A DNA stretch of 64,000 nucleotides from Tetraselmis striata. Lineage: Eukaryota; Chlorophyta; Chlorodendrophyceae; Chlorodendrales; Chlorodendraceae. Of the stretch, positions 1 to 64,000 are shown in pieces (within the stretch, counting starts at the first letter, position 1; each line of letters starts with the position of its first letter). The stretch spans positions 62,001-126,000 of the forward strand of contig VCJN01002677.1 of the NCBI GenBank assembly GCA_006384855.1, written 5' to 3'. The position numbers were made by a program, and so were the translations under genes. Below the pieces are notes generated by a model, which did not search any database, was not told the origin of the DNA, and worked only from the letters and a program-made list of their open reading frames with translations.

Positions 1-52
1 GCAGCGTCTCTACGACGGCCGTTTAGGCAGCAATCCAGTTACGGAAAGCCCT
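1..52. repeat. Dispersed repeat end, shared with 7049-7150
   Basis: The first 52 bases match 7049-7150 almost exactly, except that here the 11-base unit tctctacgacg occurs once and there six times. Both copies run on into gccgtttaggcag and atccagttacgga. It is a dispersed element or its edge; the left part lies outside the window. Confidence 0.6.
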
Positions 53-839
53 GGGTAGGCGACGCTCCGTTATAGTCATCAAGCAAATTGCCGAAGCATT
101 TCGCAAGACAAATTGAAGGCCAGTGACGGAATTTCCAACACTGTTGGATCACCGTCTAAAACACTGCCATCAAAATACCCGGCACTGACCACGAAAGGTC
201 CGCCCTACCCGTTTGGGCGTCGGCCCATTCGAGTAATGCGAGTTGGGGCAAGCCCCAACCCGCGGAGCAAAGCATTTCGGGAGTGCGATACATGTGCAAC
301 AAAAAAGGCAATGTGAGGGAGGGCCCGACGCCATAGCTGGAAAAATTTCCCATTCCCAGTAAAATCCAGGGCGCCGTGAAGGGAGGGGGGGACCCCGCCC
401 AAAATAAAGGCAGTTAAGTCCTCAGGCGTTGACGCACTAACCTGACTACTAATAAAATCCCTGAACTCCGGAACTAACAACCCAAAATTATGACGGTGAT
501 ACTCATACTCATACTCCAAACGCTTCCGCTGACTTGCCGAGTGGCGCAGCAGTGGCGAGTTGCGACGTTGCGACCAGCCCCCTCACCAGACGAATTCATT
601 ACTCCTGGAAGGAAAACTCGGCAGCACTCATCGACCAGTCTTCAGGTAGTATATCGATTAACCCCGCCGTACGGGTCGGAATAGTCAACGCACAGCGCAG
701 CGAGAGGAGCTGCTGCCGGGACCGGTGCTTCCCAGGCCGAATCACTACGCCCGCGTCCCTCCACCGGCAACGTTGTCGCCGCCGGCGCACCGCTCCCGCC
801 GTCCGGCGTCGTAAAGCCCTCACAGCATCGCAGCGTGCG
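53..839. other. Gene-poor stretch with an unassigned minus-strand ORF
   Basis: A minus-strand open frame of 104 residues (205-519) is the only long frame. It has mixed composition and no motif I recognise, and it may be a fragment of a mobile element flanked by the repeat at 1-52. The plus-strand frame that enters the gene at 840 is open from 534, but that part is arginine/serine-rich with none of the later repeats, so I treat it as 5' leader. Confidence 0.35.
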
Positions 840-1982
840 ATGGCGGAGGAGGCCGGCGGCGGCTTCCCCGAGCTGTCAGCGGATGAGTGGGAGGCGGTGG
901 CGAGGCAGCTGTCCGGCTCCAACGACGGCAGCTGGCGCGGCGTGCTGCGCAGCGTGTGTACGTCGGCCCGCGACGGTGTAGACTTCGCGCCTACGACCAT
1001 GAAAGGCGGGCGGCGGATGGACCCGCGCGTGCTCGCTGTCAGTGTGGAGCTGCTGCGCTGGGCGGCAGATCAAGGCTGCGGGCTGCTGGACGATGGGCGC
1101 GTGCCGCTGGCGGCGGTGGAGGGCGGCAGGCTGGGCGTGCTGCAGTGGGGCGTGGAGCGCCGCTGCTGGGAGCTGCCCAGCCAGATCTGCGAGCGAGCAG
1201 CCAAGGCAGGGAAGCTGGAGGTGCTGCAGTGGGCGAGGGAGCAAGGCTGCCCCTGGGGTAGGAGGACCTGCTCAAGGGCATCGGAAGCAGGAAATCTGGA
1301 GATGCTGCAGTGGGCAAGAGGGCAGGGCTGCCCCTGGGATGAAGATACCTGCGCAAGAGCGGCTTGGAAAGGACATCTCGAAGTGCTGCAGTGGGCAAGA
1401 AGGCAGGGCTGCCCATGGGATGAACACACCTGCGCCAGTGCAGCGTCAGGAGGAAACCTGGGGGTGCTGCAGTGGGCAAGGGCGCAGGGCTGCCCCTGGG
1501 ATGAGTGGACCTGCGCAAGAGCGGCTTGGAAAGGACATCTCGAAGTGCTGCAGTGGGCAAGAAGGCAGGGCTGCCCATGGGATGAGCATACCTGCGCCAG
1601 TGCAGCGTCAGGAGAAAACCTGGGGGTGCTGCAGTGGGCAAGGGCGCAGGGCTGCCCCTGGGATGAGTGGACCTGCATACAGGCGGCCAAGCGCGGACAT
1701 CTTGAGGTGCTGCAGTGGGCGAGGGGGGCAGGCTGCCCCTGGCATCAGTCCGCATGCGTATTTGCAGCCTTGTTAGGCCGTTTGGAGGTGCTGCGGTGGG
1801 CGAGGGAGCAGGGCTTCCAATGTGATGACATGACGTGCGCTTGGGCAGTCCATGCAGGAAACCTCGAGCTGCTGCAGTGGGCAAGGGGGGAAGGCTGCCC
1901 CTGGGATGCCGAGCAGTGCTGGCACATGTCTGTCTCCCACGAGCACCATGCAATTACTGAGTGGATTGAGCGACAGCTGTGA
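840..1982 (+). CDS. F-box-like protein with 27-residue ankyrin-like repeats
   Basis: Single-exon gene of 380 residues. An N-terminal stretch of about 50 residues (ELSADEWEAVARQL, then LRSVCTSARDGV) resembles a degenerate F-box. It is followed by about eleven repeats of 27 residues with the core GHLEVLQWARRQGCPWDE.TC..AA. This WARxxGCPWDxxT class of ankyrin-like solenoid is common as large families in algae and other protists and probably binds proteins; no catalytic site is present. I chose the ATG at 840 because GC-rich repeat-family coding starts there, although the frame is open from 534. The repeats at 1351-1674 are a recent in-frame duplication. A TGTAA motif follows 20 bases after the stop. 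Target unknown; the F-box reading is inference. Confidence 0.8.
   Translation: MAEEAGGGFPELSADEWEAVARQLSGSNDGSWRGVLRSVCTSARDGVDFAPTTMKGGRRMDPRVLAVSVELLRWAADQGCGLLDDGRVPLAAVEGGRLGVLQWGVERRCWELPSQICERAAKAGKLEVLQWAREQGCPWGRRTCSRASEAGNLEMLQWARGQGCPWDEDTCARAAWKGHLEVLQWARRQGCPWDEHTCASAASGGNLGVLQWARAQGCPWDEWTCARAAWKGHLEVLQWARRQGCPWDEHTCASAASGENLGVLQWARAQGCPWDEWTCIQAAKRGHLEVLQWARGAGCPWHQSACVFAALLGRLEVLRWAREQGFQCDDMTCAWAVHAGNLELLQWARGEGCPWDAEQCWHMSVSHEHHAITEWIERQL
1351..1674 (+). repeat. 162-bp in-frame tandem duplication inside the repeat gene
   Basis: Bases 1351-1512 and 1513-1674 are near-identical copies, 162 bp apart, each encoding two 27-residue repeats (54 residues). They differ at only a few positions, such as gaacacacc versus gagcatacc. 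Confidence 0.9.
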
Positions 1983-3677
1983 GCCTGCCTGATGCGGCTC
2001 ATTGTAATCAGCGCTTAGTGAAACAATAAATAAGAGTTTTGTACATAGAATGATGCAAGTTGTGGCCTGCACGGCAGTGGCTTTGTATCGGCGGGTGCGT
2101 GCAGGTGATGTGCACCTGGTGGTAGGGTTTTCATCACAGCTTGGCTGCGGCACACTGAAAGAATGATGTAAATTGCAACTGAACCCATGAGTCTGCGCAG
2201 AGGCGTACAATCACTGATCATTTCAACTTCATGAACTACAGCTGGTAGAACGGTGTGCTGATATCAAAAGATGCACCATCACTACTTTTCAACTGACCCT
2301 GATGAAAAAGTTCTCAGCAAAGTATGGGACCGTAATAGTACCAGAAAAGGGTTCGCCATGATCGATTACTGTTTGTGGTGCAGCCTGCTGTGGAGAGAGA
2401 TTTATCCCCTCCCCCCCCCCCCCCCACCACCACACGGGCACTTAACTGCATTGTGTGAGACATTGTCTGCTACAAAGTTGTGATTCGGCATGGCGGTACA
2501 CAATCCACCAGATGGAGTTTTGCGTCACTTTCCCAGGGTTCCACCTGTTGCACCACGGCTATTCTTCCCGCCGCCGGATTGACCGCACTCCTGCCGAGCT
2601 GTGAATAACCATCACAACGATCCGGGTGGCGCAATGAGGTGCGGCGCGACCATGCTACGAACCTCGGATAGTATTAACAAAAGATAGCCAGAGGTCGAGC
2701 ATAAGATTTCCCTCCACAGCAGTGCCCCTGCAGTGTTTAGGGTTTTTTTTTTTTTGGTGGAGCGATGCCCACGGCCGCCATGCTGGATCCCCCTTGGCAC
2801 AACATTATTTCCACCAGCATCGACGCAATAAGGGGCACGCCATTGCCGTCCCGCTGGGCTCACCATGGCGCGCTACGAGCATGTGGCCATGCACTACTAT
2901 AGAAAGCTGTGGCCTACGGCAAGGAGGCCACCTGACAAGAGCCCTCTCCCGCCTGCGCGTGCAACGATCACAGCCGCATTTTTATCGATCCATGATTTTG
3001 TCCATAATCCATCGTCATTGACACGCAGGGCTTGGTCCAGGTCGTGAATGACCTATTTTCAATGCCCTGCGTGCATGGTGGATAGTGATCATACCAAGGG
3101 TGATGTGGTATGAGTACGGGGGCAGTGATGTCCCATGCCTATTTATGCACACGAGCGGCGCAATTTGCAGTTTTGAAGCGCACTAGCGCCAGAAGCCCTG
3201 CTTTGCCTAAATGAAAGTGTTTGACGGCAACGGCTACCGCGTGGCAATACGGAATGTATCGCGCTATCGCGGCATCCCCCCCAGCCGTACGACCCTGAGT
3301 AACAAGCATGCACGCGCGCACGGTCTCAGTGTAGCCGCGCATGGGCATGTGAACCAAACTCGCAAAATCCATACTTATGTGGAGAGATGTATATAGTTAG
3401 CAAGTTGCCGCGGCTGCAGCACTGCGCGCGCGCTGGCTAAACATAGTGGAGTAGTATATCAAACGCGCGCGAGGAGCGCCCATCCATCTCAAACAACGCA
3501 AGATCGATGCGCGCGACGCCCTCGTCACGCGCGGCAGCAGCAACTGCTAAATCCTTACTACCCGTACTAGAGCGACTAATCTGACAATCCGTACGTGCGC
3601 GGCAGCGTCTCGACAAGATCATATCGTCGTTCATATTATTATTATTATTGGCAACTTGTAGCAACGATAGGTATAAT
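1983..3677. other. Intergenic stretch
   Basis: No convincing gene. It holds a poly-C tract (about 2408-2427), an imperfect inverted repeat (2386-2407 against 2702-2722, ctgctgtggag...) and a T-run at 2744-2756. Short ORFs are unremarkable. Confidence 0.5.
2003..2007 (+). terminator. TGTAA polyadenylation-type motif
   Basis: TGTAA, the usual chlorophyte poly(A) signal, lies 20 bases after the stop of the repeat gene. Confidence 0.45.
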
Positions 3678-3796
3678 TCAGAGGGCGGTAGGCAAGGAAT
3701 ATTAGCCGAAGAAGTGCGCAGGCATAGCTAAAACACAGAAAAGGGCAGGGGACGTGAGTTCAAAGAGCCACCAAAGAGGGAGGGAGGGTGGGTTTT

Positions 3797-4090
3797 GCGG
3801 GCAGGAGGCCGGCACAAAACTAAGTGGTCGCATCTAGCGGACGAGGATGGTTTTATATGATTCGACGGGTACTGGGTCACCGATATTTTCTCCGAGGGCG
3901 GCACGCAAAGTGCCGTATATCGGCATTTCAGTGCTGAAACACCAAGACTGCCCGGCGGGCGTGCATTGCTCTGACTGAGGCCGCCATGTCAACTTGGATT
4001 GGCGCAGAGGCTGCGGCCTGCGCGCGGGCAGCCGGTGTCGACACCCGCATACCCTAGGGTTAGGGAGGGAAAGGAAAGTCCAAGCACGCA
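3797..4090 (-). repeat. Terminal direct repeat of YR family A (right end)
   Basis: About 290 bp in direct orientation with 6395-6685. Both copies begin gcgggcaggaggcc and share the block ggtgtcgacacccgcatacc near the other end. Confidence 0.8.
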
Positions 4091-6394
4091 GCTGCTTTAA
4101 ACATTTCAGAGGGAGGTGGGCAAGGGAAATTAGCCACCTCGGGCTTCAAGACTGCGGAGGGGGCTGGGCCGCGCCCGACGGAGCGGGGGCGCGAAGGACG
4201 TTGCCGTAATCGGTGGTGGTCGTGGGAAGGGTAGCAAGGTCGTCGAGGATGTCGGTGATGACGTCGCACGGCAGGGGGAGCGCCGTAGCTCGTCCTCGCC
4301 GGTCTTGAGCTGGCGGATTTGAAGCGCGCGCTTCATGTCGATGATGGCTTGATCGGTACCCCGGGCGTCATCCCGACCGGTGTGACACAGGAAGGTGTTG
4401 ATGGCGGAGAGGTAGGGCGGCAGAGAGCCGGCGCCGATGGTGCCACGCTCCGCATCTAGGCGAGGTAGCGGACGCAAGTAGACTCGGTGAAGTTCAAAGA
4501 GGAGATGCCTTCCTCGTAGATGCACAACTCCGTCGGCGCAGAGGCGGATATCGCCTCGTAGCTTGAGTGGGTGCTAGCCGTGAGCGATGTAGTCAGGAGG
4601 TCGAGCACCTTGACGCCCTAGTCGTCCGAGCCGTACAGAGCTTCGATGTTGCCTCGCATGAGCTCGCTCCAAGGGGCGTTTGCGTCGGCGTCTGCGATAC
4701 AGTACGTAAGAGTCTAAGAAGAGTTCGTGGTGGGACGGACGCGCCGATTGAAGAGCGTTGTACGCCGCTGCACGGTTCAACGATGACGCTCGCCGGGTGG
4801 TGCGTGACGACGGGGCCAGGAGCACTACGAAGGGAGTGCGAAGAGGGTATGGTGCCGTAGCCGCTGATCCTGGAACGGGCGTCGTGCGAGTACCTAGCCC
4901 GTCGGACCCCCCGCGAGAGGCCGTTGTGGGAGCGATGGGAAAAAGGGTTAGCGCGGCATGTCGGGGTGGGCGCGCCAGAAAGAGCGGGTCGGCAAGGATT
5001 TGTGATGTAGAAGTACATAATGAAGCTGGAAAGGTTGGCTCGGGCGAGGGTAGGGGGAGAACGAGGACCGGGACATGTGGGTCAGTAGTGAGGGAGTCCC
5101 GTTAATGCCGACGACTCCAGTGCAGCGTTGCTTGCCTGGAAGGCACGCCCTGAGGCGTGTCCTCGAAATGCAGCCTTTTGGGGCCAGCACGGCGAAGCAC
5201 CCCATCATTCGGCCTTGCCGGCCGTCGGGAGCTCGGTCTTCGCCTTGCTCTTACCAGAGTCCTTGGCGACGTCCTTGGCGAAGGTGGTTCGCGACGCCGC
5301 GGTCTCGCGTGCCGGGCACGCGTTATTGAAGCTGTCACGGTTGCCGCCACCGCCGTTCAGATCGCGGTCGTTGCGCCGGGAGCCGCATCAAAAGCGTTGA
5401 CGGGATGGTGTCTTCGCAGCGCTCGCGATGTTCTCGTCGTAGTCGTGGTCCTTGTAGAGCTCCAACATCTCGGTGAACTCGGGCGACCCCTAGTTCTCGG
5501 TGCCATGGCGGAGGTAGCGCTCCGCACGACATCGAGGGCGAAGGTGCCGCCGTTGTGCATATGTGTGTCCCAATGCTTGAGAGGGTAGGCCAAGCGGAAC
5601 CGATGACCGTCGTCAACCGCCTCCATGCTGTGGACGACGGTCTCGATCCGGTTTCCGAAAGCCGGCGTAATCCCGTCGGAGACGCATGCACCGGCAAGCA
5701 GCTTGCGCAACTTGACAGCCAAGTCGGCGATGAAGGCCCCATAGCACGAGGCGTGGTAGTACTCGTCCGCTGCCGGGTGAAGACGAGGGTTACCTAGCAG
5801 GTACTCGAGCACGCGGTTGAGGGCGATGGGGAAAAGCCCCGGGAGATGCAGACTGTCGGGAGGCATCCCGTTCTCCAAACCGGGCAGAGCAGTAGCACGG
5901 GCGGTTTTCCATTCAAGGTAGTGGGGTCCGCTTGAGGGAGCGAAGGTCGCTCGGACGTTTTGGTCCATACCACCAGCGCGGGAGTCGTTCCCGCCCGGAA
6001 TGGCGTCCTCTTTGCCGGCGGCATAGGAGTGTCTTGGGTAGCGAATATCTTGGAGAGCTGCTCCTGGATGAGCTGTCTCATTCTCGTGTCTTCTACCTAG
6101 CTCCCGACGCCCCGCCTTGATGCGCGCTTATTGACCAATGGCCGACGTCTCGACACCCTCGACAGCCGCCGCCTTGCCGGCGTCGACCATGTTGGGGCCG
6201 GTGGATGAGCCGCTGCCTGCTGCTGACATATCGAATAACAATCGTCCCGGAGGGAGCCGCGGGGAGAAGAGAGAGACGAGCCCCGGCTTGAGCTGGTCAT
6301 CTAGTAGCAGCGAGCTAGCGAGGGCGGAAGGTTTTGTACCGTTTTCCGGCTTCTTGAGCACTCTGCACGGTCCGAAACTACGAGTTAGTGTCGT

Positions 6395-6685
6395 GCGGGC
6401 AGGAGGCCATCACACAACTAAGAGTAGAGTGAGAGTGGTCCCATCTCGCGGACGATGATGGTTTAAAAGATTTGACGGGTACTGGGGTGACCGACATTTT
6501 CGCCGAGGGCGGCACTTCGGCATTTCAGTGCTAAAGCACTAAGACTGCCCATCGGGCGTGCATTGCTATGTGGCCGCCACGTCAAATTGGCCACGTCAAA
6601 TTGGCGTGGCACAGAGGCCGCGGGCAGCCGGTGTCGACACCCGCATACCCTGGGGCTAAGGGAGGGAAAGGAAACCCCAAGAACA
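6395..6685 (-). repeat. Terminal direct repeat of YR family A (left end)
   Basis: Partner of 3797-4090 and the outer left end of the element in its own orientation. Confidence 0.8.
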
Positions 6686-7054
6686 CATAATCGAAACATA
6701 ATCCTTAGCGACTTAGCGGCTGGCGGAGTCGCTAATGATATCACTGTGTTATTATCTATGGATTATGGATGAAGTATTCATATAAATAATTGTAGTGTTA
6801 AATCAATGATACTCCTACTATTCGCTGCTATCTATCGTCGCTTCCATAATTGTATAGGAATCCTTACAGCATGGTATAGTGGATAACCTATTAATCCTTG
6901 GTCAAAGATATAATGCAGGAAGGATTGTGAAATTCGTACTCCCTACCCGATGCCAGCCGGTAAGGATGCTCACGTCGCTGCAGCGGGACAACGGCCACAG
7001 CGTTTTTTTTTCCGCCTCCGGGACAGGACTGGCACCAGTGAAACCCTTGCAGCG

Positions 7055-7120
7055 TCTCTACGACGTCTCTACGACATCTCTACGACGTCTCTACGACGTC
7101 TCTACGACGTCTCTACGACG
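7055..7120 (+). repeat. Minisatellite, six 11-bp units
   Basis: Six tandem copies of tctctacgacg (one with a final a) inside the repeat whose other copy, at positions 7-17, has a single unit. Confidence 0.9.
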
Positions 7121-7959
7121 GCCGTTTAGGCAGTGATCCAGTTACGGAAGGCCACAGCGTATCAGTGATCCATAGCGCTGCAATCAGCCCACCCCCATCC
7201 CGCCCCACCCGGCCCCATCCACTGTCACACAAACCCTGCGTCGGTTTCGCCGACCAGGCCAAAAATCCTCAACCAGCATCGCGCAGTGTAAGGTAGGCAT
7301 CGGCCCCGACGGCGCTGCAGAGCGGCTTTGTATGCGGGCGCCCTCCCCGACCGTTCATGCCAGGTCACGCGCCGGAATAAAATATGGAACAAATCCTGAA
7401 TAAATATAAATAATTATAGTGATAAAGCGCGTCACCAACTCACCATCACCTACAAGGTCAGCATGGCGCCCCCGTTGGTCGCACCCACCACCAACGACCC
7501 CGAGGCCCGCGTCGTAATCAGTGATATAATACACAGCTGCATATTATGGTGCTCCGCATGCTGCCATGATACCGCCCTTGTCGCTCACTGCGGAGCCAGC
7601 ACGCGCGTGCCGCGGCGTCGCTTCAGCGTCGCGGTTTGCTGCTTTATTACCTTTACCTTTATCACGACAGCGTATCGCGCTATGGGAAGGAACTCCGTCA
7701 CCCGGCCTTCCCCGCCTATGCACGACGGTGCGAGTTGCAGAGGCGGCGTAAGTTCGACGAACCAGCAATTTGTTCGCACCTTCGGGGGGATCGCTGCACT
7801 GCATACCCTAGGGTGCCAGCCCTGGCTCACAGCGGCTTCCCATGGTCGCATAGCGCCGCTATAGATGTAGCCCTGGTACCGCCGGTATTGCTATGCCAAC
7901 GTCAGTCGGTCACTACCAAAAACTTGATAACGGGGCGATGGAACATGTAGATAAACACA

Positions 7960-8110
7960 GATTCTCGGGGAAACGGAGTGGAATGCCTGTACTATCTGAT
8001 AAGGCAACAACACACAGGCACTATGGGTTTTCAGGGTTGTGTGTGCTCCTCGTCGGCACCCCGATGCAGTTGTCGTGGTTCAGCCCTTGGTGCCAGGCTA
8101 TGCGGTGGGT
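7960..8110 (+). repeat. Dispersed repeat R2, partial copy
   Basis: Shares blocks such as ggagtggaatgcctgtacta and cttggtgccaggctatgcgg with 19895-20060, in the same order and spacing. Confidence 0.5.
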
Positions 8111-8678
8111 ACTGTTGTGTGCCATATGGTGTGGATGCCAATCATTCTGCGACCCTTCTGAACCGCGCGGTCATAGGTCATGGTGGGGCTGCCCCTGGAC
8201 ATGCTGCTGATGCCAGACTGAATATGCAACTGGGACCAAGGCCGCATAGGACTATCCTGCAACATCGCGACTAAATACCCCGTCTACTTCCAGTCCTCCC
8301 CTCCCCCCGCCCCTACCCTTGAAGCACCCCCCTCCCCCCCCCCCCCCCCCCTCCCCAACACACACATACACACACACACACACGATTATCTGCATACATA
8401 CTATTCGCGTTCACAAAGTACAAAGTACAGTCGAAATCCCAACTTGAATCCCGACGAACGGAGCAGCGCCCTCCATTGCTCTGTCAGCCTTGAGCTATGC
8501 CATGTCGCATAGACCTGCCTGACTGCTGGTGGGCTCTTGGCGGTTGGCGCTGTCCCATCCTCCTCCAAGTGGGGTTCATCCTGGGGCACTGATCCTGTGC
8601 CACAGTCGCTCAGGAATCCCACCCCGCCTCCCCCACCCATCCTTCTGCCTTGGTCCCTATCCCAGGGGAATCGCCAGT

Positions 8679-11600
8679 ATGCCGGCAGCTGCTGCCAGGG
8701 CGCAGCTGGGAGGGGCGCCAGCAGGCGCCGCACGGCCCTCCCCCCGTGCCGTGCGGCCGCAGATGCTCGCTGCGCGCGTGAGCGGACCCCTCGCAGCGGC
8801 AGCCGCAGGCCTGCAGCAGCGGCACCAGATGCGGGGGCGGTGGGGCCGGCCGGCGCGGCTGCTGGTGGAGGCTCGGCGCGCGGGGCGGCGGCGGGTGCCA
8901 GGCGGGGCGCCGCCGGCGGAGCTGGTGCAGGAGCTGGGGTGCGCGATGCCACCACCCCCTCACCCCCTCCACCCCTGGACTGCTGCCATCAATGCGGCAA
9001 TTGGCGATGGTGCTGTCTCATTAAGCGCACCGCATGCCGCCGCCGAGGGCATGCCTACCTGCAACTGCCACAGCCCCGCCATGAATGAATGCCCCCCCCC
9101 CCCCCCACCCACCCACCCCGGGCACATGGTGCCAAAGGTACCGGAAGGACTTTTTTGCGGAGTACTCCATGGGCCGGCTGCTGGGCACCGGCGCCTTTGG
9201 CTCCGTGTTTCAGGTCACCAGCCGGGCAACCGGCGACCAGTGAGCCCCCCCCCCCCCCACACACACACACACCTCTTCCGCCGCAATGCCGCCCGGCTTC
9301 CATGGCCAACTTCAGCTCAGTGGACATTGCGCTGGGATGCTCGCCACCCTCAGCCGCGGATCTTGCTGCACTCGTCCAGGTACGCCGCCAAGATCCTGGA
9401 CAAGATAATGCTAGGATCCAACCTGGAGCCGGGCTTTGTGGAGCGCATCCGCGGGGAGGTGGACACGCTCAACCTGCTGGCGCGCCCCCCCTCCCTCCCC
9501 CCGGCCCCCGAATCCTCCTAGTCCACCCCCTTGGCTGCCTCCGTCTCCCCTTGGCTCCCCCTGTCCCCCGCACTGGTCCGCCCTGCACTTACCGAGCATC
9601 ACGCCCTGCCCTGTGCTTCAGGCCGGAAGCCTGAACGTGGCCTACCTCTACGACACCTGCGAGACAGAGGTCAGCGTGGTGCTGGTGTGGATCCCCCCCC
9701 CCCCCCCCCCCCCCCACACACACACCCTACAGCCTGCAGCCGCCTGTGAACGGCACGTGCAGGCCGCCGTATTGGGGTAGAGGGGGGCAAGGGGGGGGAA
9801 GGGGGGGCAGGTCGCTCACCCCGGTGGTGTGGTCGGCCTGGCGGCGTCCGGGCAGGTCTTTGAGATGCTGAGCGGCGGCACGCTGTGGGACCGCATCGAG
9901 CGCCTGAGCGGTGAGGGCAAGCTCACCGAGTACGAGATCGCCAAGGTGGCGGTGGAGGTGCTCAAAATGCTGGCGCAGTGCCACGCGCTGGGCATCATCT
10001 ACCGCGACGTCAAGCCGGGTGGGTGCGCAGCGCGGGCCGGCCTCGGGGCTGCCCTCACTAGGGGTCTCGACGCGGTAATAAGAACACAACGAATAATACG
10101 ACCCCGCCCTGCTTGCCAGAGATCAACTGCAGACAAATTCTAGCAGAACTATGGCAGGTGTTCTTATAGGATGCATGCACGCCGGATTAAAGGATTATAG
10201 TAAGGGCTCTGATAAGGAAGTCGGCGTACCCATACGGGTATATGGCTGGCAGAGTACCCGTCTCAGCAGCCGGCGCATGCAGGAGGATCAATCAAATAAA
10301 AAACATCTTGTTAATGGTACTCGGAGCAAGGGCATGATAATATGTCAATGAAGCCAGCGATTCTGTAACGCTGCATGGAAGGGCTGTACAGTCTCATGTT
10401 CAGACCATAACGATCAGAGAGAGAGAGGGGGGGGGAGGTGATGGGGGGAGGGGATGGGGGGGCAGCAACTCTGAATCATACGTGGTCCTTTATAGGAGCA
10501 GTAACCATGGTGCATGAGGTGACTACGGGAAACACTATGAGGGGGGGGGGGGTGTAGAGCGCCGCATATGATTGCGGGTACACCGGAAGAGCATATTGAC
10601 ATTGACTACAATATCATGTACGGACAACATGTGTATCGTGCCATCAGAGGGGCTGATGGATTTGATTGGGCCCCGTGAGTGATGGGCCATGAATAACGCT
10701 CGCCGATGCCTGTGCCCGGTGCCGCCGCAGAGAACTTTCTGTTCAGCTCTGTGGAGCCCGACGCACCGCTGAAGGTACCGTGGCGCGGGGCAGCTGCTCT
10801 TCGCCTGTTGCCCGCCCTCAACCGCCGCCCAGCTGCCTGACACGGCCAGGGCGCGCATGCCATCACGGCGTGACTGCAAGCGCGGCGGCCTCCTGACGCG
10901 GCCGAGTGCCCCGCTGCTCTGCTGTCAGGCCATCGACTTTGGGGCGGCGGTGGCGATCAGCCCCAAGTACCCCGTCGCGGACCGCGCGGGCACGCCCATG
11001 TACATGGTGGGCGGGGATTTGCATGCCCCCCCCCCCCCCCCCCCCTCCCCCCTCCTCTTGCTCTGCTTGCCGCACATACCCGCCAGGCATGCTACGTGGC
11101 TCAGAGCGCCGATGCCCCGCGCTGTGCCCAGGCGCCGGAGGTGGTCAAGGCGGGCGTCAACCTGCGAAACCCGGGGTACAGCGTCAAGGTGCGCGCCTGT
11201 CACGCCCCCTCCCCGCCCCCGCTGACCCACTGGGCGCGCCAATACACTGTTTTGCTGCACGTTCTGATGCAGCCGCCAGGTCCAAGCCTTGATACATCCT
11301 TACAGGTTGATGTCAATGCGGTTGGCATACACTGTGTGACTACTCCACCCGGCAGGTGGACGTGTATAGCGTCGGCGTGCTGATCTACCAGCTGATGACA
11401 GGGGCGGCTGCCGTACGACGGCCCACTGGGTCGCAACATCAACCTGTTGCTGGGCGGCGAGCAGATGCTGCAGGAGCAGGGGATGGACATCCAGGACATG
11501 TACACAGCGATCACACAGGAGGAGCTGGACTTTGAGCTGCCGCCGTGGGATGAGCTGTCGTCAGACGCCCGCGACTTTGTGGTGCGCGCGGCCTGTGCAC

Positions 11601-11804
11601 GCGATTCACGCCGCCCCAGCTTGGGTATGTTTATCTTTATAATCTCGGCGTGTTTCGCTACCACTTTGTGTATATTGTTCGACACAGCAAGGCCTTAGCT
11701 GTTTACCCAACTGAGATGCCGTGATGCCCTCCAACCACTGACAGCTCCACGTAAGAATTCTCTCCCTCGCGCTCCCGACTATCTCTCTCTCTCCCTTTCT
11801 CTCC

Positions 11805-11845
<41 letters not shown>

Positions 11846-11924
11846 CTATAACACAGCGGTCTAATTGCGGGTACAACCAAGTATCCTCATGGCTTGTAGC
11901 CACCTTCCGGTCCTTCCGCTTTCA

Positions 11925-11967
<43 letters not shown>

Positions 11968-14900
11968 GTGATCATTACAAAGTGACCATCTTTGTAATGT
12001 AAGGGTGTGATTGTGTTGTGTTTGTAATTACGTGTCCCTGGCCACGTTGTGCGCTCCATCAATACATGTACCTGCACCGAAGCGGGGATATGTTGCCTAC
12101 AGGTGCCGACACGGTAATAGGCGCACTGCAGATAAGGAGCTGATGGTCTAGTCCCCTCCTCCTCATACGCTTCATGCAACTGTGATGCGTCGCCTTGTAG
12201 TGGCTCATTGCCAGCGGATGGCAGGTCCACCAACCTGAATCCTCGGCCATTCATCCGTTTTTTAAACTAACGGCTGGTTTTTTTAACTAACTGCGGTAAT
12301 AATAGCACTGCGAATAAAAACCTGCCCTGCATGCCAGAGGTCAAATGTAGACAAAATTATAGCGGAACTTATAGCGAATGTTCTCATAGGTTGCATGCAA
12401 GGTCTAGTTTTAGGCTCTTACAGGTGCGCCGGCCCCGTATATTTGTGCCTTCCGCTATCACTGCAAACGTTTTCATGTCTGGCGGACACACGCGGGCACG
12501 CAGCTCATCTTCATTGCTTTAGGACATACAGCAACGATGTTCCCAGCGGTTGTGTTCAGGCTGCGGCGTACTGGCAGGCTCGCTCGTCCCTGTGAACGTC
12601 ATTTGTACCAGCATGCCGCTATCAGCTGGCCATGTTTGCAGCCGCCAGACTGAAATGACACGCCATGGCAACGATTTAGCCCCGATGCATGCATTGTTTG
12701 CGTGCCGCCAATTGCCATCCCATGGTGACTTGCGTTGGCCGCGCATTGTTGTAACGATCATACTTGATGGTATCTGTATGTATAAAATGTACATATGAAT
12801 AGATAGATACATACATATACATACATAATATATACATATACATACATACATACATACATATGTATATATATATACATATATATATATACATACATACATA
12901 TGTATGTATACATACATACATATGTATATATATATGTATGTATATATATATATATGTATGTATATATATCGCCATCGCACAGCCTGGTATGGATGCTGGA
13001 CGGAGCCACCCGGATCCCGGCAAATGCACATTGTTTACAATACATCGCGTTGTTAACCCCGTATTATTTCTTCCGCCCCTGCGCATGAACCTCTTGCACC
13101 CCGCCCTTCTTCGCCCCTTAAAACACACTCCCCTCGCTGTCCCGCCCTGCAGATGCTACTGCTGGAGCGGGACCACATGCTGCGCCCCTCGGCCAACGAG
13201 GCGCTCGAGCACAAGTACAGTCCCCCCCACGCCTCACCGACGTTATGCGCCTCTGCTGTCCGCGCCTCTTGCATGGCTGCGGATTGCATCAGGGCGGTGG
13301 TGCCATGAGTGACGGCCGCCCTGCGTTGAGTCATTGACGCGCTGGCGGGATGCAGGTTCCTGGAGCAGGTGGCGCAGCACCAGGCCGCCCTCTCTGAGCA
13401 GCAGCCACTCATGCACGAGGTGGGGCGCGTCCCTGCCCACTGCCTGTTCTTTTCCCTTAACGACATGTCGCCGCCCAAGGATGCGCACCTGAGGATGCGC
13501 ACATTGCAGTGGCCGAGTCCCGGTACAAAGGCTTGGCATGCCGGAGCGTGCAGGTCGCCGGTTCCTCAGTAGTGGGTGCCATCATTGGCCTGGCACGCTG
13601 CATCGTATCACCCAGGCGGTGTCGTTCAGCGCTGCCCGCGTTGTATCGACACCTATGCGCCTAATCATGGCGAGGTGCCACACAAGCGCGGAATCTCGGG
13701 GCACCGGGGCGCTGGGATCATTGTCCTCCTTTTCCTTCAGGCGGTCCACTCAGACTACGAGGTCCAATCCACCAATCCTGAATCGTCATGACGCCAAGGC
13801 CAGGACGTCCACGCGGAAGCTTTGTACTCACATATATGAAGAATTGACCGAAAGGGAGGAGGGGCTGTTACTTGTGCAATCTGCCTGGGCCGGTGCAGGC
13901 GACCGACCGGATTCTTCCAAGTTGCACCGCAGCTGAGCCTCTGTTTCGTTTGCCCCCTCTGCTGTCGCGGCTCCCGCTGTGGCGCAGGTGGTCCAGCGGC
14001 TGCAGCGCTACGGCACCTACAACCGCCTGAAGCGCATCGCCCTGCTCAAGGTGACCCCGCCGCAGCACAAATGAACGCTTGCTCTCGCCCGCATGCTGAC
14101 ACCTGAGGCTGTCTTGGGAGGTGGCAGTCACCCTGTTGCTGCCCTGGAAGGCGGCCTCACCTCGCGGCTCCTCGGCGGGGCGCCGCAGATGAAGGAGATG
14201 GCCAACCTGGACGCGTCGGAGGTGCAGGAGCTGAGCGCCCTGTTCGAGGAGATCGACACCAACGGCGACGGCGAGCTCTCGGTGGAGGAGCTGACGGCGG
14301 CCACGCAGAGCTGGAAGCTCAGCCTGACGCCGGTCGAGGTGGAGCAGCTGGTGCTGGCGGTGGACCTCAATAACGACGGTGCGCCTTGCCAATGCAGCGG
14401 GGGCGCCTGCCGCCACAGGTTCATAATGTGAACATTGCGAATGAGACTCCGCCCTGCCTGCGGAGTCTCATTCGCAGTGTTCAATGTAGAACAAAAGTTC
14501 CAATGTAGACGAAAATTCAACGGAAATATCGCAGCTGTTCTTATAGATTGCATGCGAGGCCCAATTGGATGGTTATAGTGATAAGGGCTCTTATAGCCGA
14601 GTCGGCAGCCGTATACCCCGCAGTATCCAACGGCCTAGCACAGCGCTCATGGATGAGTTGGTTGGTGAATCGAAGCAGTTGCTGTGATTGCGAGTGGCGA
14701 TCCCGCTGCTGCCGCTGTTTGTTGACGTGGAGAGTACGGGGTCACCTGTCTGTAAGGCATGACGGGTAATGCTGCCGTGTGGGCTTGCTTTACATTTAGC
14801 ACCGCTTTGTCTGGCAAGAGAGAGAGAGAGCGAGAGCGACACCTTGCATGGAGTTGTAGGTGGCTGGAGGACATCACAGCATCCCAGTTGGGCAACTGGC

Positions 14901-16430
14901 AGGACTTGTATTGTGCGCAGTCACTGTGGGTGCCGATGGACCTATTTGACCCCTCATTATAAGCCTCCATTTTTGCTTGCATGCCATCTATAAGAACATT
15001 GCGCTATATTTCCGCCACAGTCTCGTCTGCATTTGACCTCTGACAGGTAGGGCGGGTTCTTGTTGTTAGTGTGGTTATTACTGCGCCGGCACCTGTAGTG
15101 CACCTGGCCACCGCTTGTTACGCAGTAATAAACACACCACCCACTTTTCAACCCGGCACGATGCCACGCGCTGAGCGCTGCTCCCACATAGCCACTAGTA
15201 TCAAAATACGGGTGTCTGCGCACCTATAAGATCCCTTATTATCGTAAGCCGCCAATTGAGCCTTCATGCAATTAAGCCTCTAAGAGCATTTGCGATAGCT
15301 TCGCTCAAGTTTCGTCTACATTTGAATTCCGGCAGGCAGGTCAGGGTCTTGGTGGCAGTGTTTGTATTACCGCGTCGGCACGCGTAATATGTGCCATTGT
15401 AATCATTCCGTATTGGATTAGTGTCGAGGGGTGTAGTACACTAATCCAATGCGAACAATGGGGTACCATGCACGGATCATATTACGGTTATGGTATGTAT
15501 TATACGCGAATTACACCCGTTTCATGTACGATACATATATTATGCATGATGTACGCATAATATTAAATGTGTATATCTTACTATCAAAGAAACCACGATT
15601 CCGCCAACTGCATCCGTCCCTGACAGCCCCGGTGGGTGTTGGTGGGGCGCGACAGGCGTGATTCAGTACGACGAGTGGATCACGGCCCTCACGGACTGGA
15701 AGCGTATGCGCTCCGACCCCGCGTGGGAGGTGTGGGTGAAGGAGGCGTTCACCGCGTTTGGCGGCGGGGAGGGCGAGGCGAGCATCGACATGGAGCAGCT
15801 GCAGGCCATCATGCGCAGCCCCTGCATCTCCAAGGTGCGACCCCCCCCCCCCCCCCCCTCCGCCTCGCCGTCAAATGAAACTTCATATCGCGCGCGCAGA
15901 GGTCACAACTTTAAATGCTTGCCGGGCCGAGTTTCTCCATACGGCGTCTTGATGAGAAACCTGCTATGCCAAGCGTCGGGCGGATTTTGAATATTGGATT
16001 TGAAGCTGTGCAGTGATTTCCGAAACTATAGACGAAACTATACTACAGATAGACAAAACGGACGTTCTTATAAGTTGCATGCAAGCCCAATGAAATGAAG
16101 CTTCTGATAGTAAGACGTATTATAGGTCCGTCGGCCCCCGTATTATGTCGGTAGCCATCTGCACATCTGCGTCATGCGTGTGTCTCCTTCTAATGGTCTC
16201 AGTCCGAGCCCCTTTCCCCCCTCCGGCCCAACCATTGGACTGCTGCAACCATTGGACTGCTGAGCGCTGATTGCCTCGTTCGCGTGGCGCAGAGGATGCC
16301 GCAGAGCTTCCAGGACATGTTGCGGCAGGTGGACACCAACAAGGACGGCCGCATCAGCTTGGCCGAGTTCGAGCTCATGCTGGCGTCGGGGGAGATCGAC
16401 CTGGCGCTCTTCGACAGCCGCGCCGCATAG
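8679..16430 (+). CDS. CDPK: Calcium-dependent protein kinase (CDPK), 15 exons
   Basis: A Ser/Thr kinase fused to calmodulin-like EF-hands, activated by calcium. Exons: 8679-8938, 9138-9239, 9380-9479, 9622-9684, 9856-10018, 10731-10774, 10929-11006, 11132-11188, 11356-11581, 13153-13214, 13356-13419, 13988-14050, 14189-14378, 15656-15834, 16293-16430; about 595 residues. Phases agree throughout. The N-terminal 86 residues are Ala/Arg-rich and could be an organelle transit peptide. Kinase motifs: GTGAFGSVF loop, AAKIL lysine, IYRDVKPEN (Tyr for the usual His), IDFG, GTPMYMAPE, then an autoinhibitory/junction segment. EF-hand loops [24 protein letters not shown] and [12 protein letters not shown] are canonical; the third of four ([10 protein letters not shown]) is degenerate. 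Intron 3 uses a GC donor. Exon 9 is one base too long for its frame, within the g-run near 11402, and this looks like a sequence error. Introns carry C-tracts and inverted-repeat elements. Confidence 0.9.
10061..10235 (+). mobile_element. Short inverted-repeat element (MITE-like), in CDPK intron 5
   Basis: Contains the family cores ccctgcttgccagag, ttcttataggatgcatgc and tatagtaagggctct; the ends gggtctcgac and gtcggcgtaccca are degraded. Confidence 0.75.
11760..11966 (+). repeat. CT microsatellite blocks in CDPK intron 9
   Basis: Two (CT)n runs, about 11780-11842 and 11930-11966, separated by about 90 bases of ordinary sequence. Confidence 0.9.
12101..12142 (+). mobile_element. MITE-like element, 5' fragment only
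   Basis: Starts aggtgccgacacggtaat and has gcactgcagataagga of the family; the rest of the element is absent. Confidence 0.5.
12291..12439 (+). mobile_element. MITE-like element in CDPK intron 9
   Basis: Cores: gccagaggtcaaatgtagac, tatagcggaa, cataggttgcatgcaag and end aggtgcgccggccccgta. The outermost 5' bases are lost. Confidence 0.8.
12785..12968 (+). repeat. TA/CATA microsatellite in CDPK intron 9
   Basis: About 180 bp of tacata, tatata and tgta repeats. It creates spurious Tyr/Ile-rich frames on both strands. Confidence 0.9.
14427..14613 (+). mobile_element. MITE-like element in CDPK intron 13, with internal inversion-duplication
   Basis: Family cores tgttcttatagattgcatgc and gttatagtgataaggg are present. 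Near its 5' end, gcgaatgagactccgc is followed by an inverted copy gcggagtctcattcgc, so part of the element is duplicated head to head. Confidence 0.7.
14928..15097 (-). mobile_element. MITE-like element in CDPK intron 13
   Basis: Reverse copy: gggtgccgatgg end, ttataagcctcc, gcttgcatgccatctataag, cgtctgcatttgacctctg, and the far end tactgcgccggcacctgta. Confidence 0.8.
15208..15386 (-). mobile_element. MITE-like element in CDPK intron 13
   Basis: Second reverse copy about 110 bases from the previous one. Both ends are recognisable: acgggtgtctgcgcacctat and ttaccgcgtcggcacgcgta. Confidence 0.8.
16009..16143 (+). mobile_element. MITE-like element in CDPK intron 14
   Basis: Has acgttcttataagttgcatg, caagcccaatgaaatgaagc, and end ggtccgtcggcccccgta; the 5' part is degraded. 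Confidence 0.7.
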
Positions 16431-17458
16431 GGGCACCGGAGGAGGCTCCGGCGCGCCGGCATGAAAAGAATAGAAGAACCGTCAATTACCCCGCCGCACA
16501 CTACTGTGTGATGGACCGTGTCAAGCATGACGGCAAGCCTCCTCCAACCCTCCCAAACAGAACTCGCTCATGAGTTGCTCGTAGTGGGAGTTATCGAGAG
16601 GTCATTCGTGCGTCATGAGTTCCATCTATGTCTGCTGTATAATACGGCGTGTCAAGGAGGCCATCTGTCCATGCCATGATTGTAATACTCTATGCACACA
16701 TCCACGCCTTCGCCAAGCCGCAAGCCCCCGCCCCCGCCAATTTCTGTCCGTACCATGCACTCACACTACCAGAAAGTCACTGTGACGATTACATGTACCA
16801 ACATCGGCTCAGAATCTCAACACGGTCATTTATAAATTTGAAATTTGAAATTTGTTGCAACTATTTTTCCCTGTCAGTCTTCCCACTGCTACACAGGTCA
16901 GCTGCTGTACGGGGCGGCTTCGTGAACCCGCATAGGGTTGGCCGTACCCCGTAGTAGTCAGCCCTCTGAAGCCCAGGTGGTCATTACTATAATATAATAT
17001 ATACACTAGTCCACAAAGGACGCAGCGGCCAAAGTGAACCAACAGGATCAACCAAAAGGAACCGTGAGAGAACCCAGCCAGCAATCAGTACAGTTGGACC
17101 AGCCGAGAGACAGTACCCTCCGGCCGAGAGCACATTGAGGCCAAGGAAGACTCACCAAAATGTCAACCTAGAGCTGCAGGAAGGGAATCGGCATCAAAGT
17201 GGCAGCGCGCGACTTGGTCTACGAAATAGTTAGTACTGTTTACTACAGTTGTCCGTAGTAATATATGTGAGAACGTACAGATTTGCTTCCTAACCGCCTC
17301 ACAATCTCATCCGATGTTGTCTCCAATTACCATCACGTACACCGGTACTCGGTAGCGTCCGTCTAGCTCGTCGTAGTAATATTTGGAATATACCGATACT
17401 ACCGGCACGATATTCGTAGTCGCACATCACGGTGCTTCAAGATTATCCACGTACTCGT
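16431..17458. other. Intergenic stretch
   Basis: CDPK 3' region and AT-richer DNA up to the piggyBac-like element. No gene recognised. Confidence 0.5.
16681..16685 (+). terminator. TGTAA polyadenylation-type motif
   Basis: First TGTAA found downstream of the CDPK stop, about 250 bases after it. Confidence 0.3.
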
Positions 17459-17462
17459 CTAG

Positions 17463-19159
17463 CACGCGCGTACTAAATTTAGTACGCGCGCACTTCTTAC
17501 GGTTGGAGTATCCCCAGGGCGTCCAGACGTGACAATGGCTTGTGTCCACCCGTTTGGGGGTCCTTTGGGGCTAAAGTACGGCATAAGTATCGGAGGGGGG
17601 GGGGGGGTGGGCAAGTGCCGTATATGACGGCGGTGCGGTGCCGTGCATTGGGCATTCCACATGTCCACCCGCCGATCTCCACCATGAGGTAGCATGCTGG
17701 CGACGACGTCACCACCACGGTGAGCTGCCTAGGCGACCGTTACGTGGCGAAATGAAAGAAGTCTAACCCTGAGGGTGACCCTGCGGCGGTCAGCTTGCGG
17801 GGTACGGTCGTAGGCACGAATGTCGGGTGGGTGACAGTGGCGTTCCCTGACGCGCACCCGCCGCTGTCAGTTCCAGCTACGCCGCGCCCCACTGCCCTGA
17901 CCCTCACCGGCGACAGAACCTCCCCAAACCCGGTAGAGGGGAAGGCAGGAGGGTCCTCTACCCCTGCGCCAAGGCACGAGGTGGCTAACAAACGGACGCT
18001 TATGGAAGCGGCGATGAGCGATCCGGCGGATGCTGGCGAGGACAACCCGCCAGAGACCGCATACGGCCCGCCCCCAGACCCGCCCAAGACTGCATGGACG
18101 CCTGTCGGCGTCCAGCCCGGCGAGCGAGCGTGGAGCTGCCCTCGTGCCCAGTCTGCGCACAAGTTCAACGTGCGGAAGACTGGCCTGATGAAGCTGGGCT
18201 GTCCTTCTGAGGACGTCGACGCTATCAGCTATTTCCACGCATTCTTCCCCATGCGCGACATGGAGGACGCCATCGCCCTCATGAACGAGCGCGCGACTGC
18301 TGGCGAGCTGTACTTACCCACCCCCTTCACCACCGCTGAATTTCACGTTTTCCTGGGCGGCGTTTCTACGGCGGCACCAACACTGGCACAGGTGTGCTCC
18401 CCCAGCCATCACCCCTGGGCGTTGGATGAAGCATGGCCAGTCGCACATTCCCAACATATTCTCAGTCAGCAGCAACGTTGCAGTGATGACTGGTAAGGCA
18501 ACGGCTTCCCCTGCAGCCCGGAAGGCAGACAACAAGAAGCATCAAGGGCCCCGTGGCACATGTGAGGTGTGCTGAACCCAGATCCGCTCTGTCTGCAACA
18601 TCTGCATGGAGCCGGTGTGCAACAGCACGGTGCCCCGCAAGTGCTTTGCCGTTCACTTTGTAAGGCATTTGAAAGCGCTGGGGTGGACTGCACCCAAGTA
18701 GAGTGGCTATTTAAACTGTAGCACAGCTCCCACTGGCGCTGGTGTGATATGTAAATGTTTGAAGATTTCATGCTGACAGAAAATACCCAAAAACACCCAA
18801 AAATGCACCCCACATGATGCCACCCCGGGAAAATCCAACTGCACGAGCAGATTTGGGGTACCAAAGTACACATATGGACACATGTTTTCACCGGGTTTGG
18901 TCAGGTATGGCATAGGTGGCTGTCCGGTAGGTGTATCTGAAAATGCAACTGCTGAAAATGCCAAAAAAATTATGGTTTTTTCAGTATGCCGATATCGAAG
19001 CGGTGCGGGTACCCACGGACCCGTACCACTGCCCAGAAAACTTCATTTTTGGAGTCCTCTAACATATATTCAGAGCTGATAAGATGGGGCTACCTTTCGG
19101 GTGCCCCTTTGGTCCTTGCGCGGAACCCTTTTTCGGGTACCTTTTTTAGTACGCGCGTA
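17463..19159 (+). mobile_element. piggyBac-like DNA transposon, internally deleted
   Basis: A non-autonomous derivative. The frame at about 17795-18395 has the piggyBac N-terminal signature (YFHAFFPMRDMEDAIALMNE, then TTAEFHVFLGG). At 18555-18690 comes the C-terminal cysteine-rich zinc domain: CEVC, then CNIC, then the C and H of RKCFAVHF, with an in-frame TGA after CEVC. The catalytic aspartate domain between them is absent. The ends are inverted repeats: cacgcgcgtactaaa at 17463 against tttagtacgcgcgta ending at 19159. Both are flanked by CTAG (17459-17462 and 19160-19163), where piggyBac would give TTAA. The family assignment rests on the two protein motifs; the boundaries are less sure. 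Confidence 0.65.
17466..17489. repeat. 24-bp perfect palindrome at the transposon end
   Basis: The stretch from gcgcgtacta through tagtacgcgc (axis in aaattt) is its own reverse complement. It overlaps the 5' inverted repeat of the piggyBac-like element. Confidence 0.85.
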
Positions 19160-19592
19160 CTAGCGCCCTCCGCTCCTGGGATGGACCTGTAATCCTCACT
19201 CGTACAGGTACGAGTACAAACAGGTGATAAAAATGTGATGTTGCGCTCCGCGTCTACTATATGCCGCATGCAGTAAACCGTTCTTGTGACCACCTACCTG
19301 AAGCGACTGTCGTTATTGTAGAAAAATAAGAGAACCGGGAACATGAAGCGACGTTTTCGATACCACACGGCGGGCCGCTGCGCTCTGTCGCCCCAAATCA
19401 AGTTTTGCTCATGGCTGCACGTCCTGCGGGCATGCGGTACACCTTCTGTGGCGCGTCGGCATTTCCATATCAGCACTAGCACTGGAGCATGTGATTGCGC
19501 ATCAAGCTTGTTTTGATGCTGGCACACCTCGCACGCCAATTCAGGGTTCGTTCTGCCTGCACGCTGAATGAGAAGCAGCCCAGGGCGGCTAG

Positions 19593-19727
19593 GTTGAGTT
19601 TGTTTGGTTTGGGTTGGATTTTTAGGGTTGTCTTTTGGGTTGGGTCTTTAGGTTTTTAGGGGTTTCTAGGTTTTAGGGGTTTGTTTTGTGTTGGGTTTTG
19701 GGATGGGTCTTTAGAGTTTTTAGGGGC
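19593..19727 (+). repeat. Degenerate telomere-like tract
   Basis: Repeated tttagg, tttttaggg, ttttaggggttt and gggttgg words, like decayed TTTAGGG/TTTTAGGG plant-algal telomere repeats, ending in a poly-C run. Confidence 0.5.
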
Positions 19728-19889
19728 GCCCCCCCCCCCCCCCCCCCCCCCCTGTTTTCTTCGATTTCCGTGCATTCTCTTGACGCCCTCCCTGTAACCA
19801 AAAAGAATTAATTTGCAACGCTGTCGGTCAGGTATGACACAAAGGCACCCTATCAAAAATATAGGGTATGATCACTGGGCCTTGCGAAC

Positions 19890-20200
19890 AAACACGGAAA
19901 TGGGGTGGAATACCTGTACTATGTGATGGGGCATCAGCGCATGTGAACCATGGATATTCATCACTGTTGCGTCATCATTTTCTGCTCTTCTTTGGCTTTC
20001 CTTTGAAGCTGCCGTGCTTCAGCGCTTGGTGCCAAGCTGTGCGATCGGTCACTATTCTCCGCCACGTGCTGCCGGTGCGACTGTTGACCTCATGGATTAC
20101 AGGTCCGATTGGCCTTCAGAGGACTGCATGCTAGGGGCGCAAGTCGACCCTACGCGGATTCATGTAGTCGGGCCGCGAGATAGCTGCCCTGGATCGCCCA
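19890..20200 (+). repeat. Dispersed repeat R2, longest copy
   Basis: The 5' part matches 7960-8110. The 3' part (ggccttcagaggactgcatg, then ggattcatgtagtcgggcc) matches 40200-40290 and 42378-42460. The arms gactgcatg and catgtagtc can pair into a hairpin. Confidence 0.6.
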
Positions 20201-20273
20201 GGACTAAAATCGCGAGAAGCTTCAACGTTCCGATACAGGTCGGTCCGACCCCTTGAGGCGCGGCAGCCCTCGC

Positions 20274-23200
20274 TCAAACCTCGTGGCCGTGCACCTCCCC
20301 GTAGCCACGCCGCCGCGGGTGGCCGCGGCCACGCAGCGCCAGGTACGTCCCCGCCGCAAACACGAGGCATGCAGTCAGCAGTCCTGAGTGCGGCGACGGG
20401 GAGGCACAGTCAGCCACGGGACGCCATCAACAACGCAGCATTCCCAGCCCTGGCATCCCACCTGCATCCACCCAGAATCAGTGCGAGGCATGTGCGTAGG
20501 ATATGTGTTTCTCAGACTACAGTATGTGTATTTGTATCGATAGTATACTCGCTGTACATTAGAAAGCATTATTCAAAGTAGACTTCGCCTGGTAGCCTTA
20601 TAGTAATGTTATGTATATAGGCCTTACAGTGATGTTACGTACATAGGCCGGACATATGTTTAAAACAGGTACATACATTTGTTGGGTTTCGCGCGGAACA
20701 CATCAGTATAAACGGCGCCTCTCACTCCTGCAGCAGCTGTCAATTAGGGCCTTGCGACAAAGACCCTCATACCCTAAAACTTCCTCAGGGTATTGGATAG
20801 CATTAAGTTGGACTACTCTTTTCTTTCGTTGTCTATATTAGTCCATCAGCCAGCGGGCGGACGCAGCAGCATTTCAAGGGGTTTAACGCATGTATATGTC
20901 GAAGTAGTAGACCCTGGCCCTAGAATACCCGAGAACGGGCCGGCACCCTGGGGGCGTTCAGCCCACCTAGGCCAACATCCACAGAGGCGTCCATGTGCAC
21001 GCGGTCGGGGCGCGCGCTGCCGGGCAGCAGGCTCTGCAGGCGGCTCGCATGCTCGTTCAGGATGGCCTGCCCCAGCAGCGCCGGGCGCCATGCTCTGTTT
21101 GGCCTGCGGGCGCGGCCATCGGGGGGGGGGGGGGGGGGGGGGGCAGACATCAGCCGGGCGAGTAGGCTGACGATGACGCACATAGACCACCCCCCCACGT
21201 CGCAGCCAACCCACCACCACCACCCAAATCAGGTTTTGTTTGGGGTTTTTGAACCACAAAACCCCAAAACACGGTGAATCCCCAAGCCTGAACCCCAAAC
21301 CCTACAACCTACGCACTCGCGCCAATAAGCTAGCCAGCATTTTAATAAATTATAATATCAAATTATAACATAATATTAGAATTATAATATTTAATTAAAA
21401 AAAAGAATTATAACATAATTAGTATTATATATATATATATATATTTTTGATCTTACAGCTGACACAGGGGGTAATGCATAGGTTGATTCGCCCTAATTTG
21501 CCGCAAGACCGGAAGGCTGGAGACGTACACGCTCGAAAGCTGGTATAATCAACCCTTCTCCTTGCCGAAAAGGTCTCCAGCTTGATTACATAATCATTGG
21601 ATGAGTGTGTATACCCTTCACAAGCTTTGTGGTCTGCTCGCTTGGTCGAGCGGAGGTCTCTACTTGTCCCCGGTTCGATTCCCGGCTCTTTCATTAAAAA
21701 CATCTGCCCGGCCCCTGTCTCGGGTTTACCCGGTTGACGCAATAGCCCTTCGGGGTTCGAATGGGGCAATGGTCTAAGGGCTATGCCAGACCTAAGACTG
21801 CAGTTGGCGCAAGAGGTCAAGTGCTGGGCCGGCTTTGGGCAGTGACCCGGGGCGAACTTTACTCCACTTTTACGGGAGACCTGGAGAGCCGTACAAGCTA
21901 CAACCCCAGACAACTTGCATCACGGTCACAGATTTGTGTCGTTGCGACCCCGGTGTGATATCAGTACCTTTTCAGTCAATGTGAAAAGAAAAGTGTGCGG
22001 AATGTTGGCCTCCCTGCTCCGGGGGCCGGGGGACAAACGCGCATAAAGGTACGGGTATGTTACGGATGCACGATGGGTGCGCGGCTGCCGACGCACCTAC
22101 TATACAAGGCCCCTAATTAATATCATTACTAGCCTCCAATTCTTAGCACTAGTACCAGTATCAGTATTAGTATAAGTATTATTACTTTTATTATATCATT
22201 GTTAGCATTAGTATTGTTATTATCGTAGTCATATAATTACTATTAGTATTAGCAGTAATATTACTAACCTCAACTTGCGCACCACCCATAACAACATCCG
22301 ATATGGTCCCGCTATGGTTTCGTCCATATTTTGACCTGGGACAGGCACGGCAGGTTTGAAGCCGCAGTGTTCCTAATTCCACGTTGGTAAAAAGACATCA
22401 TTGATCGAGGTCAGGGGGGCCTCTAAACTGGCGCTGAAGCAGCTGATTCGGTGATCTCTCGCAGGCCGCAGTGATATTGTTTCAGGTCTGCCTGGCAGAG
22501 TGGCGAGTCGTTCAGCACAACGCAAGGGGGAGGGTTTCGTAGGGTCTTGAGGGTTTACGCTCACCGGCCGAGGTCCGCTTGAGAGAGGCTGCCACCATGC
22601 TCGGCGTGCGCCGCCGCCGCCGCCGCTGCCACCGCCGCCGTGGGGGGGTGCGGGTGGGGCGTGCCTCGCGTGCCCACGTCCGCAGCTGAGATGGAAGCGC
22701 CGCTCGAGGGCCCCTGGTGCCCAGTGTCAGGCAGGGGTGGCAGAGGGGAAAGGCAGAAGATCAAGAGGGGCGGGGGTTCAGATATTCGAAATCTAGTCAG
22801 ATTTTCAACATGGGAAAAAGATTGCAAATCTAGAGCAATCCAGGATTCGACCTGTTGTCAAATATTGGCAAATATTTGCCTACAACTTTCAAAATATGGG
22901 CAAAACAGGGATCCCGGAATTTGCACGGACGCAACTCCGGGCGCATGTCAGTGCTGCTCGGGGGTAAGTTGGGTGCCGGGGTGCCATCTCCCCACCTCTG
23001 TCCAACAACTGCAACAGACCATCGGCTGCACCAGTGTTGGATGATGCCACTAGACCCGGTCATTCTTCACCGGGCCAGGGCTACGTTTTCGACCAGGCAA
23101 GCCGATTCCCACGCACCATCACGTTTCTACCCTTTGTCCCGTCGGTTCATTTCGGCCTATCACTGCCATGTTGAAATAGTTTCACCTGTCTGACATCATA

Positions 23201-26056
23201 TATTTGGCGCGAAGTATGCCGGCTTTTGAGTCGCTTGTCTGTTGATGCAAAACAACTGCGCTGGTACATGGCCCGCACTCTCGGCATCCAGCGTGTGTTG
23301 GCGTTATTATTTTCATCCTAGCGCGTAGGTCGCAATTGCTTTTTCAGAGCGGTGCCTGGCTGTATTGAAATTTGCCACCCTTCTAGCGTTTTTATGATGC
23401 CGCAAGATACCCAGCATTTACCTGTCGATACCCGGTAGTTTGCACAGTAACCTACCGGTAACAGGAAGGACTACGACGGCACGGTGCGCGAAGTAATTGT
23501 TAACATCATGCCACCATTGTGCACGGGTCCGCATTCCCGTATTGCTATCTATTCAAAACAATGTAAGTAACATTTTCTTGAAAAGTGAGCAATACCCAAT
23601 CAAAGAACGTCTCAGTGTTGTCCGAGATCGACTCGCAATACGATAAAATGTAGCTGTCAGTTTTCCTCCGAAAACAGCCAAATCAGCGAGACATTTTCGA
23701 TTTCTGTTTCGTTCTATTCTAATTGCCGCACTTGCATCGCAAGAGACTGGTGAGTCAGCACAAGCGCAAATGCGGCCCGGCCGGGGCGTGGCTGTCTGCA
23801 GGGGGAGGAGGGCTGTCGCGGGCGGCAACCGGCGCGGCGCCGCGGCGCACCTTTGGCAGCGGCGGCTGCTCGCCCTCCTCCTCCTCCTCACCCCGCGGCC
23901 GCCACAAGGGGTGTGCGCCCCTGGTCGCGCCGGGACGGGGCCGCCTCGCGCGAGCTCCTGCCTGCAGCCCCCCGCGACAGTCACAGGCAGGTGCACTCAG
24001 CCGAGAAGAGGAAACAGCACCGGTCCCGACGCACCCAACCTAGGAACGTCCCTGTATAGCAACCTGTGTTATTAACCTCAAAAATGCGGTCAGAGTCGTG
24101 CGTGAGTACAATTCCCTTGCGTTGCTAACTAAATCAAGCCGACTTCCTTATCACGTTGACTAAACTGGAGCGCCCCTTTTGGGATCGGAACTTTGGGGGT
24201 CGCATGACTACACCAACTCAAGCGAGGTCCCCCCCAACTTGGGAGTGCACCGTAAGTACCCCCAATTCAAGCCAAGTTCAACATACGGAAGTAATGCAAG
24301 CTACCCCATACACATGTTATGATCGGAAAAAACGTGCAGAAGCACACGAATCTGCCTAAAGCCCACGCACGTTCGCCATTAACCGCGGCTCATCCCCCAC
24401 ACAAGTGCCAACCGGAACTTTACTACGCTACGTTTTGAAGAGGAACTGAAGTTGCCGGCGTGATTAAGTTTGGTTCAGTGACACTGGCTTACGCACACCC
24501 CTGACTGGGGTGGCTTGCGAGCCACAAAAACATCCGCGATCACTCAACAATTGACCTCTGGCAGGCAGCGCAGGTCCCACTTCGCAGTGCTTTCACGACC
24601 GCGCCAGCAGCCGCACTCATTTCTAGGGGGATGTATGCATGAAGAAGGGGGGGGGGGGGGGGGGGGGTCGGGGGATAGGCACCCCGGCAGCCTCCTCTGG
24701 GTCATAGTACTTGCTGTGGGAGTCTGCCGGCAGCCGAATGCGAGGGCGCTCCTCCCCGGCAAGGACCAGGTGCCCCTTGTCCAGCTCCGTGGGCCCTCTC
24801 GCGCCAGCAGTCGCCGCCGGACCAGCTCGCGGCCTGGCGGGCCGGCGGGCGCCGTCCCACTTGACTAGGTACGGCGGCGGCGGGGCTGGTGGGTCTTCGT
24901 ACAGCTCGATGAGGGCCTCCGCCGGCGGCGCGCCGGCGGCGCCGCTGGCGAGCAGGCCGGCGGGCTCCACCGCGGGCGGGGCCGGGGGCGCATCCAGCGC
25001 GGCGGCAGGCGCGCCTGGTGGTGCGGTGGAAGTGGAGCAGTCCTGGCCGCGCCAGCCCTCCTCGCAAACACACACCTGCCACACATCAGGCAGCAATCGC
25101 ATGTCATTCCCTTTGCCCCATCATCAGGAAACAATGTGTATATATGGTTGTATATCTATAGTGATTTCACGCACTGTATATCTATATGTTGCACGGGTGT
25201 ATGTCTATGTGTCATACATGTATTATGTTTCTCATCGACGCGTTGAACTGCGCGCCTGTAGGGAGGGCTGCAAAGGCCACGCCCTGCGCACGCCCTGCCG
25301 CAGCGCCGGGCGCAGCTGCCGACCCAGCGGTAATCATCGGTACTGGTAGTGATGACAGGCAGATATGACAGTAACAGCAGGAGCGTGAAGCACGGCTGCT
25401 TGTGCTGGGGACTTGCTCCGGGCGTGCCAGATCCTGGCCGGCGTCCGTGAGGCCGCGAGCGCCGCAGGGCAGCCTCCCATTCCGACCGCACAAATCCCCC
25501 CCCCCCCGCACCGCCCTCCATCACGCAACCAAAGGTGACCCGCATCCCCGTTGAGATAGAGGGCGCACCGGCTGGTGGCAGATCTGGTCCTCCAGCGGCG
25601 GCGCGCAGCTATGCGGCTGCGCCTCGCAGCTCCCGTGTCCCGTGCAGACGCGCCCAACCTCCGAGGTCGGACACCTGGAACACAGGCCGTGCCGGGCCCC
25701 CGGGTGTGTGTGTGGGGTTGGGGGGGGGGGCTTTGAGCCCTCTGGAAGGCGGTTCTCTGACGCTGTGTACGTCCCCAGTGAGTCACCTGCACATAATGTC
25801 AGAGGGCGCAAGGCCCTTGCCCCCCCCCCCCCCCCCCCTTTCCTTTCCCGAACCCCACCTACAAGCCCACCCGCTTTCTCCCCCGCTAGCCCACTCACAT
25901 CTACCCCTTGTGTCATGCCCCTATGCGCAAACATTGCTAACATGCATTGCCGAAGACTCTTGCGGCGCAGCTGCTCTGCAATGGCCTCCCCGTTCCCCTC
26001 CATCTAATGCATGCATTGCTCACTCATTGCCGTTGGTGCGGAACAGCCTGATCCCA

Positions 26057-26099
<43 letters not shown>

Positions 26100-27621
26100 A
26101 TCGCGAACCGATACCGCCACTCTGTCCACTTTGCGGGTTCGATTGCCAGAGATCGCCGCAACAAGCTTCCTCCACGCATGCACGCGCAGACAGGGCGGCA
26201 GCAAGCCCAGCGCAGGCTGACTGCACGGCCACACGCAACTGCAGCTCTGGTGGTTGGGGCGCCTGGCCGCGCAGCGCATTGGGGTGGCCGCACCTGGACA
26301 CGTACGCCGCCAGGCTGAAGGGGGCCAGTGGTGGATCGCGGCCGGTAGCCGCGGCGGACACGCAAAGTGTCCAGCGCCCCACCCACTCCCCGTCGTCGCG
26401 GCTGCCGCTGTCCCGCCGCCACTCATCGCGCGACAGGCGCAGCTGTTTCTGCCCGCCTGCCATGCGGATGTCGTGCAGCCGGAGGGTGGGCTGCCTGCGG
26501 CGTGCGGAAAGGGGTAGAGAAAAAGAGGGGCAGGATGGGTCCGCAGACAGAGAGGGGGAGAGGGGGTCGTTCAGGCATTACCCAGCGGCCCCCTGCCCCC
26601 GGTTGACCCCCTTCGTGAGACATGGCTGCCCACCTCGGGCCCCGTCGACCAGCCGTGACGCCCAGCAGCTCCAGCGACGGTCCCAGCTCCGCATCCCCCG
26701 CCAGCACCAGCAGCACGTGCGAGTGATGGTCCGCCATCGCCAGCAGGAAGCAGCGCCCGGGCGCGCCGCCAACCTGCCCCGCCGCGGGGTGCCCACCCGG
26801 GTCCAGCTCGCATTGGCAGCGCTCCGCCGGGCAGTCCTCTGGGCCTGCCGGAGCAACAGTATACTCGGACCACGCATGCAGCCCCCTCCCGCTGTCCCCC
26901 GGATGTTGCGGTGGAGGCGGCAGCTGTTGCTGCCGGAGCAGCGCAAGAAGCCCTTACCTGAGTCGGGGCTGTTACATGCCCGCGCGCAGTCTGAATTGGT
27001 GAAAGGCCTGTCGTCGCTCTGAGAGAGCGACAGCATGCGCGGGGGGAGTGGGTCAGAGAGCGAAGAGCAGAGGCAGCAGAGCATGGAGGGGAGGGGGCAG
27101 GTCGTCGCACCTCGTCGGCGCTCCCTACAGCCCGGCAAGACATGTACACCACATCACCGTCGTCATCCAGCTGCTCCGCTGAGGGTAGAGCGTCATCCAC
27201 GCCATCCGCGCCAGGGTTCTCCCACTGCCGCGTCCCGAACAGTGGCGGGGCCCCGCTGCCGGTGGCGAACTTCACCTGCAGCGGTAGTCGCGCGCCGCTG
27301 CGGAACGGCTCCCCACCCCGCCCCCCTGGCTCGGCGCCCGCCAGCTGCGCAGTGAGACGCAACCCCCACAGCAGGTCAGAATGCGATGCGGACCTTAGCG
27401 CGCGGCTGCTGGCCGCAATTTTCCGATGCTAGCGTGCGTGGTGGGCGTGATCGGGTGTATGGGCGAGTGCGCATTTCTTTGCCTGCTCGACTAGTATCAT
27501 ACAGAGCTCTTCCCGAAGTGAACAGGTATCAAAAAATGAAACTCTCTCAGCTCGACGCAGCACTTACGGTCAGTAGGAGCAGGAGCAGGGGAAGCCCCAG
27601 ACGCATTGCACAACGAACCAT
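20274..27621 (-). CDS. Type I membrane protein with EGF-like module, 11 exons
   Basis: Exons in transcript order: 27621-27568, 27344-27129, 27018-26958, 26844-26634, 26494-26294, 25674-25569, 25075-24683, 23961-23892, 22685-22565, 21103-20967, 20383-20274; 559 residues. All introns are GT-AG and every phase matches. Order of parts: signal peptide (MVRCAMRLGLPLLLLLLT); an ectodomain with a cysteine cluster (CARACN, CPAERCQC); a segment ending WTLCVSAA and SLAAYVSRCP, reminiscent of jelly-roll domains that precede EGF modules; CTGHGSC then CVCEEGWRGQDC, an EGF signature near residues 285-330; a long Pro/Ala-rich stalk; a membrane helix (VGLGLLTACLVFAAGTYLAL); and a basic tail of about 18 residues. 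No enzymatic domain. It probably sits in the plasma membrane or secretory pathway; ligand and partner are unknown. Exon 8 is short and the least certain. Confidence 0.75.
21226..21305 (-). repeat. Second degenerate telomere-like tract, in intron 10
   Basis: Words aaccccaaa, accccaaaac and aaccctac, the C-rich counterpart of the tract at 19593-19727. Confidence 0.35.
21630..21875 (+). mobile_element. tRNA-derived SINE-like element, in intron 10 of the EGF gene
   Basis: Pol III box A (tggtcgagcgg, 21643-21653) and box B (ggttcgattcc, 21672-21682) are only 29 bases apart start to start, against about 44 in a real tRNA, so the anticodon arm is missing. The 3' body (ctgcagttggcgcaagaggt, ggcgaactttactcc) recurs at 32428-32490 and 57981-58053 on the other strand. 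Confidence 0.6.
22280..22377 (-). mobile_element. MITE-like element, partial, in intron 9 or 10 region of the EGF gene
   Basis: Reverse copy of the 5' half: ccgctatggtttcgtccata, tttgacctgggacaggca, ccgcagtgttcct. The other half is decayed. It lies within 21104-22564 (intron 10 counting downstream from exon 9). Confidence 0.55.
24530..24605 (-). mobile_element. MITE-like element, 5'-half fragment
   Basis: Reverse copy with caattgacctctggcaggca and cttcgcagtgctttc, in intron 7 of the EGF gene. Confidence 0.5.
26058..26096 (+). repeat. CA microsatellite
   Basis: About 19 uninterrupted CA units in intron 5 of the EGF gene. Confidence 0.95.
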
Positions 27622-27942
27622 GAGGTAGCCTAGTGGCCCGAACTCGGGCTTATGGGCAGGCGGGTGGAGTCCAAGGATCGTCAACGTCAGCATGCCCTCT
27701 GACCACCTGCACCTCGAAGGCTCCCAAGCGGCATCACGCCAGCGTTTCAGCAGGTTGCTCTCATCCAAACGGCAGAGCAACCCTGTTTTTTTGTAAGTTG
27801 AGTGGTTCTGCCAAAAAAGGTCGCGCAGGCCGGGCTTTAAACGGACAAGTACCGACACTGGCAGGAAGGTTTAGTGAAATCGTGTAGGGAAAACGGAGTC
27901 GCGGGGAGGGGAGGGCGGGGGGGGGGGGGGGGGGGGGGGCCT
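27622..27942. promoter_or_regulatory. Upstream region of the EGF-type gene
   Basis: About 320 bases between the gene's ATG and the YR element, probably holding promoter and 5' leader. No TATA box or known site recognised. It contains a poly-G tract (about 27918-27939). Confidence 0.3.
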
Positions 27943-28125
27943 GTGTGTAACACAGCGAAACTGGAACATGGCAGGCTCAGCTGTTACGGCCGCTTTAGTG
28001 TCTACTCGTGCTGCATCCAAAGGTCGCAACAACGGGTGAATTAGTTAAGCCGCCGTACCACTTAGCAACAAAAGTAGCCAGAAAAGCGGTTAGCAAAGGA
28101 GGAAACCCTATAAACTACTTTAGAC
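27943..28125 (-). repeat. Terminal direct repeat of YR family B (right end)
   Basis: Begins gtgtgtaacac and contains gtaccacttagcaaca and aaaggaggaaac, in the same order as 30874-31054. Confidence 0.85.
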
Positions 28126-30873
28126 GATCATTTCAAGTTGAGCCTGATTTTGCCAGTCATTAGCGAACGAAGAGAGCGGTAGATTGACGAAGAAAGGGTA
28201 GCGCCATGTCACGAAGGGGGCACCGGGAAGGCCACCGCTGCAGAGTCTTGTTGAACTTGGAAGTGGCGAAGGGGCGCGATGTGACCGAAGAAGAACAACG
28301 CGCCTGATGAGGGGAGGACGTTCGGGTTGATGTAGTCCAAAACGACATCGGAGTTAGTGGCCCAGCCACCTTGATGGCGAATGTGGGACAGCAGAACTCC
28401 GGTGGTATTAGCCACTGAGACTGCCCCTTTACGAAGGCTTATGTGCGGTGGGAGCTCCAAGAAGTGCCGACGGGAGGGACAACGCCGAGGAGACAAACGG
28501 CCGTAGAGAGCCAGTCCGACATGGTAGCGGCAGTCCAATATATGGACTGCTTGCTAGGGGTTGACCGCCTAGAAGTTAGTCTAGGCTGAGGCAGCAGGGA
28601 GCAGGGGGGGCACACTGCATGTTGTCGATGAAGTGGTGCAGGAGACGGGCGACGTGGGGGTGCTCCGACACTACAGGTAGGCGTAGCACGTGTAGGTCGT
28701 CGGGGCCGCGCCGGCCGGCACCTCCCTCTCGGTACATCTGCAAGACGATGTCGTAGGAGTCGACATGCTCGACCCGCACTCGGCAGGACACGCCAGTAAG
28801 TCCTCTAGCAAAGAACAGGAAGTTGACAACCGAAGCCTTGAGGGCCCAGAAGTCGTATTGGTACTCGGGGGCGGAGAGCAAACACAATCAACTCGGCCAG
28901 CTCGACGAAAGCGTAAGCGACAATAGCATGCAGCAAAACTCGAAAAGGGGCAGCCTCCATGCGGCGTTGCCTTAGCAGCATACCACGACGGTGAGGTGCA
29001 TGTTGTCCTTAGCGACGGGTCCATGTCGTGCAGCTCGAAGAAACTGTTGTTTGCTGACAAGTGGGGTCGTATCGACTTGGCCCCAATGTGACCCCGCTCA
29101 CCAATCCAAGCGACTCACCGGGCGACAATGGCAGTGGTCACCTCCAACGGGCTGATATTCTCGGAGTCGTGGCAAAACTCCGCAAATTGAGACAGACTCT
29201 TTAGCGTCTGGGCGGTGAGGGAGTTGGAGACTGAGTAGGTCGAGGGCGCCCGCCCGTTGTTCCCACTCGTCCCAGCCGAGTGCTTCATGTAGATGGGACC
29301 GCAGTGAAGCAGCCCATGGGGCGATAGCTTTTGGCTCCTCAATTACAAAAGTACGACGCTTGGCCGACGGAGTAACATTAGGCCGGTTCATTGCAGCGAA
29401 GTAATCGGCCGCGCCGGTTGGGTTGCCGGCGGTTTGCCGGTAATTGTTGGACGGGTTAATAGTCTGGGCACCAGTGTGGGTTTGCGGGGCAAGGTTCAAG
29501 TAAGAGGGCCGCCTCGCGCACCCGTCGCGCTCGTAGCGCATGTCACGCGCGTCACGTACACCGCGAAAGATGGTTGTTGCGAACCAGTTGTAACGCGTAA
29601 TGTTACAACCGACGACATCAGTGATGCGATGGTACGGGAGGCGGATTTTTGAGCCACCATGTGTAGGTGTGCGGGTGGTTGAGCCGCACTCGGCTGTGGC
29701 AGTAGTAAGAAGCGCCGCGCCGAAGAAGGTCTAAATGAAGTCTGTAAGTTGGGGGAGTCCGGTCCGGACACGGGGCGCTCGTCCCGCCATTGGGCTAACA
29801 AGGTTCGTTGTGCGGCGGTCCCCGAAAGGTGACCTCGCAAAGCGTCCGCAGCTCCGGCGAAAGGCGCCCCACGCCTTCACTCATGCTTACCTAATAAACG
29901 GCCACGCCCGCGCCCGCCGCCGCGTCCACGTCCGCGCCCGCGTTCTGCGAGCGCCGCTGCCACCTGAGCAGTCGCGGTATCCTTCGCGCTGCTTGCGACC
30001 GTCGCGTCGAAGACCCGGCGCTCGTACGTAGTCCTTCATCAGGTCCGCAAAAATCGCAAAGCCGAAATGCTCGGCCGCAGGCTGAAAGTGCTGAGTCCGC
30101 AGTATGTCCAGCACACCTTGGTCACCGTGCACACGCTTGATCTGGTTAAGCTTCCTTAGCAAAAGCCAGACGAAAACGAAACGCCTTGTCGATGGCCTCG
30201 GCGTGATTCCGGGCGCGCGCGAGGTAGGGATGAAGTCTTGATTCGCAGCATGGACGTAAGGTAGCAGCTCGTCGAGGGCTAGCACGAAAAGAGCAGCCAT
30301 GTGGGCCCCAAAGCACGTCATCGAAATGTATTCCTCATGGGCCGGCAGACGCCGGTCATCGGCTTGACGTAGTCGTTCGTCAAGTCGGCACGCAGAGGGA
30401 AACCCGGGCACCCGACTGACCGGTCGGTCGTCCTCGTAATCATGCTTTGTCCGTTGCGGTAGCTCTGGCACCGTGAGGCAGTCGTCCTCGTCACTCGATA
30501 ATTTTGCTCCGACAAGGCCGCTCTTGGCTAGCTCATCTAGTAAGTCGGGGCGCACTGCGACTTCCCCGCTGCATGTCGGCTGTCCCGCGACGCGCTGCCT
30601 TGAGCCAGAGCCATGTGCTCCGCCTCCATCAACAACACGTTCAAGTAGAGCCGTCAATTGGGCCAACGACGATGTGAGCTCGAGCAGCAGTGTAGACTGG
30701 GCATGTATGTCTATCTGCAACGATTCGAGCGTCGGCTCGGCGACGGGTTCGTCTCCATCTGCGATGGTGACACACGGACGTACGGATGAGAATTACACAC
30801 ACGGATGGTGAGCCGGGCGTGGTCTTGAAACATACGACCTTGTTCGCAACATGTTTCAAGACAATTATTCGTT

Positions 30874-31054
30874 GTGTGTAACACCGCGAATCTGGAAGAT
30901 GTCATGCTAAGATGTTATGGCTTCTTTTATGTCTACGTGTTGCACCCAAAGGGCGCAAAGACGGGTGAACTAGTATGTAAACCCGTACCACTTAGCAACA
31001 TCAGTAGCCGGTAAAGAGGTTAGGAAAGGAGGAAACACCCTAAACTAGGTTAGA
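30874..31054 (-). repeat. Terminal direct repeat of YR family B (left end)
   Basis: Partner of 27943-28125, same orientation. A third copy lies at 61190-61370. Confidence 0.85.
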
Positions 31055-31679
31055 TAAATACCAAGGGCGGGTGGGACACCTGATACAAGGCTCGCGCGGG
31101 CGGAACGAGGTCGTGCCGGCTCACCGATTATACATTTTTCGATCTTGGATTGTTGGATCTGGGTTCGGTATTTGTACCAAGGTAGTACACTGTGTAGTAG
31201 GTGATCCATGTGCCGTAGCTAGAGGAGCACTGCAACCAGATGACCTACATAGGAGCGCGCATCGGCGCGCTCGCCCGGGGCCACCCAAGGAGGGGGCTTG
31301 GTCTCTAACTCTCTAGGTACCAATATCAGTAGTGGCTAGTTGCTCCTTATAGAGACAAATAGGCCGCCCAGCTATTAACACAAAGCCGGCGCGGGCTAAC
31401 GGGACGGGCACCGCGATCCTGCATCTAACGCGATCCTCCATCCTCCTCAATCCTCCAGCGCGATTCTCCATCCGAATGGCGAAATCCATAACATGAAAAG
31501 CCTTATGCGGTTATGTGTATATCTTTTGAGCCATGCAGTGCGTGATGCGACCTGGCATGCGCTCGTAGAATGGAGCTGACGGGTTGCTAGAATAGGAGCA
31601 CAGAAACGTGCACTACTGTTTGGACGGGTGGGGAACTTATTCGGGTAAACATCACTGTTCTGCATGAGCCGTATATGTA

Positions 31680-31860
31680 CGTGTATATGTATATGTGTGT
31701 GTTTATGTGTACATATATATATATAAAAATACATATATATATACATATATATGTATATGTATAGTATATATATACATATATATGTATATGTATAGTATAT
31801 ATATATATATATGTACATATATATATATACAATATATATACACGACATATGTATATATGT
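31680..31860 (+). repeat. TA/CATA microsatellite
   Basis: About 180 bp of atatat, acatat and gtatat repeats, like the tract at 12785-12968. Confidence 0.9.
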
Positions 31861-32427
31861 ATAGTCCACTGGTACGATGAGTACACAAGCCAGGCTGGGG
31901 CCGGTGTGAGGGAACGTGCGCGTGGTGGAGGGAGTGAGTGCTATTCCACTGGTGTGATGGTGGAGTATGATCTGATTACGGGCCGACAGGCGCCGTGCCT
32001 GATATATCAGGTGGCGCGATGTGGCCGATGGGGCGCGTGCGCAGCCCGTCGTCAGACGGGCGCGAGCTGCAGGTACGCGCCTAATGTGCTACGATGATTA
32101 GGGTTAGTGAGGATATAGGATGTATCCTCACAGCCGGCGGGGGGGGGGGGGGAAGCTCACCCATCGTCACGCAATGGGCATACTAGGGTATGGGCAAGGT
32201 CTTTGGCTCGCATCCTACTATGCTTACGGAAATATTACGGCCGATCTCTCTCTCCCGTATATACGGCAACCGTAGATGTGAACTCAAAGAAACTTGTATA
32301 ATGTACGGCAACTCCCGTAAATATACGGCCCGGATATAATCCTTACGGTCTGGATAGCGCAATGGTGCATTTTTGAAGGAACTAAATCGCTTTTATACTG
32401 AAAAATACAACAGGGCAATCCTTACCG

Positions 32428-32490
32428 TAAAAGTAAAGTAAAGTTCGCCCCGGGACATCGGCCGAAGCCGCCCCAGCACTTGACCTCGGC
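32428..32490 (-). mobile_element. SINE-like body, partial copy
   Basis: Reverse of 21798-21873: aaagttcgccccgggacat, then ccccagcacttgacctc. No tRNA-like head seen. Confidence 0.6.
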
Positions 32491-32560
32491 AATCCTTACC
32501 GTATGTCGTTACGACAGCGGGAATGATTCGCCCATGTACGGGCGTTTCATCGCTGTGGTA

Positions 32561-32630
32561 CCAGTACCAGTACCATTTTTGTAATTCACACCAGTACCAG
32601 TACCATTTTTGTAATTCACACCAGTACCAT
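32561..32630 (+). repeat. 30-bp tandem repeat
   Basis: Two full copies and a partial third of a 30-bp unit starting ccagtaccagtaccattttt. Confidence 0.9.
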
Positions 32631-33490
32631 TACAATGAATATTAGCGACTATATATCATTATTGTTCTAATTCGCGTACGATAGTTGTCGCGCTTATTCT
32701 ACGGGTACCTACCCGTAATCGTACCGTTACCTCCAACAGGCGCCCGGCGCCGCGTATACAGCCCCGTACTCATATCGCTCCAGGCAGCCGCGGCGGCGCA
32801 ACCACGCCAGCGACAAATCGTATTAAACCCTCAAGCGGGTAGGCAGCTGTTCGGTACCGTAGAAGTAGGTACCAGGTACCCCGTAATCCTTACTACCGTA
32901 CCGTCCAAGCGGAACGCGGAGACAAAATAGGCACGTCCAACATAAAGCTCGGCTGTTGCATGTCCATCTTCCCGGCAGGTACGGCGTATCCACGCCAGAC
33001 CCGGATACCGCACAAAGACGCGGCGAGGAGGCTGCAATAAAGGTGGGCATCTTGCACAACTCTAGCAAATACGCCGCTGTGGCTGTCTGCTGTTGCGTCA
33101 CGCCGAGCCGGGTGGCGCTTACTCGGCTTCGTCCGAATCGGTCGTCGGCGCTGCACCCCTTACCCCTTTGAGTCAATCTAAGGACAGCCTTAACACACAC
33201 CGGTTCACTTGGTGCTCCAAATCCAGCCTTCAGTGATAGTTTTCAGCTCACTGCTGGGTCGATGTCGTGTCAAAGCTGGTATGGGCGGGCCTTGTGACTC
33301 TGCAACCCCCTCCATGCGGGGTTTTGCACTTCTGCGGGCTGGCCTTTCAGACGCGATACGGGCAAGGCCTGACCCGAAAGTACCTGCCGGAATACCTATG
33401 ACGCTCCTGAAGGCCGACGACACTAAACTTGCTGACAAAGATGCCGCCCTTGCACTGTATACGCGCAGGCTGCAAATTGGTTCGGCAGCA

Positions 33491-35197
33491 ATGGGTTTCG
33501 ACGATAGCAGCAAGCCGCGATGCGACAGCAAGGCAGCCCTGCCCACCGAGCTGCTACAGCGAGTCGCCGAATTGCAGGACACTGCGTGTCGTGGTGTGCT
33601 CAAGCACGTGTGCCGAGAGCTACACCAAGGCGTTGTCCGAATTGAGACCGAGATGGGTGCTCCATCTGCTATCGGCATGTGGACAGTTTGTGGCAACGTG
33701 GAGCTCCTGCGTTGGGCCCGCGGGCAGGGGTGTCCGTGGAACGAGGAGACGACCGCCGAGGTGGCACTATCTGGAAACTTGGACGCTCTTCGCTGGTGTC
33801 ATGAGAACCACTGTCCGTGGGATGAGGAAACGGCTACTGCCGCCGCACTCGGCGGCCATTTAGATGTCCTCCGCTATGCAGTCGAGAACGGGTGTCCCTC
33901 GGACGGCGGAGTATGTGAACAGGCTGCGGCCCAGGGTCGTCTCGACATCTTGCGTTGGGCAGTCGAACACGGCTGCGAGTGGGACAAGAGCACCACCCGA
34001 CAAGCAGCTGGCGGCGGTCATTTGGCAGTGCTTCAATATGCTGTGGAGCACGGCTGTCCGATGGGCTCCGAGACATGCGAGGAGGCTGCCAAAGGTGGGC
34101 ACCTGCGTGTTCTGCGGTGGGCTCGCGATAATGGTTGTGACTGGGACAAGGCGACGACCGAGATTGCGGCTGCCGAGGGTCATCTTGACGTCCTCCGCTA
34201 TGCGATAGACAACGGCTGTGACTGGGACTTCGGCGTTTGCGAGCAAGCCGCGGATGGCGGACACCTAGATGTACTGCAGTATGCTATCGCCAATGGCTGC
34301 CCTCTGAGCACCGGCTGCTGCTCGGCCGCCGCTGGCGCCGGACATCTTCACGTGCTGCGCTGGCTGGTAGACAACGGTTGCGACTGGGACTGGCGCACCT
34401 GCAGCGCAGCAGCTCGCGGTGGCCACCTCGACGTGCTTCAATGGGCGAGGCAGCATGGGTGCGACTGGAGCGAGCAAACTTGTGCTGCGGCCGCTGCAGC
34501 AGGGAACATCGAGATTTTGAAATGGGCTCGACAGCACGGGTGCCCTTGGAGTGCCGTGACTTGTGCAGAAGCCGCCCGTACTGGCCACTTGACTGTTCTT
34601 CGGTGGGCAAATCAGAACGGTTGTCAATGGGACAGCGACACCTGCGCTGATGCAGCTGCCGCGGGAAATCTTGAGGTTCTCAAATGGGTAAGATCCAGTG
34701 GCTGTCCATGGGACTCGAGGACGTTTGCGGCGGCAGCAGAGGGCGGTCATTTTCCAGTGATGGAGTATCTCCAGGATCAGGAATGCCCATGTGACGCCAC
34801 AGCCTGCAGTGGCGCTGCAAAGTCTGGGAATATCGCGGTGTTGAAATGGCTCCGTGCGCGAAACTACCCCTGGGATGCCTCTACCTGCAACGAGGCAGCA
34901 TATGCCGGGAACCTGGACGTCCTCCAATGGGCAAGAATGAACGGATGCGAAATGGAGAGAACAACTTCGCTGGCAGCTGCTGAGAATGGGCAACTCAGCA
35001 TTTTGAAGTGGACCTGGGGCAATCAGTGCCCATGGCACATTGGGACTGGCGTGGTTGCCGCCGCCATGGGTCACCTCCATGTGCTTCAGTGGATGCACGA
35101 GAAGGGCTGCCCATTGGACAAGTCGAGCTGTTTGGAGGCAGCAGCGCACAACGAACACGACCTGGTGACAGACTGGCTGGAGACATATCTGTCATGA
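33491..35197 (+). CDS. F-box-like protein with about seventeen 27-residue ankyrin-like repeats
   Basis: Single-exon gene of 568 residues. An N-terminal region (LPTELLQRVAELQ, then LKHVCRELHQGV, about residues 17-50) resembles an F-box. It is followed by a solenoid of 27-residue repeats with the consensus GHLDVLRWA.xxGCxWD.xTCxxAA that runs to the C-terminus (DLVTDWLETYLS). It is the same family as the gene at 840-1982, but the repeats here are well diverged and no recent duplication is visible, so it is the older of the two. The frame is open to 33209. I chose the ATG at 33491 because family similarity starts just after it; an upstream ATG is possible. A TGTAA lies 20 bases after the stop. 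Role inferred: protein-binding adaptor, perhaps for ubiquitination; target unknown. Confidence 0.85.
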   Translation: MGFDDSSKPRCDSKAALPTELLQRVAELQDTACRGVLKHVCRELHQGVVRIETEMGAPSAIGMWTVCGNVELLRWARGQGCPWNEETTAEVALSGNLDALRWCHENHCPWDEETATAAALGGHLDVLRYAVENGCPSDGGVCEQAAAQGRLDILRWAVEHGCEWDKSTTRQAAGGGHLAVLQYAVEHGCPMGSETCEEAAKGGHLRVLRWARDNGCDWDKATTEIAAAEGHLDVLRYAIDNGCDWDFGVCEQAADGGHLDVLQYAIANGCPLSTGCCSAAAGAGHLHVLRWLVDNGCDWDWRTCSAAARGGHLDVLQWARQHGCDWSEQTCAAAAAAGNIEILKWARQHGCPWSAVTCAEAARTGHLTVLRWANQNGCQWDSDTCADAAAAGNLEVLKWVRSSGCPWDSRTFAAAAEGGHFPVMEYLQDQECPCDATACSGAAKSGNIAVLKWLRARNYPWDASTCNEAAYAGNLDVLQWARMNGCEMERTTSLAAAENGQLSILKWTWGNQCPWHIGTGVVAAAMGHLHVLQWMHEKGCPLDKSSCLEAAAHNEHDLVTDWLETYLS

Positions 35198-35217
35198 AGA
35201 TGAATGAAGAGCCGCAA

Positions 35218-35222
35218 TGTAA
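35218..35222 (+). terminator. TGTAA polyadenylation-type motif
   Basis: TGTAA 20 bases after the stop of the preceding gene. Confidence 0.5.
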
Positions 35223-37705
35223 TGCTTGATGCAATCTAGGTGCGCTATGAAAGGTAATCGGGCAGCCACCCTTCATAGTGTCTGAGCCCAAATATCATAG
35301 TTGATAAGAGCCAACAATGAAATCATGATGCGGTATGCATAAATGACCACTACACAACAGTATCGAAATTCGGCTGAGTCCATGTAAAGCATATAACAAA
35401 CTACTCTGCAAACTCGTTGGCAACACGGACGAGCATCCACACATTCATGGATGGCTTCATCATCGTTCCGGTTCAAATGTTATTGTGGTATGCTAATATG
35501 AATCTTCACGATTCCTGCATGATTTGATAAGAATGCCTGTCGATAATTGGCTCGCATCTCGCCACAACTACATTTACACAACAGCCAGGCCTCGCAGTGC
35601 GAGTCCACTAACAACCCTTCCTGGCAATTATACCCCGTACAAGTGCAGGTGCCTCTCTTTGAGGTTACAGGTATACATACGCCAAAGCCAGCATGCAGTA
35701 GACCTTCATATCCATGCCGTGTTATGGTATATGCATACAGTCACATATCTAGCATGCAAGGAATAAAGTAACAGGTCTAGACTATTTGTAGCCTTTTATG
35801 TCGCCATCAAATCCAGTCTATAATTATGCGCCATGTCGACTTATCCTACCAATATCATACAGCTTGACTACATTTTAGAGAACGAGAATTTTTATCAAAA
35901 ATAAGAGAAGCCAATGTTTTTAAATACACATGCTCAATTGCTCACAAGCTGCAGCATTATTACTAACGGCGGAATGCTGCTGCTGTAGATTTTTTTCGCC
36001 TCCGGGACACCTCCAGCAGCCCCGCCATTATTAATAACGGTGGCGACTACCGACTATCTATATCTACTATATCACATCAGATGGCTGCACTTCTATAGCG
36101 ACTTTCTGTCTTCCATTATTCAGGGTCTCAGGGTGTTCCCGGTCGTACTGGTACGGTTTTGCGACGGTACCGCAATAGTTCTAGTACTCTAATGGTAAGA
36201 TATTCCCGGTATATGTGCGTGGACAGAATGAGGTGGCTGGGAGACTATCGCGTGATGGGAATCTGGAAATCGATCATACATTGGGATTATTGCGCTACCC
36301 CGTGCTGCCCGAAATTGTTGGGATTATTCAGGCCAGGGGACCCCGGCCAGAATAATGATAATGGAATCTTGGAATCCTATTAATTCACGCAGTTCTTATC
36401 TTTACAGTTTTGCTTCCTTCTGTTTCAAAATATGACGTCCTCACAGCACACTGGAAAACGTTGAAAACCTGCGCGCAGGAGGTGAGCGGTATCCGCGCAT
36501 GCAAATACGGTACAGTACCTGTGTGGCAGCAGACATGATGTCGCTACGCGGATAATGTACATATTGCACATGGTTCATTTCATTATAATATGTATACTAC
36601 GGTAAAATATCTTCACAAAAGTCGCTATATTCATATGCTGCTGGTTTAATTATAAATGTAAAACTACATACCGCGTTGCGGTAAATGAATACTCGCGTAC
36701 CTATTGTTTATCCGCGTATAATGAAACGCGGTGTAAATGCAACAGACAGCGTCAACTATTATTATTATAGTCGGTACGATATAAGGATTAGTCAGCACTT
36801 TTTTCCGCCCCCGGGACAGGGGCATAGCCGTAGGTCTACCGGTACTATTGATCGGACGACTGCGACGCCAGCTTCTGTATATGTTAAGACCAATGTACGA
36901 AAATGCCCTGATGTGTATTTACAGGTGATGGTCAAATAAATGCTCTGTGTGTACACAATGCTCTGTATGAACACAGGGCATTTTCGTACATGGGTCTTAA
37001 CATATCTATGTCAATTGTTTTATTAATAAATTACAGCGATAAAATCGACGCGTACGGGCACCGTACGGGCACCTGTAAGTTGTTGATTAATATCAGCGGT
37101 ACCCATCATAGATTCATAGTCGAGTTATTACGCGGATATACTGTCCCCGAATACAAATATCAAAATCCTAAATTCGTTTTTACAACTGCCGTACGCGGGT
37201 GATTGCTACCATAGGAGCCAATTAAACGCATGATAACCGCGCGGTCGTATAAATTATGATGATATCACTGATATCACTACGCCGTATGCATAGCGAACTG
37301 AGAATTTTCAATTGCCGTGGATGTAGCTGTACGCAGCACGCGGAATGCAGTAGTTGGAGACTGGCATATTTGAAAATTCCGGTTTTCTGTGCCGGAGCTC
37401 GCTGCATATGTATTGCGGCGGCTGTCAGTATGATATCCAGGCTGATAACGCTGATATCCAGGCTGCCGGAGCACGTGAATAGTCCTATTGAAGTACATCA
37501 AAGTTTGCCAGCGTGGAGCACTTTTCCCAAAAGTGTTTTGTATGTATCGCGTGCCCTCGTAAACCAAAAGGGAGGAAAAAGGTAAATAACGTGAAATTTA
37601 CGTATCTTCGTATTATAAAGCGTTTACATTGCTCATTATCTCGTTGTGCTCACCGGCGCTCTTATTGACGTCTGTTTAATTGACCAGCCGAAAAATCTTA
37701 GCACC
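35223..37705. other. AT-rich gene-free stretch
   Basis: No gene recognised. Two occurrences of a T-run/ccgccyccgggaca motif (35989-36009, 36798-36820; a third at 7003-7028) and a foldback hairpin (36878-37004). Confidence 0.5.
36878..37004. repeat. Foldback hairpin with arms of about 30 bp
   Basis: Left arm 36878-36910 (tatatgttaagaccaatgta...) pairs with right arm 36974-37004 (cagggcattttcgtacatgg...) with a single mismatch over about 29 bases; the loop is about 63 bases. It could be a tiny foldback transposon or a small-RNA precursor. Confidence 0.7.
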
Positions 37706-37991
37706 ATGACCAGTTTCCTACGCTTGCCGTTCCTTGCAAGCTATCGTCTTACTAGTAGTGCTTTCTGGCATCTACGCTAGGAGAAATGATCACGACGATG
37801 GCCCTTCGGAGGGCATGTCCCCGTTCGACGGGCGCGTCGCTCAATTAGAGGACGCTATCAAGAAGGCGTATCGCGACATCAAGTCTGCCGAGGAGCTCCT
37901 CTATATTGAAGAAAATAGGTCTCACAAGGGCTGCAAGCATGCGCAACGCTGCTGCCAGCACCTAGCTGCGAGTTGGTACGGGAAGCGATGA
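37706..37991 (+). CDS. Possible small secreted protein (one-base frame discrepancy)
   Basis: The frame 37734-37991 encodes a hydrophobic stretch (AIVLLVVLSGIYA), a charged linker, a heptad-like acidic/basic helix (VAQLEDAIKKAYRDIKSAEE) and a C-terminal cluster C-K-H-A-Q-R-C-C-Q. It has no ATG of its own. An ATG at 37706 starts MTSFLRLPF in the next frame, which would complete a typical signal peptide if one base near 37731-37734 were absent. Either a sequence error, a short unseen intron, or chance. No family recognised. The surrounding DNA is AT-rich and gene-free. Confidence 0.35.
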
Positions 37992-39140
37992 CGAATTAAT
38001 AGCTGATGAGACTTCAATTACTACTCTCACCTCCTTTCGTATGGTATGAATTGTCTAATTTAACGGGATGGGAAGGCAGGGGAGGGGATGATGGAAATCC
38101 AAGAGGCATCGGCCGACAGTCGTCAACGGATAATAGGCCGTTATGCGCAGCCAGCGGCGGGCCCTAAAACAATTCAGCTTGGGTGGTGGAGAGCAATAAG
38201 GTAGCACACGCTGAGCAATAAAGATAAACACGCAGTGAAAGTGGCGTGTAATGTCGTATATGCATTGCAGTGTTGAACATGGCGTCGCGATGTCCTCGCA
38301 TCCACACCTGCCTTCTATTGGGCAGCATTATAAGAACACCATTCTTGATAAGGCCAAAGCGACATCGTACTGCGCAGAACATCTCTTTATTGCGTGCCTA
38401 CCGCAGCACAAGTAGTGCACGACTACAATTGCGCACAGTCCATTCAGAGCATATAGGCTTTGGTCTGCAAACGTGGCATTGTGCCCCAACCCTACGATGC
38501 TCCTGTCTATTCCGCTGGCACGTTATTCATGCAGATTCAATTCATGTTGGATCGCAATGTGGTTTCGGAGCATTGGCGAGCGGTTCACAATTGTGCCCCC
38601 CCCCCCCCCCCCCTAACAATAGTAGTATACCGGGAGGAATAGTCAGACTACATGAGGAATTTCTCTTCATGACAGGTCTTCATCGCGGCCATATATATGA
38701 TGGCCGGCCAGTACGCGAGGCCTTTTTACTTGTATTCGTTGCTGTGTTGTCCGCCGGCCCGGGGGAAGTCATGTAAACCGAGACGATTGAGCCAAAAAGG
38801 TGCCACGGCGAGTATTGTCTCGTTTGGTAAGCGCCGGCTTGGGCTTCGCGACCAGCAACGTCGTCAAACGCCCCTGATGGCACCACGCAAGCACGCACAT
38901 TGTGATGCCGCCGCATCGCGGGCGCTTTATATTATTTTTACGATCTCATGGAGTGATATGACTTGTCTGCCGCTTCGAGCAAGTAAGCCCGAGGCCAGAA
39001 CAGCGTCACTGCGTCGGCATCATGCCTCGCACTCGTGTTATTAGCTTTACAGAACGATGAGCTCGGCGGACAAAATCACAATGTTCAATTTGAGCATTTC
39101 TGTGGCATCACTGCCGCCCACGGCCGATCAACCCCTCACC

Positions 39141-39171
<31 letters not shown>

Positions 39172-39881
39172 ACCCACCCCTCCCTCTGGCCGCTATGCCG
39201 CCCGCCTGCCCTGCTGTAGTACTACTTCACATGCACTCGCGCTGCTGTGTATACGACAATATGACTGCGCACCTTTTGTGGTTTCGATGCTTGAAGCCCT
39301 CCGTCGAGTTTATTAAGGCGCTGAATTGCCGACGAGGCTGAACGTGCTGTCTACTCAGCAGCGCAGCATGAATAACGCGACAGGGCGTTTATCCCGCACT
39401 ACATACAACAAACTTAGCGAATTCTGCTGCTCGGCACCGTTGCCACTCCCTCGCGGCAAGCGCACAGCCTACTACGTTGCTATACCAGCGGGCTGTGGAT
39501 TTTGTGGTTTCGGAGCATAATGAGCACAACCTACACAACGTCGTCGCGGCATCTCACAAACTCGTAGCTTTCGGGCGCTGACTCGCAGCATGTTGACGCC
39601 GTAAACACGGAATCTCGCTCGACCTATTCTTTTGCCCGTGTCCGCCGCCCCGTTCATATCTCTCTACTTGTACCACACCCGCATACACATATACAAGTGG
39701 CTGGGCTGGCATATAGAGCTGCGATCATGACAGGATATTCATTGACTGGAGTCTGTTCATCTCTCCGTCGCTCTTTGTCTCTTACTTTTCGGTAACTATG
39801 GCAAGTACACACAACACGTATTATCGCAAAACACATTATTGGGAAATTTAATAGCGGATATCCGCAATAGCAAGCAGCAAT
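37992..39881. other. Gene-poor stretch
   Basis: Short overlapping frames, poly-C tracts (about 38598-38612 and 39140-39157) and a CA run. The phrase tgtggtttcggagcat occurs at about 38558 and 39502, which suggests decayed repeat copies. No gene supported. Confidence 0.45.
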
Positions 39882-40059
39882 ACGGGTGCCGATGCTTACA
39901 ACCTGTAAGCACCCTTATTATAAGTCTCACATTAGGCTTGCATGCACACTATACAGGATCATTCACTAGAGTTCTGCTATAGATTTGTGTACACATGACC
40001 TCTAATAGGCAGGGCAGATTCTTATTCGCACTGTTCCTTAACCATGCCGGCGCCTGTAT
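39882..40059 (-). mobile_element. MITE-like element
   Basis: Ends acgggtgccgatgc and gccggcgcctgta; cores aggcttgcatgcac and acatgacctctaataggcag. Confidence 0.8.
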
Positions 40060-40195
40060 ATGTATATTTATGTATATTTATGTACATATATACATAGGGA
40101 GAGAGAGAGAGAGAGTAGTAGTAGTAGCAAGGACACATCCTGGACACTACACGCTATGATGCGCGATGATCAAGCACCTCTGCTTAAGACACACT

Positions 40196-40300
40196 ACGCG
40201 GCCAACTGGCCCTCAGAGGACTGCATGCTACGGGCACAGCCGGCTCCATGCGGGTTCATGCAGTCGGGCCGTACAACCCAGGAACAAGTTGTAAGAAATT
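40196..40300 (+). repeat. Dispersed repeat R2, 3' part
   Basis: ggccctcagaggactgcatg ... gggttcatgcagtcgggccg; the arms gactgcatg and catgcagtc are perfect complements. Confidence 0.6.
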
Positions 40301-40690
40301 CCAAATTAAAGCGGGCGACGGCGATCGAGGGGGGAATTAGCGGGGGGGAGGGGGGGGGGGGGGGAGAGTGCATGAAAGAATGACATGGATTTCACGGCGT
40401 CTTCGAATGACGCCTGATCGCAGACAACACGCATAGCCACAGTCGATGGCTCTCTGCAGGCTCGTGGTGTTGAGACAACTTGTGGCACTAAGAGCGGCAG
40501 TCATAAGCAATTTCACAACGCCGGCATTTCACGCAGCTACCCACACTCGGCAGCCGGTGTCTACGTCGCTCCCTTTGCAGAGATTTCTAATGAGGGCATA
40601 CACTATACATGTGAATGCACAAAATGGTTAAATATGCCCGCCGGTGCCGCCCCAGGCTGCTTCTTAAATGGCAGCAATTCCGGGTGAACA

Positions 40691-41407
40691 TCACCCGAGC
40701 TCCGGGTGGTGGAACTTGCAGAACCAACCCTGGCCGCAGCGGCCGTACGCCACATACTGTGGGCACGCCTCCGCGCCCTGGGAAGGGGGGGGGGGGGGGG
40801 CAGCACAAGGGAAAGGTGGGTTAAGGGGAGGGGTAGGAGGGGTTCAGTGTCTAGAAAAAGCAGGAGGGGGGGCGCAGCATTTGCGACATGGGATCCTACA
40901 CCCTAGGCTCAAACCCTGGAAGGGACGGGACTCACGTAGCGCAGCGGGAAGCCGTCGGCGTTGCGCTTCACGGCGCGCTCCGGCGGGTGGTGGAACTTGC
41001 AGCCCTGGCCGTACAGGCAGCCGCCAGTCTTCATAAAGAACTCGCAAGCCGGGCGCGCCGGGGCGCTCGGGGTGCGAAGTGCCGATGGCGCTGAAGGGCG
41101 GGTGGTCGAAGCGGCAGCCCTCGCCAAACTTGCAGACTCCGGTGCGCTCGTAGAACGCGCAAAGCGTCTCCCCGGGCCGCTCCGGCAGCCGGGGCGGCGC
41201 CTCGGGCGGCAAGCCGCCGTCGTGAGGCGGCCGGATTGGGGCGGCCGGCGCCGGCGCCGGCGCCGGCGCCGGGCGCGCCGCCTCTGACTTGCCGCCGTCC
41301 TTGCCGGCGGGAGGGGGCGGAGCCAGGCGCGGGGGCTTGTAGCCCCAGGAGTAGGCGCAGCCCTGCTGGGCACCGCAGAGGCCGGCCGCGGCGGTCAGGA
41401 AATCGCT
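40691..41407 (-). CDS. Plant ZFN-type CCCH zinc-finger protein, 3' part of gene
   Basis: Two resolved exons, 41407-40936 and 40777-40691 (stop), joined by a GT-AG intron containing a C-tract. Three CCCH fingers of spacing C-x8-C-x5-C-x3-H are visible: [10 protein letters not shown].., [10 protein letters not shown].. and [10 protein letters not shown]... They are linked by phrases ([16 protein letters not shown]) typical of plant ZFN-type nuclear proteins that bind single-stranded nucleic acid, usually mRNA. An Ala/Pro repeat lies upstream. Between fingers one and two the frame shifts by one base at a gc-rich run (41044-41060); one g fewer would restore the family linker, so I suspect a sequence error. 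The first exon(s) above 41407 could not be found; the gene is listed as partial. Confidence 0.75.
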
Positions 41408-41577
41408 CTGCCAGGAGCTGCGTGCCTACCACTCAATGCTGCGGCGGTGCGTCGCAAAATGGCTCGCTCCCATTCAACACGACAGGAGCGACGCCATTGC
41501 GGCCTTTATTCACCTCGGAAGCATACGTGCACAGGACATAAACATGCTACATTCACCACTCTGGGGCGCCCGTTCGG

Positions 41578-41735
41578 TGCTGAGAACACGACTGCGAAAA
41601 AGAACCCGCCCTGCCCGCCAGGGGTCCGATTTAGACGAACATATAGCGGAACCATAGCGAATATGCTAATGGGGTGAATGCAAGCCCAATTAAAGGCTTA
41701 TAATAATAAGGGTTCTAGAAGGAGAGTCCGTCGGT
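41578..41735 (+). mobile_element. MITE-like element
   Basis: Cores gaacccgccctgcccgcc, atatagcggaaccatagcga, gaatgcaagcccaattaaag, aataagggttct; the outer ends are decayed. Confidence 0.75.
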
Positions 41736-42374
41736 CGGCAATCTCATCCGGGTCCCGGTCCACATTCCGGACTCTGTCAAATACACTCCAAACAACCCAA
41801 ACACCGCAAGCCGGACATGCTGCGAGCAGTCAACCCGGTCAGGGGCAAATCCATGGAAAACTCGGACTCTGCCTGGGCCGAAATCGTCCGAAATTGTGGA
41901 AAAGAAGTTTATCACCGACCACAATATGGCGCAGGTCGAGGGCATAATATCTCAGGCATACGAACCGCTCGCGCTGGCGCTGCACGGCCGATGCGTGGTA
42001 AAAATCACCCCGATCGTCACGAGCCGCACAGGCACCCCGCACATGTCTACTATCGAGGGCTGACACAGCTCATGCGCCCCAGCCGCTCACACCCGCCCGA
42101 ACAAACCCCGGCAGAGGTCATTGCCCTTCTCAAATGCATGCATATCCACGCAGTGTAATGGCTCCACATACTATTGCATGTACACACAATCAAGCACCGC
42201 ATACATGCCGGCAGCACACAAAGCCAAACGCGCCAGTGGACAAAAAGCGCCCGGATAAGCCTGCCACAAGCGTGCCCAACCACTCGGAGGGCCGGGGGGC
42301 GGGGTAGGGGGAGGAGAGAAAGGGGGGGGGGGGGGGGGGCGGAGGACGACACCGCTCTCTCGTAGGTTTAGGGA

Positions 42375-42510
42375 CCTGGCCTTCAGGGGGCCTGAATGCT
42401 ACGGGCCACGGCCGACCCTATGCGGGTTCATGCAGCTGGGCCGTACAACAGCTGGCCTGTGTAGCTGGAAGACTGGCAGGAACAGAGTCGTAACAAATTT
42501 CAAATAAGGG
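42375..42510 (+). repeat. Dispersed repeat R2, 3' part
   Basis: ggccttcagggggcctgaat ... gggttcatgcagctgggccg, continuing into gtaacaaatttcaaat as in the copy at 40196-40300. Confidence 0.55.
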
Positions 42511-42806
42511 TTCGTACAGGTGCGTCGGCGCCTGTATGTAAAGTGCGAGCGACAGACCGTAGGAACCCATAAAATTAAGTAGCATGTGCCATTGGTTCAT
42601 TTGCGGGTGTAAAGTATGAGATCCAGATCGCGATTTGCACGACCGAGTGCGCAAACTCAGCGCCCAGCTTCGACATAGACCTCCCGGCACGTCGTGCTTT
42701 CAGACACAGGGGTGGGGGGGTGGGGGGGGGGGGGGGGGTGAAAGAACACACCGTGTTAGTAAAGAAGTTTTAGCGCTGCGGTAATAATGTTCCACAACCG
42801 ACCTAT

Positions 42807-42988
42807 ACGGGTGCCAACGCACCCACAAGAACCTTTTTTATCGTAAGCCTCCAATTGGGCTTGCATGCCACCTGGTAGAACATTCGTTGTAGTCCTGCTA
42901 CAGCTTCGTCGACATTTGACCTTCGGCAGGCAGGGCCGGGTTTTTATATCGCAGTATTGTTTTTATTGATACCGCGGCGGTACCCGTA
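42807..42988 (-). mobile_element. MITE-like element at the 3' end of IRE1
   Basis: Both ends present (acgggtgccaacgcacccac and accgcggcggtacccgta). It abuts or overlaps the last, unresolved part of the IRE1 gene. Confidence 0.8.
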
Positions 42989-43126
42989 ATTCGGGAAGAG
43001 GCGGGAACCGGTGGCCGAGTCTCGGTGCAACCGGTAACGAAGACCGCTCAGTGGCGGGAGAGCGGGGCGGAGGGCCTGCCAGGAGTGGCGCGCCGTTGTC
43101 AGCCCCACCGGGGGCCTCCCTCGCAC

Positions 43127-46100
43127 CTCCGGGAAGTACTTGTCCAGCGGCGGGTCGGCCGCGCAGCTGTGCAGCGCCCAGAGCCAGGTGGTGAGCAGCA
43201 GCTTGGGGAAGCGCGGCAAAGTACGCGAGGTAGCCCTCCGGCTGCGGCCCCATCAGCGCCTGCAGCTCGGCCGGCATCTCCCGGAAGTGGTTGTTCTTGT
43301 TGCGCACGACGCGCAGCAGGTCGCGCAGCGAGTGCGGGCTGTACTTGCGGAACTTTCCCAGATTGTTTAGCAGGAGCGCGTCCACGGCGTCCTGCCAGTC
43401 GCCGGTGCCACCTGCGAACGCCGGCCAGCGTGCAAGCTCAGCACGTTGGGCGGGAATCGGAGGGAGGGCGGCTTGGCGTGCTCAGGATGGGGGTGGGCAC
43501 AGGGGCGACGCAGGTAGAGGCGGTGACACGAAAAGAGAGAGGGGGAGGAGGGGGGCAAACACAACGGAAAAGAGTGTGTAGGGCGTAGGCAGAGGCAGAG
43601 GCGGCGGGGCATTGGGCTGGCAACTAGGTTGTTCACGCAAAGTCTGCAACGCCCCCCAAAACACAATATGAATATAACGGTGCCGCCGCGGCAATAAATA
43701 GAACCGCGGCGGTACAAAGAGCACTGCGAATTAGACCCTGCTCTGCCTGTCAGAGGCCAAATGTAGACAAAAATATAGCGGAACTATAGCAAACATTATT
43801 ATAGATTGCATGCAAGCAAGCCCACTGCGAAGCTCAGAGCAAAAAAAGTTTCTGTGGGTGCGTCGGCATATGTCATACATACCCATGTGTACCATGGCGA
43901 GGATACGCCCGGTTTAGGTCGATGATTCCGGGGCATCACCACCGCCCGGGGGCGATTGAACAACATCAGGCAGTTACCCGACGAATCAGAATGTTTGCGA
44001 TGTATCAGTGTTGTTGACCCATTTGGGAAGAAAGGGAAACTGTACTCTTTGGAAATGTACCAGAATACATCACGAATATAGCACAGATACTTGACTTCAC
44101 TCGAACGTGCTAAAACATTCGTTATTTCTGCGAACCGCCGCCCCAGTGAAATGTTGCGGGTGACAACTGCCGCACAAGACGCTGCCCCCTTTCTGTGGTA
44201 TGTGTGGCGGAGATCCGAATGTTCGAGTCTGTAGTACTTCGGTTATCGGGTCGTTACGTACGGATGCTCAGATTCTCTTGAACCAGGGCTTAGGGGTAGT
44301 TTAAAATGTGAGACCGGCATGTTTTTACGACTGCCGGCGGCGGGGCGCACCGATCGCCGCCTTGGCCTGGGACTCGAGGCTGTTGAGCAGCGCGCGCTCG
44401 CTCCGAAGCACCTCGCGGTCCTCGCTCTCCACACGGTCGCTCAGGTCCACCAGGAACGCCAGCTGCTGCGCGGGCGGCCACCACACGGGGTGGCTCTGCA
44501 CCGCCCGCATGCTGGGCCGCCGGTTGGGGTCCTGCCGACCGACACAAGCCAGCGGGCCGTCAGCGCTTGAAAACTGCGCGATGGGAGGCCGCGTCTTGAT
44601 CGCAAGGGGGTCGCTGCAGAAGAGGGGGGGGGGGGGGGGGGGAGCACTATTCATTTTGGAAATAATACAATCAAGCGACAACGAACCCTTGCTGAAGTAT
44701 CCACTGACCTGCAGCAGCATGCAGCTGATGAGGTGGCGGTGCAGCGGCAGGTGCGCCAGGCCGGCGAGGTTGACGCTGCCGGTGATGATGTTGCCGTCGC
44801 GCGCAAAGCGCTCGTCGCCGAAGGGGTGCCGGCCGCCGGTGAAGCAGTAGTAGAGGACGCAGCCGAGGGAGAAGACGTCGATGCTCTTTGTCTGGCGGCC
44901 GAGCGGCGCCGCACCTGCACCGGCATCCCATGGTTAGCGGCACTGCCCCTGGCGCACCCTCACACAGAGCATGCTGGCGCCATTCACGGTGCATGGGCGA
45001 CATGGCATATGGGTGCCGACGCGGTCACAGGAACACTGAAAATAAGAACCCGCCCTGCCTGCCAAAGGTCAAACATAAACGAAACTAAAACGGAAGTATA
45101 GCGGATGGTCCTTATTATAGGTTGCATGCAAGCCAAATTTGAAGCTGATAATAGTAAGGGTTCTTGTGGGTGCGCCGGCACCCGTATTTGTTCATAGCGG
45201 CTAAATGGGAAGCAGCGCTCGGCACATGGCATGCTGCCCGGTTGTAAGGTTGGCGGCGTGCGTATCATTGCGCATCGAGCGCTGGCCCGGTGCAAGACGG
45301 GTGCCGACACGGTAACAAGAACACTGAGAATAAGAACCCGCCCTGCCTGCCAGAGGTCAAATGTAGAAGAGACTGTAGCGGAAATATAACGGAAAATTTT
45401 TATAGGTTGCATGCACCCATAGTTTGAGGCTTGTACTAAGGGGTATTGTGGGTGCGCCGGCACCCGTATTTGTTCATAGCGGCTAAATGGGAAGCAGCGC
45501 TCGGCACATGGCATGCTGCCCGGTTGTAAGGTTGGCGGCGTGCGTATCATTGCGCATCGAGCGCTGGCCCGGTGCAAGACGGGTGCCGACACGGTAACAA
45601 GAACACTGAGAACAAGAACCTGCCGTGCCTGCCAGAGGTCAAATGTAGAAGAGACTGTAGCGGAAATATAGCGGAAAACTCTTATAGGTTGCATGCACGC
45701 ATAGTTTGAGGCTTATGGTAAGGGGTATTATAGGTGCATCGGCACCTCTAGTGGGAATGAAGGCTTGCTGGTATCATGGCAGCGCCGTAATAAGGCAGCC
45801 GTGGGGAGTCGTGGTGGTGGGACGGCCGATAGTCAGTGAAAACGAACTAGCGGAAGTGACGGTGCAGAGTGTGCTTGCACTGTGGGCGTTTCCCGGCTTT
45901 TGTACGCCATCGCAGTGTTTGGGACCATCGATCGAGAGCACATGTTTTACGGGTGCCGATGCGGGTAATGAGAGCACTGCAGATAAGGACCCGCCCTCCC
46001 TGCCAGAGGTCAAACGTAGTAGACAAAACAGTACCGGCAATATTGCGGATGTCTCTCTGCATTGCACGCAAGCCCGATTTGAGGCGTACAGTAAGGGTTC

Positions 46101-46368
46101 ATATAGGGGCGTCGGCACCTGTTCATAGGCACTTGGGATTCCAGATCGTGTGGTTGGGCTGGCGGGAGGGGGAGGCATGTGTGGGGGAGGGGAGGGAGGG
46201 AGAGCGGCGGGGCAGCCACCTGGCAGCCGCTGCCTGAGCTGCTCTGGCGCCTGCCAGCCGCTGCTGCCACCGGGGCCCACACTCTCGAAGGAGCTTTGCT
46301 CCTCTACGAGCCGCTTGCACAGCCCCATGTCCGACACCTTGGCCACGGAGCCCTCCGTCATGAGCACA

Positions 46369-46413
<45 letters not shown>

Positions 46414-48385
46414 GCCGCCAGCCCGGCCGTCACCTCCGCGGCGATGGACATGGCTAGCGGCGTGGGCTGCCCGCCGGCGATCAGCAGCGGAGTGCCCCTC
46501 GCGCGCTCCACTAGGTCGGCGAGTGAGGAGGAGCATAGCTCGAGCGCAAGGTACACAAACTCGCGGTCCTCCTCCAGCGCAAAGCAGCGCACCACGTTGG
46601 GGTGGTCGTCGCTGCGCACCAGCGTGTCCAGCTCCTTGCGCGCGAGGTCGTAGAACTGCGACAGCAGCCGCTTGATCGCCACGCGCCGTCCGTCCAGCGT
46701 GCCCTCGTACACCACCGTCCCCGCGGAGCCCATGCCCAGCGTGCGCGCCGTGTCCAGCCGCATGCGCCCGATGCACACGATGCCGCCGGGCTCGTCGTAG
46801 CGCTCGCGCAGCAGCGCGGCGCGCTCCCCCGGCAAGGGCCCGCCGCTGCTCCCGGCGCTGCCGTGGCTGTGGCTGTGCCGGCTGCCCTCCTCGCTCGCCG
46901 CCGGCCCCGGCTCCGCGGGCCCCTTGCCGGCGCCCTTGCCGCCCTTCCCCTTACGCTTCTTTTTCGATGACGACTTCGCGCCAGACCCCGGCGGCTGAGG
47001 CTCCGCCTGGGGCTCTGCCTCCGGGGCCGAGGGCGACGTGGCGCTGGCGGCCTCCTCCGCCTGCTTGCCTCCCTCCGCTGGCGGCGGCGGCGGTGGTGGT
47101 GGTGTCGCCGCCCTCAGCGCCGCCGCAAACGCCAGCAAGGGCAGCGCCACGCCGGCGGCCGCCACTGCCAGCACCCAGCCGGGCGGCCACGGCCCCCACC
47201 GCGGCGGCGGTGGCGCCGGCAGGGCCTCGGCCGGCGGCGCGTTGGGCAGCATGGGCTTGGGGATGAAGTCTGCGTCACAGGGCGCCTCGATCAACGTCTG
47301 CAGGCCCATGGGGTACGGGCACGACAGGTCGCCGCCCAGCGCGTCCATGCCACCGTCCGTAGAGTCCAGATCCAGCACCTGCGAGGCGGCGGGGCGTTGT
47401 GTCCCTGTCCGTGTCAGCCCTACTCGTATCATGTCCGTGCTCACTACAAGAGTGATCAATACAGGTTGAACATCCTGCTCAATGAATCTGTTCAATTGGA
47501 CAAATTGGTCAATTCGAACAATTTGAACAACTGCTCAATAAAATGCTCAATATGTTCAGTTGTATCGAGAAGTCGGGATGAAAGGCATCAATTTTTTGAC
47601 CGGGGGGGGGGGGGGGGGGGGGGGGCACCTCGGGGTCGTCTTCCCCCAGCGCACCGCCCGCCCGCGAGGCGGGGTCCCCCGCGAGGCCGGGCCCCGTCGG
47701 CAGCGCCCCGGGCTGCCCCGGCGACACGTCCATGATGGCCATGGAGTCCATGGGCAGCACGTACACGTCGCCCGTGCGCTCCAAGCGGCCCAGCATCACC
47801 TTGGGGCCCGCCATGGGTAACAGCGCGTCGCCGCCTGTGGACCATCCCACAGCGCAGGGAAGGGGCAGCGGGTCAAGAGGCGGGGTGGGGGTGGGGTCTG
47901 TCATTGCATGCCTGGCAGCACGATGGGCGGCGCGGCCCCCACCTGCTAGAACGCCTGCGTCACGCCAGGGCCGCTTGCTGCGGCGCTGAGCCAACCGCTG
48001 CATCTAGACAGGGGGGGGGGGGGGGGGGATGATAGGGCAAGGGTGTCAGGGTGGAAGGGGGTTGGAAATCACAGCGGCAACAGCCGACAGCCTAACGAAC
48101 GTAAAACCCCGTGGGCAACTCGAAGACGGGCTCTCAGATAAGTCAGCTTGAGCGTTGGAGGGCGGCAACTCCGAATGTTGTAATCAAATCCAGTTCAACC
48201 TCAGTGTGTAGCGGAAGCAGAAGCGAGGCTGAGGGCATTGAGCGCTGTGATCGGCCCCGCCCAGCTGGTAGCAAGGCAAGCGGAGGAGGATCAACAGTGA
48301 AGGCGTTGAGCCCTGTGCTCGGTCCTCCGAAGCTGGCAGCGGTACCCGGGGGTGGTGGCGGGCAGAGGGGGAGGAGGGGGGGGGG

Positions 48386-48420
<35 letters not shown>

Positions 48421-50132
48421 TGGTGACGTTGAGCGGGGACCCACCTGGGCGGCGCTCGAGCGCAGCAGCAGGTTCTGGCCGCGCCCGTCCATGAAGGCGC
48501 CCACCGGGTGGCTCCCCAGCCACACTGCCCACGTCTCCCGGCCCGTGTCGGGCTCCATGCGGTACAGCGCGCCATCCGAGCCCGCCGCCAGCAGCCCTGC
48601 TGGCCAGCATCGTGCCGTGAGGGGCACCCAGCGAGCAAGAACCATGCGGGGGGAGCAGGCGAGCGCAGGCACAGATGGAGGGCAAATGGCCGCACCCCCG
48701 TCCGCCAGCAGGCCCTCGTCCGCGTCGATGTCCGGGCTGGTGAACAGCGAGCCGGGGTCCAGGCAACGCAGCTTGGAGAAGGTGACGTTCCACAGCTGCT
48801 TGCCGGCGCCGCGCATGCTGAGGGAGCGCACCGCGTAGTCGTCGCGCCCCACAAACATGGCGTGGTCCCAGTCGATGCCCGGCTCCAGCAGGCCTGCCAA
48901 GCCCCCCGACCACGAGGGGAGGAAGGGGGGAGGGGGGGGGGGGGGGGGGGGGGTCAGAATCAGCGGGGGAGTCTACCTCATCAAGGGCACATGCCTTTGC
49001 AACGTGAGCTATCCATGCAGCCGCCTCCTCCCTGAAACTCTGACTGAGCATGACATTGCCGGCCGGCAGAGTCCCATTGGGGCTATGGCCGTCCCCTGCA
49101 CCGGTACTCCCCAAGCTTCAGCCCATTCTCAAGCGCAAAGCCTATTGAAGCGTACACTGAACTGGTTCCAGTGGGGGCCAGTGGCCGTGTGGAGGCACGC
49201 TCCGGCCCCGCAATGCCACCATCCCTTCCACCAGCCTACCAATGGGACGTGAACCTCAGGCATGCCTGCAAAGGACGCAGCAGCCGGAGACACCCCTGCC
49301 TGGGCACTGAATGTGGCACCAGCATGCCGACATCCCCCATCCCCCCCCCCCCCCCACCTTCCCCCGGCCCCATTCCCCGGAGGCTGGAGACTCTCACCGA
49401 GTTTCTGGTCGTCCAGGTCTGCGTCCAGCAGGGTGGCGGAGTCCTGCGTGGAAAAGGACTTGAGCAGGCGGCCGCTGCGTCGGTCCAGCACAAACACCGT
49501 CGTCTGCTTGCTGCCGAGCACCAGCGCGTTGTCCACCGTGATGCTGGGCGACAGCTCCACCAGCTCCGGCATCGTGACCGGCAGCTTCTGCACGCCCGCC
49601 GCCTCCCCGTCCTGCTGGTACGTGTACAGGCTGCCGTCCGCGCCAGGGAAGATAAGCGGCGGGCCCTCGCCACTCTGCAGGCCCCCTCCCGACGCGGAGG
49701 ACGACACCAGCGGCCGCCCGGACTTGAACCGCCACCGCAGCTCGCCCGTGGCCGTGTCCAGCGCCGCCAGCGAGCCGTCCAGCAGGCCGACCACCACGCT
49801 GTCGCTGCTGCCGGGCCGCACAACGGATGCACCCCCGGGCGGGAGGGTGTAGGGCGAGCGGGTCGGGGTTCAGGTGCTTGTGTTCTTGATGGTTCCCGGC
49901 ATAGGCAAGGGGATGTTAACAGCGGCACCAGGCGGATGGAACGAGGCACATCGAGGGCGCACCCGTCGCGCACTGGCTCCCACGCTTGGATGGCCAGCTG
50001 CCCGTCAGTCCGCGGCGCAGCGCCCTCGCCACCAGCCAGCAGTAGCAGCAGCAGCAGGAGAAGCGGCAGGAGCAGCGGCAGCCTCTCCGGGGGTGCTCCG
50101 TCCGAGCGGTGGCGACCTAGTATGGACGGCAT
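43127..50132 (-). CDS. IRE1: IRE1: ER unfolded-protein sensor kinase/endoribonuclease
   Basis: Exons: 50132-49963, 49804-49398, 48893-48696, 48596-48445, 47997-47943, 47834-47629, 47378-46220, 44914-44709, 44531-44351, 43411-43127; about 1006 residues plus an unresolved tail. Parts: signal peptide with a ten-leucine core; lumenal beta-propeller (DGSLAALDTATGELRWRF); membrane helix (VLAVAAAGVALPLLAFAAAL, about residues 463-485); a Lys/Gly/Ser-rich linker; kinase with GMGSAG, VAIK, HRDLKPAN, SDMG (plant IRE1 style) and GWQAPEQLRQ; and the KEN RNase domain (NNLGKFRKYSPHSLRDLLR, RNKNNHFRE). It would sense misfolded protein in the ER lumen and splice or cleave RNA on the cytosolic side. All phases fit except one extra base in the KEN exon near 43205-43223. 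Intron 7 carries four MITE copies. Confidence 0.9.
43700..43876 (+). mobile_element. MITE-like element in IRE1 intron 9
   Basis: Cores agagcactgcgaatta, gccaaatgtagacaaaaata, tatagattgcatgcaag, and end gtgggtgcgtcggca. Confidence 0.8.
45009..45186 (+). mobile_element. MITE-like element in IRE1 intron 7, copy 1
   Basis: Well-preserved copy: gggtgccgacgcggtcac, cccgccctgcctgcc, ttataggttgcatgcaag, and end ggtgcgccggcacccgta. Confidence 0.85.
45181..45744 (+). repeat. 282-bp tandem repeat containing the MITE
   Basis: Units 45181-45462 and 45463-45744 each hold a 110-base spacer (gtatttgttcatagcggc ... ctggcccggtgcaag) and one MITE copy. Because 282 is a multiple of three, it leaves a long spurious minus-strand frame open. 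Confidence 0.9.
45297..45468 (+). mobile_element. MITE-like element in IRE1 intron 7, copy 2 (in tandem array)
   Basis: Ends acgggtgccgacacggta and gtgcgccggcacccgta; inside the 282-bp tandem repeat. Confidence 0.85.
45579..45750 (+). mobile_element. MITE-like element in IRE1 intron 7, copy 3 (in tandem array)
   Basis: Same element 282 bases downstream of copy 2; its right end (ggtgcatcggcacct) differs from copy 2. Confidence 0.85.
45949..46122 (+). mobile_element. MITE-like element in IRE1 intron 7, copy 4
   Basis: Ends acgggtgccgatgcgggt and gcgtcggcacctgt; cores ccctgccagaggtcaaacgt and gcacgcaagcccgatttgag. Confidence 0.85.
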
Positions 50133-50470
50133 CGCGGCTAGTATGGAAGCAGCTTCACGCCCTCCCTAATGCCCTGCACCAGCGACCTGGCAGAGGCGGG
50201 AAGCAGACTGTACTCATTCGGACGGCGCCGCCGCTCCTCCTACGCACCACCCATGCCAGAGCAGTACAGCGTCAGCCTGCCATCCAGAGGGCTCGGCGGA
50301 CTTTTCATGTTGGGGGGGGGGGGGGGGGGGGGGGGGGGGCTCAGCACAGCACAGCGCCGCGGCGCGCTGTGTCGCGGCATCCCGCCGTGCGGCCTCCCAG
50401 TGCCCGGTCCGTTGCCCGCTGGCATCGTGCGGCGATAGACCGCACGGACGGGGCGGCAAAGCACCCACCG
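50133..50470. promoter_or_regulatory. Upstream region of IRE1
   Basis: Contains a long poly-G tract (50311-50339). A possible terminal exon of a neighbouring minus-strand gene overlaps it, so IRE1's promoter may be short. No specific site recognised. Confidence 0.3.
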
Positions 50471-50640
50471 TCTTTGCCGCCGCCGGCGAGTCGCCCTGGG
50501 CGCTGTATGTGAGCGTGTTGATGTAGTCGTAGGTCAAACCGGGCCGCCGATTCGCGGGTGTGGCCTGACGGTGGTACTGCGCGGCGCCGACCGTCCGTGC
50601 GCCGCCTCTCGTGACAAGCCAGCGAAGGTGCTGCTACAGG
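50471..50640 (-). CDS. Orphan exon-like island, function unknown
   Basis: GC-rich open frame of about 55 residues between an acceptor-like tgtag at about 50640 and a donor gtgggt after AAG ACG (about 50471), containing ANRRPGLTYDYINTLTYSAQ. Codon use matches the neighbouring genes. A possible next exon ends at 50214. I find no further exons in the AT-rich DNA upstream, so it may be a gene remnant or a gene with long introns. No family recognised. Confidence 0.35.
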
Positions 50641-52186
50641 AGCCGAGGTCTATGCACTATCTATACGGCACAGCAGGTGTTGGTGACGGCGGCGGTCGTG
50701 GTAATGGAGGGCGAGACAAGGTAAGGCGCTGCATTTTTATCCATCCTCGGCGAAATATATGGGGCATTCCCGCCAGCGGCGGGCGCGCCTCGCTCCTGCT
50801 GCTGATGATAATAACTTTTTGGTTACAGGGAGAGCGTCCAGAGAATGCACGCAAAGTACTGGGGGAGGAAAAATCCTGCTGCTGATGATGCTCTACCCTC
50901 TGCGCGAGACATACATAGTCCCTCTCTATATATATATCGCCACTACGCACGCCACTATACCTCGTACATGGACCAAGCGACGTACATGGACCAAGGACCA
51001 AACCCTAAAACCACGACCATATATGTCGCGACTTTGTCGACCCTGGCCTCCTGCTCGACCTTGGTTTCAGGCTTGTGTCTCTCTTTCGCTGGCAACCTTT
51101 CATAGTTGTTGTTACTTCTGTTTGTAGTGCGCATTTGTTAAAGCCCTGATGTAATAAAATATGTAGCGACTACTACATACAGTAGTATAGATGTACATAT
51201 ATATGTATATACATAAGGGTTCGGAGGTAGTATTTACGACGTGCTGTTAGTAGGCGGCAGTACAGGTAGCGCTAGTAGTTGTACAGTCGGTACATGCTGA
51301 TTATACTCATCTTATTCCATAATTAAACTTCGGATGACTCATTTGCTGAAGTACGGCACCTCTGTCTGGGGCTCCGTATGTGTTAGTGCCAGCAAAGCGC
51401 TACTTGGCGTGTCAGTCATGTCCATATCGTCTATCATTGACTATTGTTATTATTTCCGCGACACCCTTTTGGTTATTGATAAATTTATTATAACCGCCCA
51501 CGTACTCCTGATGGGACTGGGACATGATGGCATCCCATAGGCACGGCATAGATGTACATCTAATCCACGATTTCATGATGGGTTTTATCAAGGCCCAGCA
51601 AGGTCTGAAAATAACTAGTAGACCAATGCCGTTGTTCACTGCTGGCTGGCGTACGACTCTGGACGGACGAGCCGGACACATGCTGACTGAAACTACAAGT
51701 TCGCACCCTCGTGTTGGATTATTGGCCTGGTATCGTCAATGACAAGGTTGCCATAGTAGGTATAGCTCCCGTTGGCTTGATCTGTCTTGCCTGAGGGGGC
51801 GCGTTAATTGGGAACAGTTCACTTACTGGTACATCAGCAGCCGCCTCGCAGGATCCCCTTGACAAGCGTATGCGGTAAACATGCCATTGATGAGTATATA
51901 TGTATGGTAGCATGCCTTTGACGCTGGCAGAGCCTAGGATGTTGCTGGTTTGGGAGAAGCGCGATTTAATCAGCCGCAAGAGGTACATTACTGTACTATG
52001 GGGTCTGCATTTCGTTTGACGCTAGATGTTAATCCATGGGGTTATAACACATTGCAACTGCATGTAATACTATGAAATGCAAATATGTGTGTATATGCAA
52101 ATTCTAATGGATACCCTGGTAGTATTGGGCCCTTCTTGTGATACTAAGTGTTCCTGACAAGGCGGCTTTAGGTGCACCCCCCCTAG
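50641..52186. other. AT-rich gene-free stretch
   Basis: No gene recognised; short frames only. Confidence 0.5.
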
Positions 52187-52290
52187 GATCGTCATCTACC
52201 TCACGGAGTCCGAGTTCGACCCCTCGGAGCTGCTCATCCACCCCTTCAGCCAGACAATCCGCGAGGCGGGAGAGCTTTTTGAGCGCCTTT
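52187..52290 (+). CDS. Orphan exon-like island, function unknown
   Basis: A GC-rich island in AT-rich DNA, preceded by an acceptor-like cccccctag, encodes VIYLTESEFDPSELL followed by IHPFSQTIREAGELF. It reads like a real exon but has no partner exons nearby. Probably a displaced or relict gene piece; no family recognised. Confidence 0.3.
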
Positions 52291-54247
52291 TTCTCTATCC
52301 TGTTTCATCCACAAGTACTACAAAGTACTGTCAAAACCACTGCAAAAGATGCAATAGATGATGTTATGTCATGAATGATGCTGGTGACGTCCCGCAAGGC
52401 CGCAAGTAGACATTGGCCAGCATGCTAATGCGTTGCCACGGCAGGACAATTACATGCACAAGAGGACAATCATGAAGAAAAAATACATTATACAATGCGC
52501 AAGTGTTATTAACCCCTTGCCCTCCCGGCCGAAAGCTACCATACTATAATGACTGTAATGATGGATGAATGCTACGATGTCAGTAGTACTGCCGCCTTTT
52601 ATTCTGCACAGTTAGGCCACGACTCTGAAGTATTGATACATGCACTACATTCGTGCATTAAATACTGTAAAATAATCAGCACTAAACGCTTTCCTGTTCC
52701 TGACAAGGCGGCTGTATCCGCGGCAAATCGGCACGAGCATAGTATACGGAACGAGTAATCGATTGATCGCAACATATATCGTCATACTGTTGCGGTATCG
52801 GTATGTCTGGTATCATCATTTCGCGAGTGCAGCTGCGGATTGATTTGGGAATACTCGGTCGCTACTGTATGATTGCACAGATGTGGCTAAACATCTTCGC
52901 TCGAGCTGACGTTGATGTTCTGATCATATGACGTGTAGCTCCACTGTAGCCTTGTCGTCTTCGTCAGGCACCCTGTCAACATCAGCAGGCGACACCCCTC
53001 CCACACACTACTATCTGACCAGCATCATGCATGCAAGTGCCTCAATGATCAACGCTCATGCAAGGGCACTGTCAGTGACTTTCCAGTATTGGATCCATTT
53101 GGTCTTAACACCCGAGTTCGTTGGTCAGATTATCGTCTTACAGTATTCCCCGTACAACTATCCCTGACATTATTCTCCTTGCAGTCGCTGTTTGTAAAGG
53201 CATGCTGGGTCTGATCGTCTAGACTAAGGACTATGCAGTGGGCAGATACAAGGCCAGGCGGCGGACCTGGGGGGGGGGGGGGGGGTAACATTTTCAAATA
53301 CCACCATAGAATTAAACTACTTCAAATGTAGAGTATACACCATACACAACGCCGCCAAGTATCAAATAGATTTTTGCAAACCCTTACATCATCGTTCGCC
53401 CGGCAGAGAAAATATTCATCGCGAGGGTAAGAAACATAAACAGTGTGGTTTGGCATGCTATTGTGCTCTAGACTGTTTAGGCAAATTTAGGCATTACCTT
53501 TCTTCCCTTTTGACTCATTTTCTTTCTGATGATGCCCAGTGGTGCCTCTTGGATCTTGAGGCAAAGTGTCAAACTGTGTGTCCTTCCATGCCCTTCTGCA
53601 TGAACAAGAGTAGGACGGAGAACTGTCACCCCAGGGTATGCTGAGCATGGGAGTACTACAAAATCAACTCTGATGACAACATGGACATGCACCGTTTCGC
53701 ATTAAAACCGGATGAGAAAGTACCAAAATATCATGAGACTCCATGCTTGTCACCAGATTGCCCTCCCGCCACTAATAATTATGCCGCCCCTCTCCTCAAT
53801 TTACGCAATCAATTCCCATTAAAATCTCATCTCCTTTTGAGGGAATAATATTGTCACATCGCATAAACGAGCTGAAATCAAGCAAGAACGCTGTGTAATC
53901 GATACCATGAGCCAAGCTCGGAGATCTGCAATCATGTGAAGCATACTTATGTGTGATCATTGGCGCAACTTGCAGGGGGTCGGTACAAATGAGAGCCTGA
54001 CAAACCTCGCACATCTAAGAAGCCAGCAGTCAATTTGCATGGCACCTAGCGCATTGTGCCCGGAGATGAGCTGCTGACACGGAGTGACTACACATCTTCC
54101 ATCAATGGTGGGCGTGGATCACCCTGAACTCACCAGGGCTTGCATGCTTGTCATATTGGAGGCAGGTGCGGTGTCATGGTACCCAGGTAGGATAACATGC
54201 TGCGAGATCAATACGACACTTACTTCTCCAGCACATCCCACACATAT
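52291..54247. other. Gene-poor stretch
   Basis: The phrase ttcctgacaaggcggct occurs at about 52151 and 52698, hinting at a repeat. A plus-strand frame at 53450-53640 has unremarkable composition. Poly-G at about 53269-53286. No gene supported. Confidence 0.45.
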
Positions 54248-54413
54248 ACTAGTTCCCACGCACCTATAAGAGCCCTTACAACAAGCCTCACATCCCGCTT
54301 GCATGCAACCTCAGAGGAACATCGCTCTAGTTTCCCTATAGCTTCGTCTACATTGGACCTCGGGCAGGCAGGGCAGGTTTCGCAGTGTCCGCATTACCAC
54401 GTCGCCAAACGTA
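54248..54413 (-). mobile_element. MITE-like element
   Basis: Reverse copy: cacgcacctataagagccc, ccgcttgcatgcaacct, cttcgtctacattggacctc, and end accacgtcgccaaacgta. Confidence 0.75.
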
Positions 54414-55214
54414 CCAGAGGTCTCACACTGCATGACCCTCGTACCAGTGCGGGTTAAAACTCGAAGCACACCCGCAGGAAACCATTCCCAGGTGCACGCT
54501 GGTCAGCACTCTTTGATGCCCTTGTTCTTATCATATTATACAGGATCATCGCGCCGCCCGCCAGGGTGGTCGGATATTGCTGCGCACACACCTGGACACC
54601 GCGATGTGTGGCACAATGAGGGAGCGGGGTATCCACATGCATTTGCCCCTGCTCAGTCTTCGTACCAAGGGATCAGGGCGGTGCGGGGAGGGAGGCCTGG
54701 CGATCTATAAATATTAGTACAATCTTGCACGCTTGATCCGGCTGATGCGGCCTGCTCCTTTGACGCCACACCTGCCTTGGTCAAGACTTCCTGACATGAC
54801 TAGACATGACTGAGTTGTACGGGCGACGCCCAGATACACTCATTGCCATGCCGTCAGCTCACATGCCTTCACTGCTATACTGGATTTGGGACGTGTGGTG
54901 GAAATGTGCGAGGGCTATTACGCCAGTACATCCAGCAGAAATGGGGTGTGGGTGTGTGTGGGTGGGGGGGGGAGGGGGGGGGGGGGGGGGGGGGGGGGGA
55001 TGGGTAGATGGTGTGCGCAGACCGGCCTGACTGACAGTTGTAGCTACATCAAAGGCATGGAGAGCACGAGAGCCTGGCTTAGCATGTGCCGTTGCCGGTG
55101 GCAGGCACTGCGTGGCCGTTCCCGTTCACCGCGGCATGTCCATTGCCGTTGCAAGCATGTCCGTTGCCGTTGGCATGTCCGTTGCTGTTGGCGAGCGCGC
55201 TGCTCACGTCGAGG
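54414..55214. other. Region downstream of the amidinotransferase gene
   Basis: No gene recognised. Poly-G (about 54962-55000) and a minisatellite (55083-55192). Confidence 0.45.
55083..55192 (+). repeat. Degenerate 18-bp minisatellite
   Basis: Repeats of gcatgtccgttgccgttg, best preserved at 55134-55192 and decayed to the left, just past the stop of the amidinotransferase gene. Confidence 0.7.
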
Positions 55215-56856
55215 TCAGGTTTCACCGCCGGTGGCAGAGGCCCGGCGGGCGCTCATGTTGGCCACCATGGGTAGCACCTTCTCCGCCCGCGGGTTGAGGA
55301 TCATGCCATCGCAAGGAGAGGCGACATCCAGCACATGGACGTCCCCAAAGTTTTCGTCGTGGAAGCGCCGCTTGCTGAGGTCCTGCTCCGGGAAGTAGTC
55401 CTTGCACTCGTCGTCGCGCTTAATGTCCCAGGTGGAGCAGTGGATGGCGCCACCGAACTCATACATGTGGCGCATGGGCACGGTGATGGGGTCAAAGCCA
55501 TGATCCTCCAGCAGGTTAAACAGCGGGATCTCATTCTCCTCCATGACAATGCCGGTCGTGGAGATGGACAGCATGTTCATGCAGAGCCAGTAGCTGGAGG
55601 TAGACCAGATCGGGCAATCATACTGCGCAGGCTCCGGCACAACGACAAACTTCCAGCCGTTGCGCTTCCAGATCAAGGACTCGCTCTCCAGCGGTGGCCG
55701 CTCCGGGTTGATGAGCACGAGGCCATCGTCGCCGCCCATGGCGCTGGGCGGCCTCAGCGGCACAAATGTGGCATCCAGATGGGCCGGGTACATGTCGTAT
55801 GGGATGTGAACCGGATGGACTCGGAGCTCTGGAAAGTGCGATGTGATCCACTTGATGCCAAGGTCGTTTGTGGTCATGCTCTTCTGGACAAAGATGTCTT
55901 TGCCGCACCGCATGATGTCGGCCGCATCAAAGACAGGCTCCGTCTCATTGCAGCAAAACTGGTACTTGTGCTGCCGCTGGAAGCGCTCCTCCGGTGAAAC
56001 ATCAAAGAAGTCCAGGTTGTACATCTCATCAGCCATGCTGGGCTTGGGGCATGCAAGGAAGCGGATGCGCTCCGGGTCAGAGCGCCACAGATTAAGGCTG
56101 ATGTTGCGGCATGCCAAGTGCTCGAAATAGCGGGAGCGGCGACTCATGGTGGCCTCCAGGATGGTGTTCCTGGAAAGAAGGGGGAGGAAAGAGTTCGAGA
56201 TGGGAAGTGAGATGGCATGCACGCTGCCGCTCAGGCGTTGGCCTGTTCACCCGTTAGGCCGACCTCATGAAAGCCAGCCCGGGAGCGAAAGATTGACGGG
56301 TAGGCGGGGAAGGGAGCAAAGCGATGGGCGGGCGAGTGGCGGCCAGGGGCGGGGCGCGGCGTGGGCGCGGAGGTGCTCACCCCAGAGTGATCATGGTGTC
56401 GCGCGGGCACGTGGCGCAGTACTGCGAGGGCGAGTTCCAGTGGACACCCGCCACGGACTTGCTCCAGTCCAGAGAGTCGGGACGCACTGTCTTGATGGCC
56501 TGCTTCCGCACGACGCGCGCGTCGTCCTCTGCGCAACTAGGCGACTCGATGGCCGACGTGCGCTGCTTGTCGACGGTGCGCTTGAGCTCGGTGTCGAAGG
56601 CCGCCTGCGACTTGACCTGCACGGTCTCGGCCTCCAGGACGCGGCAGAAGTTGTCGAGCTGGGCTGCGGCTTGTCGGATGCTCTCCTTGTCCTTGAGCTT
56701 ACCGCCCGGCCACTCGGGCTTGGCGGGGTCGTTGGCCGACGGCCGGACGGACGGCTCCACGGGCAGGTGGCAGGACGTGGGGTCCGCCTTGCCCACCACC
56801 ACCGTCTCCAGTCGGCCCCACTGCGTCCACGCATTCAACTCGGGAGTCGGCGCCAT
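55215..56856 (-). CDS. GATM: Glycine amidinotransferase (AGAT)-family enzyme, two exons
   Basis: Exons 56856-56381 and 56169-55215, joined at GT-AG with matching phase; 476 residues. The family transfers the amidino group of arginine to an amine acceptor (glycine in AGAT, giving guanidinoacetate and ornithine). Catalytic features visible: FDAADIMRCGKDIFVQKS (the Asp region), YPAHLDATF (His at about 289) and GGAIHCSTWD (nucleophilic Cys at about 403). The order and spacing match vertebrate AGAT over the whole C-terminal two thirds. The N-terminus (TPELNAWTQWGRLETVVVGK) matches the family start and leaves no targeting peptide, unlike mitochondrial AGAT, so a cytosolic place is likely. An insert of about 60 residues rich in Lys/Gln/Ala follows. 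The true acceptor cannot be told from sequence. Confidence 0.85.
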
Positions 56857-58139
56857 GCTGCTCGCCGACGCCTTCCCTGGAGTTGGATATTTACCCTGCC
56901 AGTGGCAGGTAGCAGATATGTGACTTCTCAGGGAGCTCGCCGTGCTTCCTAGGATGTTGTATCAGCGTTGGTTACGGCGGCTGGGGTGTAGGCCTGTATA
57001 CAGGGTAGTCGCTAGGGGTGAGGCGCATGCCGTTGATGTGATATGGCGGCGCGGGTGCGCCGACAGCTACAGGTACCTACGGTTGCTAGCGGCTACGGCG
57101 ACCAAAATAGGTTTAGTAAGGATTACCCGCGTAGCGACGCACAACGGTGCACGTCACAGGCCAGGGCGGATGATGCCATTTTTTTGGAGGAATAGTCGCT
57201 AATGATCGCCGCGCGCCCGATCATATCGTCACGCCTGAAGTATGGGATATATTAAATTTAGTACTAATGTTTGAAATCCGATTTACTTTGCGAGCGCGCA
57301 GGTCAGCAACATTAACTCGGCACCGTCCATCACGACACTGGCGGATCCAAAGAGCAGCTTGCTGACGACGACGCGCCTGCTGAGGCTGCATTAACAATTT
57401 CCCTGCTGCGGAATTCCCTAGGACTCTAATAATCACCGGGGATCTATAATTTCTTTACTGCTGATAACATCATGCCATCAGCACAGGTAGCGACAATCTG
57501 AACCCGTACAAGTAAACTGGACATGTGAAATGGTACGGATACTTTACCACTCATTGTACAACGGATACTTTGGGATGCTCATTATTGAAATGCGTGATGT
57601 ACTCGTACCGGTAGATACCTATACCATACTATATGCCTATACCTATACCTATTAATATCCTACTCGTACCGGTAGATGCCCGTCACGGACGTTCCTTTAG
57701 TTTATGTATGAGCATCGTCGGCTAGATGATAATAGATTGTAAACACACTGTTTTCTTGCTCAATATTTTAAACACATAAATTAAACGGTTGTGCAAGCCC
57801 TTCATCTGCTGACGACGGTACCGTACCGTACAGGTGTCAGCACGCGCGACATCCCTGGCGCTAGGGATAGTCGCTGTGGGCGAGGCGCGGATGATCGATG
57901 ATATGGGATGCCCGCGTACAGGTGTGAATTACAAAAAGGACAGTTACAAACCGCCTACAGGTAGGGGGTAAAAGCAGGGGTAAAAGTAAAAGTTCGCCCC
58001 GGGGCATCGGCCGAAGCCGGCCCAGCACTTGACCCCGTGCGCCAACTGCAGGTACCATTACTGAATTTCAAATAATTTGTCATCCTCATAGCCACTCTTA
58101 TTTTGAACTCCAGGGTACACGCAGACTCAAAAGATATGT
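56857..58139. other. Region upstream of the amidinotransferase gene
   Basis: Probably the promoter in the first few hundred bases, then AT-rich DNA and a SINE-like fragment (57981-58053). No other gene recognised. Confidence 0.4.
57981..58053 (-). mobile_element. SINE-like body, partial copy
   Basis: Reverse of 21798-21873: gttcgccccggggcatcg, ggcccagcacttgacccc, gcgccaactgcag. It lies just before the start of the YR family A copy. Confidence 0.65.
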
Positions 58140-61139
58140 AGAATGCTCAAGTGACATACTTGCCCATCGCTCTCGTCCGTGTGCTCGAGTACATGCTTGG
58201 TAGCCCTCGTCTTCAGCCGGCAGCGGACGAGTACTACCACGCCGTGTGCTGCGGGGCTTCCATCGCCGGCTCGGCTGGCGAGCTGCGTATGTAAGCTACT
58301 AGCTGCGGCATTTGTCGCCAACGGGCTCACGCCGGCCGTCGGGCAGCGGCTCGGGGCCATCGTCCGCAGCATGGAAGCCATCGACTACGGCCATCGGTTC
58401 CGCTTGTCCTACCTCCGCAAGTACCGGATACGCATATGCACCATGGCGACACCTTCGCTCTCGACGTCATACGGGAGCGCTGCCTCCGCCCCGGTCCTGA
58501 GAACCGGGGTCGCCCGAGTTCGCCGAGCTATTGGAGCTCTTTAAGGACCACGTCTACGACGCCAACATCGCCAGCGCCGCGAAAACCTCCGCCCGTCAAC
58601 GCTTCGGCGGCGCCCTCCGGCGCAACGACCGTGACCGGGACGGCGGCAGCAGCCGTGAGAACTTCAAAACTACGCGCCCGGGGCGCGAGGGGGTGGCGCC
58701 TCGATCAACCTTCGCAAGGGACGTCGCCAAGGATCACTCAAGTAAGGGCAAAGCGAAAGCTTAGGCCCCCACTGTCGACATGTATGGCCAAATTATGGGG
58801 TGCTTCGCCGTGCCGACCCCATGCAGTTGCGTTTCGAGGGCACGTCTCCGGGCGCCTCCAAGTAACTTTGCACTGGAGTCGTCGGCATGAGCGGGAATCC
58901 TCACCGCTGACCCTTCAACGGGAGCCGTCATCCTCCCCTACCCTCGCCGGGGTCAACCCCTCCGGGTCTACTCTGCTGTTCCACATCGCGAGTCACCACT
59001 GACTCCCTCCTTTTGGCGCGCCCCCTCCCCCCCGACCTGCCGCGGTAACCCTCTTTGCCCGTCGGCCGCGCAGCGGCCTCTCACGAACAACCATACGAGC
59101 CCGGTACGCACGTGACGCTGCTACGAGGTCAGCGGCTACAGTACCCTACCAGCATGGCAACAGCTTCGTGCTACACCTCGCTCTATTGTCACCGCCCAGC
59201 GATCACCACCCTCAAACCCGGCAGCGGCGTACGAAGCGTTCCGGCGCGTCCGCCGCTCTACGAAGACACCTACCTACTTCATCGCCGACGCTGAAGCGAA
59301 GGCCCCTTACTTGGAGCGAGCTCATGCGAGGCATCATCAAGGCCCTCTACGGCACATACGACTGGGCCGCCAAGGTGCTCGACCATACGAGCCCGGTACG
59401 CACGTGACGCTACTACGAGGTCAGCGGCTGCAGTACCCTGCCAGCATGGCATCATCTTCGTGCTACACCTCGCTCTATTGTCACCGCCCAGTGATCACCA
59501 TCCTCAAACCCGGCAGCGGCGTACGAAGCCACTTACTTACTTCATCGCCGACGCTGAAGCGAAGGCCCCCTGGAGCGAGCTCATGCGAGGCATCATCAAG
59601 GCCCTCTACGGCACAGACGACTGGGCCGCCAAGGTGCTCGACCTGCTAACTACCTCACTCACGGCCGGCACCTACTCCAACTACAAATAAGGCAAGATTC
59701 GCCTCTTCGCCGAGTTTAGCATCGACTAAGAAGGCATCTCCCCCCTGAACTGTACCGAGTCTACCTGCGTCCGCTACGTCGCGTGAATTGCGGAGCGCGG
59801 CACCATCGGCGCCGGCTCTTTGCAACCCTACCTCTTGTCATCAACACTTTCCTGCGTCACACCGGCCGGGATGACGCCCCGACCACCGGCCCAGCCATCG
59901 GCGACATGAAGCGCGCGGCCGCTTCAAATCCGTCATCTCAAGGCTAGCGAGGAACTGCGGCGCGACCCCCTTCCATGCGACGCCATCGCTGACATCCTCG
60001 ACGACCTTGCTACCCTTGCCTTGACCAATCCCGGCTACGACACTATCCTCCGCGAGGGCGCCGCGGTGTGTTCAACATTTATGTTTTACTCCCGTGGCGA
60101 GTCCAGCGTCTCCTGCCAACTCATCCGCGACATGGCCGTGGACACCCACAACATCACCCTCTTCGTCAACCGCGAGAAGGGAGGATATCGCAAGCGTCGA
60201 GACGGGTTTAAGATCCAAATCCAAATCCATGCCACCGCCGTGCCCGCGTAAACAGCTCTTCTCCGCCACTTCATCGCCTACGGCTACGCGGCGTTTCGGT
60301 CAGGCCCCACCGCCAAGCAACATACATGACCGATGCTGGGCGCTCCCCGGTGACGGGGCTACCCCGCCCCTTTTTACGTGGAACGCCTCCAGCACCCTCG
60401 GCAAATGGCTCAAGCGGGCTGTCGGCCGCATCAATCGAGCCACCCCCCCCCCCCCCCCCCCCCCCGAAGGGTTCGTGTGGACCTCGCACTCCTTTCGTAA
60501 GGGCGCAGCGGCTTGCGCGAACGCAGCAGCGTGCCCCTCGACAAAATCCGCCCCATGGGCGGTTGGGCCCGCAATTATGCAGTAGTCAACAACTACATCG
60601 ACCCGATAACGCTGCCTACCCGCGCCGCCGCGCTTCTGTTCGGTTGGCTCTCCCCGCCTATTGTCCTTCGCAGCCTTCTCGACAGCGCCCCCGCTCCGTC
60701 GGACGCCGCTCCGCCCTCTCATCCGCAGTCATGAAGACCGAGGTGGCTAATCTTCCCTGCCTAGCTCCCTTTGAAATGTTTAGAGTTGTGTTCTTGGGGT
60801 TTTCTTTTTCCTCCCTGCACGTAGGGTATGCGGGTGTCGACACCAGCTGCCCGCGATCTCTGTGATTGACCACATGCAATCCTAGTGCCTCAGCATTGAG
60901 AAGCCGATGTAAGGCACTTTGCGTGCGAAAAACAGCGGTCAACCCCGTACCCATCAAATCTTATAAAACCATAAATGTCCGCTAGACTGGGCCACTCACT
61001 TAGTTTTGTGCTCTACTCATGCCCGCACAACCCGCCCTCCATCCCTCGTTTGTGGCTTTGCCGCAAGTACCCCGCCCTTTCCTGGTAACTAAGCCTGCGC
61101 ACTTTTCGGCAAATCTTCCCTGCCAACCTCCCTTTGAAA
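58140..61139 (+). mobile_element. YR element family A, copy 2 (broken fossil)
   Basis: Plus-strand relative of 3678-6685, without a recognisable left terminal repeat. Parts in order: Gag-like region (about 58150-58760), spacer, tyrosine-recombinase region (about 59570-60735) with a C-terminal box containing HSFRKGAA and GGWARNYAVV, and a right end built as short motif (60748-60776), repeat A (about 60790-61100), short motif again (61109-61139). That arrangement mirrors copy 1. Many breaks; old. Confidence 0.7.
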
Positions 61140-61189
61140 CAATATACATACTGCGGCTGAGCTCGTCCATCCGCCGGTACCGGTACTGA

Positions 61190-61370
61190 TCTAAACTAGT
61201 TTATGGGGTTTCCTCCCTTGACCTAACCGCTTTTCAGCTACAAGTGATGCTCCGTGGTACGGGAACTAGGCACCTGTCGTTGCGCCCTTTTTTGGGTGCA
61301 GCACGAGTAGACATAAAAGCAGGCATAACAGCTGAGCCTGCCATCTTCCAGTTTTCGCTGCGTTCCACGC
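61190..61370 (+). repeat. Terminal repeat of YR family B, copy 2
   Basis: Reverse complement of the repeats at 27943-28125 and 30874-31054; shares tttcctccc and gcccttttttgggtgca. Confidence 0.8.
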
Positions 61371-64000
61371 AGCGATGTTAAAACTGTCTCGTAACCTGTT
61401 GCGAGCAAGGTCACCCCAAGTTGTTCAAGACCACACTCGGCTCACCACCCGTGTGTGATGTTCTCATCCGTACGCCCGTGCGTTACCATGCCAGATGGAG
61501 AAGAACCCGTCGTTGAGCCGACGCTCGAGTCGCTACACGCAGAAGTGAAGGCCCAGTTTACATTATTGCGAGAGCTTGCTACAACGATGGCCCAATTGAC
61601 GGCTCGTGAGCGCGTTGTTGATGGAGAAGGAGCACATGGTTCCGGTTCCGGGCAGCGCATCGCGGGACAGCCGACAGGCCGCGGGGGAGCCGCAGAGCGC
61701 CCCGACTTGCTAGAGCTAGCCTAGAGCGGCCGTGTCGGAGCAAAATCCGTGAGTAATGAGGATGACTACCTCGCGGTGCCAGAACTACTGCAGAGAGCAG
61801 AGTATGGTTACGAGGCCGTTCGACCGGTCAGCCGAGTGCCTGGACTCTTCCCCCTGAGCACCGACCTAACGAACGTATACCTCAAGCAGGATGACCGGCG
61901 TCTGCCGGCCCAGGAGGAGTATCTATGGATGTCGTGTTTCGGCGCCCACATGGCCGCACTTTTCGTGGCTCTTGACGAGCGTTGCGTTACGTCCCTGCTG
62001 CAAATCAGGACTTCACCCCCTACCTCGAGAGAGCTCGGAACCCCGCCGAAGCCATCGACAAGGCGTTTCGCTTTCGTTTGGCCTTCCTACGGAGGCTTAA
62101 TGAGGTCAAGCGTGTGCACGGTGACCAAGGTGTTCTGGACGTGCTGCGAGCTCATCACTTTCAGCCTGCTTCTGAGCATCTGGGTTCCGCGATTTTGGGG
62201 GACCTCATGAGGGACTATCTACGAGCGTCGTGTCTTCTAGGCGATTGTGGCCAGCAGCGCCAAAGCAACCGCCACTGCTCGGGTGGCGGCGGCAGCTGCA
62301 TGTCGCGGACGTGGACGAGGACGTGGCGGTGGACGCGGGCGTGGCCGCGAAGGTGAGCACGAGTGACGGTGTGGGGCGCCTTTCGTCGGAGCTGCTGGAG
62401 CTTTGCGAGGCCACCTTTCGGTGACCGCCGCAAAGCGCACCCTGGCAGCTCAACGGCGGGATGTGCGCCATGTTTCAGGACCTGACCCCCCACCTTACAG
62501 ATTTCATTTAGACCTTCCTCGGTGCGGCGCTTCTTACAGCTACAGCCGAGTGCGGCTCAACCATCCGCACACATGCACATGGCGGCTCAACCAACCGCCT
62601 CCCGTACCATTCCATCACTGCGTCCGTCGGTTGTTACACTGCGTGTCACAACTGGTTCGCAACGACCAAGCTTCGCGCGTAAACGTTACGCGCGTGACAG
62701 GCGCTACGAGCGCGAAGGGCGCGCGGGGCGGCCCTCCTACCTGAACCTTGCCCCGCAAACCCGTACTGGTGCTACTGCAAACCTGTCCAGCAACTACCGG
62801 CCAACCGCCGGGAACCTAACCGCTCCTGCCGAGTACTTTGCAAACAGTAGTCGCACCTCTGGAACTATGTCGGTAAAACGACGCACTTTCGCAATTGACG
62901 AGCCCGAAGCTGTCGCTCCCTGGGCTGCTTCACTGCGATCTCGCCCGCATAATGCTTTCGGCTCAGACGAGCTGGGACAACGGACGCTCGACCTGCTCTC
63001 CAGCTCCCTCACCGCTCAGACACTCATGAGCTACGCCGGCAGACTGTCTCAGTTCGCGGAGTTCTGCCACGACTCCGAGAACATCAGCCCGCTGGAGGCG
63101 ACCACTACTACAGTCGTCCGGTACGTTGCCTGGATTTGTGAGCGAGGGCACATTGGAGCTAAGTCACTGCAACCCTACCTGTCTGCAATCAACACGTTCT
63201 TCAAGCTGCACAACCTCGACCCAATTGCCAAGGACAGCCCACACCTCACTGCGGCAAGGCGTGGGCTGATGCTGCGGCAGCGTCGTCTGGCAGCCGCCCC
63301 TTTGCGAGTTCCTCGGCCTGCTGATGTAGCTTACCGCTTCGTCACAAAGGCCGAGCTGATTGTGTCTGCTCCCACCCCAGAGTACCAACACGACTTTCGA
63401 GCCCTTGTGGCCTCGGTTTTCAACTTCATGTTCTTTGCCAGAGGACTTACTGGCGAGTGCGGGATGTGCATGTCGACGATTACAACATTACCCTGCAGGT
63501 GTACCGCGAGAGAGGCCGCGCTGGCCGACGGGGACCCGACGACCTGCGCGTACTTCTCCTTCCGGTGTCAGAGCACCCCCGAGTTGCACGTCTCCTGCAC
63601 CACTTCATCGACAACGTACAGTCTGTCCCCGTGGTTACTGTTGCCTTGGCTGAAACAAACTTCGGGGCGGTCACCCCAAGCGAGCAGTCCAAACCTTGGA
63701 CCGCCACTACAATGTCGGACTGGTTGTCTACACCCGTCCGTCTTGTCGGTGCTGCCCCTCCCGCCGGCACTTCCTGGACCTCACACAGCCTTCGCAAGGG
63801 AGCAGCGTCTGCCGCCAACGCCATCGGAGTTTCATTGTCCCACATTCGCTACCAAGGCGGTTGGGCCACTAACTCCGACGTCGTTCTGGACTACATCGAC
63901 CCCAACGTTCTTCCTTCACCTGGCGCATGGTTCTTCTTTGAGCACATCGCCCCCCTACGCCACTTCCAAGTCCAATAGGACTCCGCAGCGGTGGCCTTCC
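61190..64000 (+). mobile_element. YR element family B, copy 2 (broken fossil, runs off the window)
   Basis: Left terminal repeat 61190-61370, Gag-like ORF region (about 61486-62350) with an Arg/Gly-rich tail, then the tyrosine-recombinase region (about 62700-63978) with HSLRKGAA and GGWATNSDVVLDYI boxes; the right terminal repeat lies beyond the window. It has fewer breaks than the other three copies and looks like the youngest, but it is not whole. No reverse transcriptase between the two parts. Confidence 0.8.

Follow-up and report, generated by a model that had tools for sequence, protein, structure and literature searches.

The window analysed here, a 64,000-nucleotide stretch of the Tetraselmis striata genome (contig VCJN01002677.1, positions 62,001 to 126,000), contains two copies of a repeated element, family B, that raises the question of how a retroelement-like unit with no reverse transcriptase (RT) can be copied. 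As the initial annotation had noticed, a Gag-like open reading frame with an Arg/Gly-rich tail (ORF1) is followed by a tyrosine recombinase (YR, ORF2), and no RT is seen in either window copy. The features of the copy at 61 kb are as follows.

61187 to 61374, plus strand: terminal repeat A1, 188 bp (BLAST of the repeat against L031)
61488 to 62366, plus strand: Gag-like ORF1 with Arg/Gly-rich tail, ending at the TGA at 62364 to 62366
62364 to 62366, plus strand: TGA (then CGG) between ORF1 and ORF2, candidate readthrough site
62367 to 63978, plus strand: ORF2 (YR), frameshifted; the 62522 frame contains a SAM-like N-terminal domain, and 63457 to 63978 the catalytic part
62371 to 62468 (approximate ends), plus strand: predicted RNA hairpin immediately after the TGA, −60.6 kcal/mol, z −3.2
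C2160:126096 to 126283, outside the window: A2, matching A1

This copy is 3,219 bp long. An element had been correctly placed here, but its start lies at 61187 and its end at C2160:126405, 405 bp past the window. The A1 and A2 repeats are 98.4% identical by the same BLAST comparison. When copies were aligned beyond the second repeat, the sequence past A2 was found to run for more than 100 bp and to end in a further repeat, B, which reads GGCAAAACCAGACTCAACTTGAAA in several family B copies and also stands immediately 5' of A2; L036 is without this tail. The layout is thus A1-ORF1-ORF2-B1-A2-B2, with no room for an RT. Terminal repeats had been proposed earlier and are present, but they are split direct repeats (A1...B1-A2-B2) rather than simple ones, and they are direct, not inverted as those of a DIRS1-like element would be. 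This arrangement, A1-[ORFs]-B1-A2-B2, is that of PAT and Ngaro retroelements (PMC4157794, PMC8547959), and PAT-like elements are known in chlorophytes (PMC4157794, PMC8547959, PMC3266345). The left end of the 61-kb copy is common to 30 loci, whose flanks are mostly different (L024 and L025 have the same flank).

The second, diverged family B copy lies on the opposite strand at 28 kb.

30868 to 31057 (approximate ends), minus strand: A1
29887 to 30792, minus strand: Gag-like ORF1, open frame of about 301 aa, 59.6% aa identity to the ORF1 of L033
28209 to 29840, minus strand: ORF2 (YR), in several frames
28131 to 28154, minus strand: B1, directly abutting A2 (motif search)
27937 to 28130, minus strand: A2, running into poly-G at its end
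27789 to 27812, minus strand: degenerate B2 at the 3' end of the copy (motif search)

Its presence had also been recognised, but it extends from about 31057 to 27789 on the minus strand and not over 27943 to 31054. Both window copies are interrupted by stops and frameshifts; the ORF1 at 61 kb is broken by a premature TAG at 61722 and a frameshift. A longer ORF1 frame (322 aa, stop to stop) is found in L033, and long ORF2 frames are found in many copies.

The identity of ORF2 was examined with Pfam, which gave PF02899 (E 9.7e-6) and PF00589 (E 2.9e-4, below the curated cut-off), and the HxxR and Tyr motifs are present in the family B YR alignment. A genome search with one YR frame returned 6,555 candidates, the best 122 of which were scored: 99 of these frames have at least 500 aa, 58 have 550-558 aa and the longest has 610 aa, so that no family B YR in a longer frame occurs among these 122. 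No methyltransferase domain was found in the family B pieces scanned with Pfam. The PF00589 search of the genome gave seven matches, one of which (C1804:118938-119390) is a phage-integrase-type YR that scores 117.6 bits, far above the other six, and could be viral or bacterial. The repeat DNA of family B had no match when compared with phages.

For ORF1, the pieces scanned gave no convincing Pfam match, and an AlphaFold model was all-helical with a mean pLDDT of 43, too poor for fold comparison. ORF1 does resemble the sequence that precedes the RT in three of this genome's RT gene models (P0285, P0344 and P0326), with 29% identity to P0285 by blastp (E 4.7e-5) and an E-value of 2.8e-5 by hhalign; two of these three models also contain YR pieces. 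ORF1 had no meaningful BLAST match to the region that occupies the Gag position in Cymbomonas P0329 and P0336. The case from these comparisons that ORF1 is a Gag is good but not final. In the comparisons made, which covered Pfam, RT gene models and the Cymbomonas proteins, its matches are to the region before RT and not to a DNA-binding Crypton protein.

Crypton elements have a YR without an RT, and are not known to carry a Gag or split direct repeats. Family B might be a Crypton-type DNA transposon in which ORF1 is an accessory gene and movement involves no RNA, a reading to which the presence of a YR and the lack of any RT found would lend themselves. We consider it very improbable, given the retroelement-type split direct repeats, the homology of ORF1 to the region before RT and the 94.6-100% identity of A1 to A2 across 17 family B copies.

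We then asked whether the two ORFs have been maintained. The YR gave a dN/dS of 0.15 against the diverged subfamily copy L052, with 88 of 131 differences at third positions, while the YR pieces of the 28-kb copy gave 0.09 (77 codons), 0.27 (87 codons) and 0.36 (30 codons) against L041. Within the family, where post-insertion decay weighs more, the YR value was 0.34 (L041 against L050). For ORF1, values of 0.21 (L050) and 0.36 (28-kb window copy against L033) were obtained. In the out-of-frame controls dS was saturated. As judged from these substitution ratios, both family B ORFs show purifying selection, through subfamily splits. Because ORF1 is like pre-RT regions and purifying selection is seen, family B is taken to be a coding lineage.

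The abundance of family B was estimated with a 25-bp repeat-head pattern, which gave 2,964 matches (at most 2 mismatches) in the 224 Mb genome and none for the reversed control, corresponding to roughly 1,500 copies if each element has two heads. Among the 100 places listed, 34 same-strand heads had a neighbour within 12 kb, and 28 of these 34 pairs were 2,876-2,949 bp apart, the other spacings being 968, 2,155, 8,812, 8,827, 10,980 and 11,537 bp. Similarly, 17 of 20 fetched copies had a second repeat, at element position 2,870-2,954 in 16 and 2,318 in one; none was found within 9 kb in the other three. Recurrence of the layout on this scale is far beyond chance.

The window also holds two copies of a second family, A.

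58160 to 60736 (approximate ends), plus strand: family A copy with degenerate ORF1 and YR (tblastn)
3904 to 6700 (approximate ends), minus strand: family A copy with repeats about 2.6 kb apart; ORF1 frame at 5360 to 6127

Compared with family B by tblastn, the 58-kb copy showed 36-55% identity in YR pieces and 31-39% in ORF1 pieces (ORF1 E 1.1e-5), and the copy at 3904 to 6700 showed 31% in ORF1 (E 4e-11) and 43% (67 aa) and 76% (21 aa) in the YR. On these similarities family A is a distant, diverged sister of family B. No RT was recognised in either window copy of family A, and thus the RT-less layout either predates the split between A and B or arose twice. When the genome was searched for family A heads (280 matches, of which the first 100 places were listed), no RT partner for family A was recognised; one candidate, L053 (C996), was set aside as another RT type into which a family A copy is inserted. 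Elsewhere in the window, positions 1101 to 1886 form a tandem repeat with an 81-bp period within a long open frame. The proposal that the family B layout is ancestral and not the product of one deletion is supported by three observations: the roughly 1,500 copies are mostly uniform in length, a diverged sister family carries the same set of genes, and selection is purifying.

How ORF2 might be expressed was considered at the ORF1-ORF2 boundary. When the alignment anchor was chosen so as not to fix the stop context, 17 of 20 family B copies could be aligned (three are without the anchor), and TGA-CGG was found in 15 of these 17, the exceptions being L047 (TGA-CAG) and L036 (CGA-CGG). The frame past the boundary codon continues for 150-453 aa as ORF2 protein in 5 of 15 copies (L035, L036, L039, L042 and L049); in the remaining 10 it meets a stop or a frame slip, frequently at a stretch of C. 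The hairpin predicted just 3' of the TGA has z-scores from −0.8 to −4.2 over 16 sequences (60 shuffles each), with −1.2 in the 28-kb copy, and a 100-nt stretch shifted upstream has a z of 0.1. The combination of TGA-CGG and predicted hairpin (62364 to 62470 in the window, and homologous sites) resembles known stop-codon readthrough signals. An intron joining ORF1 to ORF2 was rejected, as the GT and AG sites located by eye would put ORF2 out of frame; UGA readthrough, which the signals at the boundary make plausible, is therefore the preferred reading.

The initial annotation had offered two explanations for the missing RT, namely a non-autonomous lineage that relies on RT in trans or an undescribed class. 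To find candidate partners, the genome was searched with a DIRS-type RT probe, and several RT types were found. One of them lies within L052, next to a family B copy, in an element of about 3.05 kb with the following parts (L052 coordinates).

1677 to 1855: A1
2121 to 4409: single ORF
4413 to 4442: B1
4440 to 4618: A2
4699 to 4728: B2

In this copy, which was read base by base, A1 and A2 are identical (179/179). Its single ORF of 763 aa matches RVT_1 (E 8.4e-17) and RT_RNaseH (E 9.3e-6), and its tail has a weak methyltransferase-like Dam match (E 0.0069, below the curated cut-off). No YR and no Gag were found in the L052 copy with Pfam and by reading. Split direct repeats are therefore present in both this RT-only element and family B, and a YR was found in family B alone. 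A 26-bp head of the RT-only element (1 mismatch) had 362 genome matches and none for the reversed control, that is, about 180 copies; by head counts family B is about eight times commoner (2 versus 1 mismatches allowed). Among the 100 places listed, 28 of 32 neighbours within 12 kb were 2,683-2,802 bp apart, and the others were at 3,073, 3,437, 9,500 and 9,512 bp. The distance from A1 to the start of the RT is 1,132 bp in 11 of 12 hand-picked plus-strand copies, and the 763-aa frames are open in many copies, with 77 members in the protein cluster P0232. Many metagenomic RTs (P0243-P0350) are 44-65% identical to this RT, mostly 550-700 aa long and without an attached YR; from these similarities, RT-only elements may also exist in other algae. 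Neither the RT-only ORF nor P0123 had relatives among viral contigs.

A comparison of the B1/A2 junctions connected the two elements. The RT-only junction, as read in the one L052 copy, is identical to that of the neighbouring family B copy in L052 at 46 of 53 positions (score 56; best of 500 shuffles 15) and to that of the window family B copy at 44 of 53 (score 47; best shuffle 12). When the whole RT-only element was compared with 20 family B copies by BLAST, 73 of 74 matches fell in the repeat head or the junction, and the remaining one was 25 bp long with an E-value of 0.58. Hence the two elements appear to share only the recombination junction, with no other real match in the 20 copies. 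A shared recombinase would be expected to keep such a site alike even after the remaining sequence had diverged. All junctions examined have weak features in common (GGCAAA...AAATG), so that some junction similarity is general to the lineage; scores between family B and family A junctions were 2 and 14, within those of shuffles.

Reliance on an RT in trans is supported. Since there is also an RT-only element with a closely similar junction, which the initial annotation could not have seen, a two-element system accounts for the data better than either a non-autonomous lineage standing alone or a class of enzyme not yet described. We lean towards regarding family B and the RT-only element as a bipartite YR retrotransposon whose halves are complementary. 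Points that count against this are the roughly eightfold excess of family B heads, the failure to recognise an RT-only partner for family A among the places listed, and the lack of an ORF1 match in Cymbomonas. That they are two individually incomplete, separately inherited elements joined by one recombinase site, neither of which would move alone, as in a multipartite virus, is a narrower proposal that we consider evenly balanced; their mutual dependence is inferred.

A different origin would be that family B and the RT-only element arose by complementary deletions from a single full-length PAT-like element sharing their ends, and that this element, from a locus that is low in copy number or missing from the assembly, drives both now or did so until recently. 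The initial annotation had reasoned that longer relatives with an RT between the ORFs would, if they carried the same terminal repeats, make family B a simple deletion derivative. Longer relatives in which an RT precedes the YR do occur, but the repeat head differs in the only one for which the junction was determined. This type is represented by P0306, an RT-plus-YR gene model with 62% identity to the RT of the RT-only element and 38.5% identity to the family B YR; combining homologues of both in one gene model, it speaks for derivation by deletion. P0306-type YRs occupy 113 genome rows, 59 of them in frames of at least 1,000 aa. In the one copy read (L054), the junction consists of B TGGCAAACAGTGCCTCCTTGGGTAAA and A head TGGTCAGATGTAGTCATCTAGAGG, and its scores against family B and the RT-only element (1-7) are within those of shuffles. 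The P0306-family head has 519 matches, and among the 100 listed, 20 of 42 pairs are 4,560-4,611 bp apart and 10 of 42 are at 1,557-1,566 bp, the remaining spacings ranging from 298 to 11,538 bp and including 1,893-2,984 and two at 3,690 bp. The short elements with P0306 heads, at spacings of 1,557-1,566 bp and in two cases 3,690 bp, are located on C54, C141, C205, C261, C357, C603 and others. With P0306 as a positive control, the spacing test thus reveals complete elements when these are common.

The shorter same-ended forms of the P0306 family (1,557-1,566, 1,893-2,984 and 3,690 bp) are again what deletion would produce. For family B and the RT-only element, by contrast, no element with shared ends and a confirmed longer interior was present among the listed spacings other than the family B pairs at 8,812 and 8,827 bp (C110, C165) and the RT-only pairs at 9,500 and 9,512 bp (C943, C991), and no longer relative with both family B's own ends and an RT was seen among the matches listed. 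Nor does any RT frame exceed 824 aa among the listed matches of the DIRS-type probe, a list from which the P0306-type RTs are absent, or any scored family B YR frame 610 aa; selection on both family B ORFs through subfamily splits further argues against simple derivatives. As the first 100 places and the best-scored candidates were covered, a rare full-length element with the ends of family B and the RT-only element could be missed, and a helper of this kind beyond the listed matches is the main rival to the bipartite reading. Taken together, we regard descent by deletion as rather unlikely.

Several other candidates for an RT-bearing relative were rejected. The RT piece of P0224, a model that joins RVT_1 to a family B YR, reads as Gypsy type and was fused by gene prediction; P0240 and P0175 look like joined gene models too. 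Searching the genome for RVT_1 gave no lead; among the 150 matches that were scored, many sit in frames of roughly 1,540 aa and were taken for Gypsy elements. In P0186, residues 1-430 look like a different type of RT (motif LDAENAFNSF), have no RVT_1 match and are fused to a family B ORF1 and YR; P0186 is probably a nested element.

The genome also contains a complete-looking PAT/Ngaro-like element (L051:1339-7194, on C2647), in which A1 and A2 (201/201) as well as B1 and B2 (68/68) are identical. It carries a Gag-position ORF, an RT-RNase H-Dam ORF (RT frame of 696 aa) and an overlapping downstream ORF, a candidate YR by its position and motifs. Pfam found nothing in the downstream or the Gag-position ORF, the family B YR has no BLAST match to L051, and the L051 junction does not match that of family B beyond shuffles. 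Its identical repeats make L051 a candidate for a recently active family.

Given that other RT families are present, family B could take its RT from them. In a one-way relationship of this sort, family B would parasitise other families for RT and the RT-only element would hitch-hike on the YR and Gag of family B; L051, the 113 rows of P0306-type YR and the many other RTs in the genome all offer possible sources. Against this, the RT-only frame has been kept open in many copies, which is odd for a hitch-hiker that gains nothing from its RT, and neither the P0306 nor the L051 junction matches that of family B beyond shuffles. We therefore think this relationship quite unlikely.

Under the bipartite reading, an ancestral PAT-type element with Gag, RT and YR would have given rise to two, family B keeping Gag and YR and the RT-only element keeping RT-RNase H. 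Family B would encode the Gag-like particle protein ORF1 and, by readthrough of the UGA, the YR. Either RNA would enter particles together with the proteins of both elements, and the RT of the partner would then copy both RNAs in trans into DNA with joined ends. The family B YR would insert either circle through the closely similar B/A junction and would in this way keep the junctions of both elements alike.

Trans-complementation between retrotransposons is usually described as involving a complete helper and a dependent relative. TR-GAG elements and the BARE-2/BARE-1 pair, for example, show partial coding complemented by a relative, and are LTR elements that need an autonomous helper. The closest parallels share some features with the present system and differ in others. 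PAT-like elements (Toc3/Pat1/Kangaroo; DIRS order) and Ngaro have split direct repeats, a YR and a Gag, as family B does, but encode all three of Gag, RT-RNase H and YR in a single element, whereas the present system divides them, with Gag and YR in one element and RT-RNase H in another. RLG_Cereba and RLG_Quinta of Einkorn wheat are likewise two families with shared integration termini, one of which gives Gag; however, full autonomy is reported for Cereba, and Gag with an unknown domain for Quinta (PMC11302176), whereas in the present system both elements are incomplete and a YR serves as the integrating enzyme. The pol-less Athila families are similar in being coding, non-autonomous and under purifying selection, with proposed mobilisation in trans and possible cooperation, but they belong to the LTR elements, lack pol and carry gag, either alone or together with env, and pol-containing families are described (PMC2410132). 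In the open-licence literature, judged by title and the start of the abstract, no such split was found for YR elements.

If the bipartite reading is true, two incomplete halves that share only a recombinase site would represent a division of labour between transposons, as in multipartite viruses, and the origin and persistence of such splits would become testable. Moreover, further helper pairs may be found by comparing the B1/A2 junctions of YR elements.
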